From: Flavobacterium branchiarum
GTDB taxonomy: Bacteria > Bacteroidota > Bacteroidia > Flavobacteriales > Flavobacteriaceae
Direction: 5' to 3'
DNA length: 64,000 nucleotides
Assembly: GCF_030409845.1 (NCBI RefSeq)
Contig: NZ_JAUFQQ010000005.1
Coordinates: 62,001 to 126,000 of the forward strand
Shown in pieces: positions 1-64,000 of the stretch (positions within the stretch are counted from its first letter, which is position 1; each line of letters begins with the position of its first letter). The notes beneath the pieces are model-generated. The model made no database searches, had not been told where the DNA came from, and saw only the letters and a list, made by a program, of their open reading frames with translations. Made by a program: the position numbers and the translations under genes.

Positions 1-1372
1 GACTCATATTTTCAATCTCTTTTGGATCATGTTTGTGCTTAAACAAAATAGCGAAAGCAATTGCAATAACTAATGCATAAACAGCGAATGATAGCCAGAT
101 GTGATGCCAATCTTTCATTAATATTTCACTTCCAAAAACGCCATCAGCAGAAACTGTGTTTCCATGACTATTTACAAACTCTAACATCTTAGAATTTGTA
201 GGTTCTGTTTCTAGAAATCCAGCCAATTCTGTTGTGTTACTAAATGATTTTGTAAAGAAACGATCAATTGCCCATCCTGAAGTTAAACTTCCTAAAACAG
301 CACCTATTCCGTTTGTCATCATCATAAATAATCCTTGTGCCGAAGAACGGATTTTAGAATCAGTATTACTTTCTACAAATAATGAACCTGAGATATTAAA
401 GAAATCAAATGCCATTCCGTAAACAATACACGACATAATAATCATCCATAACCCATTTACAGGATCTCCAAAAGCAAATAATCCAAAACGCAATACCCAA
501 GCAAGCATACTAATAAGCATTACTTGTTTGATACCAAAACGTTTTAAGAAAAATGGAATTGCCAAAATAAACAAGGTTTCTGAAACCTGCGAAATCGACA
601 TTATAATAGTAGAATACTGAATTACAAACGAATCTGCATATTTTGGAAAATGTTTAAACTCATCTAAGAAAACGTCTCCGTAAGCATTCGTTAATTGTAA
701 AGCACCTCCTAAAAACATAGAAAACACAAAGAACAATGCCATTTTATAGTTTCCAAATAGCTTGAAAGCCTCTAATCCTAATGTTTCAACCAACGAAGCA
801 TCTTCTTTAGTTAAACGTTGTGGTTCACATTTTGGTAATGTAAAAGCATAAATCCCTAGAATTAATGCTCCAACTCCCCCAATGTAAAACTGATATTCAT
901 TTGATTTACTTCCGCTTAGATTAGTAATCCACATAGCAACAATAAAACCTATAGTTCCCCATACACGAATGGGTGGAAAATCTTTTACTATATTTTTATT
1001 ATTTAATTTGAGCGAAGTGTACGAAATTGAATTACTCAATGCAATTGTAGGCATATAGCAACACATTGCTATAAACATCACATAAATAAAATTATCCGGA
1101 GTTGTTACTTGTGCTATTACGAATAATACAAGAGCATAAACTATATGCAAACCACCATATAACTTTTCGGCATTAATCCATCTATCCGCAATAATCCCTG
1201 TAAGAGTTGGCATAAATAAAGAAGCAATTCCCATGGTACCGAAAACTAAACCAAACTGGGTTCCTTCCCAATTTTTTGTTCCAAACCAATAATTCCCGAT
1301 TGTAATAAGCCACGCTCCCCAAACAAAAAACTGAAGAAAGCTCATTATAATCAATCTGTTTTTAATTCCCAT
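1..1372 (-). CDS. MFS nucleoside permease (NupG-like), 3' end outside the window
   Basis: Major facilitator superfamily permease that probably imports nucleosides by proton symport across the inner membrane. I translated 457 codons from the ATG at 1370-1372 to the window edge without a stop, so only a short C-terminal tail can be missing. The N-terminus (MGIKNRLIIMSFLQFFVWGAW) and the later stretches FGTMGIASLFMPTLTGIIAD and GLFMMMTNGIGAVLGS match the nucleoside:H+ symporter family, with about twelve hydrophobic segments. It reads away from cmk, with 68 bases between its start and the end of cmk, so it may be cotranscribed with the upstream cmk block. The substrate is inferred from family resemblance only; a sugar or other solute is possible. 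Confidence 0.8.
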   Translation of the reverse strand, partial: MGIKNRLIIMSFLQFFVWGAWLITIGNYWFGTKNWEGTQFGLVFGTMGIASLFMPTLTGIIADRWINAEKLYGGLHIVYALVLFVIAQVTTPDNFIYVMFIAMCCYMPTIALSNSISYTSLKLNNKNIVKDFPPIRVWGTIGFIVAMWITNLSGSKSNEYQFYIGGVGALILGIYAFTLPKCEPQRLTKEDASLVETLGLEAFKLFGNYKMALFFVFSMFLGGALQLTNAYGDVFLDEFKHFPKYADSFVIQYSTIIMSISQVSETLFILAIPFFLKRFGIKQVMLISMLAWVLRFGLFAFGDPVNGLWMIIMSCIVYGMAFDFFNISGSLFVESNTDSKIRSSAQGLFMMMTNGIGAVLGSLTSGWAIDRFFTKSFSNTTELAGFLETEPTNSKMLEFVNSHGNTVSADGVFGSEILMKDWHHIWLSFAVYALVIAIAFAILFKHKHDPKEIENMS

Positions 1373-1440
1373 ATCGATGAATTGTCTTTAAAATAAAATT
1401 AGGCGGTAAAACTACTATTTAAAATGAAATCTGCAAAGAA

Positions 1441-2133
1441 TTAAATTGTTTTTACAACATCATTTACTAATTCCATAACTGCTACAAACTGCTCTTCCTT
1501 GTTTAAGTAAGAATTATCGATTTCTATAGCGTCATCGGCAATTACAAGTGGCGAGTCTTCACGATGTGAATCTATGTAGTCTCTTTCTACCACATTTTTT
1601 AAAACTTCCTCGTAAGTCACATTATCACCTTTTTGTTGTAGCTCATCAAAACGCCTTTGCGCACGGGTTTCTGCACTGGCTGTCATAAATATTTTAAGTT
1701 CGGCATCAGGAAAAACTACCGTTCCTATGTCTCTACCATCCATAACAATTCCTTTATTTTTTCCCATTTCTTTTTGCTGTTCTACCAATTTAGAACGCAC
1801 CTGAGAAACTTCAGCAACTTTACTTACAAAACTAGAAACCTCAATTGTTCTAATTTCATTTTCTACATTTTCTCCATTCAAAAACATTTCACCAAAACCT
1901 AATGCAGCATTATACTGAAAAACTAATTGGATTGAAGGTAAGCTAGCAACAAGCTTCTCTTTATCAAAAGAATCGGCACTAATATATCCGTTTTTCATTG
2001 CATACAATGAGACTGCTCTATACATTGCCCCTGTATCTACATATACATATTGTAATTCTTTTGCTAATTCTTTGGCCAAAGTGCTTTTGCCAGTCGACGA
2101 AAACCCATCGATTGCTATTGTTATTTTTTTCAA
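1441..2133 (-). CDS. cmk: cytidylate kinase
   Basis: Phosphorylates CMP and dCMP with ATP in the cytoplasm, feeding CTP and dCTP synthesis. The N-terminus has a P-loop, GFSSTGKS at residues 10-17, followed by the CMP-kinase signature YVDTGAMYRA (about 31-40) and GRDIGTVVFPDAELK (about 133-147). The length of 230 residues is normal for the family. The ATG start sits directly before the conserved first strand (KKITIAIDG). It lies downstream of the L,D-transpeptidase-like gene and porQ on the same strand with short gaps, so one transcript is likely. Nothing unusual in the sequence. Confidence 0.95.
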   Translation of the reverse strand: MKKITIAIDGFSSTGKSTLAKELAKELQYVYVDTGAMYRAVSLYAMKNGYISADSFDKEKLVASLPSIQLVFQYNAALGFGEMFLNGENVENEIRTIEVSSFVSKVAEVSQVRSKLVEQQKEMGKNKGIVMDGRDIGTVVFPDAELKIFMTASAETRAQRRFDELQQKGDNVTYEEVLKNVVERDYIDSHREDSPLVIADDAIEIDNSYLNKEEQFVAVMELVNDVVKTI

Positions 2134-2169
2134 AATAGTCTTTATTGTTTTTTATTATTTTATGTTTTT

Positions 2170-2769
2170 CTAGTAGTAAATATCCATAATGATATTGGAC
2201 TTAGAAGTATCAATTAATTTTTCGATTCTTTTAAAAAAGTCTTCATTAATCATTGGACAACCCTGACTATTTGAGATATAATAGTCTTGCTCTTCGCAAG
2301 GAACAGCCGAATAGTGATGTAAAACTATTGCTCTTTTTGATGCATTATTATTGCTTTGATCTAAACCTAATAGTCTATATGCTTTCCCGAAAATTCCCTT
2401 ATATGCTCTTTCTACTGAGTACCTACCCAACGAAGTAGCTCTTGAGTTAGGGACATTACTAAATTTCAAATTCCCTCTTATTCCAGTTTCTGAGCCTGAT
2501 CCGTGTGCTACAAGCCCCTCGTCTAAAATCACATTATTTACCAAATCGTAAACAAAAAAGCGATTTTTACCTGACTTTATTTTCATGTCTAACAAAAAAG
2601 CAATTTTAGTATTGTATTTAGAATTACTACCAATCATTGTTCTTAAGTTTCTAACTTGCTCATTAAGCCTAATGATTTCATCATCATTAGCACTTTCTTG
2701 TTGAAAAGTATTTTGTGAGTGGGTAAATAAACCCGACCAAAGAAATACTATTAAATAAAATATTTTCAT
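2170..2769 (-). CDS. exported murein L,D-transpeptidase-like protein (YkuD_2 type)
   Basis: A 199-residue secreted protein with a hydrophobic signal peptide (about 1-18, ending THSQ). Residues 85-190 resemble the L,D-transpeptidase catalytic domain family found in Bacteroidota: VYDL near residue 75, a GxRGNLKFSN segment, the histidine of VLHHYSAVP, and SQGCPM carrying the putative catalytic cysteine near 171. Such enzymes cross-link or modify peptidoglycan in the periplasm; whether this one is active is inferred. Its start is 4 bases from the stop of porQ, so the two are probably cotranscribed, which suggests a link between envelope assembly and the type IX machinery but does not prove one. 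Confidence 0.72.
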   Translation of the reverse strand: MKIFYLIVFLWSGLFTHSQNTFQQESANDDEIIRLNEQVRNLRTMIGSNSKYNTKIAFLLDMKIKSGKNRFFVYDLVNNVILDEGLVAHGSGSETGIRGNLKFSNVPNSRATSLGRYSVERAYKGIFGKAYRLLGLDQSNNNASKRAIVLHHYSAVPCEEQDYYISNSQGCPMINEDFFKRIEKLIDTSKSNIIMDIYY

Positions 2770-2773
2770 AAAC

Positions 2774-3796
2774 TTAATCTTGGAAATTAATCGTCAATCC
2801 AAAAAGATTTGTATTTGCTCCTAAACTATATCTGGAGTAAGAATAATTAAACTTTAGTTTATTTAATTTTAATCCAAAACCCAGTGACATTCCCGAAAAA
2901 TTACGTTGTTCTAAAATTCGTAATTCTTCACCTCTTCTAAAATTATAACCTACACGAAAATTAAATGCTCTTTTTGGAAAAAGCTCTACACCCACAATTA
3001 CGTGTCGCAATGCATTATTCAAAAAAGATACTTTTTCATCGTTAGTAGTGCCATCCATATTTGTCGTGCCTCGCTCCGGATTTGAGAAAGCAAGATTCCA
3101 TTGTTGTAAATTCTCTAATGTAAGATGCCATCTAATTGGCACATTTTCTAGTTCTTGCGAAACTCCTGCTATTACCTCCAATGGCAATTTTTCATGAATA
3201 CCTGAATAGGTACTAAATTGAGTTCCTATATTTCGAATTACCAAAGCCCAGTTTATATCATTTTTCTCATCGATATAAATCATTCCTAAATCTAGTGCTC
3301 CACCAAAAGAATGATAAGTCTCTAAAGTCGACGAAATTAATTTAGCATTTGCACCAATATGTATATCTGTGTATGGAATATTATAAGCATAACCAAAAGA
3401 AAGTGCTGCTTCGCTTCCTGTGAAATCCGAAGTTGCCAGTCCGTTTTCGTCATATCCGTCAAAATTTCCATAATTCACATAAGTAACCCCTACCTGAAAC
3501 GTTTGCAAATGCTGATCATATGTATAAGCATAAGAACCACTTCCGTAGGTTACTTCTCCATAATAACTCCCATAATTTAAAGCAAGACGATTATTCATGT
3601 CCTGATTTAAAGTTGCTGGATTAAACAAAACCTGATTCACATCATCATCATAAATCGTAATTGTCTTACCTCCTAAAGCTGCTTGCCTTGGCGAAGGCAT
3701 TAAATTTAAAAACTGATAAGTATACTTACCTCCTATTTGGCCGTAGGAAACGGTACAAAAAGTAAATAAATAAAAAAATCCCAGTTTTTTCAACAT
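2774..3796 (-). CDS. porQ: type IX secretion system protein PorQ
   Basis: An outer-membrane beta-barrel protein of the PorV/PorQ (FadL-like) group. PorQ takes part in type IX secretion, the Bacteroidota pathway for surface proteins and gliding adhesins. There is a signal peptide (residues 1-19, ending SYGQ), then the family opening GGKYTYQFLNL and MPSPRQAALGG, where the processed protein begins to resemble PorQ; the remainder is alternating amphipathic strands ending in an aromatic C-terminal strand. The 340-residue length fits. Neighbours are lon upstream and the L,D-transpeptidase-like gene and cmk downstream; porQ beside cmk is an arrangement I recall from other flavobacteria. A palindrome between lon and this gene probably separates their transcripts. 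Confidence 0.85.
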   Translation of the reverse strand: MLKKLGFFYLFTFCTVSYGQIGGKYTYQFLNLMPSPRQAALGGKTITIYDDDVNQVLFNPATLNQDMNNRLALNYGSYYGEVTYGSGSYAYTYDQHLQTFQVGVTYVNYGNFDGYDENGLATSDFTGSEAALSFGYAYNIPYTDIHIGANAKLISSTLETYHSFGGALDLGMIYIDEKNDINWALVIRNIGTQFSTYSGIHEKLPLEVIAGVSQELENVPIRWHLTLENLQQWNLAFSNPERGTTNMDGTTNDEKVSFLNNALRHVIVGVELFPKRAFNFRVGYNFRRGEELRILEQRNFSGMSLGFGLKLNKLKFNYSYSRYSLGANTNLFGLTINFQD

Positions 3797-3892
3797 ACTT
3801 ATATATTGCTTTTTCTTTTACTAAAACGCAGCTACGAAGATAAAATTATAATATGACAAATAACAAATTGTCTTTTTCAAAATTATAATAAA

Positions 3893-3943
3893 AAATTCCA
3901 AATCCTAAAACTAAATACAATCAGTTTAAGAATTTGGAATTTT
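3893..3943 (-). terminator. intrinsic terminator after lon
   Basis: Inverted repeat with arms AAATTCCAAATCCTAAA (3893-3909) and TTTAAGAATTTGGAATTT (3926-3943). Read on the minus strand, the stem is followed by a T-rich run, as expected downstream of lon and ahead of porQ. Confidence 0.65.
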
Positions 3944-3985
3944 ACAATTACTATTGTTCAATATTGTAAATCAAAATAAAATACA

Positions 3986-6439
3986 TTATTTCAGCTCTTT
4001 AGCATTTTTTACTTTCTGATCTGTTAAAGCCAGTGCTAGTACTTCTCCCATCTCTTTTACATAATGAAAAGTCAATCCTTCTAAGTACTCTGGCTTAATT
4101 TCGTCAATATCACTTTTATTTTCATGACATAAAATGATCTCTTTAATATTAGCTCTTTTAGCTGCTAGTATTTTTTCTTTGATTCCACCTACTGGTAAAA
4201 CTTTACCACGTAAAGTAATCTCACCAGTCATTGCCATATTTTTCTTCACTTTGGTTTGCGTCAATAATGACACTAACGAAGTTAACATAGCAATACCTGC
4301 ACTCGGACCATCTTTAGGAGTAGCTCCTTCTGGCACGTGAATATGTATATTGTATTTCTGGAACAATTCAGGGTTTAAACCTAATTTCTTAGCATTTGCC
4401 TTAATATATTCCAATGCAATCGTAGCCGATTCTTTCATTACAGTTCCTAAATTCCCTGTAATTGTTAAAGCTCCTTTTCCTTCAGATATTAATGATTCTA
4501 TAAAAAGAATATCACCACCAACACTTGTCCAAGCAAGTCCTGTAACTACACCAGCAACATCATTAGTTTCGTATTTATCACGTTCTAATCTTGGTACACC
4601 CAAAATGTTAACAACATCTTCGTCTGTTACTTTTTTATTATACTCTTCTTCCATTGCTACCGATTTGGCCGCATTACGAATTACTTGAGCAATTTTATTT
4701 TCAAGATTACGAACACCAGATTCTCTAGTGTATCCTTCAACAATTTTTTCTAATTGTTTCTTGCCAATAGTTAAGTCTTTTGTAGTTAAACCATGAGCCA
4801 AAAGTTGTTTTGGAAACAAATGCTTGCGTGCTATTTCTACTTTTTCTTCTATTGTATATCCAGACATTTTAATTACTTCCATTCTGTCTTTTAATGCTGG
4901 TTGAATAGCCGACATATTATTAGAAGTAGCAATAAACATTACTTTTGACAAGTCATACCCCATTTCTAGGAAGTTATCATAAAAAGCACTGTTTTGTTCT
5001 GGATCTAAAACTTCTAACAAAGCAGATGATGGATCACCACTATTACTACTTGAAAGTTTATCAATTTCATCTAAAACAAATACTGGATTAGAAGTTCCAG
5101 CTTTTTTCAAGCTTTGGATAATTCTACCTGGCATTGCTCCGATGTATGTTTTTCTATGACCACGAATCTCCGCTTCGTCACGTAAACCACCAAGTGAAAT
5201 ACGTACATATTCTCTACCTAAAGCTTCGGCAACAGATCTACCTATCGAAGTTTTACCAACTCCTGGAGGTCCTGTTAAACATAAAATTGGTGATTTCATA
5301 TCATTTCGCAATTTTAAAACTGCCAAATGTTCAATCATTCTTTTCTTTACTTCTTCTAAACCAAAATGATCTCTGTCTAATACTTTTTGAGCTTGTTTTA
5401 AATCAAAATTATCTTTAGAGAATGTTCCCCATGGTAATTCTAAAAATAACTCTAAGTAATTTCTTTGAATTCCAAAATCAGGAGATTGCGGATTCATTCT
5501 ACGCATTTTAGACAGCTCTTTCTCAAAATGTTTTTGCGTTTTTTCATCCCAAACTTTCTCTTTGGCTTTCTGGCTCATTTCGTCCATTTCTTCCTCCTGC
5601 GAAACGCCTCCCAATTCTTCTTGAATGGTTTTCATTTGCTGATGCAAGAAATATTCACGTTGTTGCTGATCTAAATCGAAACGAACTTTAGACTGAATGT
5701 CGTTTTTTAATTCTAATTTTTGCAACTCAACGTTCATGTAACGCAAGGTTTCAAACGCACGTTCTTTTAAGCCATTTATCGATAATAAATCTTGTTTCTC
5801 TTTTACCGATAAATTCATATTCGATGAAACAAAATTGATTAAAAACGATTGACTTTCAATGTTTTTAATTGCAAATGTAGCTTCCGAAGGAATATTTGGA
5901 CTTTCTTTAATGATTTGAATTGCTAATTCTTTTATCGAATCTACAATAGCATTAAACTCTGTATCGTTTTTCTCCGGACGCGTTTCCTCAACCTCTTTCA
6001 CATTTGCAGTAATATAAGGCTCTTCTGAAATTACTTCTGAAATTTCAAAACGCTTTTTACCTTGCAAAATAACAGTAATATTTCCGTCAGGCATTTTTAG
6101 TACACGAAGAATTCTCGCAACTGTTCCTACCTTATTGATATCGTCTTTTGATGGGTCTTCGTCTTCTTCGTTTATCTGAGAAACTACACCAATGATTTTA
6201 TCACCAGCATTTGCATCGTTTATAAGTTTTATAGATTTATCTCTTCCTGCTGAAATAGGAATAACAACTCCTGGAAATAATACAGTGTTGCGTAAAGGCA
6301 AAATTGGTAACGAAAAAGGTAATTCTTCGTTATTCATTTCTTCCTCGTCCTCGGGAGTTAATAATGGTATTAAATCGGCTTCAGAATCAAACTCCTGAAG
6401 TGACAAATTGTCAATAGTAAGTATTTTATGATTTGACAT
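3986..6439 (-). CDS. lon: ATP-dependent protease Lon (endopeptidase La)
   Basis: Cytoplasmic AAA+ serine protease that degrades misfolded and regulatory proteins. Domain order is standard: an acidic N-terminal extension, the LON substrate-binding domain (about 40-235, starting LPFSLPILPLRNTVLFPGV), coiled coil (about 250-310), AAA+ module with Walker A GPPGVGKT (about 390) and VFVLDEIDK, then the protease domain with catalytic Ser713 in KDGPSAG and Lys756 in GGIKEKIL. At 817 residues it is complete. The start is chosen at the ATG giving MSNHKILTIDNL; the acidic lead-in is common in Bacteroidota Lon. It is transcribed alone, with a possible unusual promoter upstream. Confidence 0.97.
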   Translation of the reverse strand: MSNHKILTIDNLSLQEFDSEADLIPLLTPEDEEEMNNEELPFSLPILPLRNTVLFPGVVIPISAGRDKSIKLINDANAGDKIIGVVSQINEEDEDPSKDDINKVGTVARILRVLKMPDGNITVILQGKKRFEISEVISEEPYITANVKEVEETRPEKNDTEFNAIVDSIKELAIQIIKESPNIPSEATFAIKNIESQSFLINFVSSNMNLSVKEKQDLLSINGLKERAFETLRYMNVELQKLELKNDIQSKVRFDLDQQQREYFLHQQMKTIQEELGGVSQEEEMDEMSQKAKEKVWDEKTQKHFEKELSKMRRMNPQSPDFGIQRNYLELFLELPWGTFSKDNFDLKQAQKVLDRDHFGLEEVKKRMIEHLAVLKLRNDMKSPILCLTGPPGVGKTSIGRSVAEALGREYVRISLGGLRDEAEIRGHRKTYIGAMPGRIIQSLKKAGTSNPVFVLDEIDKLSSSNSGDPSSALLEVLDPEQNSAFYDNFLEMGYDLSKVMFIATSNNMSAIQPALKDRMEVIKMSGYTIEEKVEIARKHLFPKQLLAHGLTTKDLTIGKKQLEKIVEGYTRESGVRNLENKIAQVIRNAAKSVAMEEEYNKKVTDEDVVNILGVPRLERDKYETNDVAGVVTGLAWTSVGGDILFIESLISEGKGALTITGNLGTVMKESATIALEYIKANAKKLGLNPELFQKYNIHIHVPEGATPKDGPSAGIAMLTSLVSLLTQTKVKKNMAMTGEITLRGKVLPVGGIKEKILAAKRANIKEIILCHENKSDIDEIKPEYLEGLTFHYVKEMGEVLALALTDQKVKNAKELK

Positions 6440-6562
6440 AGTATAATATAAGTCGTTTTGTCATTAAAAAATAAATTCATCTTACAAATTATAAGATAAG
6501 CCAGCTGGGTTTTAAGTAAAACCACTACAGCCCCCCTATTTATTTGCACAACAATAAAAATA

Positions 6563-6579
6563 GACAATCATTGTGCCAA
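6563..6579 (-). promoter_or_regulatory. possible sigma-54-like element upstream of lon
   Basis: On the minus strand the sequence TGGCAC, then five bases, then TTGT resembles the -24/-12 element (consensus TGGCAC-N5-TTGC) apart from the last base. It lies about 125 bases before the lon ATG. A single match; an ordinary promoter with a poor -7 box (TATTTTTA) overlaps it. Confidence 0.25.
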
Positions 6580-6662
6580 AACAGAGGTAAATAAGAATTT
6601 TGATTTATAAATAAATCTTAATCATTGTTAAATTATACGATTTTAAATTAATTTATAGTCCT

Positions 6663-6686
6663 AAAAAAAACAAGGCTGTTTTTTTG
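6663..6686 (-). terminator. weak terminator-like hairpin after the 6.7-kb lipoprotein gene
   Basis: An A-run, ACAAGGCTGT and a T-run form an A/T stem around a short GC loop just past the lipoprotein stop. Stem is weak; symmetric on both strands. Confidence 0.35.
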
Positions 6687-6708
6687 TTCTCACTTTCGGA
6701 CACTATAA

Positions 6709-7416
6709 TTATTTCAAGGTGTAAGTAAGCAATTCTGTAGTACTATCTTTAGTTGCTATTTTTATAATACCAATATTTTTTGAAACCCAATAATCTATAG
6801 ACGATGTATAAGCTGTAGCTTCGCCAATTTCTTGCACTACTACTATTGTTTGCTGCACAATTCTAAATTTAATCACATCCTTATACTTTACTCCCTTAAC
6901 TGTTAAAGAGATTCCTTTTTCTAGAATTGTACCTGTATAATCTACTGATGTATCTACAGTTGGAATTTGTAATGAATTATATGTTGTTTTATAAGTATAA
7001 CGGCCAGTCCATGATTTATTTGGTTCTAAATAATCTTTTAAGAAAAGGGACTCATATGCGGTAGTTTCTCCTTTAATGTTACCTTGTTCAAAATGGAACT
7101 TATCCATTTTAATATAATAATCTCCTTTTTCTTTCCGCAAAGAATAAGACGATGTACTCATAATCCCTTCACTTTCTCCTACAAATTCATCAAATTTATA
7201 ATAGATCTGACCATTTACATTTTCTGAAGAAATAATTTTCATTGAAGATTCTTTTCCATTAAAACTCGATATCCATTGATTTCCTATGGCAGTTGGCCAA
7301 TAATCTCCTGTAAGACTCTTGCTCTCCGCTTCCTCTACAGAATCGCTTTGGCAAGAAGTGACAAGAAAAAATGAAAAAAAGAACGGTAGAGTAAAAACAT
7401 TTTTTAAATCTTTCAT
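6709..7416 (-). CDS. hypothetical lipoprotein
   Basis: A 235-residue protein of unknown function with a lipoprotein signal: a short basic start, hydrophobic stretch, and lipobox ending at Cys22 (VTSC), followed by acidic/serine residues typical of surface or outer-membrane lipoproteins. The mature part is rich in Tyr, Thr and Ser with alternating strand-like segments such as WISSFNGKESSMK and TTELLTYTL, suggesting a beta-rich fold. It begins with DYWPTAIGNQW, a sequence I associate with small exported Bacteroidota proteins, but I cannot assign a family. It is divergent from the sigma-factor cluster, with 416 bases between them. Its own -7 box lies 28 bases upstream of the start. Confidence 0.7.
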   Translation of the reverse strand: MKDLKNVFTLPFFFSFFLVTSCQSDSVEEAESKSLTGDYWPTAIGNQWISSFNGKESSMKIISSENVNGQIYYKFDEFVGESEGIMSTSSYSLRKEKGDYYIKMDKFHFEQGNIKGETTAYESLFLKDYLEPNKSWTGRYTYKTTYNSLQIPTVDTSVDYTGTILEKGISLTVKGVKYKDVIKFRIVQQTIVVVQEIGEATAYTSSIDYWVSKNIGIIKIATKDSTTELLTYTLK

Positions 7417-7444
7417 AAATAGTAATTCGTTTGAAATTCAACCC

Positions 7445-7452
7445 CAAAAATA
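7445..7452 (-). promoter_or_regulatory. -7 promoter box for the lipoprotein gene
   Basis: TATTTTTG on the minus strand matches the Bacteroidota TAnnTTTG motif exactly, 28 bases before the ATG. No TTG is seen at the usual distance upstream. Confidence 0.45.
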
Positions 7453-7832
7453 ATGTGAAAAATTCTATTTAAGCACTATTTTTTAATCAACTTTTTCTTA
7501 ACGCTATTTTTTAAATTAAATCTTTGTAACCAATCCCCTCTAATCGCTACTAACATAGCTGTGAACAACTTATATTTTTTTATTTAAAAATCAAAATAAT
7601 TAATATTATTAACCTTTTGAGGGTTCAAAAACCACATGGCCTGATAAATATTTGTACTGATTTTCTTAATTAACACATCCGAATCAATCTTATCAGTGTT
7701 CAATTTATATTAGTTTCATTTTAAAAAGCAATAATAACTAAAGAGTTTCCTAATTTTATTTTAGCAAAAAAAATAAAAAAGTGTAACAAACCAAAAAAAG
7801 CAAAGTCATTACTAAAAACCATTAGAAGCTAC
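7453..7832. other. 380-bp intergenic region between divergent genes
   Basis: AT-rich spacer between the lipoprotein gene and the sigma-factor cluster. The only motif I can point to is AATATTTG near 7643, one mismatch from TAnnTTTG, a possible promoter for the sigma factor. No RNA or ORF recognised. Confidence 0.4.
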
Positions 7833-8414
7833 TTGAATATAACTAACCAAAATATCGAAGAATTAATAACATTGTGCAAACAGAAGAATCAAAAGGCACA
7901 ATTTGAAGTGTACAACAGATACTGTAAAGCTATGTATAATGTTGCGTATCGGATTGTTAAAGACGAACACTATGCTCAAGATGTTATGCAAGAAGGTTTT
8001 CTTAAAGCGTTTACCAAAATTGATGACTACAAGCAGGAAGTCGCTTTTGGCGCTTGGTTAAAGAAAATCGTAGTAAATTATAGTATCGATTTTTACAAAA
8101 AGAACAACAAATTTCAAGTAGAAGATCTTAGTAAAACACTATACCAAATTGAAGAAAATGATAGTTTCTTCCTTGAAAATATAGATTTAGACTCCCTTAA
8201 AGTAAAACATGTAATGGATGCTATTCTAGATTTGAAAGACAACTATCGAATGGTTTTGACCTTATTTTATATTGAAGGGTACGATCAAGAAGAAATAAGT
8301 GAAATACTAGACATTAGCTACTCCAATTGTAGAACTACATTGAACAGGGCTAAAAATAGTTTACGGAAAAAATTAGAAGACAACGAAATTACTTCTAAAA
8401 AAAACCTTGCATAA
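7833..8414 (+). CDS. ECF-type RNA polymerase sigma factor
   Basis: A 193-residue extracytoplasmic-function sigma factor that redirects RNA polymerase to a small regulon. Sigma region 2 spans about 20-90 (YNVAYRIVKDEHYAQDVMQEGFLKAF is its -10 recognition helix region), and region 4 spans about 130-180 (LTLFYIEGYDQEEISEILDISYSNCRTTLNRAK is its helix-turn-helix). The start is a TTG, because the reading frame is open upstream without an ATG and region 2 begins close by. The next gene's possible TTG overlaps its stop; the genes downstream form a probable operon encoding a membrane protein and two exported proteins, so the sigma factor likely responds to envelope state and drives its own operon (inference). 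Confidence 0.88.
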   Translation: MNITNQNIEELITLCKQKNQKAQFEVYNRYCKAMYNVAYRIVKDEHYAQDVMQEGFLKAFTKIDDYKQEVAFGAWLKKIVVNYSIDFYKKNNKFQVEDLSKTLYQIEENDSFFLENIDLDSLKVKHVMDAILDLKDNYRMVLTLFYIEGYDQEEISEILDISYSNCRTTLNRAKNSLRKKLEDNEITSKKNLA

Positions 8415-8478
8415 ACAACCATCAATAAATGAAAAGAAGGAGATACTCGAGAACTCCTCTAAAATAAAATTCAGATAC

Positions 8479-9015
8479 ATGAAAAAGAAAAATGATGAAT
8501 TAGGCCAATTATTTGAAAAATTTGAAAATCAATGGGACATTCAGGAAATGAAACCCCAACATGAAGTAGATTTTTTAAGTAAGTTAAACAAAGTAAAACC
8601 TAAAAAGAATTACATGATTACCTATGCTATTGCTGCTTCAATAGCACTTATGCTTGGAGTTTGTGTTTTTTTTAATTTAAATGATAAACCAAAAGAATTA
8701 AAATTTGCATCGCAAGAAACCAAAAGAACCGATTCTATTTTTAGCGTTTTAATTTCGAATGAATTAGAAAAACTTCATGACAAAAAATCTCCTGAAAATG
8801 AACAAATTATTGGTGACGCTCTTAAGCAAATGAAAACAATGGACAATGATTATGCAAAAATCATTACCGAACTACAAAAAAATGGCGAAAACAAACAAAT
8901 TATTTACGCCATGATTAGCAATTTACAAACTCGTATTTCATTCTTACAAAATGTATTGAACCGTATCGATGAAAATGAAAAATTTAAAAATAGCACTCAT
9001 GAAAAAACACTATAA
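8479..9015 (+). CDS. single-pass membrane protein, candidate anti-sigma partner
   Basis: A 178-residue protein with a charged cytoplasmic N-terminal part (about 1-43), one membrane segment (about 45-65, ITYAIAASIALMLGVCVFF) and a helical, Lys/Glu-rich extracytoplasmic part. This is the layout of proteins encoded beside flavobacterial ECF sigma factors and suggests an anti-sigma role, though no known anti-sigma domain is visible. An earlier in-frame TTG at 8407 would overlap the sigma-factor stop, but the ATG used here gives MKKKNDELGQLFEKF, the usual opening of such proteins. Its 3' end overlaps the next gene by 17 bases, pointing to translational coupling. Confidence 0.75.
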   Translation: MKKKNDELGQLFEKFENQWDIQEMKPQHEVDFLSKLNKVKPKKNYMITYAIAASIALMLGVCVFFNLNDKPKELKFASQETKRTDSIFSVLISNELEKLHDKKSPENEQIIGDALKQMKTMDNDYAKIITELQKNGENKQIIYAMISNLQTRISFLQNVLNRIDENEKFKNSTHEKTL

Positions 9016-10060
9016 CATACTTATTCTATTATTCATACTTCCATTTCTTGGCTTTGCAAATGACGATGCCTATATCTCAAAACAAAAAGTTGTCAAAAAA
9101 ACGTATATCGTTAACTCCGACGCAGGAATAGACATAGGCAACAAATACGGAAACATCTCTGTAACAACATGGAATGAGGATAAAATTGATATTGAAGTAA
9201 ACATAAAAGTTTCTGGCAACAATGAAGACTGGGTAAATGAAAAATTAAACAGTATTGACATTACTATTACAGCATTAAAATCAATGGTTAGTGCTAGCAC
9301 CAACATCGGAAAATCATCATTAAAAAGTGGAGGAAGCAGTAATAGCTTTGAGATTAATTACACCATCAAAATACCAAAAAACGGAACTGTAAAACTTAAT
9401 AATAGATACGGAAATATTACCACCGGAGATTTAGCAGCAACAGCTGATATCTTTTGTAAATATGGTAAAATCAACCTTGGCAGACTAAATGGAGATGCAA
9501 ACACGGTTCATATCGAATATTGTAAAAACTCAAATATAGAATACATCAAAGACGGAAATATCGAAGCTCGTTATTCTAATTTAAAAATTAATGATGCTGG
9601 CAAAATTAGCCTAAATACTAGCTATACCGATATCACTATGGGTGAATCTCAAATTCTAAAATACGCTTGCAACTATGGAACTTTTAAGTTTCAAAAAGCA
9701 GGTTCTGTTTCCGGAGCAGGAAATTATTTAAATGTTTCTATTGATGAGATTCTGAATAACTTAAATGTTAGTCTTAATTATGGTAACTTAACAATAGGCA
9801 CTATAAACCAAAATGCAAATAACTTAACTGTTAACGCTCGCTATTCTGATGTATCAATGAAATACGACAGCAACTATGCATTTGATTTTGACATTTCGAC
9901 AAGATATTCTGGAATAAAAACAGATTCTTCAATGCAGATTGCTATCAATGAAGAAAAAAGCAACTCCAAAAAAGTTAGTGGTTTTTATAAGAAAAAAAAT
10001 CAAAACAAAGTTGTACTAACCTCAAACTACGGAAACATCACATTAGTTAAAAAACAATAA
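8999..10060 (+). CDS. exported beta-repeat protein (DUF4097/adhesin-like)
   Basis: A 353-residue exported protein with a signal peptide (about 1-22, MKKHYNILILLFILPFLGFA). The mature part is a series of short strand repeats around the pattern YGNI/YGN/YSD (for example NKYGNISVTTW, NRYGNITTGDL, NYGTFKF, SLNYGNLTIG, ARYSDVSMKY, SNYGNITLV), typical of right-handed beta-helix-like DUF4097 proteins. It probably sits on or under the outer membrane. The ATG chosen overlaps the preceding gene by 17 bases and gives a clean signal peptide; an in-frame ATG 30 bases earlier would place charged residues before it. Function unknown. Confidence 0.72.
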   Translation: MKKHYNILILLFILPFLGFANDDAYISKQKVVKKTYIVNSDAGIDIGNKYGNISVTTWNEDKIDIEVNIKVSGNNEDWVNEKLNSIDITITALKSMVSASTNIGKSSLKSGGSSNSFEINYTIKIPKNGTVKLNNRYGNITTGDLAATADIFCKYGKINLGRLNGDANTVHIEYCKNSNIEYIKDGNIEARYSNLKINDAGKISLNTSYTDITMGESQILKYACNYGTFKFQKAGSVSGAGNYLNVSIDEILNNLNVSLNYGNLTIGTINQNANNLTVNARYSDVSMKYDSNYAFDFDISTRYSGIKTDSSMQIAINEEKSNSKKVSGFYKKKNQNKVVLTSNYGNITLVKKQ

Positions 10061-10079
10061 CCATAAAATCAATCAAAAA

Positions 10080-10811
10080 ATGAAAAAATCAATTCAATTA
10101 CTCGTTTGTAGCGCATTCTTTTTAACAACAATTGCCCATGCACAATGGTCTAATGAACGCATAAAAGGAAATGGAAAAATGGAAACTAAAACTCGATCAA
10201 CTGCCGATTATGACGCAATAAAAGTCATGGGATCCTTTGATGTCGATTTAGTTTCTGGAAAAGAGGGTGCAATTATAGTAAAAGCCGAAGAAAATTTACA
10301 GCCTTATATTAAAGTTGAAGTTGAGGGCAATGTCCTTAAAATATTCACTGAAAAAAATAAAAATATCAGTGCTAGCATGGGCAAAAAAATTCAGATAACC
10401 ATTCCTTTCGAAAAAATATCTAATGTTTCTCTTACTGGCTCTGGTGACGTAACAGCTAAGAACGCTATTAAATCAGATATCTTCACGGCAACACTATCAG
10501 GTTCTGGTAACTTAAATTTAGATGTTGATTCGGATACTTTTAATTTTACAATAAGTGGTTCTGGAGATGCTATTTTAAAAGGAAATACTGAAAATTTTAA
10601 AAGCAAAATATCCGGTTCTGGTGATGTTGATGCAACCTCATTAAAAGCAAAAAATGTAGATTTTACTATTTCTGGATCAGGCGACAGCAAAATCTTTTGT
10701 AGTGATAGCCTAAAAGCAAGAGTATCTGGTTCTGGTGATATAAAATACAAGGGAGATCCTAAAACAAGAGACGTCAAAGTAACTGGCTCAGGAAGCATTT
10801 CAAAAGCATAA
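10080..10811 (+). CDS. exported head-GIN domain protein (DUF2807)
   Basis: A 243-residue exported protein. Residues 1-21 form a signal peptide ending AHAQ. The mature protein resembles the putative auto-transporter adhesin head GIN domain: FDAIKVMGSFDVDLVSG-type opening (here YDAIKVMGSFDV), then repeated SGSGD/SGSGN motifs about every 20 residues (TGSGDVTA, SGSGNLNL, SGSGDAIL, SGSGDVDA, SGSGDSKI, SGSGDIKY, TGSGSISKA). Each motif probably forms a turn in a beta-solenoid. It follows the DUF4097-like gene by 19 bases, last in the sigma-factor cluster, and is followed by a strong terminator. Role in envelope maintenance or adhesion is inferred; no ligand known. Confidence 0.82.
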   Translation: MKKSIQLLVCSAFFLTTIAHAQWSNERIKGNGKMETKTRSTADYDAIKVMGSFDVDLVSGKEGAIIVKAEENLQPYIKVEVEGNVLKIFTEKNKNISASMGKKIQITIPFEKISNVSLTGSGDVTAKNAIKSDIFTATLSGSGNLNLDVDSDTFNFTISGSGDAILKGNTENFKSKISGSGDVDATSLKAKNVDFTISGSGDSKIFCSDSLKARVSGSGDIKYKGDPKTRDVKVTGSGSISKA

Positions 10812-10842
10812 AGATTTCAAAGACATCCATTCTTAAATAAAA

Positions 10843-10893
10843 TATCCCTTCACCACAACTAAATTTTAAACTGTGATGAAGGGATTTCCTTTT
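10843..10893. terminator. bidirectional terminator between convergent genes
   Basis: Stem ATCCCTTCACCACA / TGTGATGAAGGGAT with a short AT loop, followed on the plus strand by a T-rich tail. It lies between the head-GIN gene and the convergent MFS gene and can serve both. Confidence 0.75.
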
Positions 10894-10908
10894 TATATAG
10901 TAATTCAA

Positions 10909-12231
10909 TTAGAACTTCTCTTTAGGAACTCTTCTCAATAAGAATATAGCAACTATAAAAAATAGACCTAAAATTACAATAGCAGCACGCGGACTACCAG
11001 TCACTTGATCGATAATACCATAAACACACATTCCGATTACAATTCCAATTTTTTCAGCAACATCATAAAAGCTAAAAAATGAAGTGGTATCTTCAGTTTC
11101 AGGCAGTAATTTTGAATAAGTCGAACGAGACAGCGCTTGGATTCCGCCCATTACAAACCCAGCTACCGTAGCCATTGCGTAAAAATGTATCGGTAAAGTA
11201 ACAAAATAAGCTCCAACGCAACAAAGTATGGCCCAAACAATATTAATAAAAATTAAAGTGCGAATATTTCCATATTTAGCAGACGCTCTTGAGGTAATAA
11301 CTGCCCCAATAATAGCAACTAATTGTATTAATAAAATACAGATAATCAAACCAATTGTACCTTCTTCTTTAGTTGGCCATTCTACTGCCTGCGCTCCAAA
11401 ATAAGTAGCTACAAGCATGACCGTTTGTACAGCCATACTTGAAACAAAGAAACCGCCTAAATAGCGTTTTAACGGAATATTTATACTCAATAAAGCCCAA
11501 ACCTTCTTTAGCTCTTTAAAGCCATTAAAAAGTATTTGTTTAGATAATTTCTGACTCGTTTCTTTACTTCCTTTTGGTAAATAGTAATAGGTATATTGGC
11601 TAAATACTATCCACCAAATTCCAACCATTAAAAAGGAATATCGCATTGCTTTCATTGCAGCTTCGCCATCAGTTCCTGAGATTCCAAAAAGCTTTGGCTT
11701 CATAATCATAGCCAAATTGATTACCAATAAAATCACACTTCCAATATATCCTAAAGAATATCCTTTGGCACTAATTTTATCTTGCTGTTCTACAAAAGCA
11801 ATATCTGGCAAATAGGAATTATAAAAAACTAAACTCCCCCAATATCCTAAAAGACCTAAAAAATAAAATGCCAATCCAACATATATATTTTCCAGATTAA
11901 ACCAATACAATCCCATACAAGACAAGGCTCCTAAATAACAAAAAAACTTCATAAAAGATTTTTTATTTCCCACATAATCAGCAATTCCAGATAACAAAGG
12001 AGAAATAAAGGAAACAACTAAAAAAGCTGATGCGGTTACAAAACTTATCAAAGCTGAATTTTTAAGATTCATTCCAAAAACATGAATATAATGTTCATCT
12101 TTAGGAAATAGAGCTTCGTAAAATATTGGAAATACTGCTGATGCAATAGTAAGGGTATAAACTGAATTTGCCCAGTCATAAAATGCCCATGCATTTAGCA
12201 GTTTCTTATCGCCTTTTGGTAAGTGTTTCAT
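10909..12231 (-). CDS. UMF1-family MFS transporter
   Basis: A 440-residue inner-membrane transporter of the Atg22/UMF1 branch of the MFS. The opening WAFYDWANSVYTLTIASAVFP is the family signature, followed by about twelve hydrophobic segments; GGIQALSRSTYSKLLPE near 365-380 is the second conserved motif. Vacuolar Atg22 exports amino acids in yeast, but the bacterial substrate is not established, so none is assigned. It stands alone between two terminators, convergent with the sigma-factor cluster. Start is the ATG preceding KHLPKGDKKLLNAW; no earlier start in frame fits. Confidence 0.85.
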   Translation of the reverse strand: MKHLPKGDKKLLNAWAFYDWANSVYTLTIASAVFPIFYEALFPKDEHYIHVFGMNLKNSALISFVTASAFLVVSFISPLLSGIADYVGNKKSFMKFFCYLGALSCMGLYWFNLENIYVGLAFYFLGLLGYWGSLVFYNSYLPDIAFVEQQDKISAKGYSLGYIGSVILLVINLAMIMKPKLFGISGTDGEAAMKAMRYSFLMVGIWWIVFSQYTYYYLPKGSKETSQKLSKQILFNGFKELKKVWALLSINIPLKRYLGGFFVSSMAVQTVMLVATYFGAQAVEWPTKEEGTIGLIICILLIQLVAIIGAVITSRASAKYGNIRTLIFINIVWAILCCVGAYFVTLPIHFYAMATVAGFVMGGIQALSRSTYSKLLPETEDTTSFFSFYDVAEKIGIVIGMCVYGIIDQVTGSPRAAIVILGLFFIVAIFLLRRVPKEKF

Positions 12232-12360
12232 AGAAATAGTATCGTTAATAGGCTACGAATTTATCTAAATTTTATTATAATCGAATAGCTTTTTAAGAAA
12301 TCAATATATTAAGAAATTACCAATTAACTTAATCAACTGAACAATAGCCACCTAAAAAAT

Positions 12361-12387
12361 AAAGCTACCTTAAAAAAGATAGCTTTG
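12361..12387 (-). terminator. terminator after the M48 protease gene
   Basis: Stem AAAGCTA / TAGCTTT (12361-12367 and 12380-12386), followed on the minus strand by a T-run (TATTTTTTAG). Downstream of the M48 lipoprotein gene. Confidence 0.65.
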
Positions 12388-12428
12388 TTGAAAATTAATA
12401 ATTTTAGAAATCAAAAAATATATTCTAC

Positions 12429-13238
12429 TTATTTGATTATACCAACTTTAAGTGCAGTTGCTTTTGCTTCGGGAATTAATACATTCAAATTAGCAATTCT
12501 GGTTGCATCTGACGGGTGTGTACTCAAAAATTCTGGTGTTTGTCCTGATGATTGAGCCGACATTCTTTTCCAAAAAGCAATAGATTCATCTGGATTATAC
12601 CCTGCAATTGCCATAAGTGTCAACCCTATTTTATCTGCTTCACTTTCGTTATTTCTACTAAATGGTAACATCACTCCTACTTGTGATCCAATTCCATAAT
12701 ATTTCTGCCACATTTCTTGTGTCTCTTTGCTTTGATTTCCTGTCACTGCAGCTACACCCACAGCTCCTATTTGTTGCAACTGAGCAGCACTCATACGTTG
12801 TGCTCCGTGATTTGCCAATGCGTGTGAAACCTCGTGTCCCATAACGGTTGCCAAACCTGCATCATCTTTCGTAATAGGCAGAATTCCCGAGTAAACAACA
12901 ATTTTACCTCCTGGCATACACCAAGCATTTACTTCTTTATTATCGACTAGTTTGTATTCCCAACGATAATCTTTAAGATATTGTGATTGTCCTAAATAGG
13001 TCAAATATTTTTCGGCAGCAGCTTTTATTTTCATACCAACATTTTCCACTTTTTTAGCATCAGCAGTACCTGTAATGACTTTATTTTCTTTAAGAAAAGT
13101 ATTGTATTGCTGAAACGAAGACGGAAACAACTCGCTATTAGAAACAAAATTAAGACTCTTTTTCCCTGTAACAGGATTAACAGCACATGAATACACCGTT
13201 GCTATAGCGAAAATTCCCAATAATAATTTATTTCTCAT
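12429..13238 (-). CDS. M48-family zinc metalloprotease lipoprotein
   Basis: A 269-residue peptidase of the M48 family, related to BepA/LoiP-type periplasmic proteases that clear misfolded outer-membrane proteins. A lipoprotein signal precedes Cys18 (TVYSC); CAVNPVTGKKSLNFVS after it is typical of the lipoprotein subgroup. The zinc site is HEVSH at 135-139, in VMGHEVSHALANH, with the third ligand likely Glu200 in NESEAD, and LSTHPSDATRI near the C-terminus is the usual closing motif. It is monocistronic, with a terminator downstream and a TATTTTTG box upstream. Confidence 0.88.
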   Translation of the reverse strand: MRNKLLLGIFAIATVYSCAVNPVTGKKSLNFVSNSELFPSSFQQYNTFLKENKVITGTADAKKVENVGMKIKAAAEKYLTYLGQSQYLKDYRWEYKLVDNKEVNAWCMPGGKIVVYSGILPITKDDAGLATVMGHEVSHALANHGAQRMSAAQLQQIGAVGVAAVTGNQSKETQEMWQKYYGIGSQVGVMLPFSRNNESEADKIGLTLMAIAGYNPDESIAFWKRMSAQSSGQTPEFLSTHPSDATRIANLNVLIPEAKATALKVGIIK

Positions 13239-13260
13239 GACTTTTAGATTTAATTACGCA

Positions 13261-13268
13261 CAAAAATA
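13261..13268 (-). promoter_or_regulatory. -7 promoter box for the M48 protease gene
   Basis: TATTTTTG on the minus strand, 23 bases before the ATG, an exact TAnnTTTG match. No clear TTG at the usual distance. Confidence 0.45.
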
Positions 13269-13538
13269 CAATTATTCTAAATCCCTTTTTTATACAATTC
13301 GTTTAAAAAATATCATAATTAAAATTATTGACTATAGTTACTTTCATAACCAGCTTGATACAATTCGTAAAAAAAAACATTTAACACATAGTTGCAATAG
13401 CTATTTGGATTGTGTTTAAAATAGTTACACACAATAGATTATCTAAATTAATTATAACTTACCAATTCATTTTATTAATTGTCTTACTTTTATATTTTTA
13501 AAACCAACTATTCTAAAAGCGCTACAAAACTTATTATA
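13269..13538. other. 270-bp AT-rich intergenic region
   Basis: Spacer between the divergent M48 and hydrolase genes. A 60-codon plus-strand frame exists but its composition is that of intergenic AT sequence. Nothing else recognised. Confidence 0.35.
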
Positions 13539-14405
13539 ATGTCAAAAAAAAAATCTAGTCCCACAGAATCATTAAAAATCCCACGTTTTATAATAGCAAC
13601 AGGTAAATTCCTTTCTTTTATTTCGCCTAAACTAGCTACTTCATTTGCTACGAAGCTTTTTATAACTCCAATAAAACATAAGGTTCCTAAGAGAGAGTTA
13701 GAAATGGACCATAAAAGCATACAAAGCACCATAAAAGTACCAGCAATTAACAGCGAAGTTGTTGTTTATAAATATGGAAAAAGTGACAAAAAAGTACTTT
13801 TGGTTCATGGTTGGTCTGGTCGTGGCACACAATTATTCAAGATTGCCGATGAACTTCTTAAACAAGGCTACGAAACCATTAGTTTTGATGCCCCAGCTCA
13901 TGGAAAATCTCCTGGTAAAACCACACATATGGTCGATTTTATTGCTTCAATTTTGGAAATAGAAAAACAATATGGCCCTTTTGAAGCTGCCGTTGGACAT
14001 TCATTAGGAGGCATGTCTGTTTTAAATGCTATAAAACAAGGATTAAATGTTAATCGTGCTGTTGTAATTGGTAGTGGTGACGTTGTTCAGGACATTATCG
14101 ATGATTTTGTTGCCAAACTAGAACTAAATCCAGATATCAGTACTCGCTTACGTAGTTATTTTGAAAACAAATACGATGTAAAAATGAATGATTTTTCGGC
14201 TTATGTAGCGGCTGCAGCTGTAAATATTCCCGTTTTGGTTGTTCATGATAAAGATGATCCTGAAGTTGCTGTAAAAGCTGGAATTCACATTAATGAACAT
14301 TTAAAAGACAGCACATTACTATTAACAGAAGGATTGGGACATCGTAAAATTTTAGGCAATTCGAATGTTATTAATAAAACAGTACAATTTATTGAACATA
14401 AGTAA
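13539..14405 (+). CDS. alpha/beta hydrolase
   Basis: A 288-residue cytoplasmic alpha/beta hydrolase of unknown substrate. The oxyanion region is VLLVHGWSGRG (86-96), the nucleophile elbow GHSLGG places Ser155 as nucleophile, an acid probably lies in VVHDKDDPEV (about 235), and GLGHRKI near 270 supplies the histidine. The first 50 residues are basic and weakly hydrophobic but not a clear signal peptide. The ATG (MSKKKSSPTESLK) is preferred to an in-frame TTG/ATG-less extension 60 bases upstream because that extension reads as spacer. msrB follows after 43 bases, so the two may be cotranscribed. Confidence 0.82.
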   Translation: MSKKKSSPTESLKIPRFIIATGKFLSFISPKLATSFATKLFITPIKHKVPKRELEMDHKSIQSTIKVPAINSEVVVYKYGKSDKKVLLVHGWSGRGTQLFKIADELLKQGYETISFDAPAHGKSPGKTTHMVDFIASILEIEKQYGPFEAAVGHSLGGMSVLNAIKQGLNVNRAVVIGSGDVVQDIIDDFVAKLELNPDISTRLRSYFENKYDVKMNDFSAYVAAAAVNIPVLVVHDKDDPEVAVKAGIHINEHLKDSTLLLTEGLGHRKILGNSNVINKTVQFIEHK

Positions 14406-14448
14406 CTAATTTTGTTAGCCTTACTTTTTGACAAAAAAATAAAAAACA

Positions 14449-14841
14449 ATGAAATATCCAATCGAAAAAACAGAACAGGAATGGAGAGAGCAACTTGGCA
14501 ATGACCGTTATCATGTACTCCGCCAAAAAGGAACCGAACGCCCTCATACTGGAGAATATAACCTTCATTTTGAAAATGGAGTATATTGTTGTGGCGCTTG
14601 TAATGAGCCATTGTTTGAGAGTAATTCTAAATTTGATGCCCATTGCGGATGGCCTTCTTTTGATGAATCGATACCTGGTAAAGTCGAATATATCTCGGAT
14701 GTAAGCCACGGAATGAAACGTACTGAAATTCTTTGTGCCAATTGCGGCAGTCATTTAGGTCATGTTTTCGATGATGGCCCAACTCAAACTGGACAACGCT
14801 ATTGCGTGAACTCTTTATCGATAGATTTTAAAGACAAATAG
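14449..14841 (+). CDS. msrB: peptide-methionine (R)-S-oxide reductase MsrB
   Basis: Reduces methionine-R-sulfoxide in oxidised proteins using thioredoxin; cytoplasmic repair enzyme. The 130-residue chain has both zinc CxxC pairs (CGAC and CANC), the HCGWPSF substrate motif, GSHLGHVFDDGP, and RYCVNSLS with the catalytic cysteine near 120. Length and motif order are complete. The frame starts at the ATG giving MKYPIEKTEQEWR, a standard MsrB opening. The broken endonuclease III gene begins two bases after its stop, indicating they were one operon (oxidative damage repair of protein and DNA). Confidence 0.97.
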   Translation: MKYPIEKTEQEWREQLGNDRYHVLRQKGTERPHTGEYNLHFENGVYCCGACNEPLFESNSKFDAHCGWPSFDESIPGKVEYISDVSHGMKRTEILCANCGSHLGHVFDDGPTQTGQRYCVNSLSIDFKDK

Positions 14842-14843
14842 TC

Positions 14844-15484
14844 ATGGATTTATTTGGCGAAAATCCAGATTGGAAAGTAATTCTAGAACCTATTCTAACA
14901 AAATATAAAGGCGAAAACATCCTTTAGATTATCAGAATACTTATCAATTACTTGTAATGGTAGTATTATCAGCTCAAGATTCTGATGCTAACATCAATTC
15001 GATTGCTCCTACTTTCTTTGCAAAATATCCAAACATGGAAAGTCTCGCTACAACAAATACAGAAGAACTGTTTACTTATATCAGTAAAGTTAGAAACTAC
15101 AGAACTAAAGCCGAATGGCTAATAGAAATTGCCAATACGGTTCAAAAGGATGAAAATATCCCGATGACCATGAAAGATTTGGTAGCATTAAAAGGTATTG
15201 GTCGAAAATCTGCTAATGTCATTTTAAGAGAGTCTAATAAGCCCGCTGAGGGAATTATTGCAGATTTACATGTTATTCGCGTAGCGCCAAGAATTGGACT
15301 TACTAAAGAATCTAAAGATGGTAATAAAGTAGAAAAAGAATTGATACTACTTCTACCAAAAAACATTTGGGGAGAGATAGGAATGGCTATTTCTTTTTTA
15401 GGAAGAGAAACATGTCGCCCAAAACCTAAATGCAACGAATGCCTCATTAATCCGCATTGCAATTATTATTTAAGTTTTGAATAA
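14844..15484 (+). pseudogene. endonuclease III-like DNA glycosylase, broken by one missing base
   Basis: Endonuclease III removes oxidised pyrimidines from DNA. The ATG frame reads MDLFGENPDWKVILEPIL and then hits TAG at about 14926. One base further over, HPLDYQNTYQLLV continues without a break to VMVVLSAQDSD, so a single A appears to be missing in the short A-run at about 14915-14919 (GAAAAC). The rest is intact: LKGIGRKSANVI helix-hairpin-helix with the catalytic Lys, ADLHVIRVAPRIGL with the catalytic Asp, and a four-cysteine cluster (C-x5-C-x2-C-x5-C) at the C-terminus. With one base restored the product would be 213 residues, the family size. True mutation or sequencing error cannot be separated here. 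Confidence 0.85.
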
Positions 15485-15530
15485 CTTTCCTTTACAGCAT
15501 AACAATTAAACGTATCAAAAATAAAAGCAT

Positions 15531-15563
15531 AAAAAAACCAAGACTCACGTCTTGGTTTTTTTT
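15531..15563. terminator. bidirectional terminator
   Basis: AAAAAAACCAAGAC, loop TCAC, GTCTTGG, then an eight-T run. Lies between the convergent endonuclease and TPR genes and can stop both. Confidence 0.85.
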
Positions 15564-15581
15564 ATGCTTAGAAAAATGATC

Positions 15582-16850
15582 TTACATTTTTGCTTTCAAT
15601 GCTTTGTATTCAGCAGTCATTTCAAGTGCGCTGTAAACATTTAAAAGTGTTTTAGAAACATCCTCATTTTTAGGATCTAACTCAACTGCTTTTTTAAGGT
15701 ATGGAATTGTACTTTTGAAAAGGTTATTTCTTTTAGCTTTCAATTCATCATAACGCTTCATGTCTTTAGCTGAATTTCCAAGCTTATTCATCTCGTCAAT
15801 TATAACTTTCTCGCTCTCTAATTTTAAAGCAGCTAGATTAATGTAAGCATTAACATAGTCAGGTTTAATTTCGATTACTTTAGTATAATATTTTTCAGCA
15901 TCAGCAGTATTTTTTGCATTTCCGCTTAATACTCCTAAGTTAAAAAGCAAATTAACATCGTTTGGATTGTTTTGCAAAACCTCACCAATTAATTTCTTAT
16001 ACATATCATAATCCTTAGTTTCCAAATATAAATTTGCTTCTGTTAGGATTAAAGAACTATCTTCTGGATTAGCGGCTCTAGCTTCAGCGATAGCTTTTTT
16101 AGCTTCTTCCGTTTTACCGTTTTGAACTAAAATAAGTGAGATGTTTTTAAAAATTTCACCTCTTTTAGAAGGAGAAACTTCAGTTTTTGGATTCTCATGA
16201 GTTCCAATCTTAATAGCAAGATCTCTTTCATTTGCAGTAGCAAAAGCATTATCTTCTCCAGTTGCTTTATTTGTAGCCAAGTACGTTGTACCTTTTCCTG
16301 AATATTTTAAATTTTTCAACTCTTCATAAAGAGGTAAAGCAGCAGTATAATCTCCAGCATTTACATAAGTTGAAGCTGCATAATACAAGTTAACTGTATC
16401 TTTTTTATCTAATAAATAAGCATCATAGATTTTCTTTGCTCCATCTGCATGTTTATTCGCTTTAGAATCAGCGATAGCTCCATTAATCAATCTTCCTTTG
16501 ATATCAGTAATTGAAGCTGCTGCTTGAGTCGAATATTTAGTTTTCCCTGATGCTTTTTCAGTTTCAATTAATTTTTTATATGATTCTGCAGCAAGCAAAA
16601 GGTTTTTTCCTTCATCTACTCCTTTTTTAGCTTCTTCTAAATAAGCGTTTCCTTTTACAAAATAATACTGAGCTTGCTCTGTATCTTTTGCATTTGTAAT
16701 CAGGTAATCTGCTGCGTCAAGAATAGAAATAGCCGATTTAGTATCGCCACTTTTCAATGCTTTTTCAGCACTCTTAATTTGATCTTTTTGAGCAAAAGTA
16801 GCTACTGATATCAGTAAAGCTGACGCTAGTATTACATATTTACTTTTCAT
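15582..16850 (-). CDS. exported tetratricopeptide-repeat protein
   Basis: A 422-residue protein with a signal peptide (MKSKYVILASALLISVATFAQ) followed by a helical region made of TPR-like repeats, most clearly NDVNLLFNLGVLSGNAKNT and KPDYVNAYINLAALKLES and the final NEDVSKTLLNVYSALE unit. TPR proteins act as scaffolds; the partner is unknown. The ATG used lies three codons inside an in-frame TTG; the ATG gives the normal signal-peptide start. It follows gyrA by 45 bases on the same strand and ends at a strong terminator, so it is probably the last gene of a gyrA transcript. Confidence 0.85.
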   Translation of the reverse strand: MKSKYVILASALLISVATFAQKDQIKSAEKALKSGDTKSAISILDAADYLITNAKDTEQAQYYFVKGNAYLEEAKKGVDEGKNLLLAAESYKKLIETEKASGKTKYSTQAAASITDIKGRLINGAIADSKANKHADGAKKIYDAYLLDKKDTVNLYYAASTYVNAGDYTAALPLYEELKNLKYSGKGTTYLATNKATGEDNAFATANERDLAIKIGTHENPKTEVSPSKRGEIFKNISLILVQNGKTEEAKKAIAEARAANPEDSSLILTEANLYLETKDYDMYKKLIGEVLQNNPNDVNLLFNLGVLSGNAKNTADAEKYYTKVIEIKPDYVNAYINLAALKLESEKVIIDEMNKLGNSAKDMKRYDELKAKRNNLFKSTIPYLKKAVELDPKNEDVSKTLLNVYSALEMTAEYKALKAKM

Positions 16851-16895
16851 AGTGTTCAATTTTTATATTTAAATTTGTTTGTTGGGTTCTATTAA

Positions 16896-19541
16896 TTATT
16901 CTTCAGACTCCTCTTCTTCTTCCGAGTCATCTTCTGCATCGTCTTCCTCAACGTCATCCTCTTCGTCGTCATCTTCAACAGTTCCGTCGTCTTCAAGAAC
17001 TTCTAAGTCTGGTTTTACTCTTTCGATAGCGCTTTCGATAACATTTCCGTCTTCGTCAACAACAACTTCTGCAACATCATCTTTCATTACTTTAGTTACA
17101 GCTGCGATAGAATCTTTACCTTTTAAGTTAATTAATCGAACTCCTTGAGTAGCACGACCCATTACACGTAAATCTTCGATAGCCATTCTAATTGTTAATC
17201 CAGATTTGTTGATAATCATTAAATCATCAGCATCTGTTACGGCATTAATCGAAATAAGTTTTCCGGTTTTTTCAGTAATATTAAGCGTTTTCACACCTTT
17301 ACCTCCACGGTTAGTGATTCTGTATACATCTTCACCATCGTCATCAACTAATTTGGTACGTTTTCCGTATCCATTTTCAGTTACAACTAAAATTTGTGAA
17401 TCATTAACATTGTCTTTATCAACCGTAACCATACCAATTACTTCATCGGTATCATCTTTTAAAGTAATTCCACGAACTCCTGAAGCTGTTCTTCCCATCG
17501 GACGGGTTTTAGTTTCTTCAAAACGAACTAATTTACCCGATTTAACAGCCAAAATAATCTGACTTTCTCCATTGGTTAATTTAGCTTCTAATAATTCGTC
17601 ACCTTCTTTAATAGTAATTGCAGCAACTCCATTTACTCTAGGTTTAGAATATTTCTCTAAAGATGTTTTCTTAACCTGACCTTTTTTAGTTACCATAACT
17701 AAGTTATGACTATTGATGTAATCTTTGTCTTTTAAGTCTTGAGTACAGATAAACGCTTTAACTTTATCGTCGCTTTCTATATTTACCAAGTTTTGGATAG
17801 CTCTACCTTTTGCGGTTTTACTACCTTCTGGAATTTCGTACACACGCATCCAGAAACATTTTCCTTTTTGAGTAAAGAACATCATATATTGGTGATTGGT
17901 TGCAACGAACATATGCTCAAGGAAATCTTGATCTCTTGTTCCTGCGCTTTTTTGTCCAACTCCACCTCTATTTTGAGTTTTGTATTCCGTAAGGTTTGTA
18001 CGTTTGATGTAACCTGCATGCGAAATTGTAATTACCACATTCTCATCTGCAATTAAATCTTCGATACTAACATCTCCACCAGAATATTCAATTCTAGAAC
18101 GGCGTTCATCCCCGTATTTATCACGGATCTCGATTAGTTCTTCTTTAATTAAATTAGTTCTCAATTCAACATCAGCCAATAACGCTTTCAAGTGATCGAT
18201 TAATTTCATTAACTCTTCGTATTCAGCTCTTAACTTGTCTTGTTCCAGACCTGTTAATTGACGCAAACGCATTTCTACAATCGCACGCGCTTGAATATCT
18301 GATAATTTAAATCTTTCGATTAATTTCTCACGAGCTTCTTCCGTATTTTTCGAACCTCTTATTAAAGCAATTACTTCATCAATATTATCTGATGCGATAA
18401 TTAAACCTTCTAAGATATGCGCTCTTTCTTCGGCTTTGCGTAATTCAAATTGCGTTCTACGAACTACTACATCGTGACGGTGCTCAATAAAATAGTGAAT
18501 CATATCTTTTAGATTCAACATTTGTGGACGCCCTTTTACTAATGCAATATTGTTTACACTAAATGAAGATTGTAGTTGTGTATACTTATATAATGTATTT
18601 AAAACTACGTTTGGCGTTGCATCACGTTTAAGGATATATACGATACGCATACCGTTTCTATCAGACTCATCACGGATGTTTGCAATTCCGTCGATTTTTT
18701 TATCATTAACCAAATCAGCAGTACGTTTGATCATTTCTGCTTTATTGACTTGGTAAGGAATTTCGGTTACAATGATACATTCTCTACCATCTACTTCTTC
18801 AAAACCAACTTTGGCACGCATAACAATACGTCCTCTACCAGTTTTAAATGCTTCACAAACACCTTCGTACCCATATATTATACCACCAGTTGGAAAATCA
18901 GGTGCTTTAATATGAGTGATTAATTCGTCTATTTCAATATCGTTATTTTCAAGGTAAGCAAGCGTACCATTGATCACTTCTGTAAGGTTGTGAGGAGGCA
19001 TATTAGTTGCCATACCTACTGCAATACCAGTTGCTCCGTTAATTAATAAAGTAGGAACTCTAGTTGGCATTACTTTAGGCTCATATAAAGTATCATCAAA
19101 GTTCAATTGAAAATCAACTGTTTCTTTTTCGATATCAGCCATTATTTCTTCTGAGATCTTACGCATTCTAGCCTCAGTATAACGCATTGCTGCCGGGCTA
19201 TCTCCATCTACAGAACCAAAGTTACCTTGGCCATCCACTAATAAATAACGTAAACTCCATTCTTGAGCCATACGTACCATGGCGTCATAAACTGAAGTAT
19301 CTCCGTGTGGGTGATACTTACCTAAAACTTCCCCGACAATTCTGGCGGATTTTTTATGGGCTTTATTTGAAAAAACTCCTAAATCATACATTCCGTAAAG
19401 AACTCTTCGATGTACTGGCTTTAAACCATCTCTAACATCAGGGAGTGCTCTCGATACAATAACCGACATCGAGTAATCGATGTAAGCTGATTTCATTTCA
19501 TCCTCTATGTTAATAGGAATTAACTTTTCTCCTTCAGACAT
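16896..19541 (-). CDS. gyrA: DNA gyrase subunit A
   Basis: Breakage-reunion subunit of gyrase, which introduces negative supercoils with GyrB. At 881 residues it has the winged-helix/tower core with catalytic Tyr121 (RYTEA), quinolone pocket GDTSVYD with Thr82 and Asp86, and a C-terminal domain with six GyrA-box-like blades, of which QNRGGVGQ (about 525), [15 protein letters not shown] (about 655) and RGGKG are seen. Thr82 is the wild-type residue I recall for F. psychrophilum, not a resistance change by itself. After the last blade comes an unusually long acidic tail, roughly 35 residues almost all Asp/Glu/Ser. gyrB is not in the window. Reads toward the TPR gene. Confidence 0.97.
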
Positions 19542-19555
19542 AAGTTGTTATATTA

Positions 19556-19585
19556 AAAAATTATATTAGTTTCAAAACGTGCCAA
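19556..19585 (-). promoter_or_regulatory. putative gyrA promoter
   Basis: On the minus strand: TTG (19583-19585), 19-base spacer, TAATTTTT (19556-19563; one mismatch to TAnnTTTG). Start codon follows 14 bases later. Confidence 0.4.
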
Positions 19586-19788
19586 TATACGTCTTTTTGA
19601 AATTTTTGAAGGTATTTTACGGTACTTATTTCAATGATTTATTAACAACTTTATTTTATACTTTAGTTAATAATTTAAATCTTATTTAACTCTTTTATTA
19701 TTATTATTTTCGTCTCTTAGCTGACAGGACTTTCCGATGGGTATGGTTTTTGTTTTTAATTCACTAAATTTACAATTAAATATATATT

Positions 19789-22335
19789 ATGGATGATAAT
19801 TTCTCACCAAGAGTAAAAGATGTTATTACCTACAGTAAAGAAGAGGCCTTAAGATTGGGTCACGACTTTATTGGTACTGAACATTTGATGCTAGGCATTT
19901 TAAGGGATGGAAACGGAAAAGCCATTCATATATTAAATAACCTAGAAGTTGATTTAGAGCATTTACGTAGAAAAGTTGAAATACTGAGCCCTGCTAATCC
20001 TGGTGCCGAAATCAATGTAGAGAAAAAAAATCTCCATCTTACGCGTCAAGCTGAAAGAGCGTTAAAGACGACATTCCTAGAAGCCAAAGTATTCCAGAGT
20101 TCATCTATAAGCACAGCACACTTACTTTTATGTATCTTACGAAACGAAAACGATCCAACAACCAAGTTACTGAATAAGCTAAAAATAGATTATGACGTAG
20201 CTAAAGAACAATACTTAAATATGACTCCAAGCGAAGAAGAATTTTTAGAAAACTTGCCAAGAAACGAATCATATAATGATGATTCAGGACAAGATGACAG
20301 TCTTAAAGAAGGAAGTTTTAATAATCCAGCCAATAAGTCTAACAAAAAATCTAAAACGCCGGTTTTGGATAATTTTGGGAGAGATTTAACAGAAATGGCT
20401 GAGGAAGGTAAACTTGATCCTGTTGTAGGACGTGAGAAAGAAATTGAACGCGTTTCGCAAATTTTAAGCCGTAGAAAAAAGAACAACCCTTTATTAATTG
20501 GTGAACCTGGAGTAGGAAAATCAGCTATTGCCGAAGGACTTGCCTTGCGTATTGTTCAGAAAAAAGTATCTCGTATCTTATTTCACAAACGTGTGGTAAC
20601 CTTAGATTTAGCTAGCCTTGTTGCAGGAACCAAATACCGTGGTCAGTTTGAAGAACGTATGAAAGCGGTAATGAACGAATTGGAGAAAAATGATGACATC
20701 ATCCTTTTTATCGATGAAATTCACACAATCGTTGGTGCTGGAGGTGCAACTGGATCTCTAGACGCATCAAATATGTTTAAACCGGCTTTATCAAGAGGTG
20801 AAATTCAATGTATTGGAGCTACTACTCTTGATGAGTACAGACAATATATTGAGAAAGATGGCGCCTTAGAAAGACGTTTCCAAAAAGTAATTGTAGAACC
20901 AACTTCGGTTGAAGAAACTATTGCAATCTTAAACAATATTAAAGATAAATACGAAGATCACCACAACGTAACCTACACGCCAGAAGCAATTGAAGCTTGT
21001 GTGAAGTTAACAAACCGATATATGTCGGAGCGTTTCTTGCCAGACAAAGCTATTGATGCGCTTGACGAAGCAGGATCTCGTGTACACATTACCAATATTG
21101 ATGTTCCAAAACAAATTTTGGATTTAGAACGTCAGCTTGAAGAAGTACGTGAAAACAAAAACGTGGTTGTCAAAAAACAAAAATATGAAGAAGCAGCTAA
21201 ACTTCGTGATGACGAAAAACGCATCGAAAAAGAATTAGCCGCAGCTCAAGAACAATGGGAAGAAGATTCTAAAAGCAATAGAATCCTTGTTACAGAGGAT
21301 AATGTAGCCGATGTTGTATCAATGATGACAGGAATTCCTGTAAACAGAATTGCACAAACAGAAAGCAACAAACTGGCTCAATTACCTGAATTAATTCAGA
21401 ATAAAGTAATTGGTCAAAACGAAGCAGTTTTAAAAATTGCTCGTTCTATTCAACGTAACAGAGCTGGTCTTAAAGACCCAAACAAACCAATTGGATCTTT
21501 CATTTTCTTAGGACAAACTGGTGTTGGTAAAACACAACTCGCAAAAGTTCTAGCAAAAGAATTATTCGATTCTGAAGATGCTTTGGTTCGTATTGACATG
21601 AGTGAATACATGGAAAAATTTGCTATTTCTCGTTTAGTTGGAGCGCCTCCGGGATACGTTGGTTACGAAGAAGGTGGACAATTAACCGAAAAAGTTCGTA
21701 GAAAACCATATTGCGTTGTTCTTTTAGATGAAATCGAAAAAGCACATCCTGATGTATTCAACATGATGCTTCAAGTGCTTGATGATGGGTACTTAACGGA
21801 TAGTTTAGGTCGCAAAATTGACTTCAAGAATACTATAATTATCATGACTTCAAATGTTGGAGCAAGACAATTAAAAGATTTTGGTCAAGGAGTTGGATTT
21901 GGAACTGCTGCTAAAATAGCGCAAGCCGATGATAATTCGAAAAGCATTATCGAAAACGCTTTAAAGAAAACTTTTGCACCAGAATTCTTAAACAGAATTG
22001 ATGATGTTATTGTATTCAACAGTTTAGAGAAATCTGATATTGATTTGATTATCGAAATTGAACTTAAAAAACTATACGCACGTGTAGAAGAATTAGGATA
22101 CAAACTAAACCTTACTGATAAAGCGAAAGCATTTATTGCAGACAAAGGTTTCGATAAGCAATTTGGAGCAAGACCGCTAAAAAGAGCCATTCAAAAATAC
22201 GTTGAAGATATATTAGCAGAAGAGATTATTACTTCTAAAATTACATCAGGTGATGAAATTTTGATTGACTTAAATGAAGAGTCACAAGAGCTTACAGTTG
22301 CTGTTCATAAAGCCGAAGAGCCAACTAATCAATAA
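19789..22335 (+). CDS. clpC: ATP-dependent Clp protease ATP-binding subunit ClpC
   Basis: AAA+ unfoldase that feeds substrates to ClpP. The 848-residue chain contains the N-terminal Clp repeat domain (1-150, opening MDDNFSPRVKDVITYSKEEALRLGH), the first ATPase (Walker A GEPGVGKS at about 240), a UVR-like coiled middle domain (about 430-480, KQKYEEAAKLRDDEKRIEKE), the second ATPase (Walker A GQTGVGKT at about 570) and the D2-small domain ending GARPLKRAIQ. The middle domain and N-domain mark it as ClpC rather than ClpA or ClpB. It is divergent from gyrA with 247 bases between and ends at its own hairpin. Confidence 0.96.
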   Translation: MDDNFSPRVKDVITYSKEEALRLGHDFIGTEHLMLGILRDGNGKAIHILNNLEVDLEHLRRKVEILSPANPGAEINVEKKNLHLTRQAERALKTTFLEAKVFQSSSISTAHLLLCILRNENDPTTKLLNKLKIDYDVAKEQYLNMTPSEEEFLENLPRNESYNDDSGQDDSLKEGSFNNPANKSNKKSKTPVLDNFGRDLTEMAEEGKLDPVVGREKEIERVSQILSRRKKNNPLLIGEPGVGKSAIAEGLALRIVQKKVSRILFHKRVVTLDLASLVAGTKYRGQFEERMKAVMNELEKNDDIILFIDEIHTIVGAGGATGSLDASNMFKPALSRGEIQCIGATTLDEYRQYIEKDGALERRFQKVIVEPTSVEETIAILNNIKDKYEDHHNVTYTPEAIEACVKLTNRYMSERFLPDKAIDALDEAGSRVHITNIDVPKQILDLERQLEEVRENKNVVVKKQKYEEAAKLRDDEKRIEKELAAAQEQWEEDSKSNRILVTEDNVADVVSMMTGIPVNRIAQTESNKLAQLPELIQNKVIGQNEAVLKIARSIQRNRAGLKDPNKPIGSFIFLGQTGVGKTQLAKVLAKELFDSEDALVRIDMSEYMEKFAISRLVGAPPGYVGYEEGGQLTEKVRRKPYCVVLLDEIEKAHPDVFNMMLQVLDDGYLTDSLGRKIDFKNTIIIMTSNVGARQLKDFGQGVGFGTAAKIAQADDNSKSIIENALKKTFAPEFLNRIDDVIVFNSLEKSDIDLIIEIELKKLYARVEELGYKLNLTDKAKAFIADKGFDKQFGARPLKRAIQKYVEDILAEEIITSKITSGDEILIDLNEESQELTVAVHKAEEPTNQ

Positions 22336-22362
22336 AGTAGTTTCTTTTTTATAACAAAATAC

Positions 22363-22403
22363 AAACCCGTTACGTTTTTTATAACATAACGGGTTTATTC
22401 TTT
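22363..22403 (+). terminator. terminator after clpC
   Basis: Stem AAACCCGTTA / TAACGGGTTT around a 14-base loop, then ATTCTTTG. Downstream of clpC and ahead of the RimK-fusion gene. Confidence 0.7.
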
Positions 22404-22466
22404 GTATGAAATCGGTAAATTATTAAAAACAAATATCTATTTTTGATAAGTCAAACAAATCAAATT

Positions 22467-23837
22467 ATGCTTCAAAATAAAGTCATCCTAGGTAGCGAAG
22501 AATGGTGCTCTTTTCCTGAATTAGGAATCCCAACAATTAAAGCACGTGTAGATTCAGGTGCTAAAACCTCGGCTATGCATGCCATAAACATAGCTCCTTT
22601 TATAAAAAATGATGCTAGTTGGGTTAAATTTGATATTAATCCGATACAAAACAATACAAAAACAATAATACATTGCGAAGCTCCCCTAGTAGATAAAAGG
22701 GTGGTAAAAAGTTCTAGTGGGTTTAGAGAACAACGCTATGTGATACAAACAAGCCTAAAGATTGGTGATATCAAATGGCCTATAGAAATGACTCTGACCA
22801 ATCGAGATTCGATGGGTTTCAGAATGCTTCTTGGTCGCGAAGCCATGAGCGGAAGGGTTCTTGTAGATCCTGAGGAAAAATACCTTTTGGGTCAACCTAC
22901 TTCTGATGCTTTAAAAGAGCTTTATCAAAACTCTGAAAAAGCAACTTCGGGGCTACGAATCGGACTTTTGGCAAGTAATCCAGAGTTATACAGTAATAAA
23001 CGAATCATGGAGGCTGGCGAAATGCGAGGTCATGACATGCAGTTTTTGAATATCAAAGAATGCTACATGAAACTCGATGCTAAAACTCCCGAGATTCATT
23101 ACCGTGGTGGAAAAATATTGAATCAATTTGATGCTATTATTCCACGTATTCGTCCTAGCATTACTTTTTACGGTTGCGCATTAACTCGCCAGTTTGAAGC
23201 TTTGAAAGTTTTTTGTTTGAATTCTGCTTCAGCAATAACGCAATCACGTGATAAATTGTATTCATTGCAATTGCTACTAAACAGCGGTATCGATATTCCG
23301 ACAACTGGTTTTGCTAATTCTCCTTTAGATACCGACGATTTAATTAAAATGGTTGGAGGTTCGCCTTTAATCGTAAAATTATTAGAAGGTACTCAAGGTA
23401 AAGGCGTTGTATTAGCCGAAACAAAAAAGGCTGCTGAAAGTGTTATCAATGCATTTAAAAGCTTAAACGCTAACATTCTAGTACAAGAGTTCATTAAGGA
23501 AGCAAACGGTAAAGACATTCGTTGTTTTGTAATCGACGGAAAGGTTGTTGCGGCTATTCAGCGTGAAGCTATGCCAGGCGAATTTAGAGCCAATATCCAT
23601 TTAGGTGGAACAGCATCGATTTTAAAAATAACAAGCGAAGAAAAAAGAATCGCTATTAAAGCAGCCAAAGCAATGGATTTAAAAGTTGCTGGGGTTGATA
23701 TTATCCGTTCATCAAAAGGTCCTTTATTGCTTGAAGTAAACTCTTCTCCCGGATTAGAAGGAATTGAAGGCGCTACCAATAAAGACGTGGCAGGTGAAAT
23801 GATAAAAGCTATTGAGAAGAACTTTAGACTTAAGTAG
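22467..23837 (+). CDS. rimK: RimB-like retropepsin domain fused to RimK-like ATP-grasp ligase
   Basis: A 456-residue two-domain protein. Residues 1-145 match the RimK-associated ATP-dependent zinc-protease family (retropepsin-like), with [11 protein letters not shown] carrying the Asp-Ser-Gly motif (Asp29), and [20 protein letters not shown] closing it. Residues about 165-456 are an ATP-grasp ligase of the RimK type ([58 protein letters not shown]). RimK adds glutamate to ribosomal protein S6; RimB-like proteases are thought to act on the same system. Both activities in one chain is the interesting part. The ATG is chosen over an in-frame TTG 24 bases upstream. Confidence 0.9.
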
Positions 23838-24319
23838 TTTTTAGTCGCAGTCTCAGTATTCAGTTTTCAGGCTTTGTTTGCGGTTAGATCGAGCTTAGTC
23901 GCAGTCACAGTTGCAGTTTTCAGGCTTTGTTTGCGGTTAGATCGAGCTCAGTCGCAGTCGCGGTTTACAGTTTTCAGGCTTAGTTTGTGGTTAGATCGAG
24001 CTCAGTCGCAGTCGCGGTTTGCAGTTTTCAGGCTTAGATTGCGAGCTTTGTTTGTGATTACTGTACTGTAAACTGAATACTGAGACTTGAGACTGAAAAC
24101 TGAGACTGAAAACTGAGACTGAGACTGAAAACTGTAAACTGAATACTGCGACTGCAAACTGCGACTGAAAACTGAGACTGAAAACTGCGACTGAAAACTG
24201 AAAACTGAGACTAAATACTGCGACTGATAACCGCAAACCGAACACTGAGACTGTAAACTGCGACTGTAAACTGAGCACCGCGACTGAAAACCGAGACTGT
24301 AAACTAAACACTCTAAAAC
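23838..24319. repeat. inverted minisatellite region (CAGTCGCAGTTTTCAG family)
   Basis: Four direct copies of a 52-56-base unit (core GTCGCAGT...CAGTTTTCAGGCTT...TGCGGTTAGATCGAGC) run from about 23844 to 24060, then the same words in reverse orientation (CTGAAAACTGAGACTG, CTGCGACTG) fill 24065-24310. The whole region can fold on itself. It separates the RimK-fusion gene from the DUF421 gene. Reading frames inside it on both strands are composed of the repeat only and are not genes. A second copy of the same family is at 48.7-49.05 kb. Confidence 0.85.
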
Positions 24320-24832
24320 ATGAACCCCTATCTTGATATTGTTATCAGAAGTGCTTCAGTGTACTTTTTCATGGTAATTGCATTGCGTATTTTTGGAAAA
24401 AAAGAACTATCTCAGCTTAATACTGCCGATGTGATTCTGATTTTACTAATTAGTAACGCTGTTCAGAATGCTATGGTGGGGAGCGATACGAGTCTTTTGG
24501 GCGGACTTGCAGCGGCTGCGGTTTTGTTTGTCATTAACTACGTCCTCAAAAAACTTACTTATAAATCTAAATTTCTGCATAATCTTTTGCTAGAAAAACC
24601 AGAAGTATTGGTTCATAACGGACATATCGATTTTAAATCATTGAGCAAATTAAACATCACATCCGACGAACTCGAGGAAGCAATGCGCGAACATGGCGTA
24701 GCGCATTATAAAGATGTGAAATTAGCGATGTTGGAGATCGATGGCACAATTAGTATTATTTCGCAAGACAAAGAGCATTTAAAGCAAACGATATATAAAC
24801 GAAAACACAATCATAAGAATTTTCAGAAGTAG
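24320..24832 (+). CDS. DUF421/YetF-like membrane protein
   Basis: A 170-residue inner-membrane protein of the YetF type. Two or three membrane helices in the first 85 residues (SVYFFMVIALRIFGKKELSQL, the conserved RxxGKKE turn, ADVILILLISNAVQNAMVG, then LGGLAAAAVLFVINYVL) are followed by a soluble C-terminal domain (TYKSKFLHNLLLEKPEVLVHNG, EEAMREHGV, DVKLAMLEIDGTISII). Family function is unproven; related proteins occur in sporulation-germination and envelope contexts. Begins right after the inverted-repeat region; the ATG used starts the conserved DIVIRSASVYF segment. Confidence 0.85.
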   Translation: MNPYLDIVIRSASVYFFMVIALRIFGKKELSQLNTADVILILLISNAVQNAMVGSDTSLLGGLAAAAVLFVINYVLKKLTYKSKFLHNLLLEKPEVLVHNGHIDFKSLSKLNITSDELEEAMREHGVAHYKDVKLAMLEIDGTISIISQDKEHLKQTIYKRKHNHKNFQK

Positions 24833-25180
24833 TTAGTAGACAAGTCGAAAGTTTAAAACCTAACCTTATATATCAATATCAACCAATTAGCAAAACTATA
24901 TTTAAAGCTATACCGAATAAATCTCTCGCAAAGTCGCCAAGTTGCAGTTTTAAAAAGTTGTTTTCTTAGCGACTTAGCGACTTTTCGTGAAAAATTTTAG
25001 TCATAATTGACTTAGAAAAGTTTGCCCAATAGCTATTGTGATAATTTACATTTAAACACAAAACATGGCATTTGCAACGATATACAAAATATACTAAAAC
25101 TGTAATTTACAGAGCAAATACTGTTTTTTTACAAGTATTTTGTTACCTTTAACTCTTTAGATTATTATAATTTTGATACC
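24833..25180. other. 348-bp intergenic region with an imperfect hairpin
   Basis: Contains an inverted pair around 24923-24989: CGCAAAGTCGCCAAG and CTTAGCGACTTAGCGAC. The words resemble the core (CTCGCAAAGACGCTAAGTCGC) of the 150-bp repeats at 41.7-42.4 kb. No gene seen. Confidence 0.5.
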
Positions 25181-25603
25181 ATGACACACAATAATAGCGA
25201 CCAAAAAATACACCAAGGCAGAAATATAAAACGTTTCCGTGAAATGTTAGGCATAAAGCAAGAAGTACTTGCATTTGAACTTGGCGAAGACTGGAACCAA
25301 AAGAAAATATCTCTATTAGAACAAAAGGAAGCTATAGAAACCAATATATTACAACAAGTATCTCAAATACTTAAAATACCTGTAGAAGCCATTGAAAACT
25401 TTGATGAAGAACAGGCAATAAATATTATAGCTAGTAATTTTCATGGTGATGCAGTTGCATATGCAGAAAACTACAAATGTACAATCAATCCTATCGACAA
25501 AATAATCGAACTTCATGATGAGAAAATTGCTCTTTACGAACGCATGCTTAAAGAAAAAGACGAAATGATGTTGAGGTTAGAGAAGCTGATTCAAAACAAA
25601 TAA
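25181..25603 (+). CDS. XRE-family transcriptional regulator
   Basis: A 140-residue DNA-binding protein. Residues 13-75 form an XRE/Cro-type helix-turn-helix: GRNIKRFREMLGIKQEVLAFELG for the first helices, WNQKKISLLEQKEAI for the recognition helix, then ILKIPVEAIENFDEEQAI. The C-terminal region (about 100-140) is a coiled coil with heptads (IIELHDEKIALYERMLKEKDEMMLRLEKL) that may drive dimerisation. It lies alone and ends at a strong hairpin. Target unknown; the type is common in Flavobacterium accessory DNA. Confidence 0.82.
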   Translation: MTHNNSDQKIHQGRNIKRFREMLGIKQEVLAFELGEDWNQKKISLLEQKEAIETNILQQVSQILKIPVEAIENFDEEQAINIIASNFHGDAVAYAENYKCTINPIDKIIELHDEKIALYERMLKEKDEMMLRLEKLIQNK

Positions 25604-25625
25604 ACAACATTGCAAAATATATAAA

Positions 25626-25656
25626 GAGCTTAACCTTTGGTTAGGCTTTTTTTTGA
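25626..25656 (+). terminator. terminator after the XRE regulator
   Basis: AGCTTAACC, loop TTT, GGTTAGGCT followed by eight T. Stem and T-run are clear on the plus strand. Confidence 0.85.
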
Positions 25657-25968
25657 CTGATTTATTATTATTATTATTAATTAGCAATCCGTACATTTTA
25701 CATCAATAATCAACAACATTTTTCTATAATGTTGATTTATTCACTAAATCACACACATAAATCAACAAACTATTTAATATGTTTGCTAAGCTGATTTACG
25801 GAATATTCCTGTTGTTTTTTTTTTATGCAATAGGAGTGTAAAAAGTTTTGCAAAGTGAGAAGTTATGCCCAATTTATTAATACTGCTCTAGTATTATTCT
25901 AGTTGAAATAAATTTGTTTTAAAAAAAATCAATTCGTACATTTACATTAAATTAAATCTACAGAGTTT
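25657..25968. promoter_or_regulatory. intergenic region with a putative promoter for the following pair
   Basis: AT-rich spacer. TTG (25914-25916), a 20-base spacer and TACATTTA (25937-25944, one mismatch to TAnnTTTG) lie 24 bases before the ATG at 25969. Nothing else recognised. Confidence 0.4.
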
Positions 25969-26181
25969 ATGAAACTATTCAAAAAAATAAACAGATGGCT
26001 TGAAAGAACTGAAAAATCAGACATAAAAAGAGTTAGAGTTACTTCCTCTGGTGCTTTCTATATGAAAAGTGAAGATTTATTTGATAATAACCAAGAAGCT
26101 TTAGAATTAATTGAAAAATTAGATAAATCTGTATCTAATTTCAAAAAAGCTAATTCTAAAAAGTTCGCTCTTACTGAATAA
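25969..26181 (+). CDS. small hypothetical protein
   Basis: A 70-residue basic protein (MKLFKKINRWLERTEKSDIKR opening) with a strand-like middle (VRVTSSGAFYMKSEDLF) and a helical C-terminus with Leu/Lys. No family recognised and no signal peptide or membrane segment. Its stop overlaps the start of the next gene by one base (TAATG), so the two are translationally coupled. A promoter-like TTG-N20-TACATTTA lies upstream. The coupling suggests that the small protein works with the membrane protein that follows. Confidence 0.65.
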   Translation: MKLFKKINRWLERTEKSDIKRVRVTSSGAFYMKSEDLFDNNQEALELIEKLDKSVSNFKKANSKKFALTE

Positions 26182-27005
26182 TGCTTCGTTTCGACCTTAT
26201 ACTTCTACCTTTATTAGCTGGTTATATTTTTCTTTTTACTTTTAACCTGACTAAATTTTACAATATTCGAGTTGATCGACAAAGACTAATATTTAATTCA
26301 TTATTATGTTCTGTTTTTGTTTCGATTATAGCCTTCTTAATAGATTTTTATATTTTAAAATCCGAAAACTCTTTTTTATTTTTTAAACCATTTATTGAAC
26401 ATAGGAACTATTTCAGTAACCTAATTAACGATATTATTGGAAAAGAAAACATAATATTTGGATTCAAACATTCCCTACTAATTTTATTACTAGCCTATCC
26501 TTTAGCCAAATTTTTCAATCTATTTTGTTATAGAAAATTAGCATTCGATTTCACTATTAGAAAATTTGGTACTCAATTAGATCGACTATTTTGGTTCTCA
26601 TTAACTGAAAAAAAAGACGAAGATAAACTGTTAATGATTACAACAAAAAGCAACAAAGTATATATTGGTTATGTAAATAAAATATCCGAACCATTGAGTG
26701 AATCTTATATTAGAATAATCCCAAATTATAGCGGATACAGAGACAAAGAAAAATTAACAATAGATATTACTACAAAATATACGGATGTCATTAAAGATTA
26801 TCTTAAGAGAAACAAAAAGAAAGAAATTGATGAAAAATTAGGCATAATACTACCTGCTTCAGAAATTTTAATTGTTTCCAAATTTGACGCAGATATTTTC
26901 GGAAGATTTAACTCGAATGAAGAGACCCAAGAAGAAATAGCAGAAACTAATTCTCAAAAAATTTTCAGAAATTTATCAAATCTATTTACTGATTTATTAA
27001 AATAA
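26181..27005 (+). CDS. hypothetical membrane protein, tentatively DUF6338-like
   Basis: A 274-residue protein. Residues 1-145 hold three membrane segments (DLILLPLLAGYIFLFTFNLT, LLCSVFVSIIAFLIDFYIL and SLLILLLAYPLAKFFNLF), after which the cytoplasmic part has an SH3/Sm-like strand run (LLMITTKSNKVYIGYVNKIS, IRIIPNYSGYR) and TDVI. This layout resembles DUF6338 proteins, a family of unknown function often near accessory genes, but the match is weak. The start overlaps the preceding small gene (TAATG). Confidence 0.62.
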   Translation: MLRFDLILLPLLAGYIFLFTFNLTKFYNIRVDRQRLIFNSLLCSVFVSIIAFLIDFYILKSENSFLFFKPFIEHRNYFSNLINDIIGKENIIFGFKHSLLILLLAYPLAKFFNLFCYRKLAFDFTIRKFGTQLDRLFWFSLTEKKDEDKLLMITTKSNKVYIGYVNKISEPLSESYIRIIPNYSGYRDKEKLTIDITTKYTDVIKDYLKRNKKKEIDEKLGIILPASEILIVSKFDADIFGRFNSNEETQEEIAETNSQKIFRNLSNLFTDLLK

Positions 27006-27335
27006 ATTACAACAAAATAGCTAGTCTAAATCGATAAATCTAAGATTGACAAGTCTTTACCATCATAAGTTTTTCATATTTCCTTTTTCGTAATTTAGTT
27101 AATAATAAATGGCTTAGTTTTATTAAATTTAGACTTTGTTATTAACTACAATCACCAAGCCGAGGCTCGTCGTCCATCGTATCATAACAAACATCACTTT
27201 TAATCTTTAACCTTATTACATTACAAATAAAATTAAATATATTTTACATTTCGAACGTGAAATTTCGGAATAATAAAAACAATAATTTCAATACCCGCAA
27301 GGTCAAAAAAAGATCTTTCAGAAAAACATAAAATA
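27006..27335. other. 330-bp intergenic region
   Basis: AT-rich spacer between convergent genes. I see no ORF, RNA gene or repeat family shared with the rest of the window. Confidence 0.4.
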
Positions 27336-27382
27336 AAAAAGAGAAGATAATTTTATCGGAAATTATCCTCTGTTTTTTTTAT
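27336..27382 (-). terminator. terminator after the SMI1/KNR4 gene
   Basis: Stem GAGAAGATAATTT / AAATTATCCTCTG with T-runs on both sides; on the minus strand it follows the gene stop closely. Confidence 0.7.
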
Positions 27383-27391
27383 AAAATCATT

Positions 27392-28768
27392 TTAAGAATC
27401 TAAAGCTAAATCTTTAATTGTCGTATTTGTTAAACCAAACGGCCTGAGTCTGAGGTTAAGGTTTACCAAAATATAATCCTTCTCTTTTGGAAATCTCTCG
27501 GCAATGTTTTTATAATGTTTCAGAAGCCTCTTATCTTCTACTCCATTTAAGGCTTGTAGCGCTGTATGAAGAACCCTGTTTGAAGCATCATTCAATCCTA
27601 CGATAAAAGTATCTAAATAACTGTTTTTGTTACTTAATTGCCCAAGCATATAATAAGTTGTAACTCGTATTTCTTCATTATCATTTTTAGTAAAAGGAAT
27701 TATAAGATATCCGTAATCGATATTCATTTCTTTTAATAAATAAACACAGAATCTAAAAGTTTCATCGTCGTTTATAGATTCAATATTCGATTCGATAACC
27801 CCAAGCCAATCGGTGCTTTTGTCTTTTGCATACCAAAACACAAACTGTAAAACATCTAACAAGCTCACATCTGCAAAATCTATTAGATAAGGAAAAGCGC
27901 GTTCGTAATCAAACTTTGTTAGTATTTGCAATAACTCTGTTTGCACCTCAACATCGTTTATTCTAAACTCTTCTTCAATTGTATCTAATATAGCTGGAGC
28001 TAACTTTTGCTTCTTTAAAATCCCTGTCAGACAATCTTTCCTAGTTTCATTGTCTGAAGTCGAAAAGTAGGCCTCTAAAATATCCAACGCTGAACCTCCC
28101 ATGCTATATCCGAACCAGCCTGCTGTTTCTTGCATCAAATCTTCAGAAATCACTTCGTCAAGCCATCTTTCGTACCAATCTAAAAAATTTGATTCGAATG
28201 TAAATTGAGGCGTATATCTTTCTGTATTAATATTTACAACTCTTCCCTTAAATTCTCCATTTAAAACAATCGCATGATAGCTAGAACAGCCTTGCGTACC
28301 AATTGGCAAGATTCCTCCATATATTTTCCCTAGTTCAATATTGTAATCTTCATCCGAGATTTCATCTTCTTCTATTTTTTCAGTGAGGTTTTCCCAATCT
28401 TCATCGGTCATTTTAGGATGTAATATACAATCACCTTTTAAATACTCTTTAGGATTTTCAGTGATGAATTCATTAACTCCTTTTCCCAAAGGGTAAATTC
28501 CGTAAAAAGGTCCTGCTCCCGATGATGAAAATGATTCGCCTCCATTTCCGATATTCATTAAGAAAGCTTTGTAAGAGCTAGGAAGTTGTATACTGTATTC
28601 GGTTTCAAATTGTAAAACAGCTTCGCTACTTACTACTTCTCCCAATAGATATTTATGATCGCTGGCACCAAATACTTTTAAGTCCTTATCGGTATTTTTG
28701 GCTAAAATCAGCTTATTTTTAATTCTTTCTATTTGTTCGGTTACGAACGTATGATTTGATTCTTTCAT
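27392..28768 (-). CDS. SMI1/KNR4 domain protein with HEAT-like repeats
   Basis: A 458-residue cytoplasmic protein. Residues about 45-215 are an SMI1/KNR4 (SUKH) domain (VLQFETEYSIQLPSSYKAFLMNIGNGG, GIYPLG, ILPIGTQGCSSYHAIVLNG). Residues about 225-455 are helical repeats of HEAT type with conserved leucines (ILTKFDYERAFPYLIDFADV, YYMLGQLSNKNSYLDTFI, ALQALNGVEDKRLL). SUKH domains are common as immunity proteins for polymorphic toxins and as general binding modules. There is no toxin gene beside it, so its role is open. It is alone, with repeat DNA upstream. Confidence 0.82.
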   Translation of the reverse strand: MKESNHTFVTEQIERIKNKLILAKNTDKDLKVFGASDHKYLLGEVVSSEAVLQFETEYSIQLPSSYKAFLMNIGNGGESFSSSGAGPFYGIYPLGKGVNEFITENPKEYLKGDCILHPKMTDEDWENLTEKIEEDEISDEDYNIELGKIYGGILPIGTQGCSSYHAIVLNGEFKGRVVNINTERYTPQFTFESNFLDWYERWLDEVISEDLMQETAGWFGYSMGGSALDILEAYFSTSDNETRKDCLTGILKKQKLAPAILDTIEEEFRINDVEVQTELLQILTKFDYERAFPYLIDFADVSLLDVLQFVFWYAKDKSTDWLGVIESNIESINDDETFRFCVYLLKEMNIDYGYLIIPFTKNDNEEIRVTTYYMLGQLSNKNSYLDTFIVGLNDASNRVLHTALQALNGVEDKRLLKHYKNIAERFPKEKDYILVNLNLRLRPFGLTNTTIKDLALDS

Positions 28769-28828
28769 TTCAATCTTTATTCCTTGGTTCTATTTTAGAA
28801 TTCAACAAATATAGCCTGTTGGGCGTAA

Positions 28829-29358
28829 TTATTTCAACACATAGAAACATAGTTTAACAAAGTCTAAAAAAGACGTTTCACTTAAAATAAATCACATAAG
28901 GCAATGCGAAAAAAAATATTTTTCTTGAATCGCCTTTAATTATGAATTCTATTCCGATAACTATCGAAACTATATCTCTGCGTTAAGGACAAAATTTAAT
29001 TATTGTAATAAGTTATTTCAACACATAGAAACATAGCTTAACAAAGTCTAAAAAGGCGTTTCACTTAAAATAAATCACATAAGACTATGCGAAAAAAATA
29101 TTTTTCTTGAATCTCCTTAATTATGAATTCTATTAAGATAGCTATTGAAACTATGTCTCTGCGTTAAGGACAAAATTTAATTATTGTAATAAGTTATTTC
29201 AACACATAGAAACATAGCTTAACAAAGTCTAAAAAGGCGTTTCACTTAAAATAAATCACATAAGACTATGCGAAAAAAATATTTTTCTTGAATCTCCTTA
29301 ATTATGAATTCTATTAAGATAGCTATTGAAACTATGTCTCTATGTGTTAAATACCTTT
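28829..29358. repeat. MITE-like element in three tandem copies (about 180 bp each)
   Basis: Three near-identical units start at 28829, 29013 and 29194 (periods 184 and 181). Each begins TTATTTCAACACATAG and copies 1 and 2 run into CTCTGCGTTAAGGACAAAAT before the next unit. Copy 3 instead ends CTATGTCTCTATGTGTT, the inverted complement of the start, so the array carries terminal inverted repeats. Copies 2 and 3 are almost the same, so the last duplication is recent. No ORF inside. It lies between the SMI1/KNR4 gene start and the phosphate-transporter end. Confidence 0.85.
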
Positions 29359-29452
29359 TTTACAACCCGAGCGAATCGAATTGATGAAGTAATTATACCC
29401 AATGGGCTAATGTACTTTATTTTAATTTTAAAGTCATTCGTTTTAACAAACA

Positions 29453-29488
29453 AAAAAGCTAGTTTCAATAAAGAAACTAGCTTTTTAT
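29453..29488 (-). terminator. terminator after the Pit transporter gene
   Basis: AAAAAGCTAGTTTC, loop AATAAA, GAAACTAGCTTTTT; on the minus strand a T-run follows. Confidence 0.8.
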
Positions 29489-29541
29489 ATTAGTATAAAA
29501 TGCAATTTTAAATCTCACATTTTATAAATACTTTTTTACTA

Positions 29542-30882
29542 TTATATAAAAATGCTAAGTGCATAATATATTATTGCAGCCAAAAGTGCCGATACAGGAA
29601 TGGTTAATACCCAAGCCCATAATAAACTTACTGTTACTCCCCAACGAACTGCAGATACACGTTTAGTTAATCCAACTCCGATGATAGAACCTGTAATAGT
29701 ATGTGTTGTACTTACTGGTACTTTAAAGTGCTCTGTAAAATACAATGTTAATGCTCCTGCAGTTTCTGCAGCTACACCTTCAAATGAAGTTACTTTAGTG
29801 ATTTTAGATCCCATTGTTTTCACAATTTTCCAACCTCCGCTTAATGTTCCTGCAGCAATTGCAGAATAACAAGCTAGAGGAATCCAAGCTGGCATTTTGA
29901 ATGCTCCATCATCTGACGGAAGCACTACATCTAACCATTCATCCATGTGAACACCTGGATTTGAATGAATATAAACTGCAACTGCTGCTGCAATAATACC
30001 CATTACTTTTTGAGAATCGTTACCACCGTGACCTAAACTAAAAGCAGCTGAAGATAGTAATTGCATTTTTTTCAATGCACTATCTGCTTGGTGTAGGTTT
30101 AAGCTACTAAATATCAAAGCAAATGCCGAGATTGAATAGATAATAAACCCTACCAAAAACCATTTTATATTGTGTGATTCTAATACAACGCTCCAAAAAA
30201 CAGATGATTCAAAACGAGGTTGCCCACCGTTTGCTATAATTGTTTCATAAGGAATCATTTGATAATATATGAAAACACCTGTAAAAATCATTAAACCGAT
30301 TGTAAACAACTTTGGCAAAATACTTTTCTTAGAAGCGTTTAATAACCAAATAGAAATTAAATAAGAGGCTAATGCTCCTAATAGCGGTGCCAAAACAATA
30401 AAGGCAACAATTATGAGGACTCCCGAAGGCATCCCTCCATCCTTGCCTGCTTTGTACCAACTGACTATATCGTACCAATATTGTGTTGTACCGTCTTCGC
30501 CTACATAACCTGAGAAACCATGTACGGCAATTGCATGAGCAATAGCAGCACCAGCAAAACCTCCAATTAATGTATGTGATGAACTTGAAGGAATTCCGAA
30601 CCACCAAGTTAATAAGTTCCAACAAATAGCAGCAATAACCCCTGCTAAGATAACAACTAGATCGATTTGCATGGTGTTAGCGGTTTTAGCAACAGTATCT
30701 GCTACTCCAAAACCGAAAACCCAATAAGCCAAGAAATTAAAAAAAGCTGCCCAAACAACCGCCTGAAAAGGCGTCAATACCTTTGTGGCAACAACTGTAG
30801 CAATAGCATTTGCTGCATCATGAAAACCATTGATGTAATCAAAAATTAAAGCTAATACTATAATAATTATAAGTAGCGTCAT
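29542..30882 (-). CDS. inorganic phosphate transporter (Pit family)
   Basis: Low-affinity phosphate:cation symporter of the Pit type in the inner membrane. The 446-residue chain has the twin family motifs: FDYINGFHDAANAIATVVATKVL (about 14-37) and its repeat around GHGGNDSQKVMGIIAAA (about 280), plus GIPSSSSHTLIGGFAGAA and PVSTTHTITGSIIGVG, the two inverted-repeat signatures. Ten or more membrane helices. A 33-base gap separates it from the DUF47 gene on the same strand, the usual Pit-DUF47 pair. Ion (proton or sodium) is not resolved. Confidence 0.93.
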   Translation of the reverse strand: MTLLIIIIVLALIFDYINGFHDAANAIATVVATKVLTPFQAVVWAAFFNFLAYWVFGFGVADTVAKTANTMQIDLVVILAGVIAAICWNLLTWWFGIPSSSSHTLIGGFAGAAIAHAIAVHGFSGYVGEDGTTQYWYDIVSWYKAGKDGGMPSGVLIIVAFIVLAPLLGALASYLISIWLLNASKKSILPKLFTIGLMIFTGVFIYYQMIPYETIIANGGQPRFESSVFWSVVLESHNIKWFLVGFIIYSISAFALIFSSLNLHQADSALKKMQLLSSAAFSLGHGGNDSQKVMGIIAAAVAVYIHSNPGVHMDEWLDVVLPSDDGAFKMPAWIPLACYSAIAAGTLSGGWKIVKTMGSKITKVTSFEGVAAETAGALTLYFTEHFKVPVSTTHTITGSIIGVGLTKRVSAVRWGVTVSLLWAWVLTIPVSALLAAIIYYALSIFI

Positions 30883-30915
30883 AAAATTATAACTTCAGAA
30901 TGAAATTGAATTGAA

Positions 30916-31560
30916 TTAAGAATGTTTTACAGAAATAGATTCTAGTATGTTTGCCACACTCTTACATTTATCTGTTGCAGATTCTAAAACAGATAACACT
31001 TCTTTATATTTAATAATATTTTTAGCGTCTGTTTCGTTTTCAAAAATTTCAAAAACTGCTTTGTTATAAACATTATCCGACTTGTTCTCTAGTTTATTAA
31101 TTCTAGCACATGCGTCTTTAATAACTTTGAAATTTTCCAAATTTCTCAATTCTTTCACTGCGCTGTCAATATTCTGACATGCCTCAAGATTGATTTCGGT
31201 CATTTTTCTAATTGATTTTGTAATCTTATCAACTTGGTACAATCTCATTCTACTTGCTGCACCATGCAAATAATCAGCTACATTATCAATAGAAGTAATC
31301 AAAGTATGAATATCTTCTCTATCGAATGGAGTAATGAAGTTTCTGCTTAACTCCAAATTTGTCTGACGAGTAATGTCCTCGCCTTTTTGTTCCAATTCAT
31401 CTATCTTTTGAAAAAGTACTTCTCTTTCTTTCAAAGGAAGATTAACTGCTTCGTGTAAGTTAGAAGCTAATTCAATTAGATTACTTGATGCTTCTTCAAA
31501 AAGTGGAAAGAATTTCTTGTCTTTCGGCACTAAAAATTGGAAAATACTGTTTATTGACAT
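30916..31560 (-). CDS. DUF47/PhoU-like phosphate transport regulator
   Basis: A 214-residue cytoplasmic helical protein of the DUF47 family (PhoU-like), which is encoded with Pit transporters and thought to control them. Features seen: FPLFEEASSNLIELASNLHEAVN opening, DREDIHTLITSIDNVADYLHGAA (about 80-102), and IIKYKEVLSVLESATDKCKSVANILE near the end, all typical helices with acidic metal-binding side chains. It starts 49 bases after the hutH stop and runs into the Pit gene, so one transcript (hutH-DUF47-pit) is possible. Confidence 0.9.
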   Translation of the reverse strand: MSINSIFQFLVPKDKKFFPLFEEASSNLIELASNLHEAVNLPLKEREVLFQKIDELEQKGEDITRQTNLELSRNFITPFDREDIHTLITSIDNVADYLHGAASRMRLYQVDKITKSIRKMTEINLEACQNIDSAVKELRNLENFKVIKDACARINKLENKSDNVYNKAVFEIFENETDAKNIIKYKEVLSVLESATDKCKSVANILESISVKHS

Positions 31561-31608
31561 TTTTTTGTTTTTAATACTGCAAAATTACTTCATTATTTTT
31601 TCATTATG

Positions 31609-33123
31609 TTAAGCCATTGTTAACAAATCGTTTTCAATTTGAAAACTATTCAAGAATGAAATTGTATTTTCGATGTCATAATGTAAGATTCTATCCTCAG
31701 TAACCAACGGCACTACTTCGCGGTAGCTAGTTAAAAACATTTCAATAAAATCGCTTGATTTCAACGGTTTTCTGTACGCAATTGCCTGTGAAGCATTCAA
31801 TAATTCTATAGCCAAAATACGCTCTAAATTATCCATAACGCGCAATGCTTTTGTAGCTCCATTTGCTCCCATGCTCACGTGATCTTCTTGTCCATTGCTC
31901 GAAACAATACTATCCACACTTGCTGGTGTTGCTAATTGCTTGTTTTGACTTGCAATACTTGCTGCAGTATATTGCGGAATCATCAATCCTGAATTTAATC
32001 CTGGATTATCTACCAAAAATGCAGGAAGGTTACGCAATCCCGAAATTAACTGATACGTTCTTCTTTCAGAAATACTTCCTAATTCGGCCAAAGCAATTGC
32101 CATAAAATCTAAAGCTAAAGCCAAAGGCTGTCCGTGGAAATTTCCTCCTGAAATAATCTGATCGCTTTCTATAAATATGTTAGGATTATCGGTAACAGAG
32201 TTGATTTCTATTTTAAAAACATTTTTCACATAATCAATCGCATCTTTTGAAGCTCCATGAACTTGTGGCATACAACGGAATGAATAAGGATCCTGAACAT
32301 GTGTTTTTTCCTGTTCGATAATTTCACTTCCTTCTAATAAATCTTTGATGCGCTGTGCAGTCACGATTTGTCCTTTATGAGGGCGGATAAAATGAATTAA
32401 TTCGTTAAAAGGTTCGATTCTTCCATCAAAACCTTCTAAAGAAATAGCTCCAATTAAATCGGCTAAATAAGAGAACTTATATGCTTTCATCAATATATGA
32501 GCTCCATAAGCACTCATAAACTGAGTTCCGTTTAATAATGCTAATCCTTCTTTAGATTTTAAGATGATTGGTTCCCAATTAAAATGCTTCAAAATTTCGC
32601 TTGAGTGCACTTTTTTTCCTTCAAAATACACTTCGCCTTCTCCTAATAACGGCAATGATAAGTGTGCTAAAGGTGCTAAATCTCCAGATGCCCCAAGTGA
32701 ACCTTGTGTATATACAACTGGCAAAATATCATTATTGTAAAAAGATACCAAACGCTCTAATGTTACTAATTGAATTGCCGAATGTCCGTAGCTTAATGAT
32801 TGAATTTTAAGCAACAACATTAGTTTTACAATTTCTTGTGGCACCTCATCCCCAGTTCCGCAAGCATGAGATTTTACAAGATTTTCTTGAAGTTTAGATA
32901 AATTTTCATTCGAAATTTTCACATTACAAAGTGATCCAAATCCGGTATTAATCCCATAAATTGGATCCGAATGTGAAGCCATTTTCTTATCTAAATAATC
33001 TCTACACTTTTGAACATTAACTTTTGCCTCATCAGATAGTTCTAATGTTTTATGCTCTACTATAATTTCTTGTAATTGCTCTAAATTCAGTAACTGTGTA
33101 CTGATATAATGAATATTGCTCAT
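31609..33123 (-). CDS. hutH: histidine ammonia-lyase
   Basis: Converts L-histidine to urocanate and ammonia, the first step of histidine degradation. The 504-residue chain includes the Ala-Ser-Gly triad that forms the MIO cofactor in GSLGASGDLAPLAHL (about 140-155), GINTGFGSL at about 52, NGTQFMSAYGAH and QLISGLRNLPAFLV, all standard. The ATG giving MSNIHYISTQLLNL is used; an in-frame extension of 17 codons reads as spacer. No other hut gene adjoins, but a HutD-type gene is 8 kb away. Confidence 0.95.
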   Translation of the reverse strand: MSNIHYISTQLLNLEQLQEIIVEHKTLELSDEAKVNVQKCRDYLDKKMASHSDPIYGINTGFGSLCNVKISNENLSKLQENLVKSHACGTGDEVPQEIVKLMLLLKIQSLSYGHSAIQLVTLERLVSFYNNDILPVVYTQGSLGASGDLAPLAHLSLPLLGEGEVYFEGKKVHSSEILKHFNWEPIILKSKEGLALLNGTQFMSAYGAHILMKAYKFSYLADLIGAISLEGFDGRIEPFNELIHFIRPHKGQIVTAQRIKDLLEGSEIIEQEKTHVQDPYSFRCMPQVHGASKDAIDYVKNVFKIEINSVTDNPNIFIESDQIISGGNFHGQPLALALDFMAIALAELGSISERRTYQLISGLRNLPAFLVDNPGLNSGLMIPQYTAASIASQNKQLATPASVDSIVSSNGQEDHVSMGANGATKALRVMDNLERILAIELLNASQAIAYRKPLKSSDFIEMFLTSYREVVPLVTEDRILHYDIENTISFLNSFQIENDLLTMA

Positions 33124-33559
33124 ATTATTTTGTATTTGAATGTCAAAATTCAACAAATCAATATTAAAAAACAACCTTTTTTGCTAATAATTTAAAATAC
33201 TACATCGATATTTTTAACAAGAATACTAACTTTTATCTTACAAAACCTGTATTCATCACTCCTAACAGCCGTTACAAGAGTAATACCTAAAATATATTCT
33301 AAAAAAAGCTTCGAATATAATTTCTAATAATAACCACTGTTTCATCTAAATCTTGAATAAAAACATGATTTACAGTAAGCCGAATCCTTTTTTTGTCAAA
33401 TAATTTAAAATCTTGACTTTATTTTAGAAAAATAACTCCTTAAATCTGAGATAAATATATGAATACCCCATTTTGAACCTTTAAATTTTCACAAATAATC
33501 AGTATTGGAATTTTGTAGTGCTAAATATTAAAATATTCGTAAAAATCCGATTAAATTTT
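33124..33559. other. 436-bp intergenic region upstream of the thr leader
   Basis: AT-rich spacer between hutH and the thr operon promoter. No ORF or repeat recognised. Confidence 0.4.
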
Positions 33560-33587
33560 TTGTACATTATAAAAACCTGTACATTTG
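33560..33587 (+). promoter_or_regulatory. thr operon promoter
   Basis: TTG (33560-33562), 17-base spacer, TACATTTG (33580-33587), a perfect TAnnTTTG. Transcription would start a few bases further, close to the leader ATG at 33599. One of the best promoter matches in the window. Confidence 0.7.
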
Positions 33588-33598
33588 GAAAATCAAAA

Positions 33599-33697
33599 AT
33601 GAAAGATAACAGTATAAAATATCACTCTTCGATAACAACTCAAAACTGGGTTGCAATTACTGCTACAACAACTTCTACGATTACTACTACCCCTTAG
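33599..33697 (+). CDS. threonine operon leader peptide
   Basis: A 32-residue peptide with 10 Thr and 4 Ile. It begins MKDNSIKYHSS; residues 20-31 carry 8 of the 10 Thr. It lies just after the promoter and 109 bases before thrA. Thr and Ile are the end products regulated by the thr operon in attenuation systems, so this is very likely a regulatory leader. The stop codon is inside the palindrome TACCCCTTAGGGGTA, which is followed by a short T-run (CATTTTTAC). No U-tract terminator of classical strength is seen, so the mechanism (attenuation versus translation-linked control) is open. Confidence 0.72.
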   Translation: MKDNSIKYHSSITTQNWVAITATTTSTITTTP

Positions 33698-33702
33698 GGG
33701 TA
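33688..33702 (+). promoter_or_regulatory. hairpin overlapping the leader stop codon
   Basis: Perfect palindrome TACCCC-TTA-GGGGTA containing the leader UAG, followed by TACATTTTTAC. Translating ribosomes would open it; candidate attenuator. Confidence 0.5.
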
Positions 33703-33805
33703 TACATTTTTACATATAATCCAGGCTATCCATACTTTTTTTCTTGAAAGAAAAAAGGCATTGAATACGTATAAACACTTGCATTTACAAAATAACACAC
33801 ACACA

Positions 33806-36253
33806 ATGAAAATATTAAAATTTGGTGGAACTTCGGTCGCCAATGCAGAAAATATAAAACGAGTTTTAGCAATTGTAAACCAAAAATCAGAACAAGATCA
33901 ATTAATAGTTGTCGTTTCTGCTTTAAGCAAAGTAACTGATTTACTTCAGGCTGCTGCCGCAAAAGCCGCTTCTAACGATGAAAGTTATAAAGATATAGTT
34001 GCCGAAATAGAGAAAAAACACTTAGATACTCTAAAAGCGTTGATTCCTGTTAGCGAGCAAAGTAGCTTATTAAGCCACGTAAAAAGAATCATAAACCACC
34101 TTGAAACATTACTTGACGGTTGTTTCTTATTGGGTGAGTTATCTAATAGAACTGCCGATACTATCCTTAGTTTTGGTGAATTGCTTTCGTCATATATCAT
34201 TGCCGAAGCTTTAAAACAAACAAATAAAAATAGCGGTTATAAAGACAGCCGTGAACTGATTAAAACGAACAACCACTTTGGTAAAGCTGCTGTAAATTTT
34301 GAAGTTACAAACCAATTAATACGTGATTATTTCTCAGAAAATAAAGCGCAGGTTGTAATCATGCCCGGTTTTATTGCTTCCTCTCTCGATGGAATCATTA
34401 CTACTTTAGGCCGTGGTGGATCTGACTATTCGGCTGCAATCTTGGCGGGAGCTCTTAATGCTGAAGTATTAGAAATATGGACTGACGTAAACGGAATGTA
34501 CACTGCCAATCCTAAAATTGTAAAACAAGCGCAACCAATTGCAACGATCTCTTATCAAGAAGCGATGGAGTTATCACACTTTGGTGCTAAGGTTTTATAT
34601 CCACCTACAATTCAGCCTGTTTTAAGAAAAAACATTCCTATTGTAATCAAGAATACTTTTGAACCTGAATCGGAAGGGACTTATATTTCGAATCACGTTT
34701 CCTCAAAAGATACTATTGTAAAAGGAATCAGCCATATCGATAGTATTTCATTAATTACTCTTGAAGGTCCTGGAATGATTGGAGTTTCGGGTTCGTCAAA
34801 GCGTCTTTTTGAAGTTTTATCGAATGAAAGTATCAATGTTATTTTTATAACTCAAGCTTCATCTGAGCATTCTATTTGTATTGGTATTTTAAATGCTGAT
34901 GCTGATAATGCGGAACAAGCAATCAATCGTGCTTTTGAAGTAGAAATTACTCAAAACAAAGTTGATCCTTGCATCGTTGAGAAAAACCTTTGCATCATCG
35001 CTTTGGTTGGTGAAAACATGAAAAACCACCAAGGTTTAAGCGGAAGAATGTTTAGCACTCTAGGAAAAAACAACGTGAATATTCGCGCTATTGCTCAAGG
35101 CGCATCTGAGAGAAACATTTCGGTTGTAATTAACGAGCGTGATGTAAAAAAAGCACTGAATACATTACACGAAAATTTCTTTGAAGAAAACACCAAACAG
35201 CTTAACCTATTTGTAATGGGAGTTGGAAATGTGGGCGAAAAATTCATTGAACAGATTCACAATCAAAGAAAGTTTTTAAAAGAAAACCTAAAGATAAATG
35301 TTCGCGTTATTGCTTTGTCTAATTCAAGAAAAATGATTTTTGATGAAGATAGTATTTCGCTTAAAGAATGGCAATCGGCTCTTGAAAATGGAGAAACTGC
35401 CGATAAGGATACTTTTATAGCGCGTGCTAAAGATTTGAATTTACGTAACAGTATTTTTGTTGACATTACTGCAAACGCAAGCGTATCTGAAACTTATGAA
35501 GAGTTCCTAAAACAAAGTATTGCGGTAGTTACTTGTAACAAAATTGCTTGTTCTTCTGAATATGACAATTATAAAAAACTAAAAAACCTATCTCGCCAGT
35601 TTAATGCTCCGTTTTTATTCGAAACGAATGTGGGTGCGGGATTACCAATTATAGATACTGTAAAAAACTTAATTGCTTCGGGTGATAAAGTCCACAAAAT
35701 ACAAGCTGTTCTATCAGGAAGTTTGAATTTTATCTTTAATAATTTTGATGAGAATAATTCTTTCCACGATGTGGTAAAAGAAGCCGGAGTACAAGGATTT
35801 ACTGAACCAGATCCTAAAATTGATTTAAGCGGAATTGATGTAGCTCGTAAAATCCTTATTCTGATTCGCGAAAGCGGTTATGAAATGGATATCGATGCTA
35901 TCGAAAATGAATCTTTCATGCCTGCTGAATCGCTTGCAACAACTAATAATGAAGACTTTTTTGCATCGCTAACAAAACATGCACCGCATTTTAAAGCTAT
36001 TTATGATGAAGCGTTGAGTAAAGACTCTAGATTAAAATATGTTGCGCAATTTGAAAACGGAAAAGCTAGCGTTGGCTTACAGTTTATCCCTAAAGATCAT
36101 CCTTTCTATAATCTAGAAGGAAAAGATAATATCGTATTGTTCTATACAGATCGTTATGTAGATCAGCCTTTGCTAATAAAAGGTGCTGGTGCCGGAGCTG
36201 CAGTTACTGCTTCAGGGATTTTTGCAGATGTAATTCGCATAGGAAACGTTTAA
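33806..36253 (+). CDS. thrA: bifunctional aspartate kinase / homoserine dehydrogenase I
   Basis: Catalyses the first and third steps from aspartate to threonine. At 815 residues it holds an aspartokinase domain (about 1-290, opening MKILKFGGTSVANAENI; KFGGTSVAN is the kinase signature), ACT regulatory region (about 310-455), and a homoserine dehydrogenase domain (about 465-815; VMGVGNVG nucleotide-binding turn, and ETNVGAGLPIIDTVKNL). The ATG used gives the conserved MKILKFGG; an in-frame TTG 45 bases upstream is rejected. First gene of thrABC; the threonine-rich leader and promoter lie directly upstream. Confidence 0.96.
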   Translation: MKILKFGGTSVANAENIKRVLAIVNQKSEQDQLIVVVSALSKVTDLLQAAAAKAASNDESYKDIVAEIEKKHLDTLKALIPVSEQSSLLSHVKRIINHLETLLDGCFLLGELSNRTADTILSFGELLSSYIIAEALKQTNKNSGYKDSRELIKTNNHFGKAAVNFEVTNQLIRDYFSENKAQVVIMPGFIASSLDGIITTLGRGGSDYSAAILAGALNAEVLEIWTDVNGMYTANPKIVKQAQPIATISYQEAMELSHFGAKVLYPPTIQPVLRKNIPIVIKNTFEPESEGTYISNHVSSKDTIVKGISHIDSISLITLEGPGMIGVSGSSKRLFEVLSNESINVIFITQASSEHSICIGILNADADNAEQAINRAFEVEITQNKVDPCIVEKNLCIIALVGENMKNHQGLSGRMFSTLGKNNVNIRAIAQGASERNISVVINERDVKKALNTLHENFFEENTKQLNLFVMGVGNVGEKFIEQIHNQRKFLKENLKINVRVIALSNSRKMIFDEDSISLKEWQSALENGETADKDTFIARAKDLNLRNSIFVDITANASVSETYEEFLKQSIAVVTCNKIACSSEYDNYKKLKNLSRQFNAPFLFETNVGAGLPIIDTVKNLIASGDKVHKIQAVLSGSLNFIFNNFDENNSFHDVVKEAGVQGFTEPDPKIDLSGIDVARKILILIRESGYEMDIDAIENESFMPAESLATTNNEDFFASLTKHAPHFKAIYDEALSKDSRLKYVAQFENGKASVGLQFIPKDHPFYNLEGKDNIVLFYTDRYVDQPLLIKGAGAGAAVTASGIFADVIRIGNV

Positions 36254-36552
36254 TAAGGTACAAAGGCTCAAAGGTACTGAGTCACTAAGGCTCAAAGCCA
36301 CAGAGGTTCATAGGGACAAAGTTTACGTCTTTGAGAATATGTTTTTTGTTTCAAGTTTCAAGTTTAAGCCTCTGCAACTTTGAGCCTTTGAGCCTGAAAC
36401 TTGAAACTTGAAACTTGAAATAATAGATAAATAGCAAAACCTTTGATTATCTGCAACTTTGAACCTTTGAACCTGAAACAAATAATAAAAAATAATGATT
36501 GGCAAAAACCTTTGAACCTCTGAGCCTTTGCCTCTCTGAACCTTAAAAGAAA
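36254..36552. repeat. CTTTGAACC-family inverted repeats between thrA and thrB
   Basis: Built from CAAAGGCTCAAAGG-type words, then the opposite orientation (GAGCCTTTGAGCC, TTGAACCTTTGAACC) plus three copies of TTGAAACTTGAAAC. The halves can pair into a hairpin. Related sequence occurs at 42.4-42.55 and 55.5-55.68 kb. No gene inside. Confidence 0.75.
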
Positions 36553-37488
36553 ATGAAAGAAATAAAACTATTTTGTCCTGCAACAATTGCCAATCTCTCG
36601 TGTGGATTTGATGTTCTTGGACTATGTTTAGAAACTGCGGGTGATGAAATGATTGTTCGTGAATCAGATCAAAAAGGGATTCGCATCACTAAAATTGTGG
36701 GTGCCGATTTACCTCTAGAAACGGAAAAAAATGTAGCTGGAGTTGCTGCTTTGGCCATGCTTGAAGCTTACGAAAGAGATTTTAACCCAATAACCGTTGG
36801 ATTTGAAATTGAGATTTATAAAAATATCAAAGCCGGAAGCGGCATCGGAAGTAGCGCTGCGAGTTCTGCTGGAGCCGTTTTTGGAATTAATGAATTATTA
36901 GGAAAACCATATTCTAGAAAAGATTTGGTTCAATTTGCTATGCAAGGTGAAAAATTAGCAAGCGGAAACGCTCATGCCGATAATGTTGCCCCTGCCCTTT
37001 TGGGTGGATTTACATTGGTAAGAAGCTACAGCCCGCTAGATATTATAAAAATTGATAGTCCCGAAGAATTATATGCTACGGTTGTTCATCCTCAAATTGA
37101 GTTAAAAACATCTGATGCGCGTTCGGTATTAAAACAAACGGTTTCCTTAAAAAGTGCCATTATGCAATGGGGAAATGTAGGCGGATTAATCGCTGGTTTA
37201 TATACCAAAGATTATGATTTAATTGGTCGTTCGCTTCATGATGAAATCGTTGAACCGCTACGAAGCGTATTGATTCCTGGTTTTGATTCAATCAAACAAG
37301 CGGCAATTGAAAATGGCGCATTAGGTTCTGGAATTTCAGGTTCTGGCCCTTCTATTTTTGCTTTAAGCAAAGGAAAAGAAACTGCTGTAAAAATTGCAAA
37401 AGCCATGAGCGAAGTATATGATAACATCAATTTACCGTATGAAATTCATATCTCGCAAATAAATCCGGATGGAGTTCGTATTTTGTAA
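36553..37488 (+). CDS. thrB: homoserine kinase
   Basis: GHMP-family kinase that phosphorylates homoserine for threonine synthesis. The 311-residue chain has the ATP-binding GSGIGSSAASSAGAVFG loop (about 96-112), FCPATIANLSCGFDVLG opening (about 5-21), and the C-terminal GSGISGSGPSIFALS loop (about 258-272), all standard GHMP motifs. ATG start directly before KEIKLFCPATIAN. It sits between thrA and thrC, separated on both sides by repeat DNA, so it is in an operon whose spacers have been colonised. Confidence 0.95.
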   Translation: MKEIKLFCPATIANLSCGFDVLGLCLETAGDEMIVRESDQKGIRITKIVGADLPLETEKNVAGVAALAMLEAYERDFNPITVGFEIEIYKNIKAGSGIGSSAASSAGAVFGINELLGKPYSRKDLVQFAMQGEKLASGNAHADNVAPALLGGFTLVRSYSPLDIIKIDSPEELYATVVHPQIELKTSDARSVLKQTVSLKSAIMQWGNVGGLIAGLYTKDYDLIGRSLHDEIVEPLRSVLIPGFDSIKQAAIENGALGSGISGSGPSIFALSKGKETAVKIAKAMSEVYDNINLPYEIHISQINPDGVRIL

Positions 37489-37616
37489 TCCCCCTAACCC
37501 CCGAAGGGGGAATAAAAGAATAACGATTTTAGATCCTAAATAAACATATCTGAATCCGGTTACAACTCCCTTCCCTTTGGGGAGGGGTGGGGTGGGGATT
37601 CTATAAAAAACAACCA
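37489..37616. repeat. paired GC-rich hairpins between thrB and thrC
   Basis: Two flavobacterial-type elements: CCCCCTAACCCCCGAAGGGG (37490-37509) and the separate CTCCCTTCCCTTTGGGGAGGG followed by GTGGGGTGGGG (37566-37598). Each forms a GC stem and their sequences are mutually related by inversion. They lie in the 128 bases between thrB and thrC. Confidence 0.75.
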
Positions 37617-38906
37617 ATGAAATATTATAGTTTAAACCATAATGCCCCAAAAGTTTCTTTTCAGGAAGCTGTAATACAAGGATTAGCAAGTGATAAAGGA
37701 TTATATTTTCCTGATAACATTACCGCTTTAGATCCTTCATTTTTTGACACAATCGAAAATTTAAGTCATGAGCAAATTGCTTTTGAAGCTATCAAGCAGT
37801 TTGTAGGCGATGAAATTCCAGAAACTGTTTTAAAAGAAATCATTGCTGCCACTTTGTGTTTTGATTTTCCTGTGGTGAAAGTCGAAAACAGAATCTACTC
37901 TCTTGAGCTGTTTCACGGTCCAACAATGGCTTTTAAAGATGTTGGCGCCCGATTTATGTCACGTTGTTTGGCATACTTTAATAAAGATAAAAAAGACGCT
38001 AAAAATACCGTTTTAGTAGCTACTTCTGGAGATACGGGTGGCGCAGTTGCTAGCGGATTTCTTGGTGTTGATGGCGTAGAGGTTGTGATTTTATATCCAT
38101 CTGGAAAAGTAAGCGATATTCAGGAAAAACAATTGACTACTTTAGGACAGAACATCAAAGCATTGGAAGTTGATGGTGTTTTTGATGATTGTCAGGATAT
38201 GGTTAAAAAAGCGTTTTTAGATGAATCATTAGCACATAAAAACCTAACCTCAGCAAATTCAATTAATATTGCACGTTGGTTGCCACAAATGTTCTATTTC
38301 TTCTTTGCGTACAAAGCATTGAAAAGTCAGAACAAACCTTTGATCTTCTCTTGTCCAAGTGGGAATTTCGGAAATATCTGTGCTGGAATTATGGCTAAGA
38401 AATTAGGATTGCCAATTCAACATTTCGTAGCTTCTACAAATGTAAATGATACAGTTCCTAGATTCTTAGAAAATGGGAAATACGATCCTAAACCTTCTAA
38501 GGCTACAATCTCAAATGCAATGGATGTTGGAAACCCAAGCAACTTTATCAGAATTCAAGAATTATATAATAATGATTTAAAGGCTTTCGAAAAAGATTTC
38601 TCTTCTTACAGTTATACCGATGAAGAAACACTTGAAGCTATGAAACAAATCTATAAAACGGATGGTTACATTGCTGAACCACACGGAGCAGTTGGTTATT
38701 TAGGATTGAAGAAAGAATTACAAAAACATGAAAATGCAATTGGTATCTTCTTAGAAACTGCTCACCCAATTAAATTCCTAGATGTTGTTGAACCTGCATT
38801 GGGAATTACACTTCCAATTCCGGCGCAAATAGAAAGTGTTATGAATAAAGAGAAAGTAAGTACTAAAATTGCTTCTTATGAGGAGTTGAAAGCTTTCTTG
38901 GGGTAA
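37617..38906 (+). CDS. thrC: threonine synthase
   Basis: PLP enzyme that converts phosphohomoserine to threonine. The 429-residue chain begins MKYYSLNHNAP, with the PLP lysine in HGPTMAFKDVGARFM (about 100), and ATSGDTGGAVASGFLGVDG as phosphate-binding loop; SGNFGNICAGIMAKKLG and AVGYLGLK follow. It is of the longer threonine-synthase type. An earlier in-frame GTG would read through the GC-rich element upstream and is rejected. Last of thrABC; an imperfect hairpin follows (38925-38975). Confidence 0.95.
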   Translation: MKYYSLNHNAPKVSFQEAVIQGLASDKGLYFPDNITALDPSFFDTIENLSHEQIAFEAIKQFVGDEIPETVLKEIIAATLCFDFPVVKVENRIYSLELFHGPTMAFKDVGARFMSRCLAYFNKDKKDAKNTVLVATSGDTGGAVASGFLGVDGVEVVILYPSGKVSDIQEKQLTTLGQNIKALEVDGVFDDCQDMVKKAFLDESLAHKNLTSANSINIARWLPQMFYFFFAYKALKSQNKPLIFSCPSGNFGNICAGIMAKKLGLPIQHFVASTNVNDTVPRFLENGKYDPKPSKATISNAMDVGNPSNFIRIQELYNNDLKAFEKDFSSYSYTDEETLEAMKQIYKTDGYIAEPHGAVGYLGLKKELQKHENAIGIFLETAHPIKFLDVVEPALGITLPIPAQIESVMNKEKVSTKIASYEELKAFLG

Positions 38907-38924
38907 TATACTTCTGATTATACA

Positions 38925-38975
38925 ATTTTTAAAGCCACAGATTATAAGATTAGGTTCTTATCATTTGTGGTTTTC
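38925..38975 (+). terminator. imperfect terminator-like hairpin after thrC
   Basis: AAAGCCACAGATTATAAGA pairs imperfectly with TCTTATCATTTGTGGTTTT, followed by CTATTTTCAA. Plausible end of the thr transcript. Confidence 0.5.
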
Positions 38976-39075
38976 TATTTTCAATTGTTCCGTTCCGATA
39001 GCGCAGATCAAATTTCATTGTAAAGCCAGTGTGGATTAAACCTAAAGATTTTCACTTCTTCACACCCAACAAATT

Positions 39076-39297
39076 GCCTCCTGCTTTAGCTGGAGGTTTA
39101 CATTTTAATCTAAAATCGGCTTTAGCCAAAATCTTTAAAGTTTTTTGGCTAAAGCCTTTTCTTAAGACTCTTACTTTTATCATCCAGCTAAAGCTGGATG
39201 CAATTGACATTCTGATTAAACAGACCTTACATATCTACACTCGAAATTTTGTCATCCAGCTAAAGCTAGATACAATTCAACCCGCATTAATAGGAAA
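39076..39297. repeat. cluster of three or four GCTTTAGC-core hairpins
   Basis: CCTCCTGCTTTAGCTGGAGG (39077-39096), GGCTTTAGCC with TTTTTGGCTAAAGCC (39118-39160), CATCCAGCTAAAGCTGGATG (39181-39200) and TCATCCAGCTAAAGCTAGAT (39252-39271). All share the AGCTAAAGC or GCTTTAGC heart with different outer arms. A 91-codon reading frame across them is made of the repeats and is not a gene. Confidence 0.8.
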
Positions 39298-39369
39298 ACA
39301 CTAAATTAAAAACTTTTTCGAACCTAGTTTTTATCCTATTTCAAAATAAACATTTAACAAATATAATAG

Positions 39370-39377
39370 TATTTTTG
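39370..39377 (+). promoter_or_regulatory. -7 box for the serine hydrolase gene
   Basis: TATTTTTG, exact TAnnTTTG, 46 bases before the ATG. No TTG at the normal distance. Confidence 0.4.
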
Positions 39378-39422
39378 TCTTGCTTTTTTATCCTATAAAA
39401 CTCCAAAAACTATTATAATTTT

Positions 39423-40475
39423 ATGAAAATTACGTCTAAGTTTCTCCCTATTCTATTACTGGTATTTGCTTTTAAGCAGACTGTTTTGGCTCAAGACAAA
39501 GACAATTACAGCGCTAGAATTGATAGCTTGATTCAAACAACTTCAGTTCGTCCGTTTAATGGTAACATACTAATCTCTCAAAACGGAAAAACAAAGTATT
39601 CAAAGGCGTATGGCTATTCTAATTACACAAAAAAAACGTCCCTAGAATTAGATGACCATTTCATTATTCTGTCTAATAGCAAGCAGATAACAGCGGTCTT
39701 GATTCTTCAAGAGGTTGAAAAAGGGAAAATCGTTTTAAATACACCTATAAAAAAATATTTACCGAACCTTAAACAACCTTGGACAAGTACTGTAACGGTG
39801 GAGAATTTACTGAATCATACTTCTGGAATTGTAGATTTAGAAAAGCCAACAATCTTTCCTGTTGGAACTCAATTTAAATATACCGATTTGAATTATATTT
39901 TACTTGGTCAAATTATAGAAAGAACTTCTAATAAAACATATGAAGCTGTTGTAAACGAATTGTTTAAAGTGAACAAAATGAAAGATAGTTTTTTCCCAAA
40001 TGAAGCTAACCAAAAAGAGATTATAAACGGTCGTGAATACTTTAAAGACAATACAACTAAGGAAATTATAGGTCTTGTTATTCCTAAAGAACGAATTCCT
40101 GCAGCTGGACTTGTGAGCACTGTAAAAGATCTAGCAATTTGGAATAGCTTACTCCATAATGGTAAACTTTTAAAAGAAGCCGCTTACAGCCGAATGACTT
40201 CTTACAGCATTACAAACCAACATGGCGTTTTTGGTGAGAAAGAAATTGGATATGGATTTGGCATTCGAGTAAATGATGAAGCTAAAATTAAAGAATTTGG
40301 TCATACCGGAATTGTTCCCGACCAAGGATTTATTTCTGTAAATTTGTTTTATCCAGAAACGAATACTAGTATTATCATTTTAGAAAACCAAACATTTGAA
40401 AATTTTGATATTTCTTATTATTTTGAATCTAAAATCAGAGACATCGTTTTAAAAAGTGGTTTGTTGGAGAAATAA
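39423..40475 (+). CDS. exported class C beta-lactamase-like serine hydrolase
   Basis: A 350-residue protein with a signal peptide (about 1-24, ending VLAQ) and a beta-lactamase/D-Ala-D-Ala carboxypeptidase-type domain. The SxxK nucleophile motif is SNSK (about residue 90, in FIILSNSKQITAVLILQ), LLNHTSGI follows, the Tyr motif is YTDLN (about 144), and the third motif HTG appears as FGHTGI (about 297). The family includes esterases and peptidases as well as lactamases; a resistance role cannot be claimed. It stands alone, well separated from thrC by hairpins. Confidence 0.85.
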   Translation: MKITSKFLPILLLVFAFKQTVLAQDKDNYSARIDSLIQTTSVRPFNGNILISQNGKTKYSKAYGYSNYTKKTSLELDDHFIILSNSKQITAVLILQEVEKGKIVLNTPIKKYLPNLKQPWTSTVTVENLLNHTSGIVDLEKPTIFPVGTQFKYTDLNYILLGQIIERTSNKTYEAVVNELFKVNKMKDSFFPNEANQKEIINGREYFKDNTTKEIIGLVIPKERIPAAGLVSTVKDLAIWNSLLHNGKLLKEAAYSRMTSYSITNQHGVFGEKEIGYGFGIRVNDEAKIKEFGHTGIVPDQGFISVNLFYPETNTSIIILENQTFENFDISYYFESKIRDIVLKSGLLEK

Positions 40476-40559
40476 TAAATTAAATTATAGAGCACCTAAC
40501 TATAAACCTCCTAGGCATCTCTAATTTACTTATAATAAAAAAAGAAGAATATAATACTC

Positions 40560-41066
40560 ATGATTACAAAAGCAACATTACAGGATATTCCAGCATTAAA
40601 TACATTAATAAATTCAGCTTATCGCGGTGAATCTTCTAAAAAAGGATGGACTACCGAAGCAAACTTATTAGAAGGAAAAAGAACCACAGAAGACGAACTA
40701 ACTGAAACTATTGAAGACAAGAAAAACACTATCTTGAAATTTACTGAAAATGACCAAATTATTGGTTCGGTTTTACTAGTAGAAAAAAAGGATAAACTCT
40801 ATTTAGGAATGCTTACTGTTTCGCCTGAGTTACAAAATAGTGGTATTGGTAAAAAGCTACTTCAACAAGCCGAGGTTTATGCTAAATCATTAGGTTTGCC
40901 TACAATTGTAATGACTGTTATATCGGTGCGCGAAGAACTGCTTGCATGGTACAAACGCAATGGTTATGCAGATACTGGTAAAAGAGAGCCTTTTCCTGAA
41001 AGTGATGTTCATGTTACGATTTCAAAAGATCCTTTGGTGTTTATTGTGCTAGAGAAAAAGGTTTAA
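40560..41066 (+). CDS. GNAT-family N-acetyltransferase
   Basis: A 168-residue acetyltransferase using acetyl-CoA. GNAT motif A appears as LGMLTVSPELQNSGIGKKLLQQAE (about 90-112; Q-x-x-G-x-G binding loop), and WYKRNGYADTGKREPFPE near 135 closes the fold. The substrate is unknown; small amine or a protein N-terminus are the family's options. It is 84 bases after the serine hydrolase and 57 bases before the HutD-type gene. It is complete and in a normal codon pattern. Confidence 0.85.
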   Translation: MITKATLQDIPALNTLINSAYRGESSKKGWTTEANLLEGKRTTEDELTETIEDKKNTILKFTENDQIIGSVLLVEKKDKLYLGMLTVSPELQNSGIGKKLLQQAEVYAKSLGLPTIVMTVISVREELLAWYKRNGYADTGKREPFPESDVHVTISKDPLVFIVLEKKV

Positions 41067-41123
41067 GTCTTTAGACAGCAATCCGTTTTACTTTTGTAAT
41101 ATGTCTAAATTAATCCCATAAAA

Positions 41124-41672
41124 ATGAATATACGCCTTTTGTCTAAAGATGATTGTACTGCTTCTGTTTGGAGCGGTGGACTGACATATGAATATCTGAT
41201 ATTTCCGAAAACAGCTAGCTATTCTGATAGGGATTTTATATTCAGAATAAGCAGTGCTACAATAGAGAAAGAGCCTTCTGAGTTTACCCGATTTGAAGGC
41301 TACCATCGATACTTGGCTATGCTTGATAATAGCTTGCATGTTGAGATTAACAACGCGAAGAAAACCTATGCGAAATATGAAATCATGGAATTTAATTCGG
41401 ATGATGATGTTACTTCTTATACGAAAGGCATTGATTTTAATTGGATGGTTTCTGAGAAGGTATCTTATCATAATCTGAAATTAACCAATGGGAATCAAAT
41501 CAGTAATGCTCAAATACTGATTCTATATTCTTTACATGCAACGGTTATTCAAATTAATGACAAGCCTTATCATCTAAAACCGTATGATTTATTGGTAATT
41601 GAAAATCAGGAAAAGGAAGATATTATTCTTCATTTTTCTAATGAGTGTCTCTTTGGGATATTGGATTTTTAA
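41124..41672 (+). CDS. hutD: HutD/Ves family protein
   Basis: A 182-residue cupin-fold protein of the HutD family, which accompanies histidine-utilisation genes, function not settled. WSGGLTYEYLIFPKTASYSDRDFIFRISSATIE (about 16-48) is its signature, followed by EFTRFEGYHRYLAMLDNSL. hutH is 8 kb away on the other strand. The gene is complete; its last codons (ECLFGILDF) coincide with the first part of the repeat that fills the next 700 bases: TCTCTTTGG-ATATTGGATTTTTAA recurs in the second copy, so the 3' end is shared with repeat DNA. Confidence 0.85.
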   Translation: MNIRLLSKDDCTASVWSGGLTYEYLIFPKTASYSDRDFIFRISSATIEKEPSEFTRFEGYHRYLAMLDNSLHVEINNAKKTYAKYEIMEFNSDDDVTSYTKGIDFNWMVSEKVSYHNLKLTNGNQISNAQILILYSLHATVIQINDKPYHLKPYDLLVIENQEKEDIILHFSNECLFGILDF

Positions 41673-42370
41673 TTTTTAAAAATTAATCGCTAAGAACGCA
41701 AGGTTTTTTATAGTCAACTAAATATGCTATCTCGCAAAGACGCTAAGTCCCAAAAAATAGCTTGGAATCTTTGTCTCTTTGGAATGTTTGTTTAAGTTTT
41801 AATATTAAAAGTAAAGAGCGCAAGGTTTCTTATAATCAACTAAATATGCTATCTCGCAAAGACGCTAAGTCGCAAAAAATTGCTTTGTTACTGTGTCTCT
41901 TTGGAATATTGGATTTTTAAAAAAAGTCCCTGATTAAAATGAGTTGTTTAAGTTTTGAAATTAAACACAAAGAGCGCTAAGATTATTTATAGTCAACTAA
42001 ATATGTTATCTCGCTAAGACGCTAAGTCGCAAAAAATTGCTTTGTTACTTTGAAACTCTGAAACTTTGTTACTGTGTCTCTTTGGAATGTTTGTTTAAGT
42101 TTTAATATTAAAAGCAAAGAGCGCTAAGATTATTTATAGTCAACTAAATATGTTATCTCGCTAAGACGCTAAGTCGCAAAAAATTGCTTTGCTCCTTTGA
42201 AACTCTGAAACTTTGTTACTGTGTCTCTTTGGAATGTTTGTTTAAGTTTTAAAATTAATCGCTAAGAACGCAAGGTTTCTTATAATCAACTAAATATGCT
42301 ATCTCGCAAAGACGCTAAGTCGCAAAAAATTGCTTGGAATCTTTGTCTTTTTGGGATATTAGATTAAACA
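41644..42370. repeat. five-copy repeat of about 150 bp downstream of hutD
   Basis: Unit cores start near 41687, 41812, 41968, 42115 and 42257. Each holds AACTAAATATGCTATCTCGC followed by AAGACGCTAAGTCGCAAAAA and then GTGTCTCTTTGGAAT. The last word matches the final codons of hutD (GTGTCTCTTTGGGATATTGG), so the array overlaps the gene end. Copies differ by a few bases and some carry an extra TTTGAAACTCTGAAACT. No ORF inside. Confidence 0.85.
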
Positions 42371-42419
42371 AAAAGTTTTTCTGCCACTGATTAAAAGGAT
42401 TAAATGATTTCTGAAATCA

Positions 42420-42556
42420 TAAAACCCCTTTAACCTTTGTAACTTTGAACCTTTTAAACTCTGAGCCTTTTAAACTCTGAACCTTTAAACCTTTGCAAAT
42501 CTGAGTCTTTGTATCTCTGAACCTTTGCAACTCTGAGCCTTTGAACCTTTTCTCAG
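42420..42556. repeat. CTTTGAACC-family simple repeats
   Basis: Runs of CTTTGAACCTTTTAAACTCTGAGCC-type words, same family as at 36.3 and 55.5 kb, ending at the DUF3037 gene. Confidence 0.65.
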
Positions 42557-42940
42557 TTACATTACTAACTCTTCAAACAACCGTTGGATGGTTTTATCTA
42601 AGTCCTGACATAAGCCTGGATGCGGTCGTGAGGTTTGGATTGCCGAACTACGAATTGCTGTTAACCAACGAAAACGCTCTGGGATTTCCATTTGTCCAAT
42701 TGGCCCTCCATCTTTTGCTCCAATAGCTATTTTTTGCAGTGATGTTAAATTACAATGCAATTGTTCGACATCAAAATCTGATGAAAGTGCCTGAATTTTA
42801 GCATCGTTTATATGGTATAATACTTTTATAAATTTGGCTCTCTTGCAAAATAATATGATACCTATATTTAGGAATTCTTCGCGTTCAACTCTTGGTACAA
42901 CACGGATTACGGCATATTCATATAAGTGACTATCTTGCAT
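42557..42940 (-). CDS. DUF3037 protein
   Basis: A 127-residue protein with the DUF3037 pattern: LYEYAVIRVVPRVEREEFLNIGIILFC at the start (YxxVRxVPxxxREExxNxGVxL) and a later PIGQMEIPERFRWLTAIRSSAIQTSRPHPG segment. Function unknown, but DUF3037 genes regularly follow HipA-like kinase genes. The start overlaps the kinase gene stop by 11 bases, so they form a tightly coupled pair. Confidence 0.82.
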   Translation of the reverse strand: MQDSHLYEYAVIRVVPRVEREEFLNIGIILFCKRAKFIKVLYHINDAKIQALSSDFDVEQLHCNLTSLQKIAIGAKDGGPIGQMEIPERFRWLTAIRSSAIQTSRPHPGLCQDLDKTIQRLFEELVM

Positions 42941-43712
42941 TTTCGGCTTCTTTTACAAAAATTTCAGAATGATTTAATCGTGTTTGCAAAAATTGGAAAT
43001 ATACATTTCGCAATCCTTCTGGCGTTTCATCGCTATCTTCCCAATTGAGCCATTCGTCTGGAATAAGCGCTACAATTTCCTGTAATAATTCGGTAGTTAA
43101 AACGGCTTTATATTCTGAATCTACTTCTTTTAAAAGTGTTGCTTGTGGCAATAATACATGGTCTTTGATTAACGCAAAAGGACTCTTGGCATGTTGCTCC
43201 CAATTATTCCACGAATGATGAAAATACAAACATGCGCCATGATCTATTAGCCAAAGTTCTTTATGCCAAATTAGCATATTGGTATTTCTAAACGTACGGT
43301 CTACATTGGTGATAAAAGCATCTAACCAAACTATTTGTGAAGCTAGTTTTGGTTCTACTTCTGTTACAACGGGATCAAAAGTAATAGCGCCTGACAAAAA
43401 ATGCAGTGCTAAATTAAGCCCTTGGCTTCCTTGTAATAAATCCTGAATTTCCTCATCGGCTTCGGTTCTTCCAAAAGCTTCGTCGAGATTCGCAAATACT
43501 AATTCGGGAATTTGAAGTTTTAATGCATTTGCAATTGCTCCTCCTACTAATTCGGCTATTAGCGCTTTTACGCCATGTCCTGCTCCTTTGAATTTTAGGA
43601 CGTATTTAAAATCATCATCTGCTTCTGCCAAAGCGGGCAAAGAACCTCCTTCGCGTAACGGACTTATATATCGCGTCACGTTTACCGTTCTTAAATCGAG
43701 TTTGTTTTTCAT
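42930..43712 (-). CDS. HipA-like kinase protein
   Basis: A 260-residue protein resembling the HipA_2 kinase-like family. YVLKFKGAGHGVKALIAELVGGAIANAL (about 37-64) is the phosphate-binding and Lys segment, QIVWLDAFITNVDRTFRNTNML (about 130-150) carries a DxxxxNxDR-type catalytic loop, and LWLIDHGACLYFHH (about 155-168) the IDHG metal-binding motif. HipA is a toxin kinase; this family lacks its partner HipB but couples with DUF3037. Whether it phosphorylates a target is unknown. First gene of the pair, with the DUF3037 gene 11 bases into its end. Confidence 0.8.
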   Translation of the reverse strand: MKNKLDLRTVNVTRYISPLREGGSLPALAEADDDFKYVLKFKGAGHGVKALIAELVGGAIANALKLQIPELVFANLDEAFGRTEADEEIQDLLQGSQGLNLALHFLSGAITFDPVVTEVEPKLASQIVWLDAFITNVDRTFRNTNMLIWHKELWLIDHGACLYFHHSWNNWEQHAKSPFALIKDHVLLPQATLLKEVDSEYKAVLTTELLQEIVALIPDEWLNWEDSDETPEGLRNVYFQFLQTRLNHSEIFVKEAENAR

Positions 43713-43752
43713 AATCAGCTTTTACTGGAATACAAACTTACTCATTTAGATG

Positions 43753-43803
43753 GTTAGATTTTTAGACTTCTTAGATTATTAGACTTCTTAGACAAGCAAG
43801 CTT
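43753..43803 (+). repeat. left inverted repeat flanking the 8-bp array
   Basis: Left arm of a pair. It reads AGACTTCTTAGATTATTAGA (43773-43792) and then CTTCTTAGACAAGCAAG. The reverse complement carries CTTGCTTGTCTAAG and AATCTAAGAAGTCTAA, words also found in the right arm at 44260-44296. Confidence 0.6.
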
Positions 43804-43815
43804 GTTAGATTAATT

Positions 43816-44152
43816 AGATTTTTGGATTTTTGGATTTTTGGATTTTTGGATTTTTGGATTTTTGGATTTTTGGATTTTTGGATTTTTGGATTTTTGGATT
43901 TTTGGATTTTTGGATTTTTGGATTTTTGGATTTTTGGATTTTTGGATTTTTGGATTTTTGGATTTTTGGATTTTTGGATTTTTGGATTTTTGGATTTTTG
44001 GATTTTTGGATTTTTGGATTTTTGGATTTTTGGATTTTTGGATTTTTGGATTTTTGGATTTTTGGATTTTTGGATTTTTGGATTTTTGGATTTTTGGATT
44101 TTTGGATTTTTGGATTTTTGGATTTTTGGATTTTTGGATTTTTGGATTTTTG
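43816..44152. repeat. tandem array of an 8-bp unit (GGATTTTT), about 42 copies
   Basis: An uninterrupted stretch of TTTTTGGA units for about 337 bases. It is open in all three forward frames only because an 8-base unit cycles through frames, giving period-8 peptides (FWIFGFLD); these frames are not genes. Located between the HipA-like gene start and the NnrD gene end, with inverted repeats on both sides. Confidence 0.95.
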
Positions 44153-44259
44153 TAAAACCTACGGTTCTACAAAAATCTACTTTGTCGCAATTGCTTTTGG
44201 CTAACGCAGATTTGGTAAGAGTATCAGATTTTTCAAAATTTAACCTTTATTGCTTAAAT

Positions 44260-44296
44260 CTTGCTTGTCTAACAATCTAAGTAGTCTAAGAATCTA
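44260..44296 (-). repeat. right inverted repeat flanking the 8-bp array
   Basis: CTTGCTTGTCTAAC then AATCTAAGTAGTCTAAGAATC, complementary to the left arm. Its last bases include the stop codon of the NnrD gene, so the repeat runs into the gene end. Confidence 0.6.
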
Positions 44297-45134
44297 TCGA
44301 CAAAAATGCTTTTCCTAAATTATCAATAATATCAGATGCTATGAATGATTGATAACCTGTTTGAGGTAAAGCAATATCGGCTGTTAAACCATGTAGATAC
44401 ACTCCGAGTTGAGCTGCTTGAATTGGTTGATATCCTTGTGCTAGCAAACTTGTGATTATTCCGGTTAGGACATCACCACTTCCGGCTGTAGCCAATGCAG
44501 CATTTCCTGTAGTATTTTGATAAACGATATCTTCTTTTATAATATGTGTTGGAGCACCTTTCATAACTATGATTACTTCGTATTTCTTAGAGAATTCAAT
44601 GGCTTTCTCGAATTTTTCTTGATCAGAATTCCAACTCCCGATTAAGCGCTCTAATTCTTTTGGATGCGGAGTGAGTACCGTTTCTGGCTGTAATAAATTA
44701 AGCCAAGATTTATTTTGAGATAAAATATTCAGTGCATCGGCATCGATGACCAAAGGCGTTTGGTTGGTTTTTAAGAATTCATGAAATGCTTTTTGTGTCT
44801 CTAGCTCCTGCCCTATTCCTGGGCCAATTGCTATGGCTTGCGGAACTATTTCTAATGTGATTTCGGAGATGTGTTTTTCATGAACTGTTGTTATGACCAT
44901 TACTTCGGGAATTGCTACTTGAAGAATTTCATAACCACATTTAGGAATGTGAGCAGTTACGAGTCCGCAACCTGATTTTATACAGGCTTTGGATGCTAAA
45001 ATTGCTGCTCCTATCTTTCCGTAACTTCCTGCAATAATCAGCGCATGTCCTTGTATTCCTTTGTGTGTATGCGGATTTATAGGTTTGTAGATTTTTTTAA
45101 TCTCGGCTTGGGTTATTGCAATTGTTGCTTTCAT
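44286..45134 (-). CDS. nnrD: ADP-dependent NAD(P)H-hydrate dehydratase
   Basis: Repairs hydrated NADH/NADPH. The 282-residue chain has only the dehydratase half of YjeF-type proteins: [31 protein letters not shown] (about 25-55), AIGPGIG (about 106), VIDADALN (about 133), [11 protein letters not shown], and the strong [28 protein letters not shown]-site (about 215-240). The ATG giving [11 protein letters not shown] is used; a 39-codon extension before it is encoded by a repeat-type hairpin at 45206-45282. The epimerase domain (NnrE) is absent. It ends in the flanking repeat of the 8-bp array. Confidence 0.9.
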
Positions 45135-45205
45135 TGAAATTGATTTTATATCTAAAATTACAAAAAACTTGATTGTTAAATGATAAATGCTTCCTGACAG
45201 TCTGT

Positions 45206-45282
45206 AGCCCTGATAGTAGCGGTATCCTTTGTGTTTTTTCTTTAAAAACATAAAGATATAGCGAATAGCAGGAAATAGCTCC
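45206..45282. repeat. dispersed-type hairpin element ahead of gcvT
   Basis: An about 77-base element beginning AGCCCTGATAGTAGCGG, with GTTTTTTCTTTAAAAAC in the middle and ending AGCAGGAAATAGCTCC. CCTG/CAGG, GTTTTT/AAAAAC and parts between pair imperfectly. I recall this pattern as common in flavobacterial intergenic DNA. Lies between divergent nnrD and gcvT. Confidence 0.6.
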
Positions 45283-45313
45283 TAATCTTTGCGATTTTTA
45301 TAATTTTGAGTAC

Positions 45314-45342
45314 TTGTTTACAATATTTTTTGAATAAATTTG
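45314..45342 (+). promoter_or_regulatory. gcvT promoter
   Basis: TTG (45314-45316), 18-base spacer, TAAATTTG (45335-45342), exact TAnnTTTG. 25 bases before the gcvT ATG. Confidence 0.7.
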
Positions 45343-45367
45343 CGATTCACTTTTATAGACACACACA

Positions 45368-46450
45368 ATGAAAAATATTGCGCTAACGCACATACATGAG
45401 GGTTTAGGAGCAAAAATGCTACCTTTTGCTGGTTATAATATGCCTATTTTATACGAAGGTGTTAATGCTGAACACGAAACGGTTCGTACTGGTGTGGGCG
45501 TTTTTGACGTTTCGCACATGGGTGAATTTTTACTAACTGGTCCTAATGCTTTGGCTTTGATTCAGAAAGTAACTTCGAATGACGCTTCTACACTAACCAT
45601 TGGTAGAGCTCAATATTCTTGCTTACCTAATAATGATGGCGGAATTGTAGATGATTTGATTATTTATAAAATGAAAGATGAAGAGTATTTACTTGTTGTA
45701 AATGCTTCGAATATTGATAAGGATTGGAATTGGATTTCTTCTCACAATGATGTGGGTGCTGAGATGAAAAACCTTTCGGATGATTACTCTTTACTAGCAA
45801 TTCAAGGTCCTAAGGCGGTTGAAGCAATGCAAAGTTTAACTACTGTAGATTTAGCTGCTATTCCTTACTACCATTTTGAAATTGGTACTTTTGCAGGAAT
45901 CGATAACGTAATTATTTCGGCTACTGGTTATACTGGTTCTGGTGGTTTTGAAATTTACTGCAAAAATGATGAGGTAGAACAAATCTGGAACAAAGTGTTT
46001 GAAGCTGGTGCTTCTTTTGGAATTAAACCAATTGGATTGGCCGCTCGCGATACTTTACGTTTAGAAATGGGTTTCTGTTTATACGGAAATGATATTGACG
46101 ATACGACTTCTCCTCTTGAGGCTGGATTGGGTTGGATTACAAAATTTACTAAAGATTTTACTAATTCTGAAAACCTTAAAAAACAAAAAGAAGCTGGTGT
46201 TACTAAAAAACTTGTAGGTTTTGAAATGCAAGAGCGTGCGGTACCTAGACAAGGATATGAAATTGTTGATGCATCTGGTAATGTTATCGGAATCGTTACT
46301 TCTGGAACTATGTCTCCTTCTATGAATATTGGAATTGGTTTGGGTTACGTTACTGTTGCAAACAGCGCCATAGACAGCGATATCTTTATTAGAATTAGAA
46401 AAAATGATGTTCCTGCTAAAGTGGTGAAATTACCTTTCTACAAAAAATAA
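45368..46450 (+). CDS. gcvT: glycine cleavage system aminomethyltransferase (T protein)
   Basis: Transfers the methylene group of glycine to tetrahydrofolate with release of ammonia. The 360-residue chain starts [30 protein letters not shown], followed by the folate-binding core ([18 protein letters not shown] at about 44-62; [30 protein letters not shown] at about 222-242) and ends [12 protein letters not shown]. Family length and motifs are intact. No other gcv gene adjoins. A strong promoter lies upstream and a hairpin terminator downstream, so it is monocistronic. Confidence 0.95.
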
Positions 46451-46488
46451 TTTATTTTTAAAGCACTATACTAAAGCCTACCTTATAT

Positions 46489-46552
46489 ACCACAGCTTAA
46501 ATTGATTAGCTCTGTTTTATCACAGAAATCAATTTAGGCTGTGGTTTTTTCT
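46489..46552 (+). terminator. terminator after gcvT
   Basis: ACCACAGCTTAAATTGATT pairs with AATCAATTTAGGCTGTGGT around a loop that itself has CTGTTTTATCACAG, followed by TTTTTTC. Long and strong. Confidence 0.85.
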
Positions 46553-46638
46553 GTTTCGACATTTACATTTTAGTGAGATTATACTCGTTTTATCAAAAAA
46601 ATTAGCGTAATTTTAGTTGAAATGTTGATACTCGATTT

Positions 46639-48669
46639 ATGAAAAAATTTCCATTGGTATTTCTGCTTCTTAGTTTCTCCCTGTTTGGTCAAAATAGTGA
46701 TTCTACATGTGAAATTTTAACTAAAATAAATACGCTTATTCAAAGCGAACATATACAACCTAAACCGGTAGATGATAGTCTATCGGTTTTTGTTTTTGAT
46801 AACTTAATTGACAATCTTGATCCGTCTAGAAATATTTTTCTGAAATCGGAATACGATGTACTTGTCAAAAAATACCGCTTAAATATCGACAATCTAATTC
46901 TCAACAAAGATTGCTCTTTCTTAAATGATATTATTTCTAAATATAGAAATGGACTCATAAGAAATAAAACGGCATTGGAAAAAATTCTAATTGAACCTAT
47001 TGACTATTCTGCAAAGGATACGATTCGGTTTTATAAAAAATCTTTTCCTGTATATATGAAGGATAATGACGTTGAGAAAGTTTGGCGTAAAAAAATGCGC
47101 TATGAAATCTTAGATCAAATTGCAGAGGTAAGTACCAATCTAGATTCCCTTAAAACAAATTTTAAATCTCTTGAAGCTACTTATAAAAAGTCTATTCTTG
47201 ATAATGAAATATGTAAAATTAATACGCTATTGCAAACGGAGAAAAAACCGCAAGAGAAACTATACAATTACTTCTGTACGTACTTTGATCCTCATACGAA
47301 CTATTTTAGTGATGACTCGAAATCTAGCTTTGTGGCTTCGTTATCTAAAGAGCATTTATCATTGGGCTTGAATGTTAATCTTAATGAGAAAAATGAAATT
47401 ATTGTGGCCGAATTAGATTCGAATGGTCCTGCATTTCAAACTGGTCTAATCAAAAAAGGAGACCAGATTATCTCTGTCTCTAACCAAAAAGAAACGCTAA
47501 AAGTTTCGTGCGCCACTCTTGAGTCTATTTCATCTATGATTTTATCTGAATCTAATAAGAACATAACGCTTACTCTTAAAAGAAATGCTGGAAAAAGTTT
47601 TGATGTTAGCATCGAAAAACAAATTATGAAGGACGAAGAAAACTCTGTTTTTAGCTTTATAATTGGTAAAGAGAGTAAGATTGGTTATATAAAAATCCCA
47701 AGCTTTTATGCCGATTTAGAAGGCAATAGCGGTAAAGGTTGTGCCGATGATACTGTTAAAGAGATTTTGAAATTACAGAAAGACAACATTAAAGGACTCG
47801 TTATTGATTTAATAGATAATGGTGGCGGGTCTATGGAAGAGGCCATAAAACTAGCAGGAATGTTTATTGACAATGGGCCAATTTCGATTGTTGTGGATAA
47901 TAAAAATGAGCAATCGGTTATTAATGATCCTTATAAAGGTATGCTTTACAAAGGAATTGTTGTTGTTCTCGTTAATGGTAATACTGCATCTGCAAGTGAG
48001 TTTTTTGCATCGATTATGCAGGATTACAATCGTGCGCTATTATTAGGAAGCACTACATTGGGAAAAGCAACTATGCAAACGATACAATCTCTTGACCCGA
48101 ATAAGAATACCGATTTCTTGAAAATAACAATTAATAAATTCTACAGAATAACAGGTAAAAGTCACCAATATATAGGAATAACTCCCGATGTGGTTCTGCC
48201 TGAGTTTTATGAAAATATTATTCAAAAGGAGAAAAATTTTCCAACTGCTATTAAAAACGACTCTATTGTTCCTGTTTTAAAATTTAGACCTTACGTAAAA
48301 AGAAGTTTAATAAATACTTTGTCCGATGATAGTAGTATTAGAGTCGCAGCTAGTGATTATTTTAACAATATAATTACAGTAAATCAAAAGATAGATCAAT
48401 TGATTAACTCTCCACGAACTGAAATTTCTATGACATTAGACGCTGTTTTTGAGCAGAAAAAGACTCGAACTAGCTTATGGGAGGAAATAACTTCTTTTAA
48501 CACTAAGAATGATCCTTTGGATGTATACAACTCTACAGTCAATAGGTTCCTTTTAGGGATTCACCCTAGCGAGAAAACAATGAATCAATATCAAATTGAT
48601 AATCTTAAAACGAATCCTTACCTGAAAGAAGCTGTAAATATTATTAATGATTTTAATGCCGCGAGGTAG
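46639..48669 (+). CDS. S41-family C-terminal processing protease
   Basis: A 676-residue exported tail-specific protease of the Prc/Tsp type. Signal peptide 1-17 (LLLSFSLFGQ), an N-terminal helical domain, a PDZ domain (about 250-330; IVAELDSNGPAFQTGLIKKGDQI), and the S41 catalytic domain with Ser451 in NTASASEFFAS and Lys476 in TLGKATMQ. Prc-type enzymes trim periplasmic proteins from their C-termini. It is complete and codon use matches neighbours. The following 0.45 kb is inverted-repeat DNA. It starts after a terminator, so it has its own promoter, which I could not identify. Confidence 0.9.
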   Translation: MKKFPLVFLLLSFSLFGQNSDSTCEILTKINTLIQSEHIQPKPVDDSLSVFVFDNLIDNLDPSRNIFLKSEYDVLVKKYRLNIDNLILNKDCSFLNDIISKYRNGLIRNKTALEKILIEPIDYSAKDTIRFYKKSFPVYMKDNDVEKVWRKKMRYEILDQIAEVSTNLDSLKTNFKSLEATYKKSILDNEICKINTLLQTEKKPQEKLYNYFCTYFDPHTNYFSDDSKSSFVASLSKEHLSLGLNVNLNEKNEIIVAELDSNGPAFQTGLIKKGDQIISVSNQKETLKVSCATLESISSMILSESNKNITLTLKRNAGKSFDVSIEKQIMKDEENSVFSFIIGKESKIGYIKIPSFYADLEGNSGKGCADDTVKEILKLQKDNIKGLVIDLIDNGGGSMEEAIKLAGMFIDNGPISIVVDNKNEQSVINDPYKGMLYKGIVVVLVNGNTASASEFFASIMQDYNRALLLGSTTLGKATMQTIQSLDPNKNTDFLKITINKFYRITGKSHQYIGITPDVVLPEFYENIIQKEKNFPTAIKNDSIVPVLKFRPYVKRSLINTLSDDSSIRVAASDYFNNIITVNQKIDQLINSPRTEISMTLDAVFEQKKTRTSLWEEITSFNTKNDPLDVYNSTVNRFLLGIHPSEKTMNQYQIDNLKTNPYLKEAVNIINDFNAAR

Positions 48670-49055
48670 TTTTCTTAGTTTATAGTCGCAGTCTTCAGTT
48701 TTCAGTCTCAGTCTTGGTTTGTGGTAATTTAGTTTACAATATACAGTCGCAGTTTTTAGCCTTGGTTTGCGGTAATTAGTTTGCAGTCGCAGTATTCAGT
48801 TTTCAGGCTTTGTTTGCGGTAATTAGTTTGCAGTCGCAGTTTACAGTTTGCAGACTTGGTTTGCGGTAATTTAGTTTACAGTCGTAGTTTTAAGTCTTTT
48901 TTTGGCGATAATTACTTTCGTATACTAGTTTAAAAAACTGAAGACTGAGACTGCCCTTCAACTCCGCTCAGGATGACACTGAGACTGTAAACTCAAAACT
49001 GTGACTGAAGACTGTGACTGAAGACTGTGACTGAAGACTGAAAACTGAAACAGTA
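48670..49055. repeat. second inverted minisatellite (CAGTCGCAGTTTTCAG family)
   Basis: Four forward copies (CAGTCGCAG...TTGGTTTGCGGTAATT) run from about 48685 to 48925, then the words reverse (CTGAAGACTGAGACTG, CTGTGACTGAAGACTG) to about 49055. An insertion CCCTTCAACTCCGCTCAGGA lies in the reversed half. Same family as at 23.8-24.3 kb. No gene. Confidence 0.85.
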
Positions 49056-49087
49056 AACATAATTTAAAAAAAGAATAGCGTTTGTTT

Positions 49088-49116
49088 TTGTAAAATAACT
49101 AATAACTGTATTTTTG
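49088..49116 (+). promoter_or_regulatory. promoter of the YebC-type gene
   Basis: TTG (49088-49090), 18-base spacer, TATTTTTG (49109-49116). Exact TAnnTTTG, 24 bases before the ATG. Confidence 0.7.
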
Positions 49117-49139
49117 CAACACAAAATAAAAAATCAGCA

Positions 49140-49853
49140 ATGGGAAGAGCGTTTGAATTTAGAAAAGGTAGAAAAATGAAGCGTTGGTCAGCAATGGCCA
49201 AAACATTTACCCGAATTGGTAAAGATATTGTAATGGCTGTTAAAGAAGGTGGCCCTAATCCAGATGCCAATTCTAGACTTAGAGCTGTTATACAAAATGC
49301 AAAAGCTGCCAACATGCCGAAAGACAATGTTGAACGTGCGATAAAAAATGCCAGCAATAAAGATACTGCCAACTACAAAGAAATTTTATTTGAAGGTTAT
49401 GCTCCTCACGGAATTGCTATATTGATAGAAACTGCATCTGATAATAATAACCGTACTGTAGCGAACATTCGTAGCTATTTTAATAAATGCAACGGAACTA
49501 TGGGGACTCAAGGTTCTGTCGAGTTTATGTTTGACCATACTTGTAACTTCCGTATCCCTAAAGGTGATCTTGATCCTGAAGAATTAGAATTGGAATTAAT
49601 CGATTTTGGTGCTGAAGAGGTTTTTGAAGATGAAGATGGTATCTTAATCTATGCTCCTTTTGGAAGCTTTGGGGCACTACAGAAAGAACTTGAAAACAGA
49701 GGTATAGAAATTCTGTCTTCTGGCTTTGAGCGTATTCCGCAAATCACTAAAGAACTTACTGAAGATCAAATTGCAGATGTAGAGAAACTGATCGAAAAAA
49801 TAGAAGAGGATGATGACGTAATGAACGTATATCATACCATGAAAGAAGAGTAA
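49140..49853 (+). CDS. YebC/PmpR-family DNA-binding transcriptional regulator
   Basis: A 237-residue protein of the YebC/TACO1 family. MGRAFEFRKGRKMKRWSAMAKTFTRIGKDIVMAVKEGGPNPDANSRLRAVIQNAKAANMP is the conserved N-terminal region, followed by GYAPHGIAILIETASDNNNRT and a FKCNGTMGTQGSVEFMF-like section. Some members are transcription regulators; others help ribosomes translate proline runs, so its role here could be either. It is preceded by a strong promoter and followed by a terminator, so it is monocistronic. Start fixed by the conserved N-terminus. Confidence 0.92.
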   Translation: MGRAFEFRKGRKMKRWSAMAKTFTRIGKDIVMAVKEGGPNPDANSRLRAVIQNAKAANMPKDNVERAIKNASNKDTANYKEILFEGYAPHGIAILIETASDNNNRTVANIRSYFNKCNGTMGTQGSVEFMFDHTCNFRIPKGDLDPEELELELIDFGAEEVFEDEDGILIYAPFGSFGALQKELENRGIEILSSGFERIPQITKELTEDQIADVEKLIEKIEEDDDVMNVYHTMKEE

Positions 49854-49875
49854 TCTATTACTTTATATATCTACG

Positions 49876-49906
49876 AAACTCCAGAGAAATCTGGAGTTTT
49901 TTTTTA
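49876..49906 (+). terminator. terminator after the YebC-type gene
   Basis: AAACTCCAGA, loop GAAA, TCTGGAGTTTTTTTTT. Clear stem and nine-T run. Confidence 0.9.
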
Positions 49907-49957
49907 TGATAAACTAGAATTAAAATAAAATCATAACTCCTATTCAAAATAGTTTTT

Positions 49958-49965
49958 TATGTTTG
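49958..49965 (+). promoter_or_regulatory. -7 box for the 50-kb lipoprotein gene
   Basis: TATGTTTG, exact TAnnTTTG, 24 bases before the ATG. It overlaps an alternative in-frame TTG start and so argues against it. Confidence 0.45.
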
Positions 49966-49989
49966 CGAGAATTAAAAAATCCAAGTCTT

Positions 49990-50742
49990 ATGAAAAAAAT
50001 TTTATTCTTATTTAGTACTATTCTCCTAACATTAGCCTCTTGTTCATCGGATGATAATGAAAAAGAAACTCCATTAATTTTAGTAAAAAAAAGAATAATC
50101 TCTGACCTCAACGGCCTTGTTATAACAGGCAATATAACCTATAATGGAAATAAAATAGTTAGTAATAAAGATGAAGATGGTGATGTTAGATATACTTACA
50201 CAGGAGACTATATTACTAAAATAGAAGTATTCCTAAATGATGGTAGTCTTGCTGTAACAAATGAATATACCTATGCTAATGGAAAGCAAACTAGTGCTGT
50301 AATAAAAGTACCTAATACCACGACCTATTCTAAAACACTATATACTCATAACACAAACGAAACAATTACTTATGAAAGTTTTAGAATAAATGCTACTACT
50401 GGTGCAAAAACTGAAGAAAGTACTGGGAAATATACATCCAAAAACGGGAATCTTGTAATATCAGAAAGTTCTCGTAATGGAGTTAAAACAATAAGAATAT
50501 ATGAGTATGACAACCAAAATAATCCATACAAAAATGTCTTAGGTTTTAATTTATTAGTAGATTCAAATACAGCTAGTAATAATAATATCGTAAAAGAAAC
50601 AAGCATCTCTGAATCTAGTGGTAGTGTTCCAGTTACTACAGCAACTTTTTCTTATAAGTATAACGAAAACAACTACCCAACAGAAAAAGTATATACTATT
50701 CGAAATGAAGCCCCATCTCCAACATTTCTATATTTTTATTAA
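49990..50742 (+). CDS. hypothetical lipoprotein
   Basis: A 250-residue lipoprotein of unknown function: basic start, hydrophobic stretch, lipobox ending at Cys18 (TLASCSS) and an acidic serine run after it (SSDDNEKE), a pattern that favours outer-membrane surface export in Bacteroidota. The mature part has repeated beta-like phrases with Tyr/Thr (NGNLVISESSRNGVKTIRIYEYD, SYKYNENNYPTEKVYTI) like RHS/YD-repeat units, common in Bacteroidota surface proteins. Nothing beyond that can be assigned. The ATG follows the -7 box; upstream TTG extension rejected. Confidence 0.72.
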   Translation: MKKILFLFSTILLTLASCSSDDNEKETPLILVKKRIISDLNGLVITGNITYNGNKIVSNKDEDGDVRYTYTGDYITKIEVFLNDGSLAVTNEYTYANGKQTSAVIKVPNTTTYSKTLYTHNTNETITYESFRINATTGAKTEESTGKYTSKNGNLVISESSRNGVKTIRIYEYDNQNNPYKNVLGFNLLVDSNTASNNNIVKETSISESSGSVPVTTATFSYKYNENNYPTEKVYTIRNEAPSPTFLYFY

Positions 50743-51042
50743 ATAAATAACATCAAAAATAAAATTCATTTTGAGCTTAACCTCGTTTTACTAAATCACC
50801 AGATTTTATAGCGACTAGCTATCCAAAGAAAGAGTATAAAAAAGATAGACTGAATTCAGAATAGGATGCACAATCAGTTCTGCATAATCTTCTACCTGAT
50901 TTAATGAACTACTAATGGAGAAAAATGCATTTCATTGAAACAAAACTCAGACAATCAACTAGAGCAATAATTAAGAGGGGAACGAACTGAGGAGACTAAA
51001 TAAAACAGAGAGTATTAACATTAAATATGAAATTAATTAAAA
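50743..51042. other. 300-bp intergenic region
   Basis: AT-rich spacer between the lipoprotein and the 220-residue gene. No repeat family, RNA or convincing ORF; a few short open segments that resemble neither neighbour could be gene debris. Confidence 0.35.
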
Positions 51043-51705
51043 ATGAAATTTTACACATTTTTTAATACTGACGAATTAAATACTATCGGAGATTACCCTC
51101 AAATAGAAAAATCTGAAAACTATAATTTATCATCTCCAGATTCATATTGGAATGTTCCTTGGAATCAATTCCCTAATTTCAAACCATTATATAGTATAAA
51201 AATTAGAGATAAAGCGTTAAACACTAATTTCTTACATTCCCTACCAGGTTTTAAAGGACTTACAATTGATGATAATTTAAAAAACATAATCGAAAAATTC
51301 AATCTACCACCTCATCAATTTTATAAAATAGAGGTCGTACATCGCAATCAGGAATTAAAATATCATTGGTTTCATTTTATTGAGAGTCTTTTAGGTTATA
51401 TTGATTTCGAAAAAACAACATTTGAATTATTTCAAAAATGGCCATTAACAGTACTAAAAGAAATTAAAGTTTCATCAATAGAAGAACTTCATAAATTAGA
51501 AGTGGAATTAAATTTTGAAAAAGAAATTCTAATAAAAAAAATAGCTTTACTAGATACTTTTCCTAATTATGATATTATTAGCCTAAACAATATTACTCCA
51601 CTTATATTAGTAAGTGAAAAATTGAAAAAAACATTAGAAGAATCTGAACTAAAAGGTTTTGAATTTAAAGAATATAAGCAGTTAGTTATGATGGAACAGA
51701 AATAA
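51043..51705 (+). CDS. hypothetical protein, possibly Imm11/DUF1629-like immunity protein
   Basis: A 220-residue cytoplasmic protein without signal or membrane segment. The C-terminal part, LILVSEKLKKTLEESELKGFEFKEYKQL (about 186-213), recalls the FVSERLxxxLxxxGLTGxxF ending of DUF1629/Imm11-like proteins that act as immunity proteins in polymorphic-toxin loci; the N-terminal part has no clear match. No toxin gene lies beside it, so if it is an immunity protein it is orphaned. It is convergent with the cysteine synthase-like gene. Confidence 0.55.
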   Translation: MKFYTFFNTDELNTIGDYPQIEKSENYNLSSPDSYWNVPWNQFPNFKPLYSIKIRDKALNTNFLHSLPGFKGLTIDDNLKNIIEKFNLPPHQFYKIEVVHRNQELKYHWFHFIESLLGYIDFEKTTFELFQKWPLTVLKEIKVSSIEELHKLEVELNFEKEILIKKIALLDTFPNYDIISLNNITPLILVSEKLKKTLEESELKGFEFKEYKQLVMMEQK

Positions 51706-51807
51706 GACTAAGTGCATCCAAAAAAATAAGGAATAAGACCAAACTTACCCTTAAAGCCTCTTCAAAGAGCCAGTAATAGACAAACTTCCTAAACTATTCT
51801 AAACAAA

Positions 51808-51838
51808 AAAAGCTCCAGAAGTATCCGGAGCTTTTTAA
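51808..51838. terminator. bidirectional terminator
   Basis: AAAGCTCC, loop, GGAGCTTTTT. T-runs on both strands; between convergent genes. Confidence 0.85.
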
Positions 51839-51857
51839 TATATAAGAGTATTATCTA

Positions 51858-52898
51858 CTACTTTACAAATTCTATTTTTTGAACTTCTTCTTCATTGACA
51901 CTGTCAAAGAAACCTTGTTCGTTCATCCAATCATCGCTAAACACTTTACTCATGTAACGTGAACCATGATCAGGAAATATTGCTATTATATTACTATCTT
52001 TAGTAAACTCCCCTTCTTCTGCATATTGCTTAATTGCTTGCATTACTGCACCAGATGTATATCCTACAAATAAACCTTCTTTTCTAGTAACTTCTCTTGC
52101 AGAGTGAGCGCTTTCTTCATCGGTAACTTTTATAAACTTATCGATGATATCAAAATCTGTAGCCGATGGGATAAGATTTTTACCTAAGCCTTCTATACGG
52201 TAAGGATAAATTTCTTTGCTATCGAATTCTCTTGTTTCGTGGTATTTTTTTAATACCGATCCAAAAGCATCAACTCCTAGAATTCTAATATTTGGATTTT
52301 GCTCCTTTAAGAATTTTGCAGTTCCCGAGATTGTTCCTCCAGTTCCACTACAAGCAATAAGATGCGTTATCTGACCTTTTGTTTGTTCCCAAATTTCTGG
52401 TCCTGTAGTGTTGTAATGTGCATCAACATTTAATTGATTAAAATATTGATTGATATAAACCGAACCTTTGGTTTCTTCATGCAATCTTTTAGCAACATTA
52501 TAATAAGAGCGTTCATCATCTGCAGAAACGTGCGCGGGGCAAACATATACTTTGGCACCTAAGCTACGTAACATGTCAATTTTATCTTTGGATGATTTTG
52601 AGCTAACAGCGAGTATGCAATTATAACCTTTTATAATGCTAACCATTGCTAAGCTAAAACCTGTATTGCCGGAAGTAGTTTCTACAATTGTATCTCCTGG
52701 AGATAAAATCCCTCTCTTTTCGGCCTCTTCAATAATATATAATGCAATTCTATCTTTTGAGGAATGTCCTGGATTAAAAGCTTCTACTTTTGCGTAGAAA
52801 TTACCTTCTAACCCTTCTGTGATTTTGTTTAGCTTAATAAGCGGTGTATTCCCTATTAACTCTAAAACGTTGTTGTAAGCAGTTATTTCTTCTTTCAT
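51858..52898 (-). CDS. PLP-dependent cysteine synthase / cystathionine beta-synthase-like enzyme
   Basis: Fold-type II PLP enzyme that makes cysteine or cystathionine from an activated serine. The 346-residue chain has the family motifs [12 protein letters not shown] (about 15-26), [16 protein letters not shown] with PLP Lys48, [14 protein letters not shown] (about 70-83), and [13 protein letters not shown] (about 183-195). No CBS or haem domain. Choice between cysteine synthase and cystathionine synthase cannot be made from these motifs. The ATG giving [10 protein letters not shown] is used; a 20-codon N-terminal extension with no family support is rejected. Promoter-like TAAATTTG upstream on this strand. 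Confidence 0.88.
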
Positions 52899-52946
52899 AA
52901 AAAAATAGTTAATCGAGGGTATTTTTAAATTAACCTCGACAGGATG

Positions 52947-52954
52947 CAAATTTA
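52947..52954 (-). promoter_or_regulatory. -7 box for the cysteine synthase-like gene
   Basis: TAAATTTG, exact TAnnTTTG on the minus strand, 48 bases before the ATG and in the 71-base gap after oligopeptidase B. No TTG at the usual distance. Confidence 0.4.
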
Positions 52955-52969
52955 ACAAAAAAAATCTAA

Positions 52970-55030
52970 TTACATTTTAATTTTCTCTAAATCTAATAAA
53001 AAACTAAACTCTTTGGCTAGTTCTTTTAATGCTTCAAAGCGCCCGGAAGCTCCGCCATGCCCTGCATCCATGTTTGTATTTAGGAATAATAAATTATTAT
53101 TAGTTTTTTTATTTCTTAATTTGGCCACCCACTTGGCTGGCTCCCAGTATTGCACCTGAGAATCATGTAACCCAGTAGAAATGTACATGTTAGGATATTC
53201 TTGAGCACTTACATTGTCATATGGCGAATAAGACAACATATAGTCATAATATTTCTTTGTATTCGGATTTCCCCACTCATCATACTCTCCTGTAGTTAAC
53301 GGAATACTACTATCTAACATTGTGGTCATAACATCTACAAAAGGTACTTGAGCAATTACTCCATTATATAATTCAGGAGCCCAATTTACGATAACTCCCA
53401 TTAAAAGCCCACCTGCAGAGCCTCCTTCGGCATATAAATGCTCAGGAGATGTATATTTTTGTTCAATTACATATTTAGAACAATCTATAAAATCTGTAAA
53501 AGTATTTTTCTTTTTTAATAATTTACCATCTTCATACCATTGTCTTCCTAAATCTTCCCCTCCACGAATATGTGCTATTGCAAAAATAAAACCTCTATCT
53601 AGCAATGATAATCTCGTAGATGAAAAATAAGTATCCATTGTAATTCCGTATGAACCATATGCGTAAAGCAATAATGGATTCTTACCATTTTTCTCCAATC
53701 CCTTGCGGTAAACCATAGAAATAGGCACTTTTACGCCATCTGTGGCTGTAGCCCAAATACGTTCTTCGATATAATTATCTTTATCAAATTCACCTCCCAA
53801 AACTTGTTGTTCCTTTAGGATAACTTTAGTTTTCGTTTTCATATTAAAATCGATAACCGAAGATGGAGTAGCTAAAGATTGATAACTATAACGTAAAATA
53901 TCTGTATCAAAATCAACATTAGTAGTGGTAAAAGCGCTGTATGTTTCGTTTTCAAAAGGCAAATAATAATCTGGTTCGTCATTCCAAGGCATGATTCGGA
54001 TGTGGTTTAAACCATTCGAACGTTCCTCAACAACCAAATAATTCTTAAAAATTTCAATGTCTTCTAATAGAACATCTTCTCTATGCGGAATAAGATCTTT
54101 CCAGTTTTTCTTTCCAGTAGCATTTTCAGGCGTTTTCATTAACTTAAAGTTAGTTGCCTTGTCTTTATTAGTTAGAACGTAAAAATGGTCTTCAAAATGC
54201 GAAATACTATATTCTAAACCACGAATACGAGGTTGGAAAACAACAAATTCTCCATCGGGATCATCAGAGTTTAATGTTCTGTACTCAGAAGTCAAAGTAC
54301 TTCCTGAACTTATTACAATATATTTTCGTGATTTTTCTTTACCTATAGAAACATTAAAGGTATCATCTGTTTCTTCAAAGATTAAAATATCATTAGCTGA
54401 ATCAGTATTTATTTTGTGTTTAAAAACTTTATCAGCACGAAGCGTTACCTCATCTTGCTTGGTATAAAACAACGTTTTATTGTCATTTGCCCAAACAGAA
54501 CCTCCTGTTGAATTTTCAATTTTGTCGGAAAGAATTTCACCTGTCTCTAAGTTTTTAATCTGAATTGTATAAATTCTTCTCCCAACAATATCCTGTGCAA
54601 AAGACACAAATTTATTATCCGGACTTATACTCAAGCCTCCTAATTTAAAATAGTTATGCCCTACAGATAATTCATTACAATTGAATAAAATTTCTTCATC
54701 TGCAGTTAAACTTTCTTTTTTTCGAGAATAAATTGGGTAGTCTTTGCCCGTTTCAAAACGAGTTATGTAAAAATATCCATTATAAAAATAAGGAACCGAC
54801 TCATCGTCTTCCTTGATTCTAGCTTTCATTTCCTCGTACAATGCTTTCTGTAAATCTTTAGTATGCGCTGTCATACTTTCGTAGTACGCATTTTCTTGAT
54901 TTAGATAATCAATGACTTCAGGGTTTTCTCTATCATTCAGCCAAAAATAATTATCAATTCTAACTTCTTTATGTTTTTTTAATGACTTAGGAATTTCTTT
55001 AGCTATTGGAGCAGCAATTTTATTTGGCAT
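52970..55030 (-). CDS. ptrB: oligopeptidase B (S9 family)
   Basis: Serine peptidase that cuts peptides after basic residues. The 686-residue chain has an N-terminal beta-propeller (about 70-420; [20 protein letters not shown] and repeated blades) and a C-terminal hydrolase domain (about 430-686) with [10 protein letters not shown] carrying the nucleophile near 552 and [10 protein letters not shown] carrying the histidine near 655. [12 protein letters not shown] and [13 protein letters not shown] are S9 signatures. No signal peptide, so cytoplasmic or periplasmic placement is unresolved. Read in the same direction as the cysteine synthase-like gene that follows 71 bases later. Confidence 0.93.
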
Positions 55031-55060
55031 TTTTTGAATTTTAATTTTAAAATGAATTTA

Positions 55061-55086
55061 CAAAAATAACATAAACGAACACGCAA
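55061..55086 (-). promoter_or_regulatory. putative promoter of oligopeptidase B gene
   Basis: Minus strand: TTG (55084-55086), 15-base spacer, TATTTTTG (55061-55068). Box is exact, spacer a little short. Confidence 0.45.
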
Positions 55087-55114
55087 CTTAATTCTTTTTT
55101 ATGTAAATTAACAC

Positions 55115-55143
55115 TTGATTTTAAAATTGAATTAGTAATTTCG
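55115..55143 (+). promoter_or_regulatory. ybaB promoter
   Basis: TTG (55115-55117), 18-base spacer, TAATTTCG (55136-55143; one mismatch to TAnnTTTG). 25 bases before the ATG. Confidence 0.55.
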
Positions 55144-55168
55144 TTCAATAATTTAAAAACTACCGAAA

Positions 55169-55489
55169 ATGGATTTAATGGGAATGATGGGAAAACTTAA
55201 AGAAACCCAACAAAAAATGGAAGACACTAAGAAACGATTAGATACAGTTTTAATAGATGAGCAAAGCGCTGACGGATTATTAAAAGTTACTTTGACAGCT
55301 AACCGAAAAATAAAATCAATTACAATTGCTGATTCTTTACTTGAAGACAAAGAGCAATTAGAAGATTACTTAATTGTAACATTAAATAAAGCCATAGAAA
55401 AAGCTACAGATGTTAACCAAACGGAACTTGATGCTGTTGCAAAAATGGATATGCCAATGATTCCTGGAATGGATGATTTGTTTAAATAA
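55169..55489 (+). CDS. ybaB: YbaB/EbfC nucleoid-associated protein
   Basis: A 106-residue DNA-binding nucleoid protein. [30 protein letters not shown] is the long first helix of the YbaB fold, followed by the strand block [32 protein letters not shown] and a second helix. Length fits. It is divergent from oligopeptidase B (138 bases) and followed by a long hairpin. In other bacteria YbaB lies beside dnaX/recR, which is not the case here. Confidence 0.9.
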
Positions 55490-55510
55490 GACACTCAATA
55501 CTTGCAAAAC

Positions 55511-55556
55511 ACAAAGGTTCAAAGATTTACACTATTAGTAAACTTTGAACCTTTTT
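55511..55556 (+). terminator. terminator after ybaB
   Basis: AAAGGTTCAAAGATTTAC pairs with GTAAACTTTGAACCTTTTT. Strong stem with T-run; words belong to the CTTTGAACC repeat family. Confidence 0.8.
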
Positions 55557-55603
55557 ATTTATGAAGCTTTTAAAAATTAATGCTTCCGCGAAAAAACACA
55601 TCA

Positions 55604-55680
55604 AAAGATAAAAAAGGCTCAAAGCTTCAAAATTTCACACCTGTTAGCAAATTTTGAACCTTTGAACCTCAATATCTATG
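55604..55680. repeat. CTTTGAACC-family inverted repeat
   Basis: AAAAGGCTCAAAGCTTCAAAATTT pairs with AAATTTTGAACCTTTGAACC. Second hairpin of the same family, just before the threonine aldolase end. Confidence 0.7.
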
Positions 55681-55689
55681 AAACTTTCT

Positions 55690-56709
55690 CTAAATCTTCT
55701 GTAACGTTTCTAAAACATACGTATGCATTACTTGTCTATAATCAAGATGCGTTACAATTCTAAGTTTACCGTGCCCCATCGAACTTATTGAAATATTTTT
55801 CTGTTTTAATTTTTCTATCAAAAGTTGCTCACTAAAATTAGGTTGCAAAGAAAAAATCAAAATATTAGTTTCTACAGGCTCTATTGAAGCTACCCAATGT
55901 TTCGTGCTTAAAACTGCCGCAATTTCTTTTGCTCTGCGATGATCCTCGGCTAATCTTTCTAAATTATTTTCTAGTGCAAAAATTGCTGCTGCTGCCAAAT
56001 AACCAACTTGACGCATTCCACCACCCAGCATTTTTCGAATTCGCAATGCTCTCTTAATATCTGCTTTAGACCCTAATAACATAGAGCCAATAGGTGCACC
56101 TAATCCTTTAGAGAAACAAACAGAAATAGTATCAAATATTTGACCGAATTCTTTGGGATCTTGCCTTTTAGCAACTAATGCATTCCAAATTCTAGCTCCA
56201 TCTAAGTGGAACTTCAAATTATTAGCATCACAAACTCTCTTTATCTTCTTTAAGTCTTCAAGTTCATAACAGGCACCTCCTCCTTTATTAGTAGTGTTTT
56301 CAACACATACTAAACTTGTAAGTGGACTATGGTAAAATTCTGGATCATTAATCGCTCCTGCAACCTGCTCAGCAGTGATCATACCACGATTTCCGTCTAG
56401 CAAACAGCAAGAAACGCCGCTATTAAACGAAGCTCCTCCCCCTTCATAATGAAAAACGTGTGCATATTTATCGGCAATTAATTGCTCTCCTGGTTGTGTA
56501 TGTAATTTTATTGCGGTTTGATTTGCCATGGTTCCTGATGGAAAAAATAACCCTGCTTCCATACCAAACATTGTTGCTACTCCAGCTTCAAGTTCAATAA
56601 CCGTCGGGTCTTGCTTGTAAACATCATCTCCAACTTTAGCATTGAACATGTATTGCAACATTTCAACACTTGGTTTGGTGATTGTATCACTAATTAAATT
56701 TATTTCCAT
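55690..56709 (-). CDS. ltaE: low-specificity threonine aldolase
   Basis: PLP enzyme splitting threonine or allo-threonine to glycine and acetaldehyde. The 339-residue chain starts MEINLISDTITKPSVEMLQ, contains GTMANQTAIKLH (about 60-71), GGGASFNSGVS, the substrate-loop DGARIWNAL (about 175), and the PLP lysine in VCFSKGLGAPIGS (about 203-215). Fold-type I aldolase of full length. It is divergent from prfB and ends near the CTTTGAACC hairpins. It could return carbon from threonine made by the thr operon in the window (inference). Confidence 0.92.
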   Translation of the reverse strand: MEINLISDTITKPSVEMLQYMFNAKVGDDVYKQDPTVIELEAGVATMFGMEAGLFFPSGTMANQTAIKLHTQPGEQLIADKYAHVFHYEGGGASFNSGVSCCLLDGNRGMITAEQVAGAINDPEFYHSPLTSLVCVENTTNKGGGACYELEDLKKIKRVCDANNLKFHLDGARIWNALVAKRQDPKEFGQIFDTISVCFSKGLGAPIGSMLLGSKADIKRALRIRKMLGGGMRQVGYLAAAAIFALENNLERLAEDHRRAKEIAAVLSTKHWVASIEPVETNILIFSLQPNFSEQLLIEKLKQKNISISSMGHGKLRIVTHLDYRQVMHTYVLETLQKI

Positions 56710-56861
56710 ATTATAAAAACTATATCTTATTTTTGTCCAACAAAATTACGTATTTCGTGTTTTCTAATTCAATGAAGTTATATAAATTTTACCCCATTAG
56801 AAAACTGTTAAGCAATTAAACGAATTATTTATAAAAATCTTATTAAAACTACTAATAATTT

Positions 56862-57963
56862 ATGACAACTACCGAACAAATAAAAGGTATTGTAGAGCGC
56901 CTTGGTGCGTTGAGGAGGTATCTTTGACGTTGATGCCAAATTAATTGAAATCGCTAACGAAGAAGAAAAGACTTTTGCACCCGATTTTTGGAACAATGCG
57001 AAGGAAGCCGAAGCCATTGTAAAGAATCTGAGAAACAAGAAAAAATGGATCGAAGACTACAACAAAGCTATCGAGCTTACTGATGAACTTCAAATTGCCT
57101 ATGATTTCTATAAAGAAGGAGCTATTTCAGCCGAAGAATTAGATGCCCATTACAAAGCTGTAGAATCTCATATTGAAAACATTGAGTTTAAAAATATGCT
57201 TTCTGATGAAGGGGATAGTTTAAGTGCCGTAGTTCAAATTACTGCTGGTGCTGGCGGAACCGAAAGTTGCGATTGGGCAGGAATGCTTATGCGTATGTAT
57301 ATGATGTGGGGCGAAAGCTATGGCTACAAAATAAAAGAGCTTAACTTTCAGGCTGGCGAGGTTGCGGGTATAAAAACCGTTACTCTTGAGTTTGAAGGCG
57401 ATTATTCTTTTGGTTATTTAAAGGGAGAAAACGGCGTACATCGCTTAGTTCGAATCTCTCCTTTTGATAGCAATGCCAAACGTCATACTTCGTTTGCATC
57501 TGTTTATGTGTATCCACTTGTAGATGACAGTATTGAAATCGACATTAATCCTGCTGATATTGAAATTACGACTTCGCGCTCTAGTGGTGCAGGAGGACAA
57601 AACGTTAATAAAGTAGAAACAAAAGTTCAATTGGTACACAAACCAACTGGAATTCAAATTCAATGCTCTGAAACAAGATCACAACAAGACAACAGGCAAC
57701 GTGCTATGCAAATGTTACGATCTCAATTATATGAAATCGAATTAAAAAAGCAACAAGCGCAACGTGCCGATATTGAAGCAGGGAAAATGAAAATCGAATG
57801 GGGATCACAAATTAGAAATTATGTGATGCAACCCTATAAATTAGTCAAAGATGTACGTACTGGTTATGAAACTAGTGATGTTGATGGAGTAATGAACGGT
57901 GAAATCGACCCTTTCCTAAAAGCATTTTTAATGATGATGGGACAAAAAGAAGAAGAATCTTAA
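56862..57963 (+). CDS. prfB: peptide chain release factor 2, with programmed +1 frameshift
   Basis: Recognises UGA and UAA stops. The first 21 codons end at an in-frame TGA (56925-56927) preceded by AGGAGG and CTT, exactly the arrangement where ribosomes slip +1 to make RF2 (shift at 56922-56928). After the slip the frame gives [13 protein letters not shown] and runs to 57963 for 366 residues in total. Stop-recognition SPF is in [11 protein letters not shown], and the peptide-release GGQ is in [10 protein letters not shown] (about 250). Autoregulated by RF2 level through the slip. Followed by a strong terminator. Annotation should read as a joined CDS 56862-56924 and 56926-57963. Confidence 0.96.
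56913..56928 (+). promoter_or_regulatory. RF2 programmed frameshift site
   Basis: AGGAGGTATCTTTGAC: internal Shine-Dalgarno, slippery CTT and in-frame TGA. Classical prfB recoding signal. Confidence 0.95.
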
Positions 57964-57966
57964 TTA

Positions 57967-57997
57967 GAACCCAGCAATTTTTGCTGGGTTTTTTATT
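57967..57997 (+). terminator. terminator after prfB
   Basis: AACCCAGCA, loop, TGCTGGGTTTTTTATT. Plus-strand T-run; also faces the phospholipase gene end. Confidence 0.85.
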
Positions 57998-58000
57998 ACT

Positions 58001-58909
58001 CTAAAGTGGCCCAATTAAAGAAACACCTACTCCTATCGTTGTTTGCAAATTATTATAATCAATTAAAGTTTCTCCATAACCATGGGTTGCCAAAAGAAAT
58101 CCTTTCAAATTTCCAGCAATTGGATACGACCAAGAAAGTGCAGCATTCCCCCTATTTTTATTAAAACTTAAATTATTGCTTCCTGTAAAAGTAAACACGC
58201 TTTTATTTTTAGTATAAATTATATTAATATCTCCACGTCCTATATATTGAGCAATGTCAGGATTATCATCTTTTGTTGCGCGAAGCCTTAACCACGGTCT
58301 TACATATACACTCCAATTATCGCGATCAAATCCTAAATGAAATATAATTCGGTTCCAACTTCTAGAGAAAGGCAATCCTTTTCCATTTGATTCATGATTA
58401 AATGCAACACCAGCCATTCGCATATTAAAACCTAAAAATTTAAAATTAAGTGGGTAATTAAAAATAACCTCTGGCTCATAGTTGATTTCTCTAAAAGGTC
58501 TTGATAAAGTTTCATTGTAAATCTGCCATTGGGACTTCTGCGTATATGCAACCCACAAATCACCTTTGCCAAAAAGAGCATTGTGAAAAATTTTTGTTTT
58601 AAAACTAAGCTGGAACTTTGTTTCAAGATTATTATAATTTGTTCCTGGTGGCGCAACATACTCTGGTTTACCATTACCTGAATAAGGTTGCTCATTAGGA
58701 GAACTATACCAATTAAGAGGCAAGATATAAATAGGCTTGTATGGTGTTACCAAGAATGTTCCGTTTGATGACTCTGGAGTTAGTTCCCACCTTTCAGATA
58801 TTGTATGTAGCTGAGTAGGTTTACTAAACAAGTCTTTTACTTGAGAATAAGTAAAGAAAGAATTAAATAATAGGAAAACGAGTATTTTTTTATTTAAAAA
58901 TATTTTCAT
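58001..58909 (-). CDS. outer-membrane phospholipase A (PldA-like)
   Basis: A 302-residue outer-membrane beta-barrel enzyme that removes acyl chains from phospholipids. Signal peptide about 1-22 (ILVFLLFNSFFTYSQ). The PldA motifs are YTQKSQWQIYNETLSRPFREINYEPE (about 120-145) and VAFNHESNGKGLPFSRSWNR (about 168-188), with His and Ser of NHESNG as catalytic residues. Strands alternate to the C-terminal GVGVSLIGPL. An ATG 27 bases upstream would add MPYKNTEKF; the inner ATG gives the typical signal peptide. Alone and divergent from the prophage. Confidence 0.88.
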   Translation of the reverse strand: MKIFLNKKILVFLLFNSFFTYSQVKDLFSKPTQLHTISERWELTPESSNGTFLVTPYKPIYILPLNWYSSPNEQPYSGNGKPEYVAPPGTNYNNLETKFQLSFKTKIFHNALFGKGDLWVAYTQKSQWQIYNETLSRPFREINYEPEVIFNYPLNFKFLGFNMRMAGVAFNHESNGKGLPFSRSWNRIIFHLGFDRDNWSVYVRPWLRLRATKDDNPDIAQYIGRGDINIIYTKNKSVFTFTGSNNLSFNKNRGNAALSWSYPIAGNLKGFLLATHGYGETLIDYNNLQTTIGVGVSLIGPL

Positions 58910-58998
58910 AAACTTTTCGGTGTTTTTATAGGGCATAAAACAATACTACCAAAAGAATAAAGATAAAAACGTCCAAAAAAGGGCGAAAAATCCATAAA

Positions 58999-59034
58999 AA
59001 TAAGGCGCTCACGTAAGTTGAGCGTTTTTTTTTG
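58999..59034 (+). terminator. terminator-like hairpin before the prophage
   Basis: CGCTCA, loop, TGAGCG followed by nine T. Plus-strand, but there is no plus-strand gene upstream, so its owner is unclear; it lies near the left limit of the prophage. Confidence 0.6.
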
Positions 59035-59533
59035 TTTAAAAACGAAGCTTCAATTAATTACGAATAAGCCACCAATAAATACCGCACAAGCATCGATTAA
59101 ATATCTATAAGAGTTAAGTATAGATTAAAAGAACTAAAAAAAACTTTAAACCTATCAAAAACAAGCTATTAGAGAGTTTGTTTACTCGTATTTAAACTGA
59201 TTTTAACTATTGATTAAAGTTAATTTAAACCTGAATTTCGATATATTGATAAAGTGTAAAAAAATACTCTTTTCTATTATTGGGTTGCGTATTGGGTTGC
59301 ATATTGGGTTGCTTCATCAATGCGAAAAATATATACATAGAATGCCCCGTAAAAGCATATTAATAAAGCTAAAGCTAATAAAAACACATCTAAATACCCC
59401 CCAAAAACGCAAATAATAACACCTAAAAACAATTATCTTACTGATTATTAGTGAGTTGAATTTTTAACTCATTGAATTTATATGGATACTGCCTTTATTA
59501 AGGCTAAAACCTTAACTTTCTTCAATGAATAAA
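59035..59533. other. 500-bp region between the phospholipase gene and the phage repressor
   Basis: No standard gene. It contains a 12-bp unit repeated three times (59279-59314) and on the minus strand an open segment from about 59272 to 59415 with a hydrophobic stretch and ending ATQYATQYATQ. Whether the latter is expressed is unknown. A prophage boundary could be here. Confidence 0.4.
59279..59314. repeat. 12-bp tandem repeat, three copies
   Basis: ATTGGGTTGCGT, ATTGGGTTGCAT, ATTGGGTTGCTT: identical except the eleventh base. Possible core for attachment or a regulator, not shown. Confidence 0.7.
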
Positions 59534-59992
59534 TTAAAATTTATTTGTTTTTTTAACTACCGTTGATTCTATTTTGTCTATTATGTTTTGAGCTAAAGGA
59601 TCGTTAAATTCAAAATCATCTTCAATACTTTTGGAATAAACTTTTTCATATAAAACTCTAACAACTATTTTTTGGCTCTCAATGGTTTCTTTTTGACTTT
59701 CGACCAATTTAGTTAGTAATTCAATTTCTTTATTTAAATCTTCTTTAAATTCAATTTTATCGGCATTTAAAATCCTTTCTGTTTCAGGTTTCAACATTTT
59801 ACCTTTTCCCGTCAACAACCAGTTAGCGTCAATATCTTTACATTTTGTAATAATTAACACGTAATTAATACTTCCTCTCCTGTGCCAAGCCGATAAAGTA
59901 CTCTGGCTTATTCCTAAATATGTGGCAAAATCAACATCCTTTTTAAAACCTAGATGCTTTTTTACTTCATTTATAATCAACGACTTGTCCAT
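59534..59992 (-). CDS. phage CI-type repressor (no peptidase domain)
   Basis: A 152-residue helix-turn-helix protein with the phage CI N-terminal domain: VDFATYLGISQSTLSAWHRRGSI (about 20-42) is the HTH, and DIDANWLLTGKGKML (about 50-65) its closing segment. The C-terminal half is a coiled coil (EDLNKEIELLTKLVESQKETIESQKIVVRVLYEKV) instead of the S24 self-cleaving peptidase. The repressor therefore may not be removed by RecA cleavage. Divergent from the Cro-like gene, with palindromic operators between. Confidence 0.82.
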   Translation of the reverse strand: MDKSLIINEVKKHLGFKKDVDFATYLGISQSTLSAWHRRGSINYVLIITKCKDIDANWLLTGKGKMLKPETERILNADKIEFKEDLNKEIELLTKLVESQKETIESQKIVVRVLYEKVYSKSIEDDFEFNDPLAQNIIDKIESTVVKKTNKF

Positions 59993-60028
59993 TAATGTGT
60001 AAATTATATTAAAAATAATATTTCAAAG

Positions 60029-60060
60029 TGTAATTTATATTACATATTGTAATATATTTG
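60029..60060. promoter_or_regulatory. phage operators and promoter of the Cro-like gene
   Basis: TGTAAT-TTAT-ATTACA (60029-60044) and ATTACA-TAT-TGTAAT (60039-60053) overlap, sharing half-sites; TATATTTG (60053-60060) is an exact TAnnTTTG box. A weaker half (TGTAAATTATATTA) is at 59998-60011 near the repressor start. Confidence 0.65.
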
Positions 60061-60091
60061 CATTATTGGTATTTCAATTTCAAACAAATAT

Positions 60092-60322
60092 ATGGAACAA
60101 AAAGACATAGAAAACATTAAGACATCAATAAAATCTAAAATTGAAATTGGGGATTATATTACATTAAGTAAAGTTTTGGATTTAAAAAGAGAGACCGCCG
60201 TTTCTAGATTTAATAGAAATGATAAAAATACAGTCTTAATAATGAAAAAAATAATTAACGAAAAAGAAGTGCTAATTAATAAAGTTAAAAAATATGCTTT
60301 CAATTTATGTAATGCACAATAA
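60092..60322 (+). CDS. Cro-like small phage protein
   Basis: A 76-residue protein divergent from the CI-type repressor, in the position of a phage cro gene. It is basic and helical, with a possible turn ITLSKVLDLKRETAVSRFNRN (about 22-43) that would serve as the DNA-binding helix pair, but it is too divergent to name a family. The operators overlap its promoter, so the repressor most likely silences it. No ribosome-binding sequence of note. Confidence 0.62.
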   Translation: MEQKDIENIKTSIKSKIEIGDYITLSKVLDLKRETAVSRFNRNDKNTVLIMKKIINEKEVLINKVKKYAFNLCNAQ

Positions 60323-60439
60323 TACTCTAAGTGTGAAAAAAGCATACTTAAAAAGTTTTTTTTCTAACAGATTATTTATTAAAAGATTTTATAGAAATAA
60401 AAAGGAATACACAAAAACAATACTGATTTATTAGAATTT

Positions 60440-60554
60440 AAGTCAATGTCTCGTGTTTTCAAATTCCTTGATTGAAGAGGCTTTTGGAAATATGGAAAGC
60501 CAAAAGATTCTTATCGATACGATTATCAAGGTTGACAAAATATTTAATCATTAA
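60440..60554 (+). pseudogene. phage gene remnant
   Basis: A plus-strand open segment without ATG at its start (LVFSNSLIEEAFGNMESQKI and a C-terminus DTIIKVDKIFNH) directly follows frames closed by TGA. It reads as a coherent protein end, so I take it as the 3' part of a broken gene. Identity unknown. Confidence 0.45.
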
Positions 60555-60605
60555 AATAATGAAACTTCAAAAGGAAATAAGCCTTTAAAAAAAAGTAAAC
60601 AAAAA

Positions 60606-60633
60606 AAAGGGAGCTCTTGTGAAGCTCCCAAAG
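60606..60633. terminator. GGGAGCT hairpin
   Basis: AAGGGAGCTCTTGTGAAGCTCCC, stem GGGAGCT/AGCTCCC; eight A upstream become a T-run on the minus strand. Lies just before the broken phage gene at 60.67 kb. Confidence 0.5.
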
Positions 60634-60671
60634 TCAATAATAAATTATTAACCGAATAGAACGACAAAATT

Positions 60672-61012
60672 ATGAAAAATCAAGTCATAAAACCAGAAGA
60701 ATTATCGCAGTATTTATTTGTGATGCCTAACAAAGTATTAGTAACCGAAGTTACGTTTTTAAATGGGCTTAAATCAAAGATTGTTACAGGAATACCCCGG
60801 GTATTAATTGGAATGAGATATATCAAGGGGTTAAGATGTCATTGAGCACGCAAAAAAATGTTGCATCTATGGAAAGTACGTTGTTTGAAAAAGAAGAAGG
60901 TGTCTTAGAGGCTTCAACTTTTTATTCAAAAATTGATTACAATCAGAGTAATAGATTAACAGGGATTTACGCCAGTGAGTTTTTTACAAAAATTGGTTAC
61001 ACAACACATTAA
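60672..61012 (+). pseudogene. small phage gene broken by a frameshift
   Basis: The ATG frame gives MKNQVIKPEELSQYLFVMP and ends at TGA (60843-60845), the last part (RVLIGMRYIKGLRCH) unlike a protein end. One frame over, from about 60791, the sequence continues as NTPGINWNEIYQGVKMSLST and ends at 61012. Missing one A at about 60790-60792 would join them to a 113-residue protein. The alternative is two small genes, the second starting at ATG 60836. Function unknown. Confidence 0.55.
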
Positions 61013-61042
61013 TAAAATTCCATCACCCCTATCATAATATGG

Positions 61043-61068
61043 AAAACCCTTTATAGACAAAGGGTTTT
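61043..61068 (+). terminator. hairpin after the broken phage gene
   Basis: AAAACCCTTT, loop ATAGAC, AAAGGGTTTT. Stem is A/T-flanked; only a short T tail follows. Confidence 0.55.
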
Positions 61069-61099
61069 AGTGTTTTAATAAGTAAACAAAATTATGTGT

Positions 61100-61260
61100 A
61101 AAAAAAACAAGAGCAATCTAATTATTTAAACGTGTTTTAAATAAGAAACAAATAGCAATTAAAGAAGGTTTAGGCGAAAATACGATTGGAATATAGTTAA
61201 AACATTAAAAAAAACAAAGTGGCAAACGCAATCAAACAATTAGAAAATCGATTTTAACTA
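61100..61260 (+). pseudogene. degraded HTH-like segment
   Basis: The frame around 61130-61200 reads RVLNKKQIAIKEGLGENTIG before a TAG, like a small helix-turn-helix. Stops in all frames break it. Probably gene debris of the prophage. Confidence 0.35.
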
Positions 61261-61282
61261 GTAATAAAAATATTGAAAACAA

Positions 61283-61507
61283 ATGGATAGAGAATTACGA
61301 CTTGAAGAATTACAAACAGTATTAGAGTATTGTACGGCAAAAAACAAAAGTGTCTTTTCAATTGGCGAAAGGATTTGCATAAACCAAGAGCGTGGAATAC
61401 TTATGAATGATGATGTAATAATTAACAGACCATTTGAATACTCTAAAAAAATGCAATCAAAGATAGATTTCACTTTATCTAAAATAGAAAATCAAAAAAT
61501 AATTTAA
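61283..61507 (+). CDS. hypothetical phage protein
   Basis: A 74-residue protein, helical first half (LRLEELQTVLEYCTAKNKSVFSI) and strand-like second half (ERICINQERGILMNDDVIINRPFEY). No family recognised. It lies 14 bases before the protease gene on the same strand, so it is part of the phage structural operon, perhaps a replacement for a missing terminase or portal, for which no evidence is seen. Confidence 0.55.
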   Translation: MDRELRLEELQTVLEYCTAKNKSVFSIGERICINQERGILMNDDVIINRPFEYSKKMQSKIDFTLSKIENQKII

Positions 61508-61521
61508 AAATAAGAGAATAT

Positions 61522-62571
61522 ATGAATGAGATTTTAATGTATGGAGAGATTGGTTTTGATATTACCGATTCTCAATTTATTGAACAACTTTCTGCTTTAA
61601 ATGGACAAGACGTAAAGATTAGGGCTAACTCTCCAGGGGGAGCAGTTTTTCAAGGCTGGGCTATGTATAATGCAATTATTGAACATGGACAATGTGATAT
61701 ACAAATAGACGGTTTAGCGGCTTCAATGATGACAGTTATAATGTTGGCAGGACGTAAAATTACGGCTTCAAAAAACGCTATGATTATGATTCATAATCCG
61801 TCATTTCTAAATGGAGAGGATAGGGAAAAATCACCCTCAGAAATACAACTTTTAGACAAAGTTAAAAAATTGATAACTGATAGCTATTCTGAACGAACAG
61901 GGCTAAGTATTGATGAAATTACATTAATGTTAGATGCCGAAACATGGTTAACAGCTCAGGAAGCTTTTGAACAAGGGTTTATTGATGAAGTCACAGAGGA
62001 AGTTTTACAGAAAACAGCTCCAAACACAAAAGTCAAAAACCTTAAAGCCGTTTATATGAGTTATAAAAAAGAAATTAATAAATCACAGTCTTTAACGGCT
62101 CTATTAGGTTTAAAACATAATTCGGATAGCGGTACTATAATTCAGTCGGTAAAAAGTTTAAAAAACAAAAACATATCACTTGAAGCCGAAAACAGAAGGA
62201 TTAAAACCGAAATATTAAACAACCAAAAAATCGAAGCAAAAGAGTTAATCACAATTGGAATCAAATATGGGGTTATCAATAAACATTTAGAAGCTGTACA
62301 GTTATTAGCTTTCGAACGAAATTTCAAAAAAACAAAAACTGATTTACAACTAGCTATAAGCGAGGTTCAAAATTCACAAGCTCTAAATCATAATCACAAA
62401 CTAATTAGGGAAGTTGTTTTAGGACGAAAAAAACAAGTTGAGGAGGTTAAAATTACTGATAAACCTAAAAGCGAATGGACTTTACAAGATTACAGAAAAC
62501 ACGCTCCAAAGGAATTAGAGAACGACAAAGACCTTTACACAAAATTAATTAAAGAAGAGTATAACCATTAA
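61522..62571 (+). CDS. ClpP-type phage head maturation protease with scaffold-like tail
   Basis: A 349-residue phage protease-scaffold protein. Residues 1-165 are ClpP-like: RANSPGGAVFQGWAMYNAI (about 34-52), catalytic Ser68 in GLAASMMTV, His91 in IMIHNPS, and TWLTAQEAFEQGFIDEV (about 144-160). The remainder is charged and helical (SLKNKNISLEAENRRIKTEILNN and onward), like the scaffold tails of phage proheads. Such enzymes cleave the capsid precursors during head assembly. The capsid gene starts 20 bases later, as in tailed phages. No terminase or portal gene upstream. Confidence 0.85.
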   Translation: MNEILMYGEIGFDITDSQFIEQLSALNGQDVKIRANSPGGAVFQGWAMYNAIIEHGQCDIQIDGLAASMMTVIMLAGRKITASKNAMIMIHNPSFLNGEDREKSPSEIQLLDKVKKLITDSYSERTGLSIDEITLMLDAETWLTAQEAFEQGFIDEVTEEVLQKTAPNTKVKNLKAVYMSYKKEINKSQSLTALLGLKHNSDSGTIIQSVKSLKNKNISLEAENRRIKTEILNNQKIEAKELITIGIKYGVINKHLEAVQLLAFERNFKKTKTDLQLAISEVQNSQALNHNHKLIREVVLGRKKQVEEVKITDKPKSEWTLQDYRKHAPKELENDKDLYTKLIKEEYNH

Positions 62572-62591
62572 ATTTTTAAATATTTTATATT

Positions 62592-63470
62592 ATGAGTACA
62601 TTGAATAAACAAGTTTGGACTAGCCAAATTATGGAAAAATTTTACCCTGAGGCATCATTCTTAAATTACGCAAAGGATATGACTGATTTAGTCGATAATG
62701 ACAAAATCAATTTAGCTGATTGCGGTTTTGATCCTGATGTTTTAATTAATAATAAAACTTATCCAATTCCGATAGTTCAGAGAACCGACACGCCTCTTTC
62801 TCTTGAATTAGATTTGTACGAAACGGAAAACACACTTGTTAGAAGTCCAGAAGCTGTGGAACTTGCTTACGATAAGTTAGAAAGTGTTATCTATGGACAC
62901 AGAAACGTTTTGAAAGCAATGACAGGACGAAAAGCGGCGCACGCTTATGCTCCAACGGAAAACACTACAAATACGCCAATTCTTGTAACAACAGGAGATA
63001 ATAACGGCGAAGGTTATAAGCGTTTAGTACCCGAAGACATTTTAAAGTTAAAAAAGAAGTATGATCTGTTAGATATTCCTTTTGAAAACAGATATTTAGT
63101 ACTTGACCCAAATCACGTTGAGGATTTAATTCTATATGATATTAAAGCGTTCAAAGATATTACGGACTTTGTTAACGGTACACCTAACCGTTTTGCAGGC
63201 TTTAACGTTTTGCAATACACGAAAACCCCGCTTTACAATTTCGTTACTAAAGAAAAACAGGCTTGGGGTTCTATTGCAGATGCAAACTCAACTTTCGCTT
63301 CGTTCTCTTTCAGTTCTGAGGAAGTTATGAAAGCAGACGGTAGCGTGAATATGTTCGAACGTCAAAATGACCCCGAATTAAGAGCGACTATAGTTGGTTT
63401 TGATAAAAGATTTTTAGCGCTACCAATAAGAAATAAAGCACTTGGTGCTATTTTGTCAACTAAAATTTAA
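62592..63470 (+). CDS. phage major capsid protein (probable)
   Basis: A 292-residue structural protein directly after the head protease, the expected place for the major capsid protein. Its N-terminal helix ([28 protein letters not shown]) and the later [27 protein letters not shown] and [14 protein letters not shown] and [11 protein letters not shown] segments resemble Bacteroidota phage capsid proteins. The absence of an HK97 prosegment is odd given the protease upstream, whose scaffold region may take its place. The tape-measure gene begins 5 bases after its stop, with no tail or neck gene between. Confidence 0.68.
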
Positions 63471-63475
63471 GTTCT

Positions 63476-64000
63476 ATGAATGCATATGAGTTTATTATAC
63501 AAATGAAAAACATGGCATCGTCTCCGCTACAACAAATAGCGGCGAGTGTTGGCATGACTAATAATAGAGTTCAGGGATTAAACGGTACTTTTAGAAGTAC
63601 CGAAAGTTCCTCAAACTCCTTTTTCTCTTCTATGGGGTCGGGCTTTAAAACAGTAATTGGTTTAGTCGGTGCGTTAGGTATTTCACTTGGTGTTGTTGCT
63701 GGAGTCAAGGCTATATTCAATATGGGGGTCGAAATGGAGCAAACAAATACAAAGTTTGAAGTTTTGCTCGGTTCCGTCGGTAAGGCTCGGGATATGCTCG
63801 GGCAATTAAACGCATATGCCGATGCAACGCCTTATAGTAATGAGGGGATTATAAAAGGAGCTGAAACAATGCTTGGTTTTGGTATTGCCCAGCAGAAAGT
63901 AATGGGTAATATGAAAATGCTAGGGGATGTTGCAATGGGTAATGAGGCACGTTTAGACTCATTATCCTTGTCTTTTTCTCAAGTCATGGCTACGGGGCAT
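63476..64000 (+). CDS. phage tape-measure protein, 3' end outside the window
   Basis: I translated 175 codons from the ATG to the window edge. [20 protein letters not shown] is followed by a helical section and a hydrophobic helix (about 62-85, [22 protein letters not shown]), then the conserved tape-measure segment [46 protein letters not shown] (about 98-142). Tape-measure proteins set the length of the phage tail. Direct adjacency to the capsid gene is not usual and suggests lost genes or unusual order. Confidence 0.85.

Follow-up and report, generated by a model that had tools for sequence, protein, structure and literature searches.

A threonine/isoleucine-rich leader upstream of thrABC in Flavobacterium branchiarum as a putative ribosome-dependent attenuator

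Can a leader peptide attenuate a threonine operon if no strong U-tract terminator follows it? The question is raised by a locus of Flavobacterium branchiarum in a window of 64,000 nt (GCF_030409845.1, NZ_JAUFQQ010000005.1, 62,001-126,000, forward strand), which is the whole stretch analysed and to which all coordinates refer. A sequence-only reading had described a perfect TTG-N17-TACATTTG promoter (33560-33587), a 32-residue peptide with 10 Thr and 4 Ile that ends in a CCCC/GGGG palindrome, and a threonine operon downstream, and all three are indeed there. The promoter motif, read in the sequence as the Bacteroidota type TTTG-N17-TACATTTG, spans 33559..33587 on the plus strand, with TTG at 33560-33562 and TACATTTG at 33580-33587. 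From this known promoter type transcription presumably starts a few nucleotides further on, at a predicted position of ~33592, which would put the leader ATG very near the RNA 5' end. The operon follows on the same strand with thrA (bifunctional aspartate kinase/homoserine dehydrogenase I, 33806..36253; NF006959), thrB (homoserine kinase, 36553..37488; NF002288 and TIGR00191) and thrC (threonine synthase, 37617..38906; TIGR00260), each above the cut-off of its curated model.

A coding leader that is kept in the family

The leader ORF (33599..33697, plus strand) starts with ATG at 33599, has 32 codons (MKDNSIKYHSSITTQNWVAITATTTSTITTTP) and ends with a TAG stop at 33695-33697. Among the 481 ORFs with an ATG start and 12-60 aa that the two strands of the window contain, it is the sole one with at least five Thr in any 12 residues (it has eight); the long ORFs of the window contain 5.7% Thr and 8.6% Ile. 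Its end lies in the palindrome, a hairpin ACCCC-UUA-GGGGU (HP1, 33689..33701, plus strand), the 5' arm of which includes ACC, the final Thr codon; the stop codon overlaps the loop and the first G of the 3' arm.

Lack of conservation in relatives had been named as a result that would speak against the idea, and the leader passed this check. An in-frame Thr/Ile-rich leader is present in 81 of 82 genus rows, i.e. in 80 of 81 genomes since L005 and L062 are one genome with identical upstream sequence, and in 87 of 108 other Flavobacteriaceae loci among the top thrA matches listed. The genus set comprises L001, L005 and 80 loci picked by thrA identity, 76 of which are named Flavobacterium; for the family, 299 genomes were searched and 110 upstream regions read (F. 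branchiarum and G127 included), drawn from the top of the listed thrA matches with the last 20 chosen by hand, and distant or unfused thrA genes are therefore under-sampled. HP1, as ACCC..GGG upstream of thrA, is found in 179 of the 190 loci of the genus and of the best thrA matches listed in the family; eleven loci have no HP1-like sequence (L117, L124, L128, L160, L162, L166, L169, L182, L183, L184 and L193). The promoter motif is kept as well, with TAnnTTTG 40-190 nt 5' of HP1 in 174 of the 179 loci compared to 11.8% of shuffled sequences, and it is these 174 loci that entered the fold, spacing and U-tail tests. At the order level 16 matches to the model of the element lay outside the family, seven of which were read; at the phylum level 114 genomes had a match, and 28 new upstream regions (L226-L253) were examined. 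Leader conservation was read upstream of thrA, and other operons were scanned in the F. branchiarum genome only. Within 500 nt of the second thrA-like gene of this genome (L002) a Thr-rich leader was sought and not found.

The bias is concentrated where a ribosome would meet the hairpin. In 97 HP1-bearing loci outside the genus, taken with no filter for Thr or Ile, the Thr/Ile share at codons -6 to -1 is 55, 63, 71, 44, 78 and 91%, whereas codons -20 to -7 have 12-41%; over the last six codons it reaches 67% in the leader frame but 4% and 3% in the two alternative frames. In the genus, Thr makes up 94-100% at each of codons -4 to -1; codon 0 is always Thr because the search pattern requires ACC. 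Gaps inside the leader ORF of the genus alignment are multiples of three. This in-frame conservation lends good support to translation-coupled control of thrABC, as had been suggested. From the positional frequencies, codons 20-31 (33656..33691, plus strand) are the proposed stalling zone. A ribosome reaches ~12-15 nt beyond its A site, and with a footprint of this size one stalled in the last six codons would cover HP1.

The ORF could instead encode a small protein with a function of its own, or the repeats in it could have arisen by chance, with the hairpins unrelated to it. Peptide length and N-terminal residues are indeed alike within the genus, but outside it what is retained is chiefly the Thr/Ile-rich end and the codons of HP1, and much of the remaining peptide is replaced; this explanation was already disfavoured and we consider it very improbable.

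Hairpins around the end of the leader

Two further hairpins are revealed by covariation. HP0, CAACUC/GGGUUG, lies in the leader ORF 5' of the main Thr/Ile run (33636..33653, plus strand); in the genus alignment both sides changed at four of six pairs and 97.9% of the cells are paired, with lower values in slid controls. HP2, CUUUUUUUC/GAAAAAAGG, lies ~33 nt past HP1 (33735..33758, plus strand), is followed by no U tract and covaries in the genus and in a second lineage. The HP1 stem itself is nearly invariant, and covariation is therefore neutral on it. Between HP1 and HP2 a linker of 29-33 nt carries the conserved motif ACAUAUAAUCC (33712..33722, plus strand), which is predicted to be unpaired: compared to shuffles its folding gave a mean z of +0.47 in 91 of the 92 non-genus loci and +0.48 in 11 of the 12 genus rows, out of 82, that served as representatives in the fold test. 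The linker and HP2 are given no role in the occlusion scheme set out below, which counts against it.

Spacing is kept too. HP0 and HP1 are separated by a median of 38 nt in the genus (77 of 82 rows with a clear stem) and 35 nt outside (55 of 92), HP1 and HP2 by 33 nt (76 of 82) and 29 nt (53 of 92). The distance from HP1 to thrA is 167-204 nt in 39 of 82 genus rows and 109-121 nt in the others; the extra sequence must lie on the far side of HP2, over 75 nt from HP1, because the alignment up to there has no such insertion.

Apart from HP1, the hairpins have weak support in these comparisons once one goes beyond the genus and a single further lineage. In consensus folds, two more sets of 36 and 29 loci showed HP1 alone and no other hairpin, HP0 was not seen in the 24-row fold of the second lineage, and outside the genus the Thr run and the HP0 region fold better than shuffles by about the same margin (mean z -0.63 and -0.70, respectively). 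Alignment A1 holds 98 of 104 prepared rows (L145, L147, L153, L156, L174 and L187 left out) and A2 24 of 27 (L153, L187 and L191 left out). The region 33590-33830 as a whole folds with a z of -1.54, a modest excess given that 13 of 200 shuffles were equally stable.

Two further roles for these hairpins were considered. A terminator role of HP2 is not supported: no U tract follows it in the loci printed, and the strict terminator scan gave no excess. HP1 as a general flavobacterial attenuator motif is rejected for this genome: CCCC..GGGG..ATATNNTCC occurs once, the element model gave one strong match genome-wide (E 2.3e-8; next best 0.7), and by eye the his, phe and ilv leaders have no HP1. This model, R1, has only three base pairs and misaligns HP1 loops of unequal length, and is thus mainly a sequence model.

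In an Rfam scan of the window the sole match at gathering level was Flavo-1 at 45202-45279. At E values up to 10 the region 33540-33840 had just five matches, all far under gathering scores; Thr_leader was not among these five and had no gathering match in the window. In the searches made, the thr leader element matched no Rfam 15 family.

What may stop the polymerase

We favour, at a probability of roughly 0.6, the reading that the thr leader is a Thr/Ile-sensing, ribosome-mediated attenuator of thrABC in which the stalled ribosome directly blocks HP1. RNA polymerase would start at ~33592 with a ribosome close behind, since the leader ATG would lie only a short way into the transcript. HP0 would form first and may pause the polymerase until the ribosome catches up. 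With Thr-tRNA or Ile-tRNA in ample supply the leader would be completed, the ribosome would depart, HP1 would fold and transcription of thrABC would be cut off or held back. If Thr or Ile is short, the ribosome would stall in the final codons, which run up to and into the HP1 5' arm; a ribosome sitting on this arm would leave HP1 unable to fold, and the polymerase would read through. We infer translation of and stalling in the leader, direct blocking of HP1 and HP1 as the OFF state; the final step may be RNA release or a long pause at the AU-rich stretch past HP1.

The sequence-only reading had noted that a strong U-tract terminator is lacking, which is true here and in nearly all family loci scanned. 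A strict scan called a canonical terminator in 4 of 179 loci, against 2.6 expected from shuffles, and found one in three of three positive controls, the leaders of his, phe and ilv in this genome. A loose rule asks for five U within 8 nt, in a window that begins 0-2 nt past the hairpin; it is passed by 74 of 82 genus rows, but by just 18 of 92 loci outside. These figures weigh on the idea that HP1, though weak, is a genuine intrinsic terminator in Flavobacterium, so that the leader would be an ordinary attenuator in which the stalled ribosome directly covers the 5' arm of the terminator, with no separate antiterminator. The result for the genus under the loose rule speaks for it, as do a terminator-like call at 33688-33702 with the tail TACATTTTTA (one of 14 such sites, against 10.2 in shuffles) and the fact that three of the four strict passes (L010, L144 and L191) run through HP1 itself; the poor result outside the genus and the strict count next to its controls speak against it, and we regard it as rather unlikely. 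Since HP1 has no U tract in most genera, termination at HP1 stays a proposal.

A separate antiterminator was also looked for. By eye, CUGGGUU and AAUCCAG are complementary in the window, as are ACGGAC near the leader start and GUCCGU in other genera. Five candidate pairings were compared between own and cross-locus partners in 94 rows (the 92 outside the genus, L001 and L005), and none passed: the fraction of cross pairs that equalled or exceeded the own pair in stability, 0.5 by chance, averaged 0.426 for leader start and linker, 0.489 for mid-leader and linker, 0.508 for Thr codons and linker, 0.573 for GGGG and linker, and 0.542 for linker and downstream sequence, with at most 5 of 94 rows inside the top 5%.

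Slightly less likely again, in our judgement, is a Rho-dependent output similar to that of tna, in which Rho would load on the unpaired, YC-containing linker once the ribosome is gone and a stalled ribosome would block it. It would fit the absence of a canonical terminator, the leader stop that adjoins the linker, and a linker that is conserved and no more structured than shuffles. A classical rut site, however, is longer than the ~29-33 nt available, and a tightly spaced HP2 would be superfluous. The leader might also act on mRNA stability or on translation of thrA rather than on transcription, with hairpins and stalled ribosome altering RNase access or thrA initiation. A covarying hairpin without U tract just ahead of the operon would suit such a role, but the thrA start lies 47 nt past HP2 in a stretch unpaired in the centroid fold, and ~50-90 nt extra between HP2 and thrA are tolerated in 39 of 82 genus rows, which makes this explanation improbable.

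Known leaders and what the element may mean

The enterobacterial thr operon leader (Rfam Thr_leader, RF00506) likewise has a Thr/Ile-rich peptide ahead of thrABC. The Flavobacterium leader differs from it in that it gave no match to this family in the Rfam searches and has no canonical terminator hairpin with U tract, and in that a hairpin arm is made of the last leader codons. Thr/Ile-rich leaders before thrA also occur in other Bacteroidota (L244 and L250), but these have long, G+C-rich terminators with U tracts, and in L250 the leader GGAGGAAG is by eye complementary to the terminator CUUCCUCC, a classic antiterminator layout. With the pyrBI attenuator of E. coli the proposed switch would share a ribosome close behind the polymerase that directly keeps a downstream hairpin unfolded; there, polymerase pausing at U residues is the signal and the hairpin is a full terminator, both features of pyrBI. 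As in the tnaC/Rho leader, a ribosome stalled near the leader end would shield the RNA beyond it, but tnaC of E. coli senses free tryptophan through a specific nascent peptide, while the codon bias of the thr leader points to tRNA charging.

Leader attenuation is at home in this genome: the his, phe and ilvD leaders are, like the thr leader, short ORFs rich in the relevant residues (MPLIQLHHHHFHYCSQAMC, MSHNRFYFSNTYYFFFSRSKDCAMVI, MRISIIIISVINVNVVITYT) ahead of a biosynthetic gene, yet all three possess canonical terminators with long U tracts, and the thr leader has none. The statement that attenuation is little described in Bacteroidota has to be qualified by these textbook-like attenuators and by PMC9723704, whose main text already suggests such attenuation for the genus Flavobacterium: in F. 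psychrophilum, structured 5' regions upstream of amino-acid operons gave clues to leader-peptide attenuation, and pheA and hisG are named among family-wide elements. In that main text "threonine" and "thrA" occur 0 times.

It is tempting to speculate, at somewhat less than even odds, that the thr attenuator lost its intrinsic terminator in Flavobacteriaceae and in some neighbouring families, and that the compact arrangement of HP1, AYAUAU..UCC linker and HP2 at near-fixed spacing stops the polymerase by a route undescribed for amino-acid leaders. The polymerase might stop or pause at a hairpin with no U tract behind it, or a factor might recognise the linker. Switching would then be simple occlusion, with the sensing codons overlapping a hairpin arm.

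The thr leader adds a widespread RNA element that matched no Rfam 15 family in the searches made. Bacteroidota have unusual promoters and generally lack Shine-Dalgarno sequences, and it is not settled how tightly the ribosome follows the polymerase in them. As the proposed switch requires a ribosome at HP1 before this hairpin folds, the leader would be a natural reporter of transcription-translation coupling, and with the his, phe and ilv leaders and their ordinary terminators as built-in controls it would isolate what stops the polymerase without a U tract.

The threonine leader and its conservation

The promoter (TTTG-N17-TACATTTG, 33559-33587) and the 32-residue peptide with 10 Thr and 4 Ile that the sequence-only reading had placed ahead of the threonine operon are both borne out: the leader ORF (33599-33697, 32 codons) lies downstream of this promoter and upstream of thrA (ATG at 33806). 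Curated models identify thrA as bifunctional aspartate kinase/homoserine dehydrogenase I and the other downstream genes as those for homoserine kinase and threonine synthase. Its closest relatives with a name belong to Flavobacterium, with 97% identity of thrA to that of F. frigoritolerans. At its best stretch the leader ORF has 8 Thr within 12 residues; a comparison with all short ATG ORFs of the window, 481 over the two strands, gave no second one that reaches 5 Thr in 12. The gap between thrA and thrB (36254-36552) has repeats of its own, and the plus strand carries at 45202-45279 a Flavo-1 RNA (RF01705, 75 bits), one of this group's orphan RNA motifs.

We compared 190 regions upstream of thrA: the own locus, L005 (identical to L062), 80 loci of the genus set, 76 of which carry the title Flavobacterium, and 108 family loci from other genera. 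An ACCC..GGG element like HP1, the hairpin at the leader end (33689-33701), is present in 179. A leader was scored where an ATG is in frame with the ACC codon of HP1, at least 4 Thr/Ile fall in the 13 codons ending at this ACC, and a stop follows within 24 nt. Such a leader was found in 81 of the 82 genus rows and in 87 of the 108 other loci, so that the conservation across Flavobacteriaceae on which the sequence-only reading had made itself dependent does exist. The one genus row without it, L083 (Flavobacterium johnsoniae CI04), is a natural variant of the switch: TCG replaces the stop TAG and the leader is extended to 61 codons that run across the hairpin before thrA, with HP1 intact and still paired. 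Among the 21 remaining loci, 11 have no HP1, six have no in-frame ATG (L008, L023, L028, L029, L139, L149) and four (L145, L148, L156, L187) miss some other part of the definition.

Gaps within the ORF in the genus alignment are multiples of three. Outside the genus much of the early peptide has been replaced; the Thr/Ile-rich end is kept, as are the codons that form HP1, frequent ends being ..TTP*, TTPLG*, TTPFGV* and TTLWGC*. This is the pattern required of a sensor, unlike that of a functional peptide, and the alignments point to a real, conserved regulatory leader.

Hairpins around the leader

RNAalifold predicts three hairpins from the 82 genus rows: HP0 within the leader ORF (33636-33653), HP1, and HP2 before thrA (33735-33758). 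The pairs of HP1 are almost invariant and therefore give no covariation evidence. For HP0, 97.9% of cells are paired in the genus, both sides change at four of six pairs (reached by 2/500 shuffles), and there are 10 doubly changed cells vs 1.3 in shuffles; all slid controls score lower, and the count of further pair types is within the shuffle range (160/500). HP2 is paired in 96.5% of cells, with both-side changes at 4/6 pairs (20/500 shuffles) and 11 doubly changed cells vs 3.3, but its covariation score (0.238) is close to that of a +3 slide (0.228); the stem is U/A-rich. In a second lineage (24 loci) the sequence of HP2 differs and its support is stronger than in the genus, with 15 doubly changed cells vs 3.4 and changes on both sides at 5/7 pairs (1/500 shuffles). 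HP0 is absent from the structure predicted for these 24 loci and present in a consensus built on 27 loci, these 24 among them. The consensus folds of the other 36 and 29 family loci contain HP1 alone, and alignment thus does not demonstrate HP0 or HP2 in them.

Regional folds were scored as mean z against dinucleotide shuffles, for 92 non-genus loci and 12 genus representatives, respectively. The HP2 region gave -1.13 and -1.57 and the HP0 region -0.70 and -2.06; the adjoining run of Thr/Ile codons (33656-33691) gave -0.63 and +0.06, and outside the genus the HP0 region is thus barely distinct from it. The linker between HP1 and HP2, predicted to be unpaired, gave +0.47 (91 loci) and +0.48 (11). 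Spacing, counted where a stem of at least 5 pairs was found, is constrained: the median from HP0 to HP1 is 38 nt in the genus (77/82 loci) and 35 nt elsewhere (55/92), that from HP1 to HP2 33 nt (76/82) and 29 nt (53/92). The distance from HP1 to thrA is 109-121 nt in the genus except in 39 of the 82 rows (e.g. L037), where it is 167-204 nt, the extra length lying between HP2 and thrA. Many of these 39 contain the repeat cagttttcagtttcagttcacag, short matches of which occur at 24092-24265 and 48682-48849.

Distribution beyond the family and published leaders

R1, a search model of the leader element built mainly on sequence with 3 base pairs, finds one strong place in the own genome (E 2.3e-8; next best 0.7). 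Under strict filters, which drop weak matches, at least 40 of 196 genomes of the order have a match at E <=0.01, and 16 of these genomes belong to other families. Seven of the 16 were examined, and all have HP1 followed by an AUAU stretch. Six precede thrA; in the seventh (L215; genome G331, family f9) the gene that follows the HP1-bearing Thr leader is thrB-like. By eye, family f5 (Chryseobacterium-like, the name being inferred) has HP0 as CCGGAUUU/AUUCCGG or CCUGAA/UUUCAGG and HP2 as UACUCUU/AAGAGUA. Among the more distant Bacteroidota examined, HP1-like elements occur in L233, L234 and L236-L239, canonical terminators in L244 and L250, and the thr leaders of L245, L252 and L253 end in a hairpin of opposite sense, ACGGGG-stop-CCCGU, in which the stop codon again falls at the loop; several further loci have, by eye, none of the three.

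The class to which the leader belongs is already known. Strong clues for leader-peptide attenuation were described ahead of amino-acid operons of F. psychrophilum, with family-wide elements upstream of, among others, pheA and hisG (PMC9723704); a word search of the main text gave no mention of threonine or thrA. Attenuation-like short ORFs are mentioned for B. thetaiotaomicron (PMC7366714), and a paper on reinitiation after leader genes cites a 2010 comparative survey (PMC4833913). Our literature search, with most subscription papers and all supplements outside its scope, found neither a title on this leader nor a description of an absent terminator combined with a conserved replacement element.

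Terminator question and proposed mechanism

The lack of a strong U-tract terminator in the sequence-only reading holds for nearly all loci of the sample. A strict scan from HP1 to thrA (stem >=6, >=3 G-C pairs, >=6 U in 8) matched 4/179 loci vs 2.6 expected from shuffles, which is no excess of canonical terminators; the matches are HP1 itself in L010, L144 and L191 and a site far downstream in L070. Under a looser rule, a modest U stretch follows HP1 in 74/82 Flavobacterium rows and 18/92 loci elsewhere.

Counting back from the ACC in HP1 as codon 0, Thr is found at 94-100% for codons -4 to -1 in the genus. In all 97 non-genus loci with HP1, unfiltered, the Thr/Ile share is 91, 78, 44, 71, 63 and 55% from -1 to -6 and 12-41% at -20 to -7; over -6 to -1 it is 67% in the leader frame vs 4% and 3% in the other frames. 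The putative sensing codons are, by their sequence, positioned as direct occlusion of HP1 demands. A ribosome with a late leader codon in its A site would cover the 5' arm of HP1. In the trp layout, stalling moves the pairing to an antiterminator, whereas here no candidate antiterminator pairing passed the pairing test; given this and the sensing codons at HP1, we read HP1 as an OFF hairpin that a stalled ribosome would hold open. HP1 may act on the polymerase as a weak terminator, as a pause hairpin or through Rho, and the linker and HP2 may add to its effect. HP0 lies upstream of most sensing codons, in the position that a pause hairpin takes in known leaders, and may keep ribosome and polymerase in step.

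The strict scan recovers the terminators in L244 and L250, two thr leaders from other Bacteroidota; a match in L253 is doubtful, and that in L238 is placed at the extreme upstream edge of the stretch examined. In the own genome, classical-looking attenuators with a canonical terminator and long U tract lie ahead of hisG (L254, peptide MPLIQLHHHHFHYCSQAMC), pheA (L255, MSHNRFYFSNTYYFFFSRSKDCAMVI) and ilvD (L256, MRISIIIISVINVNVVITYT), and the scan recovers the terminator in each. For these other operons the organism thus employs attenuators of the canonical type, which makes its thr leader the exception.
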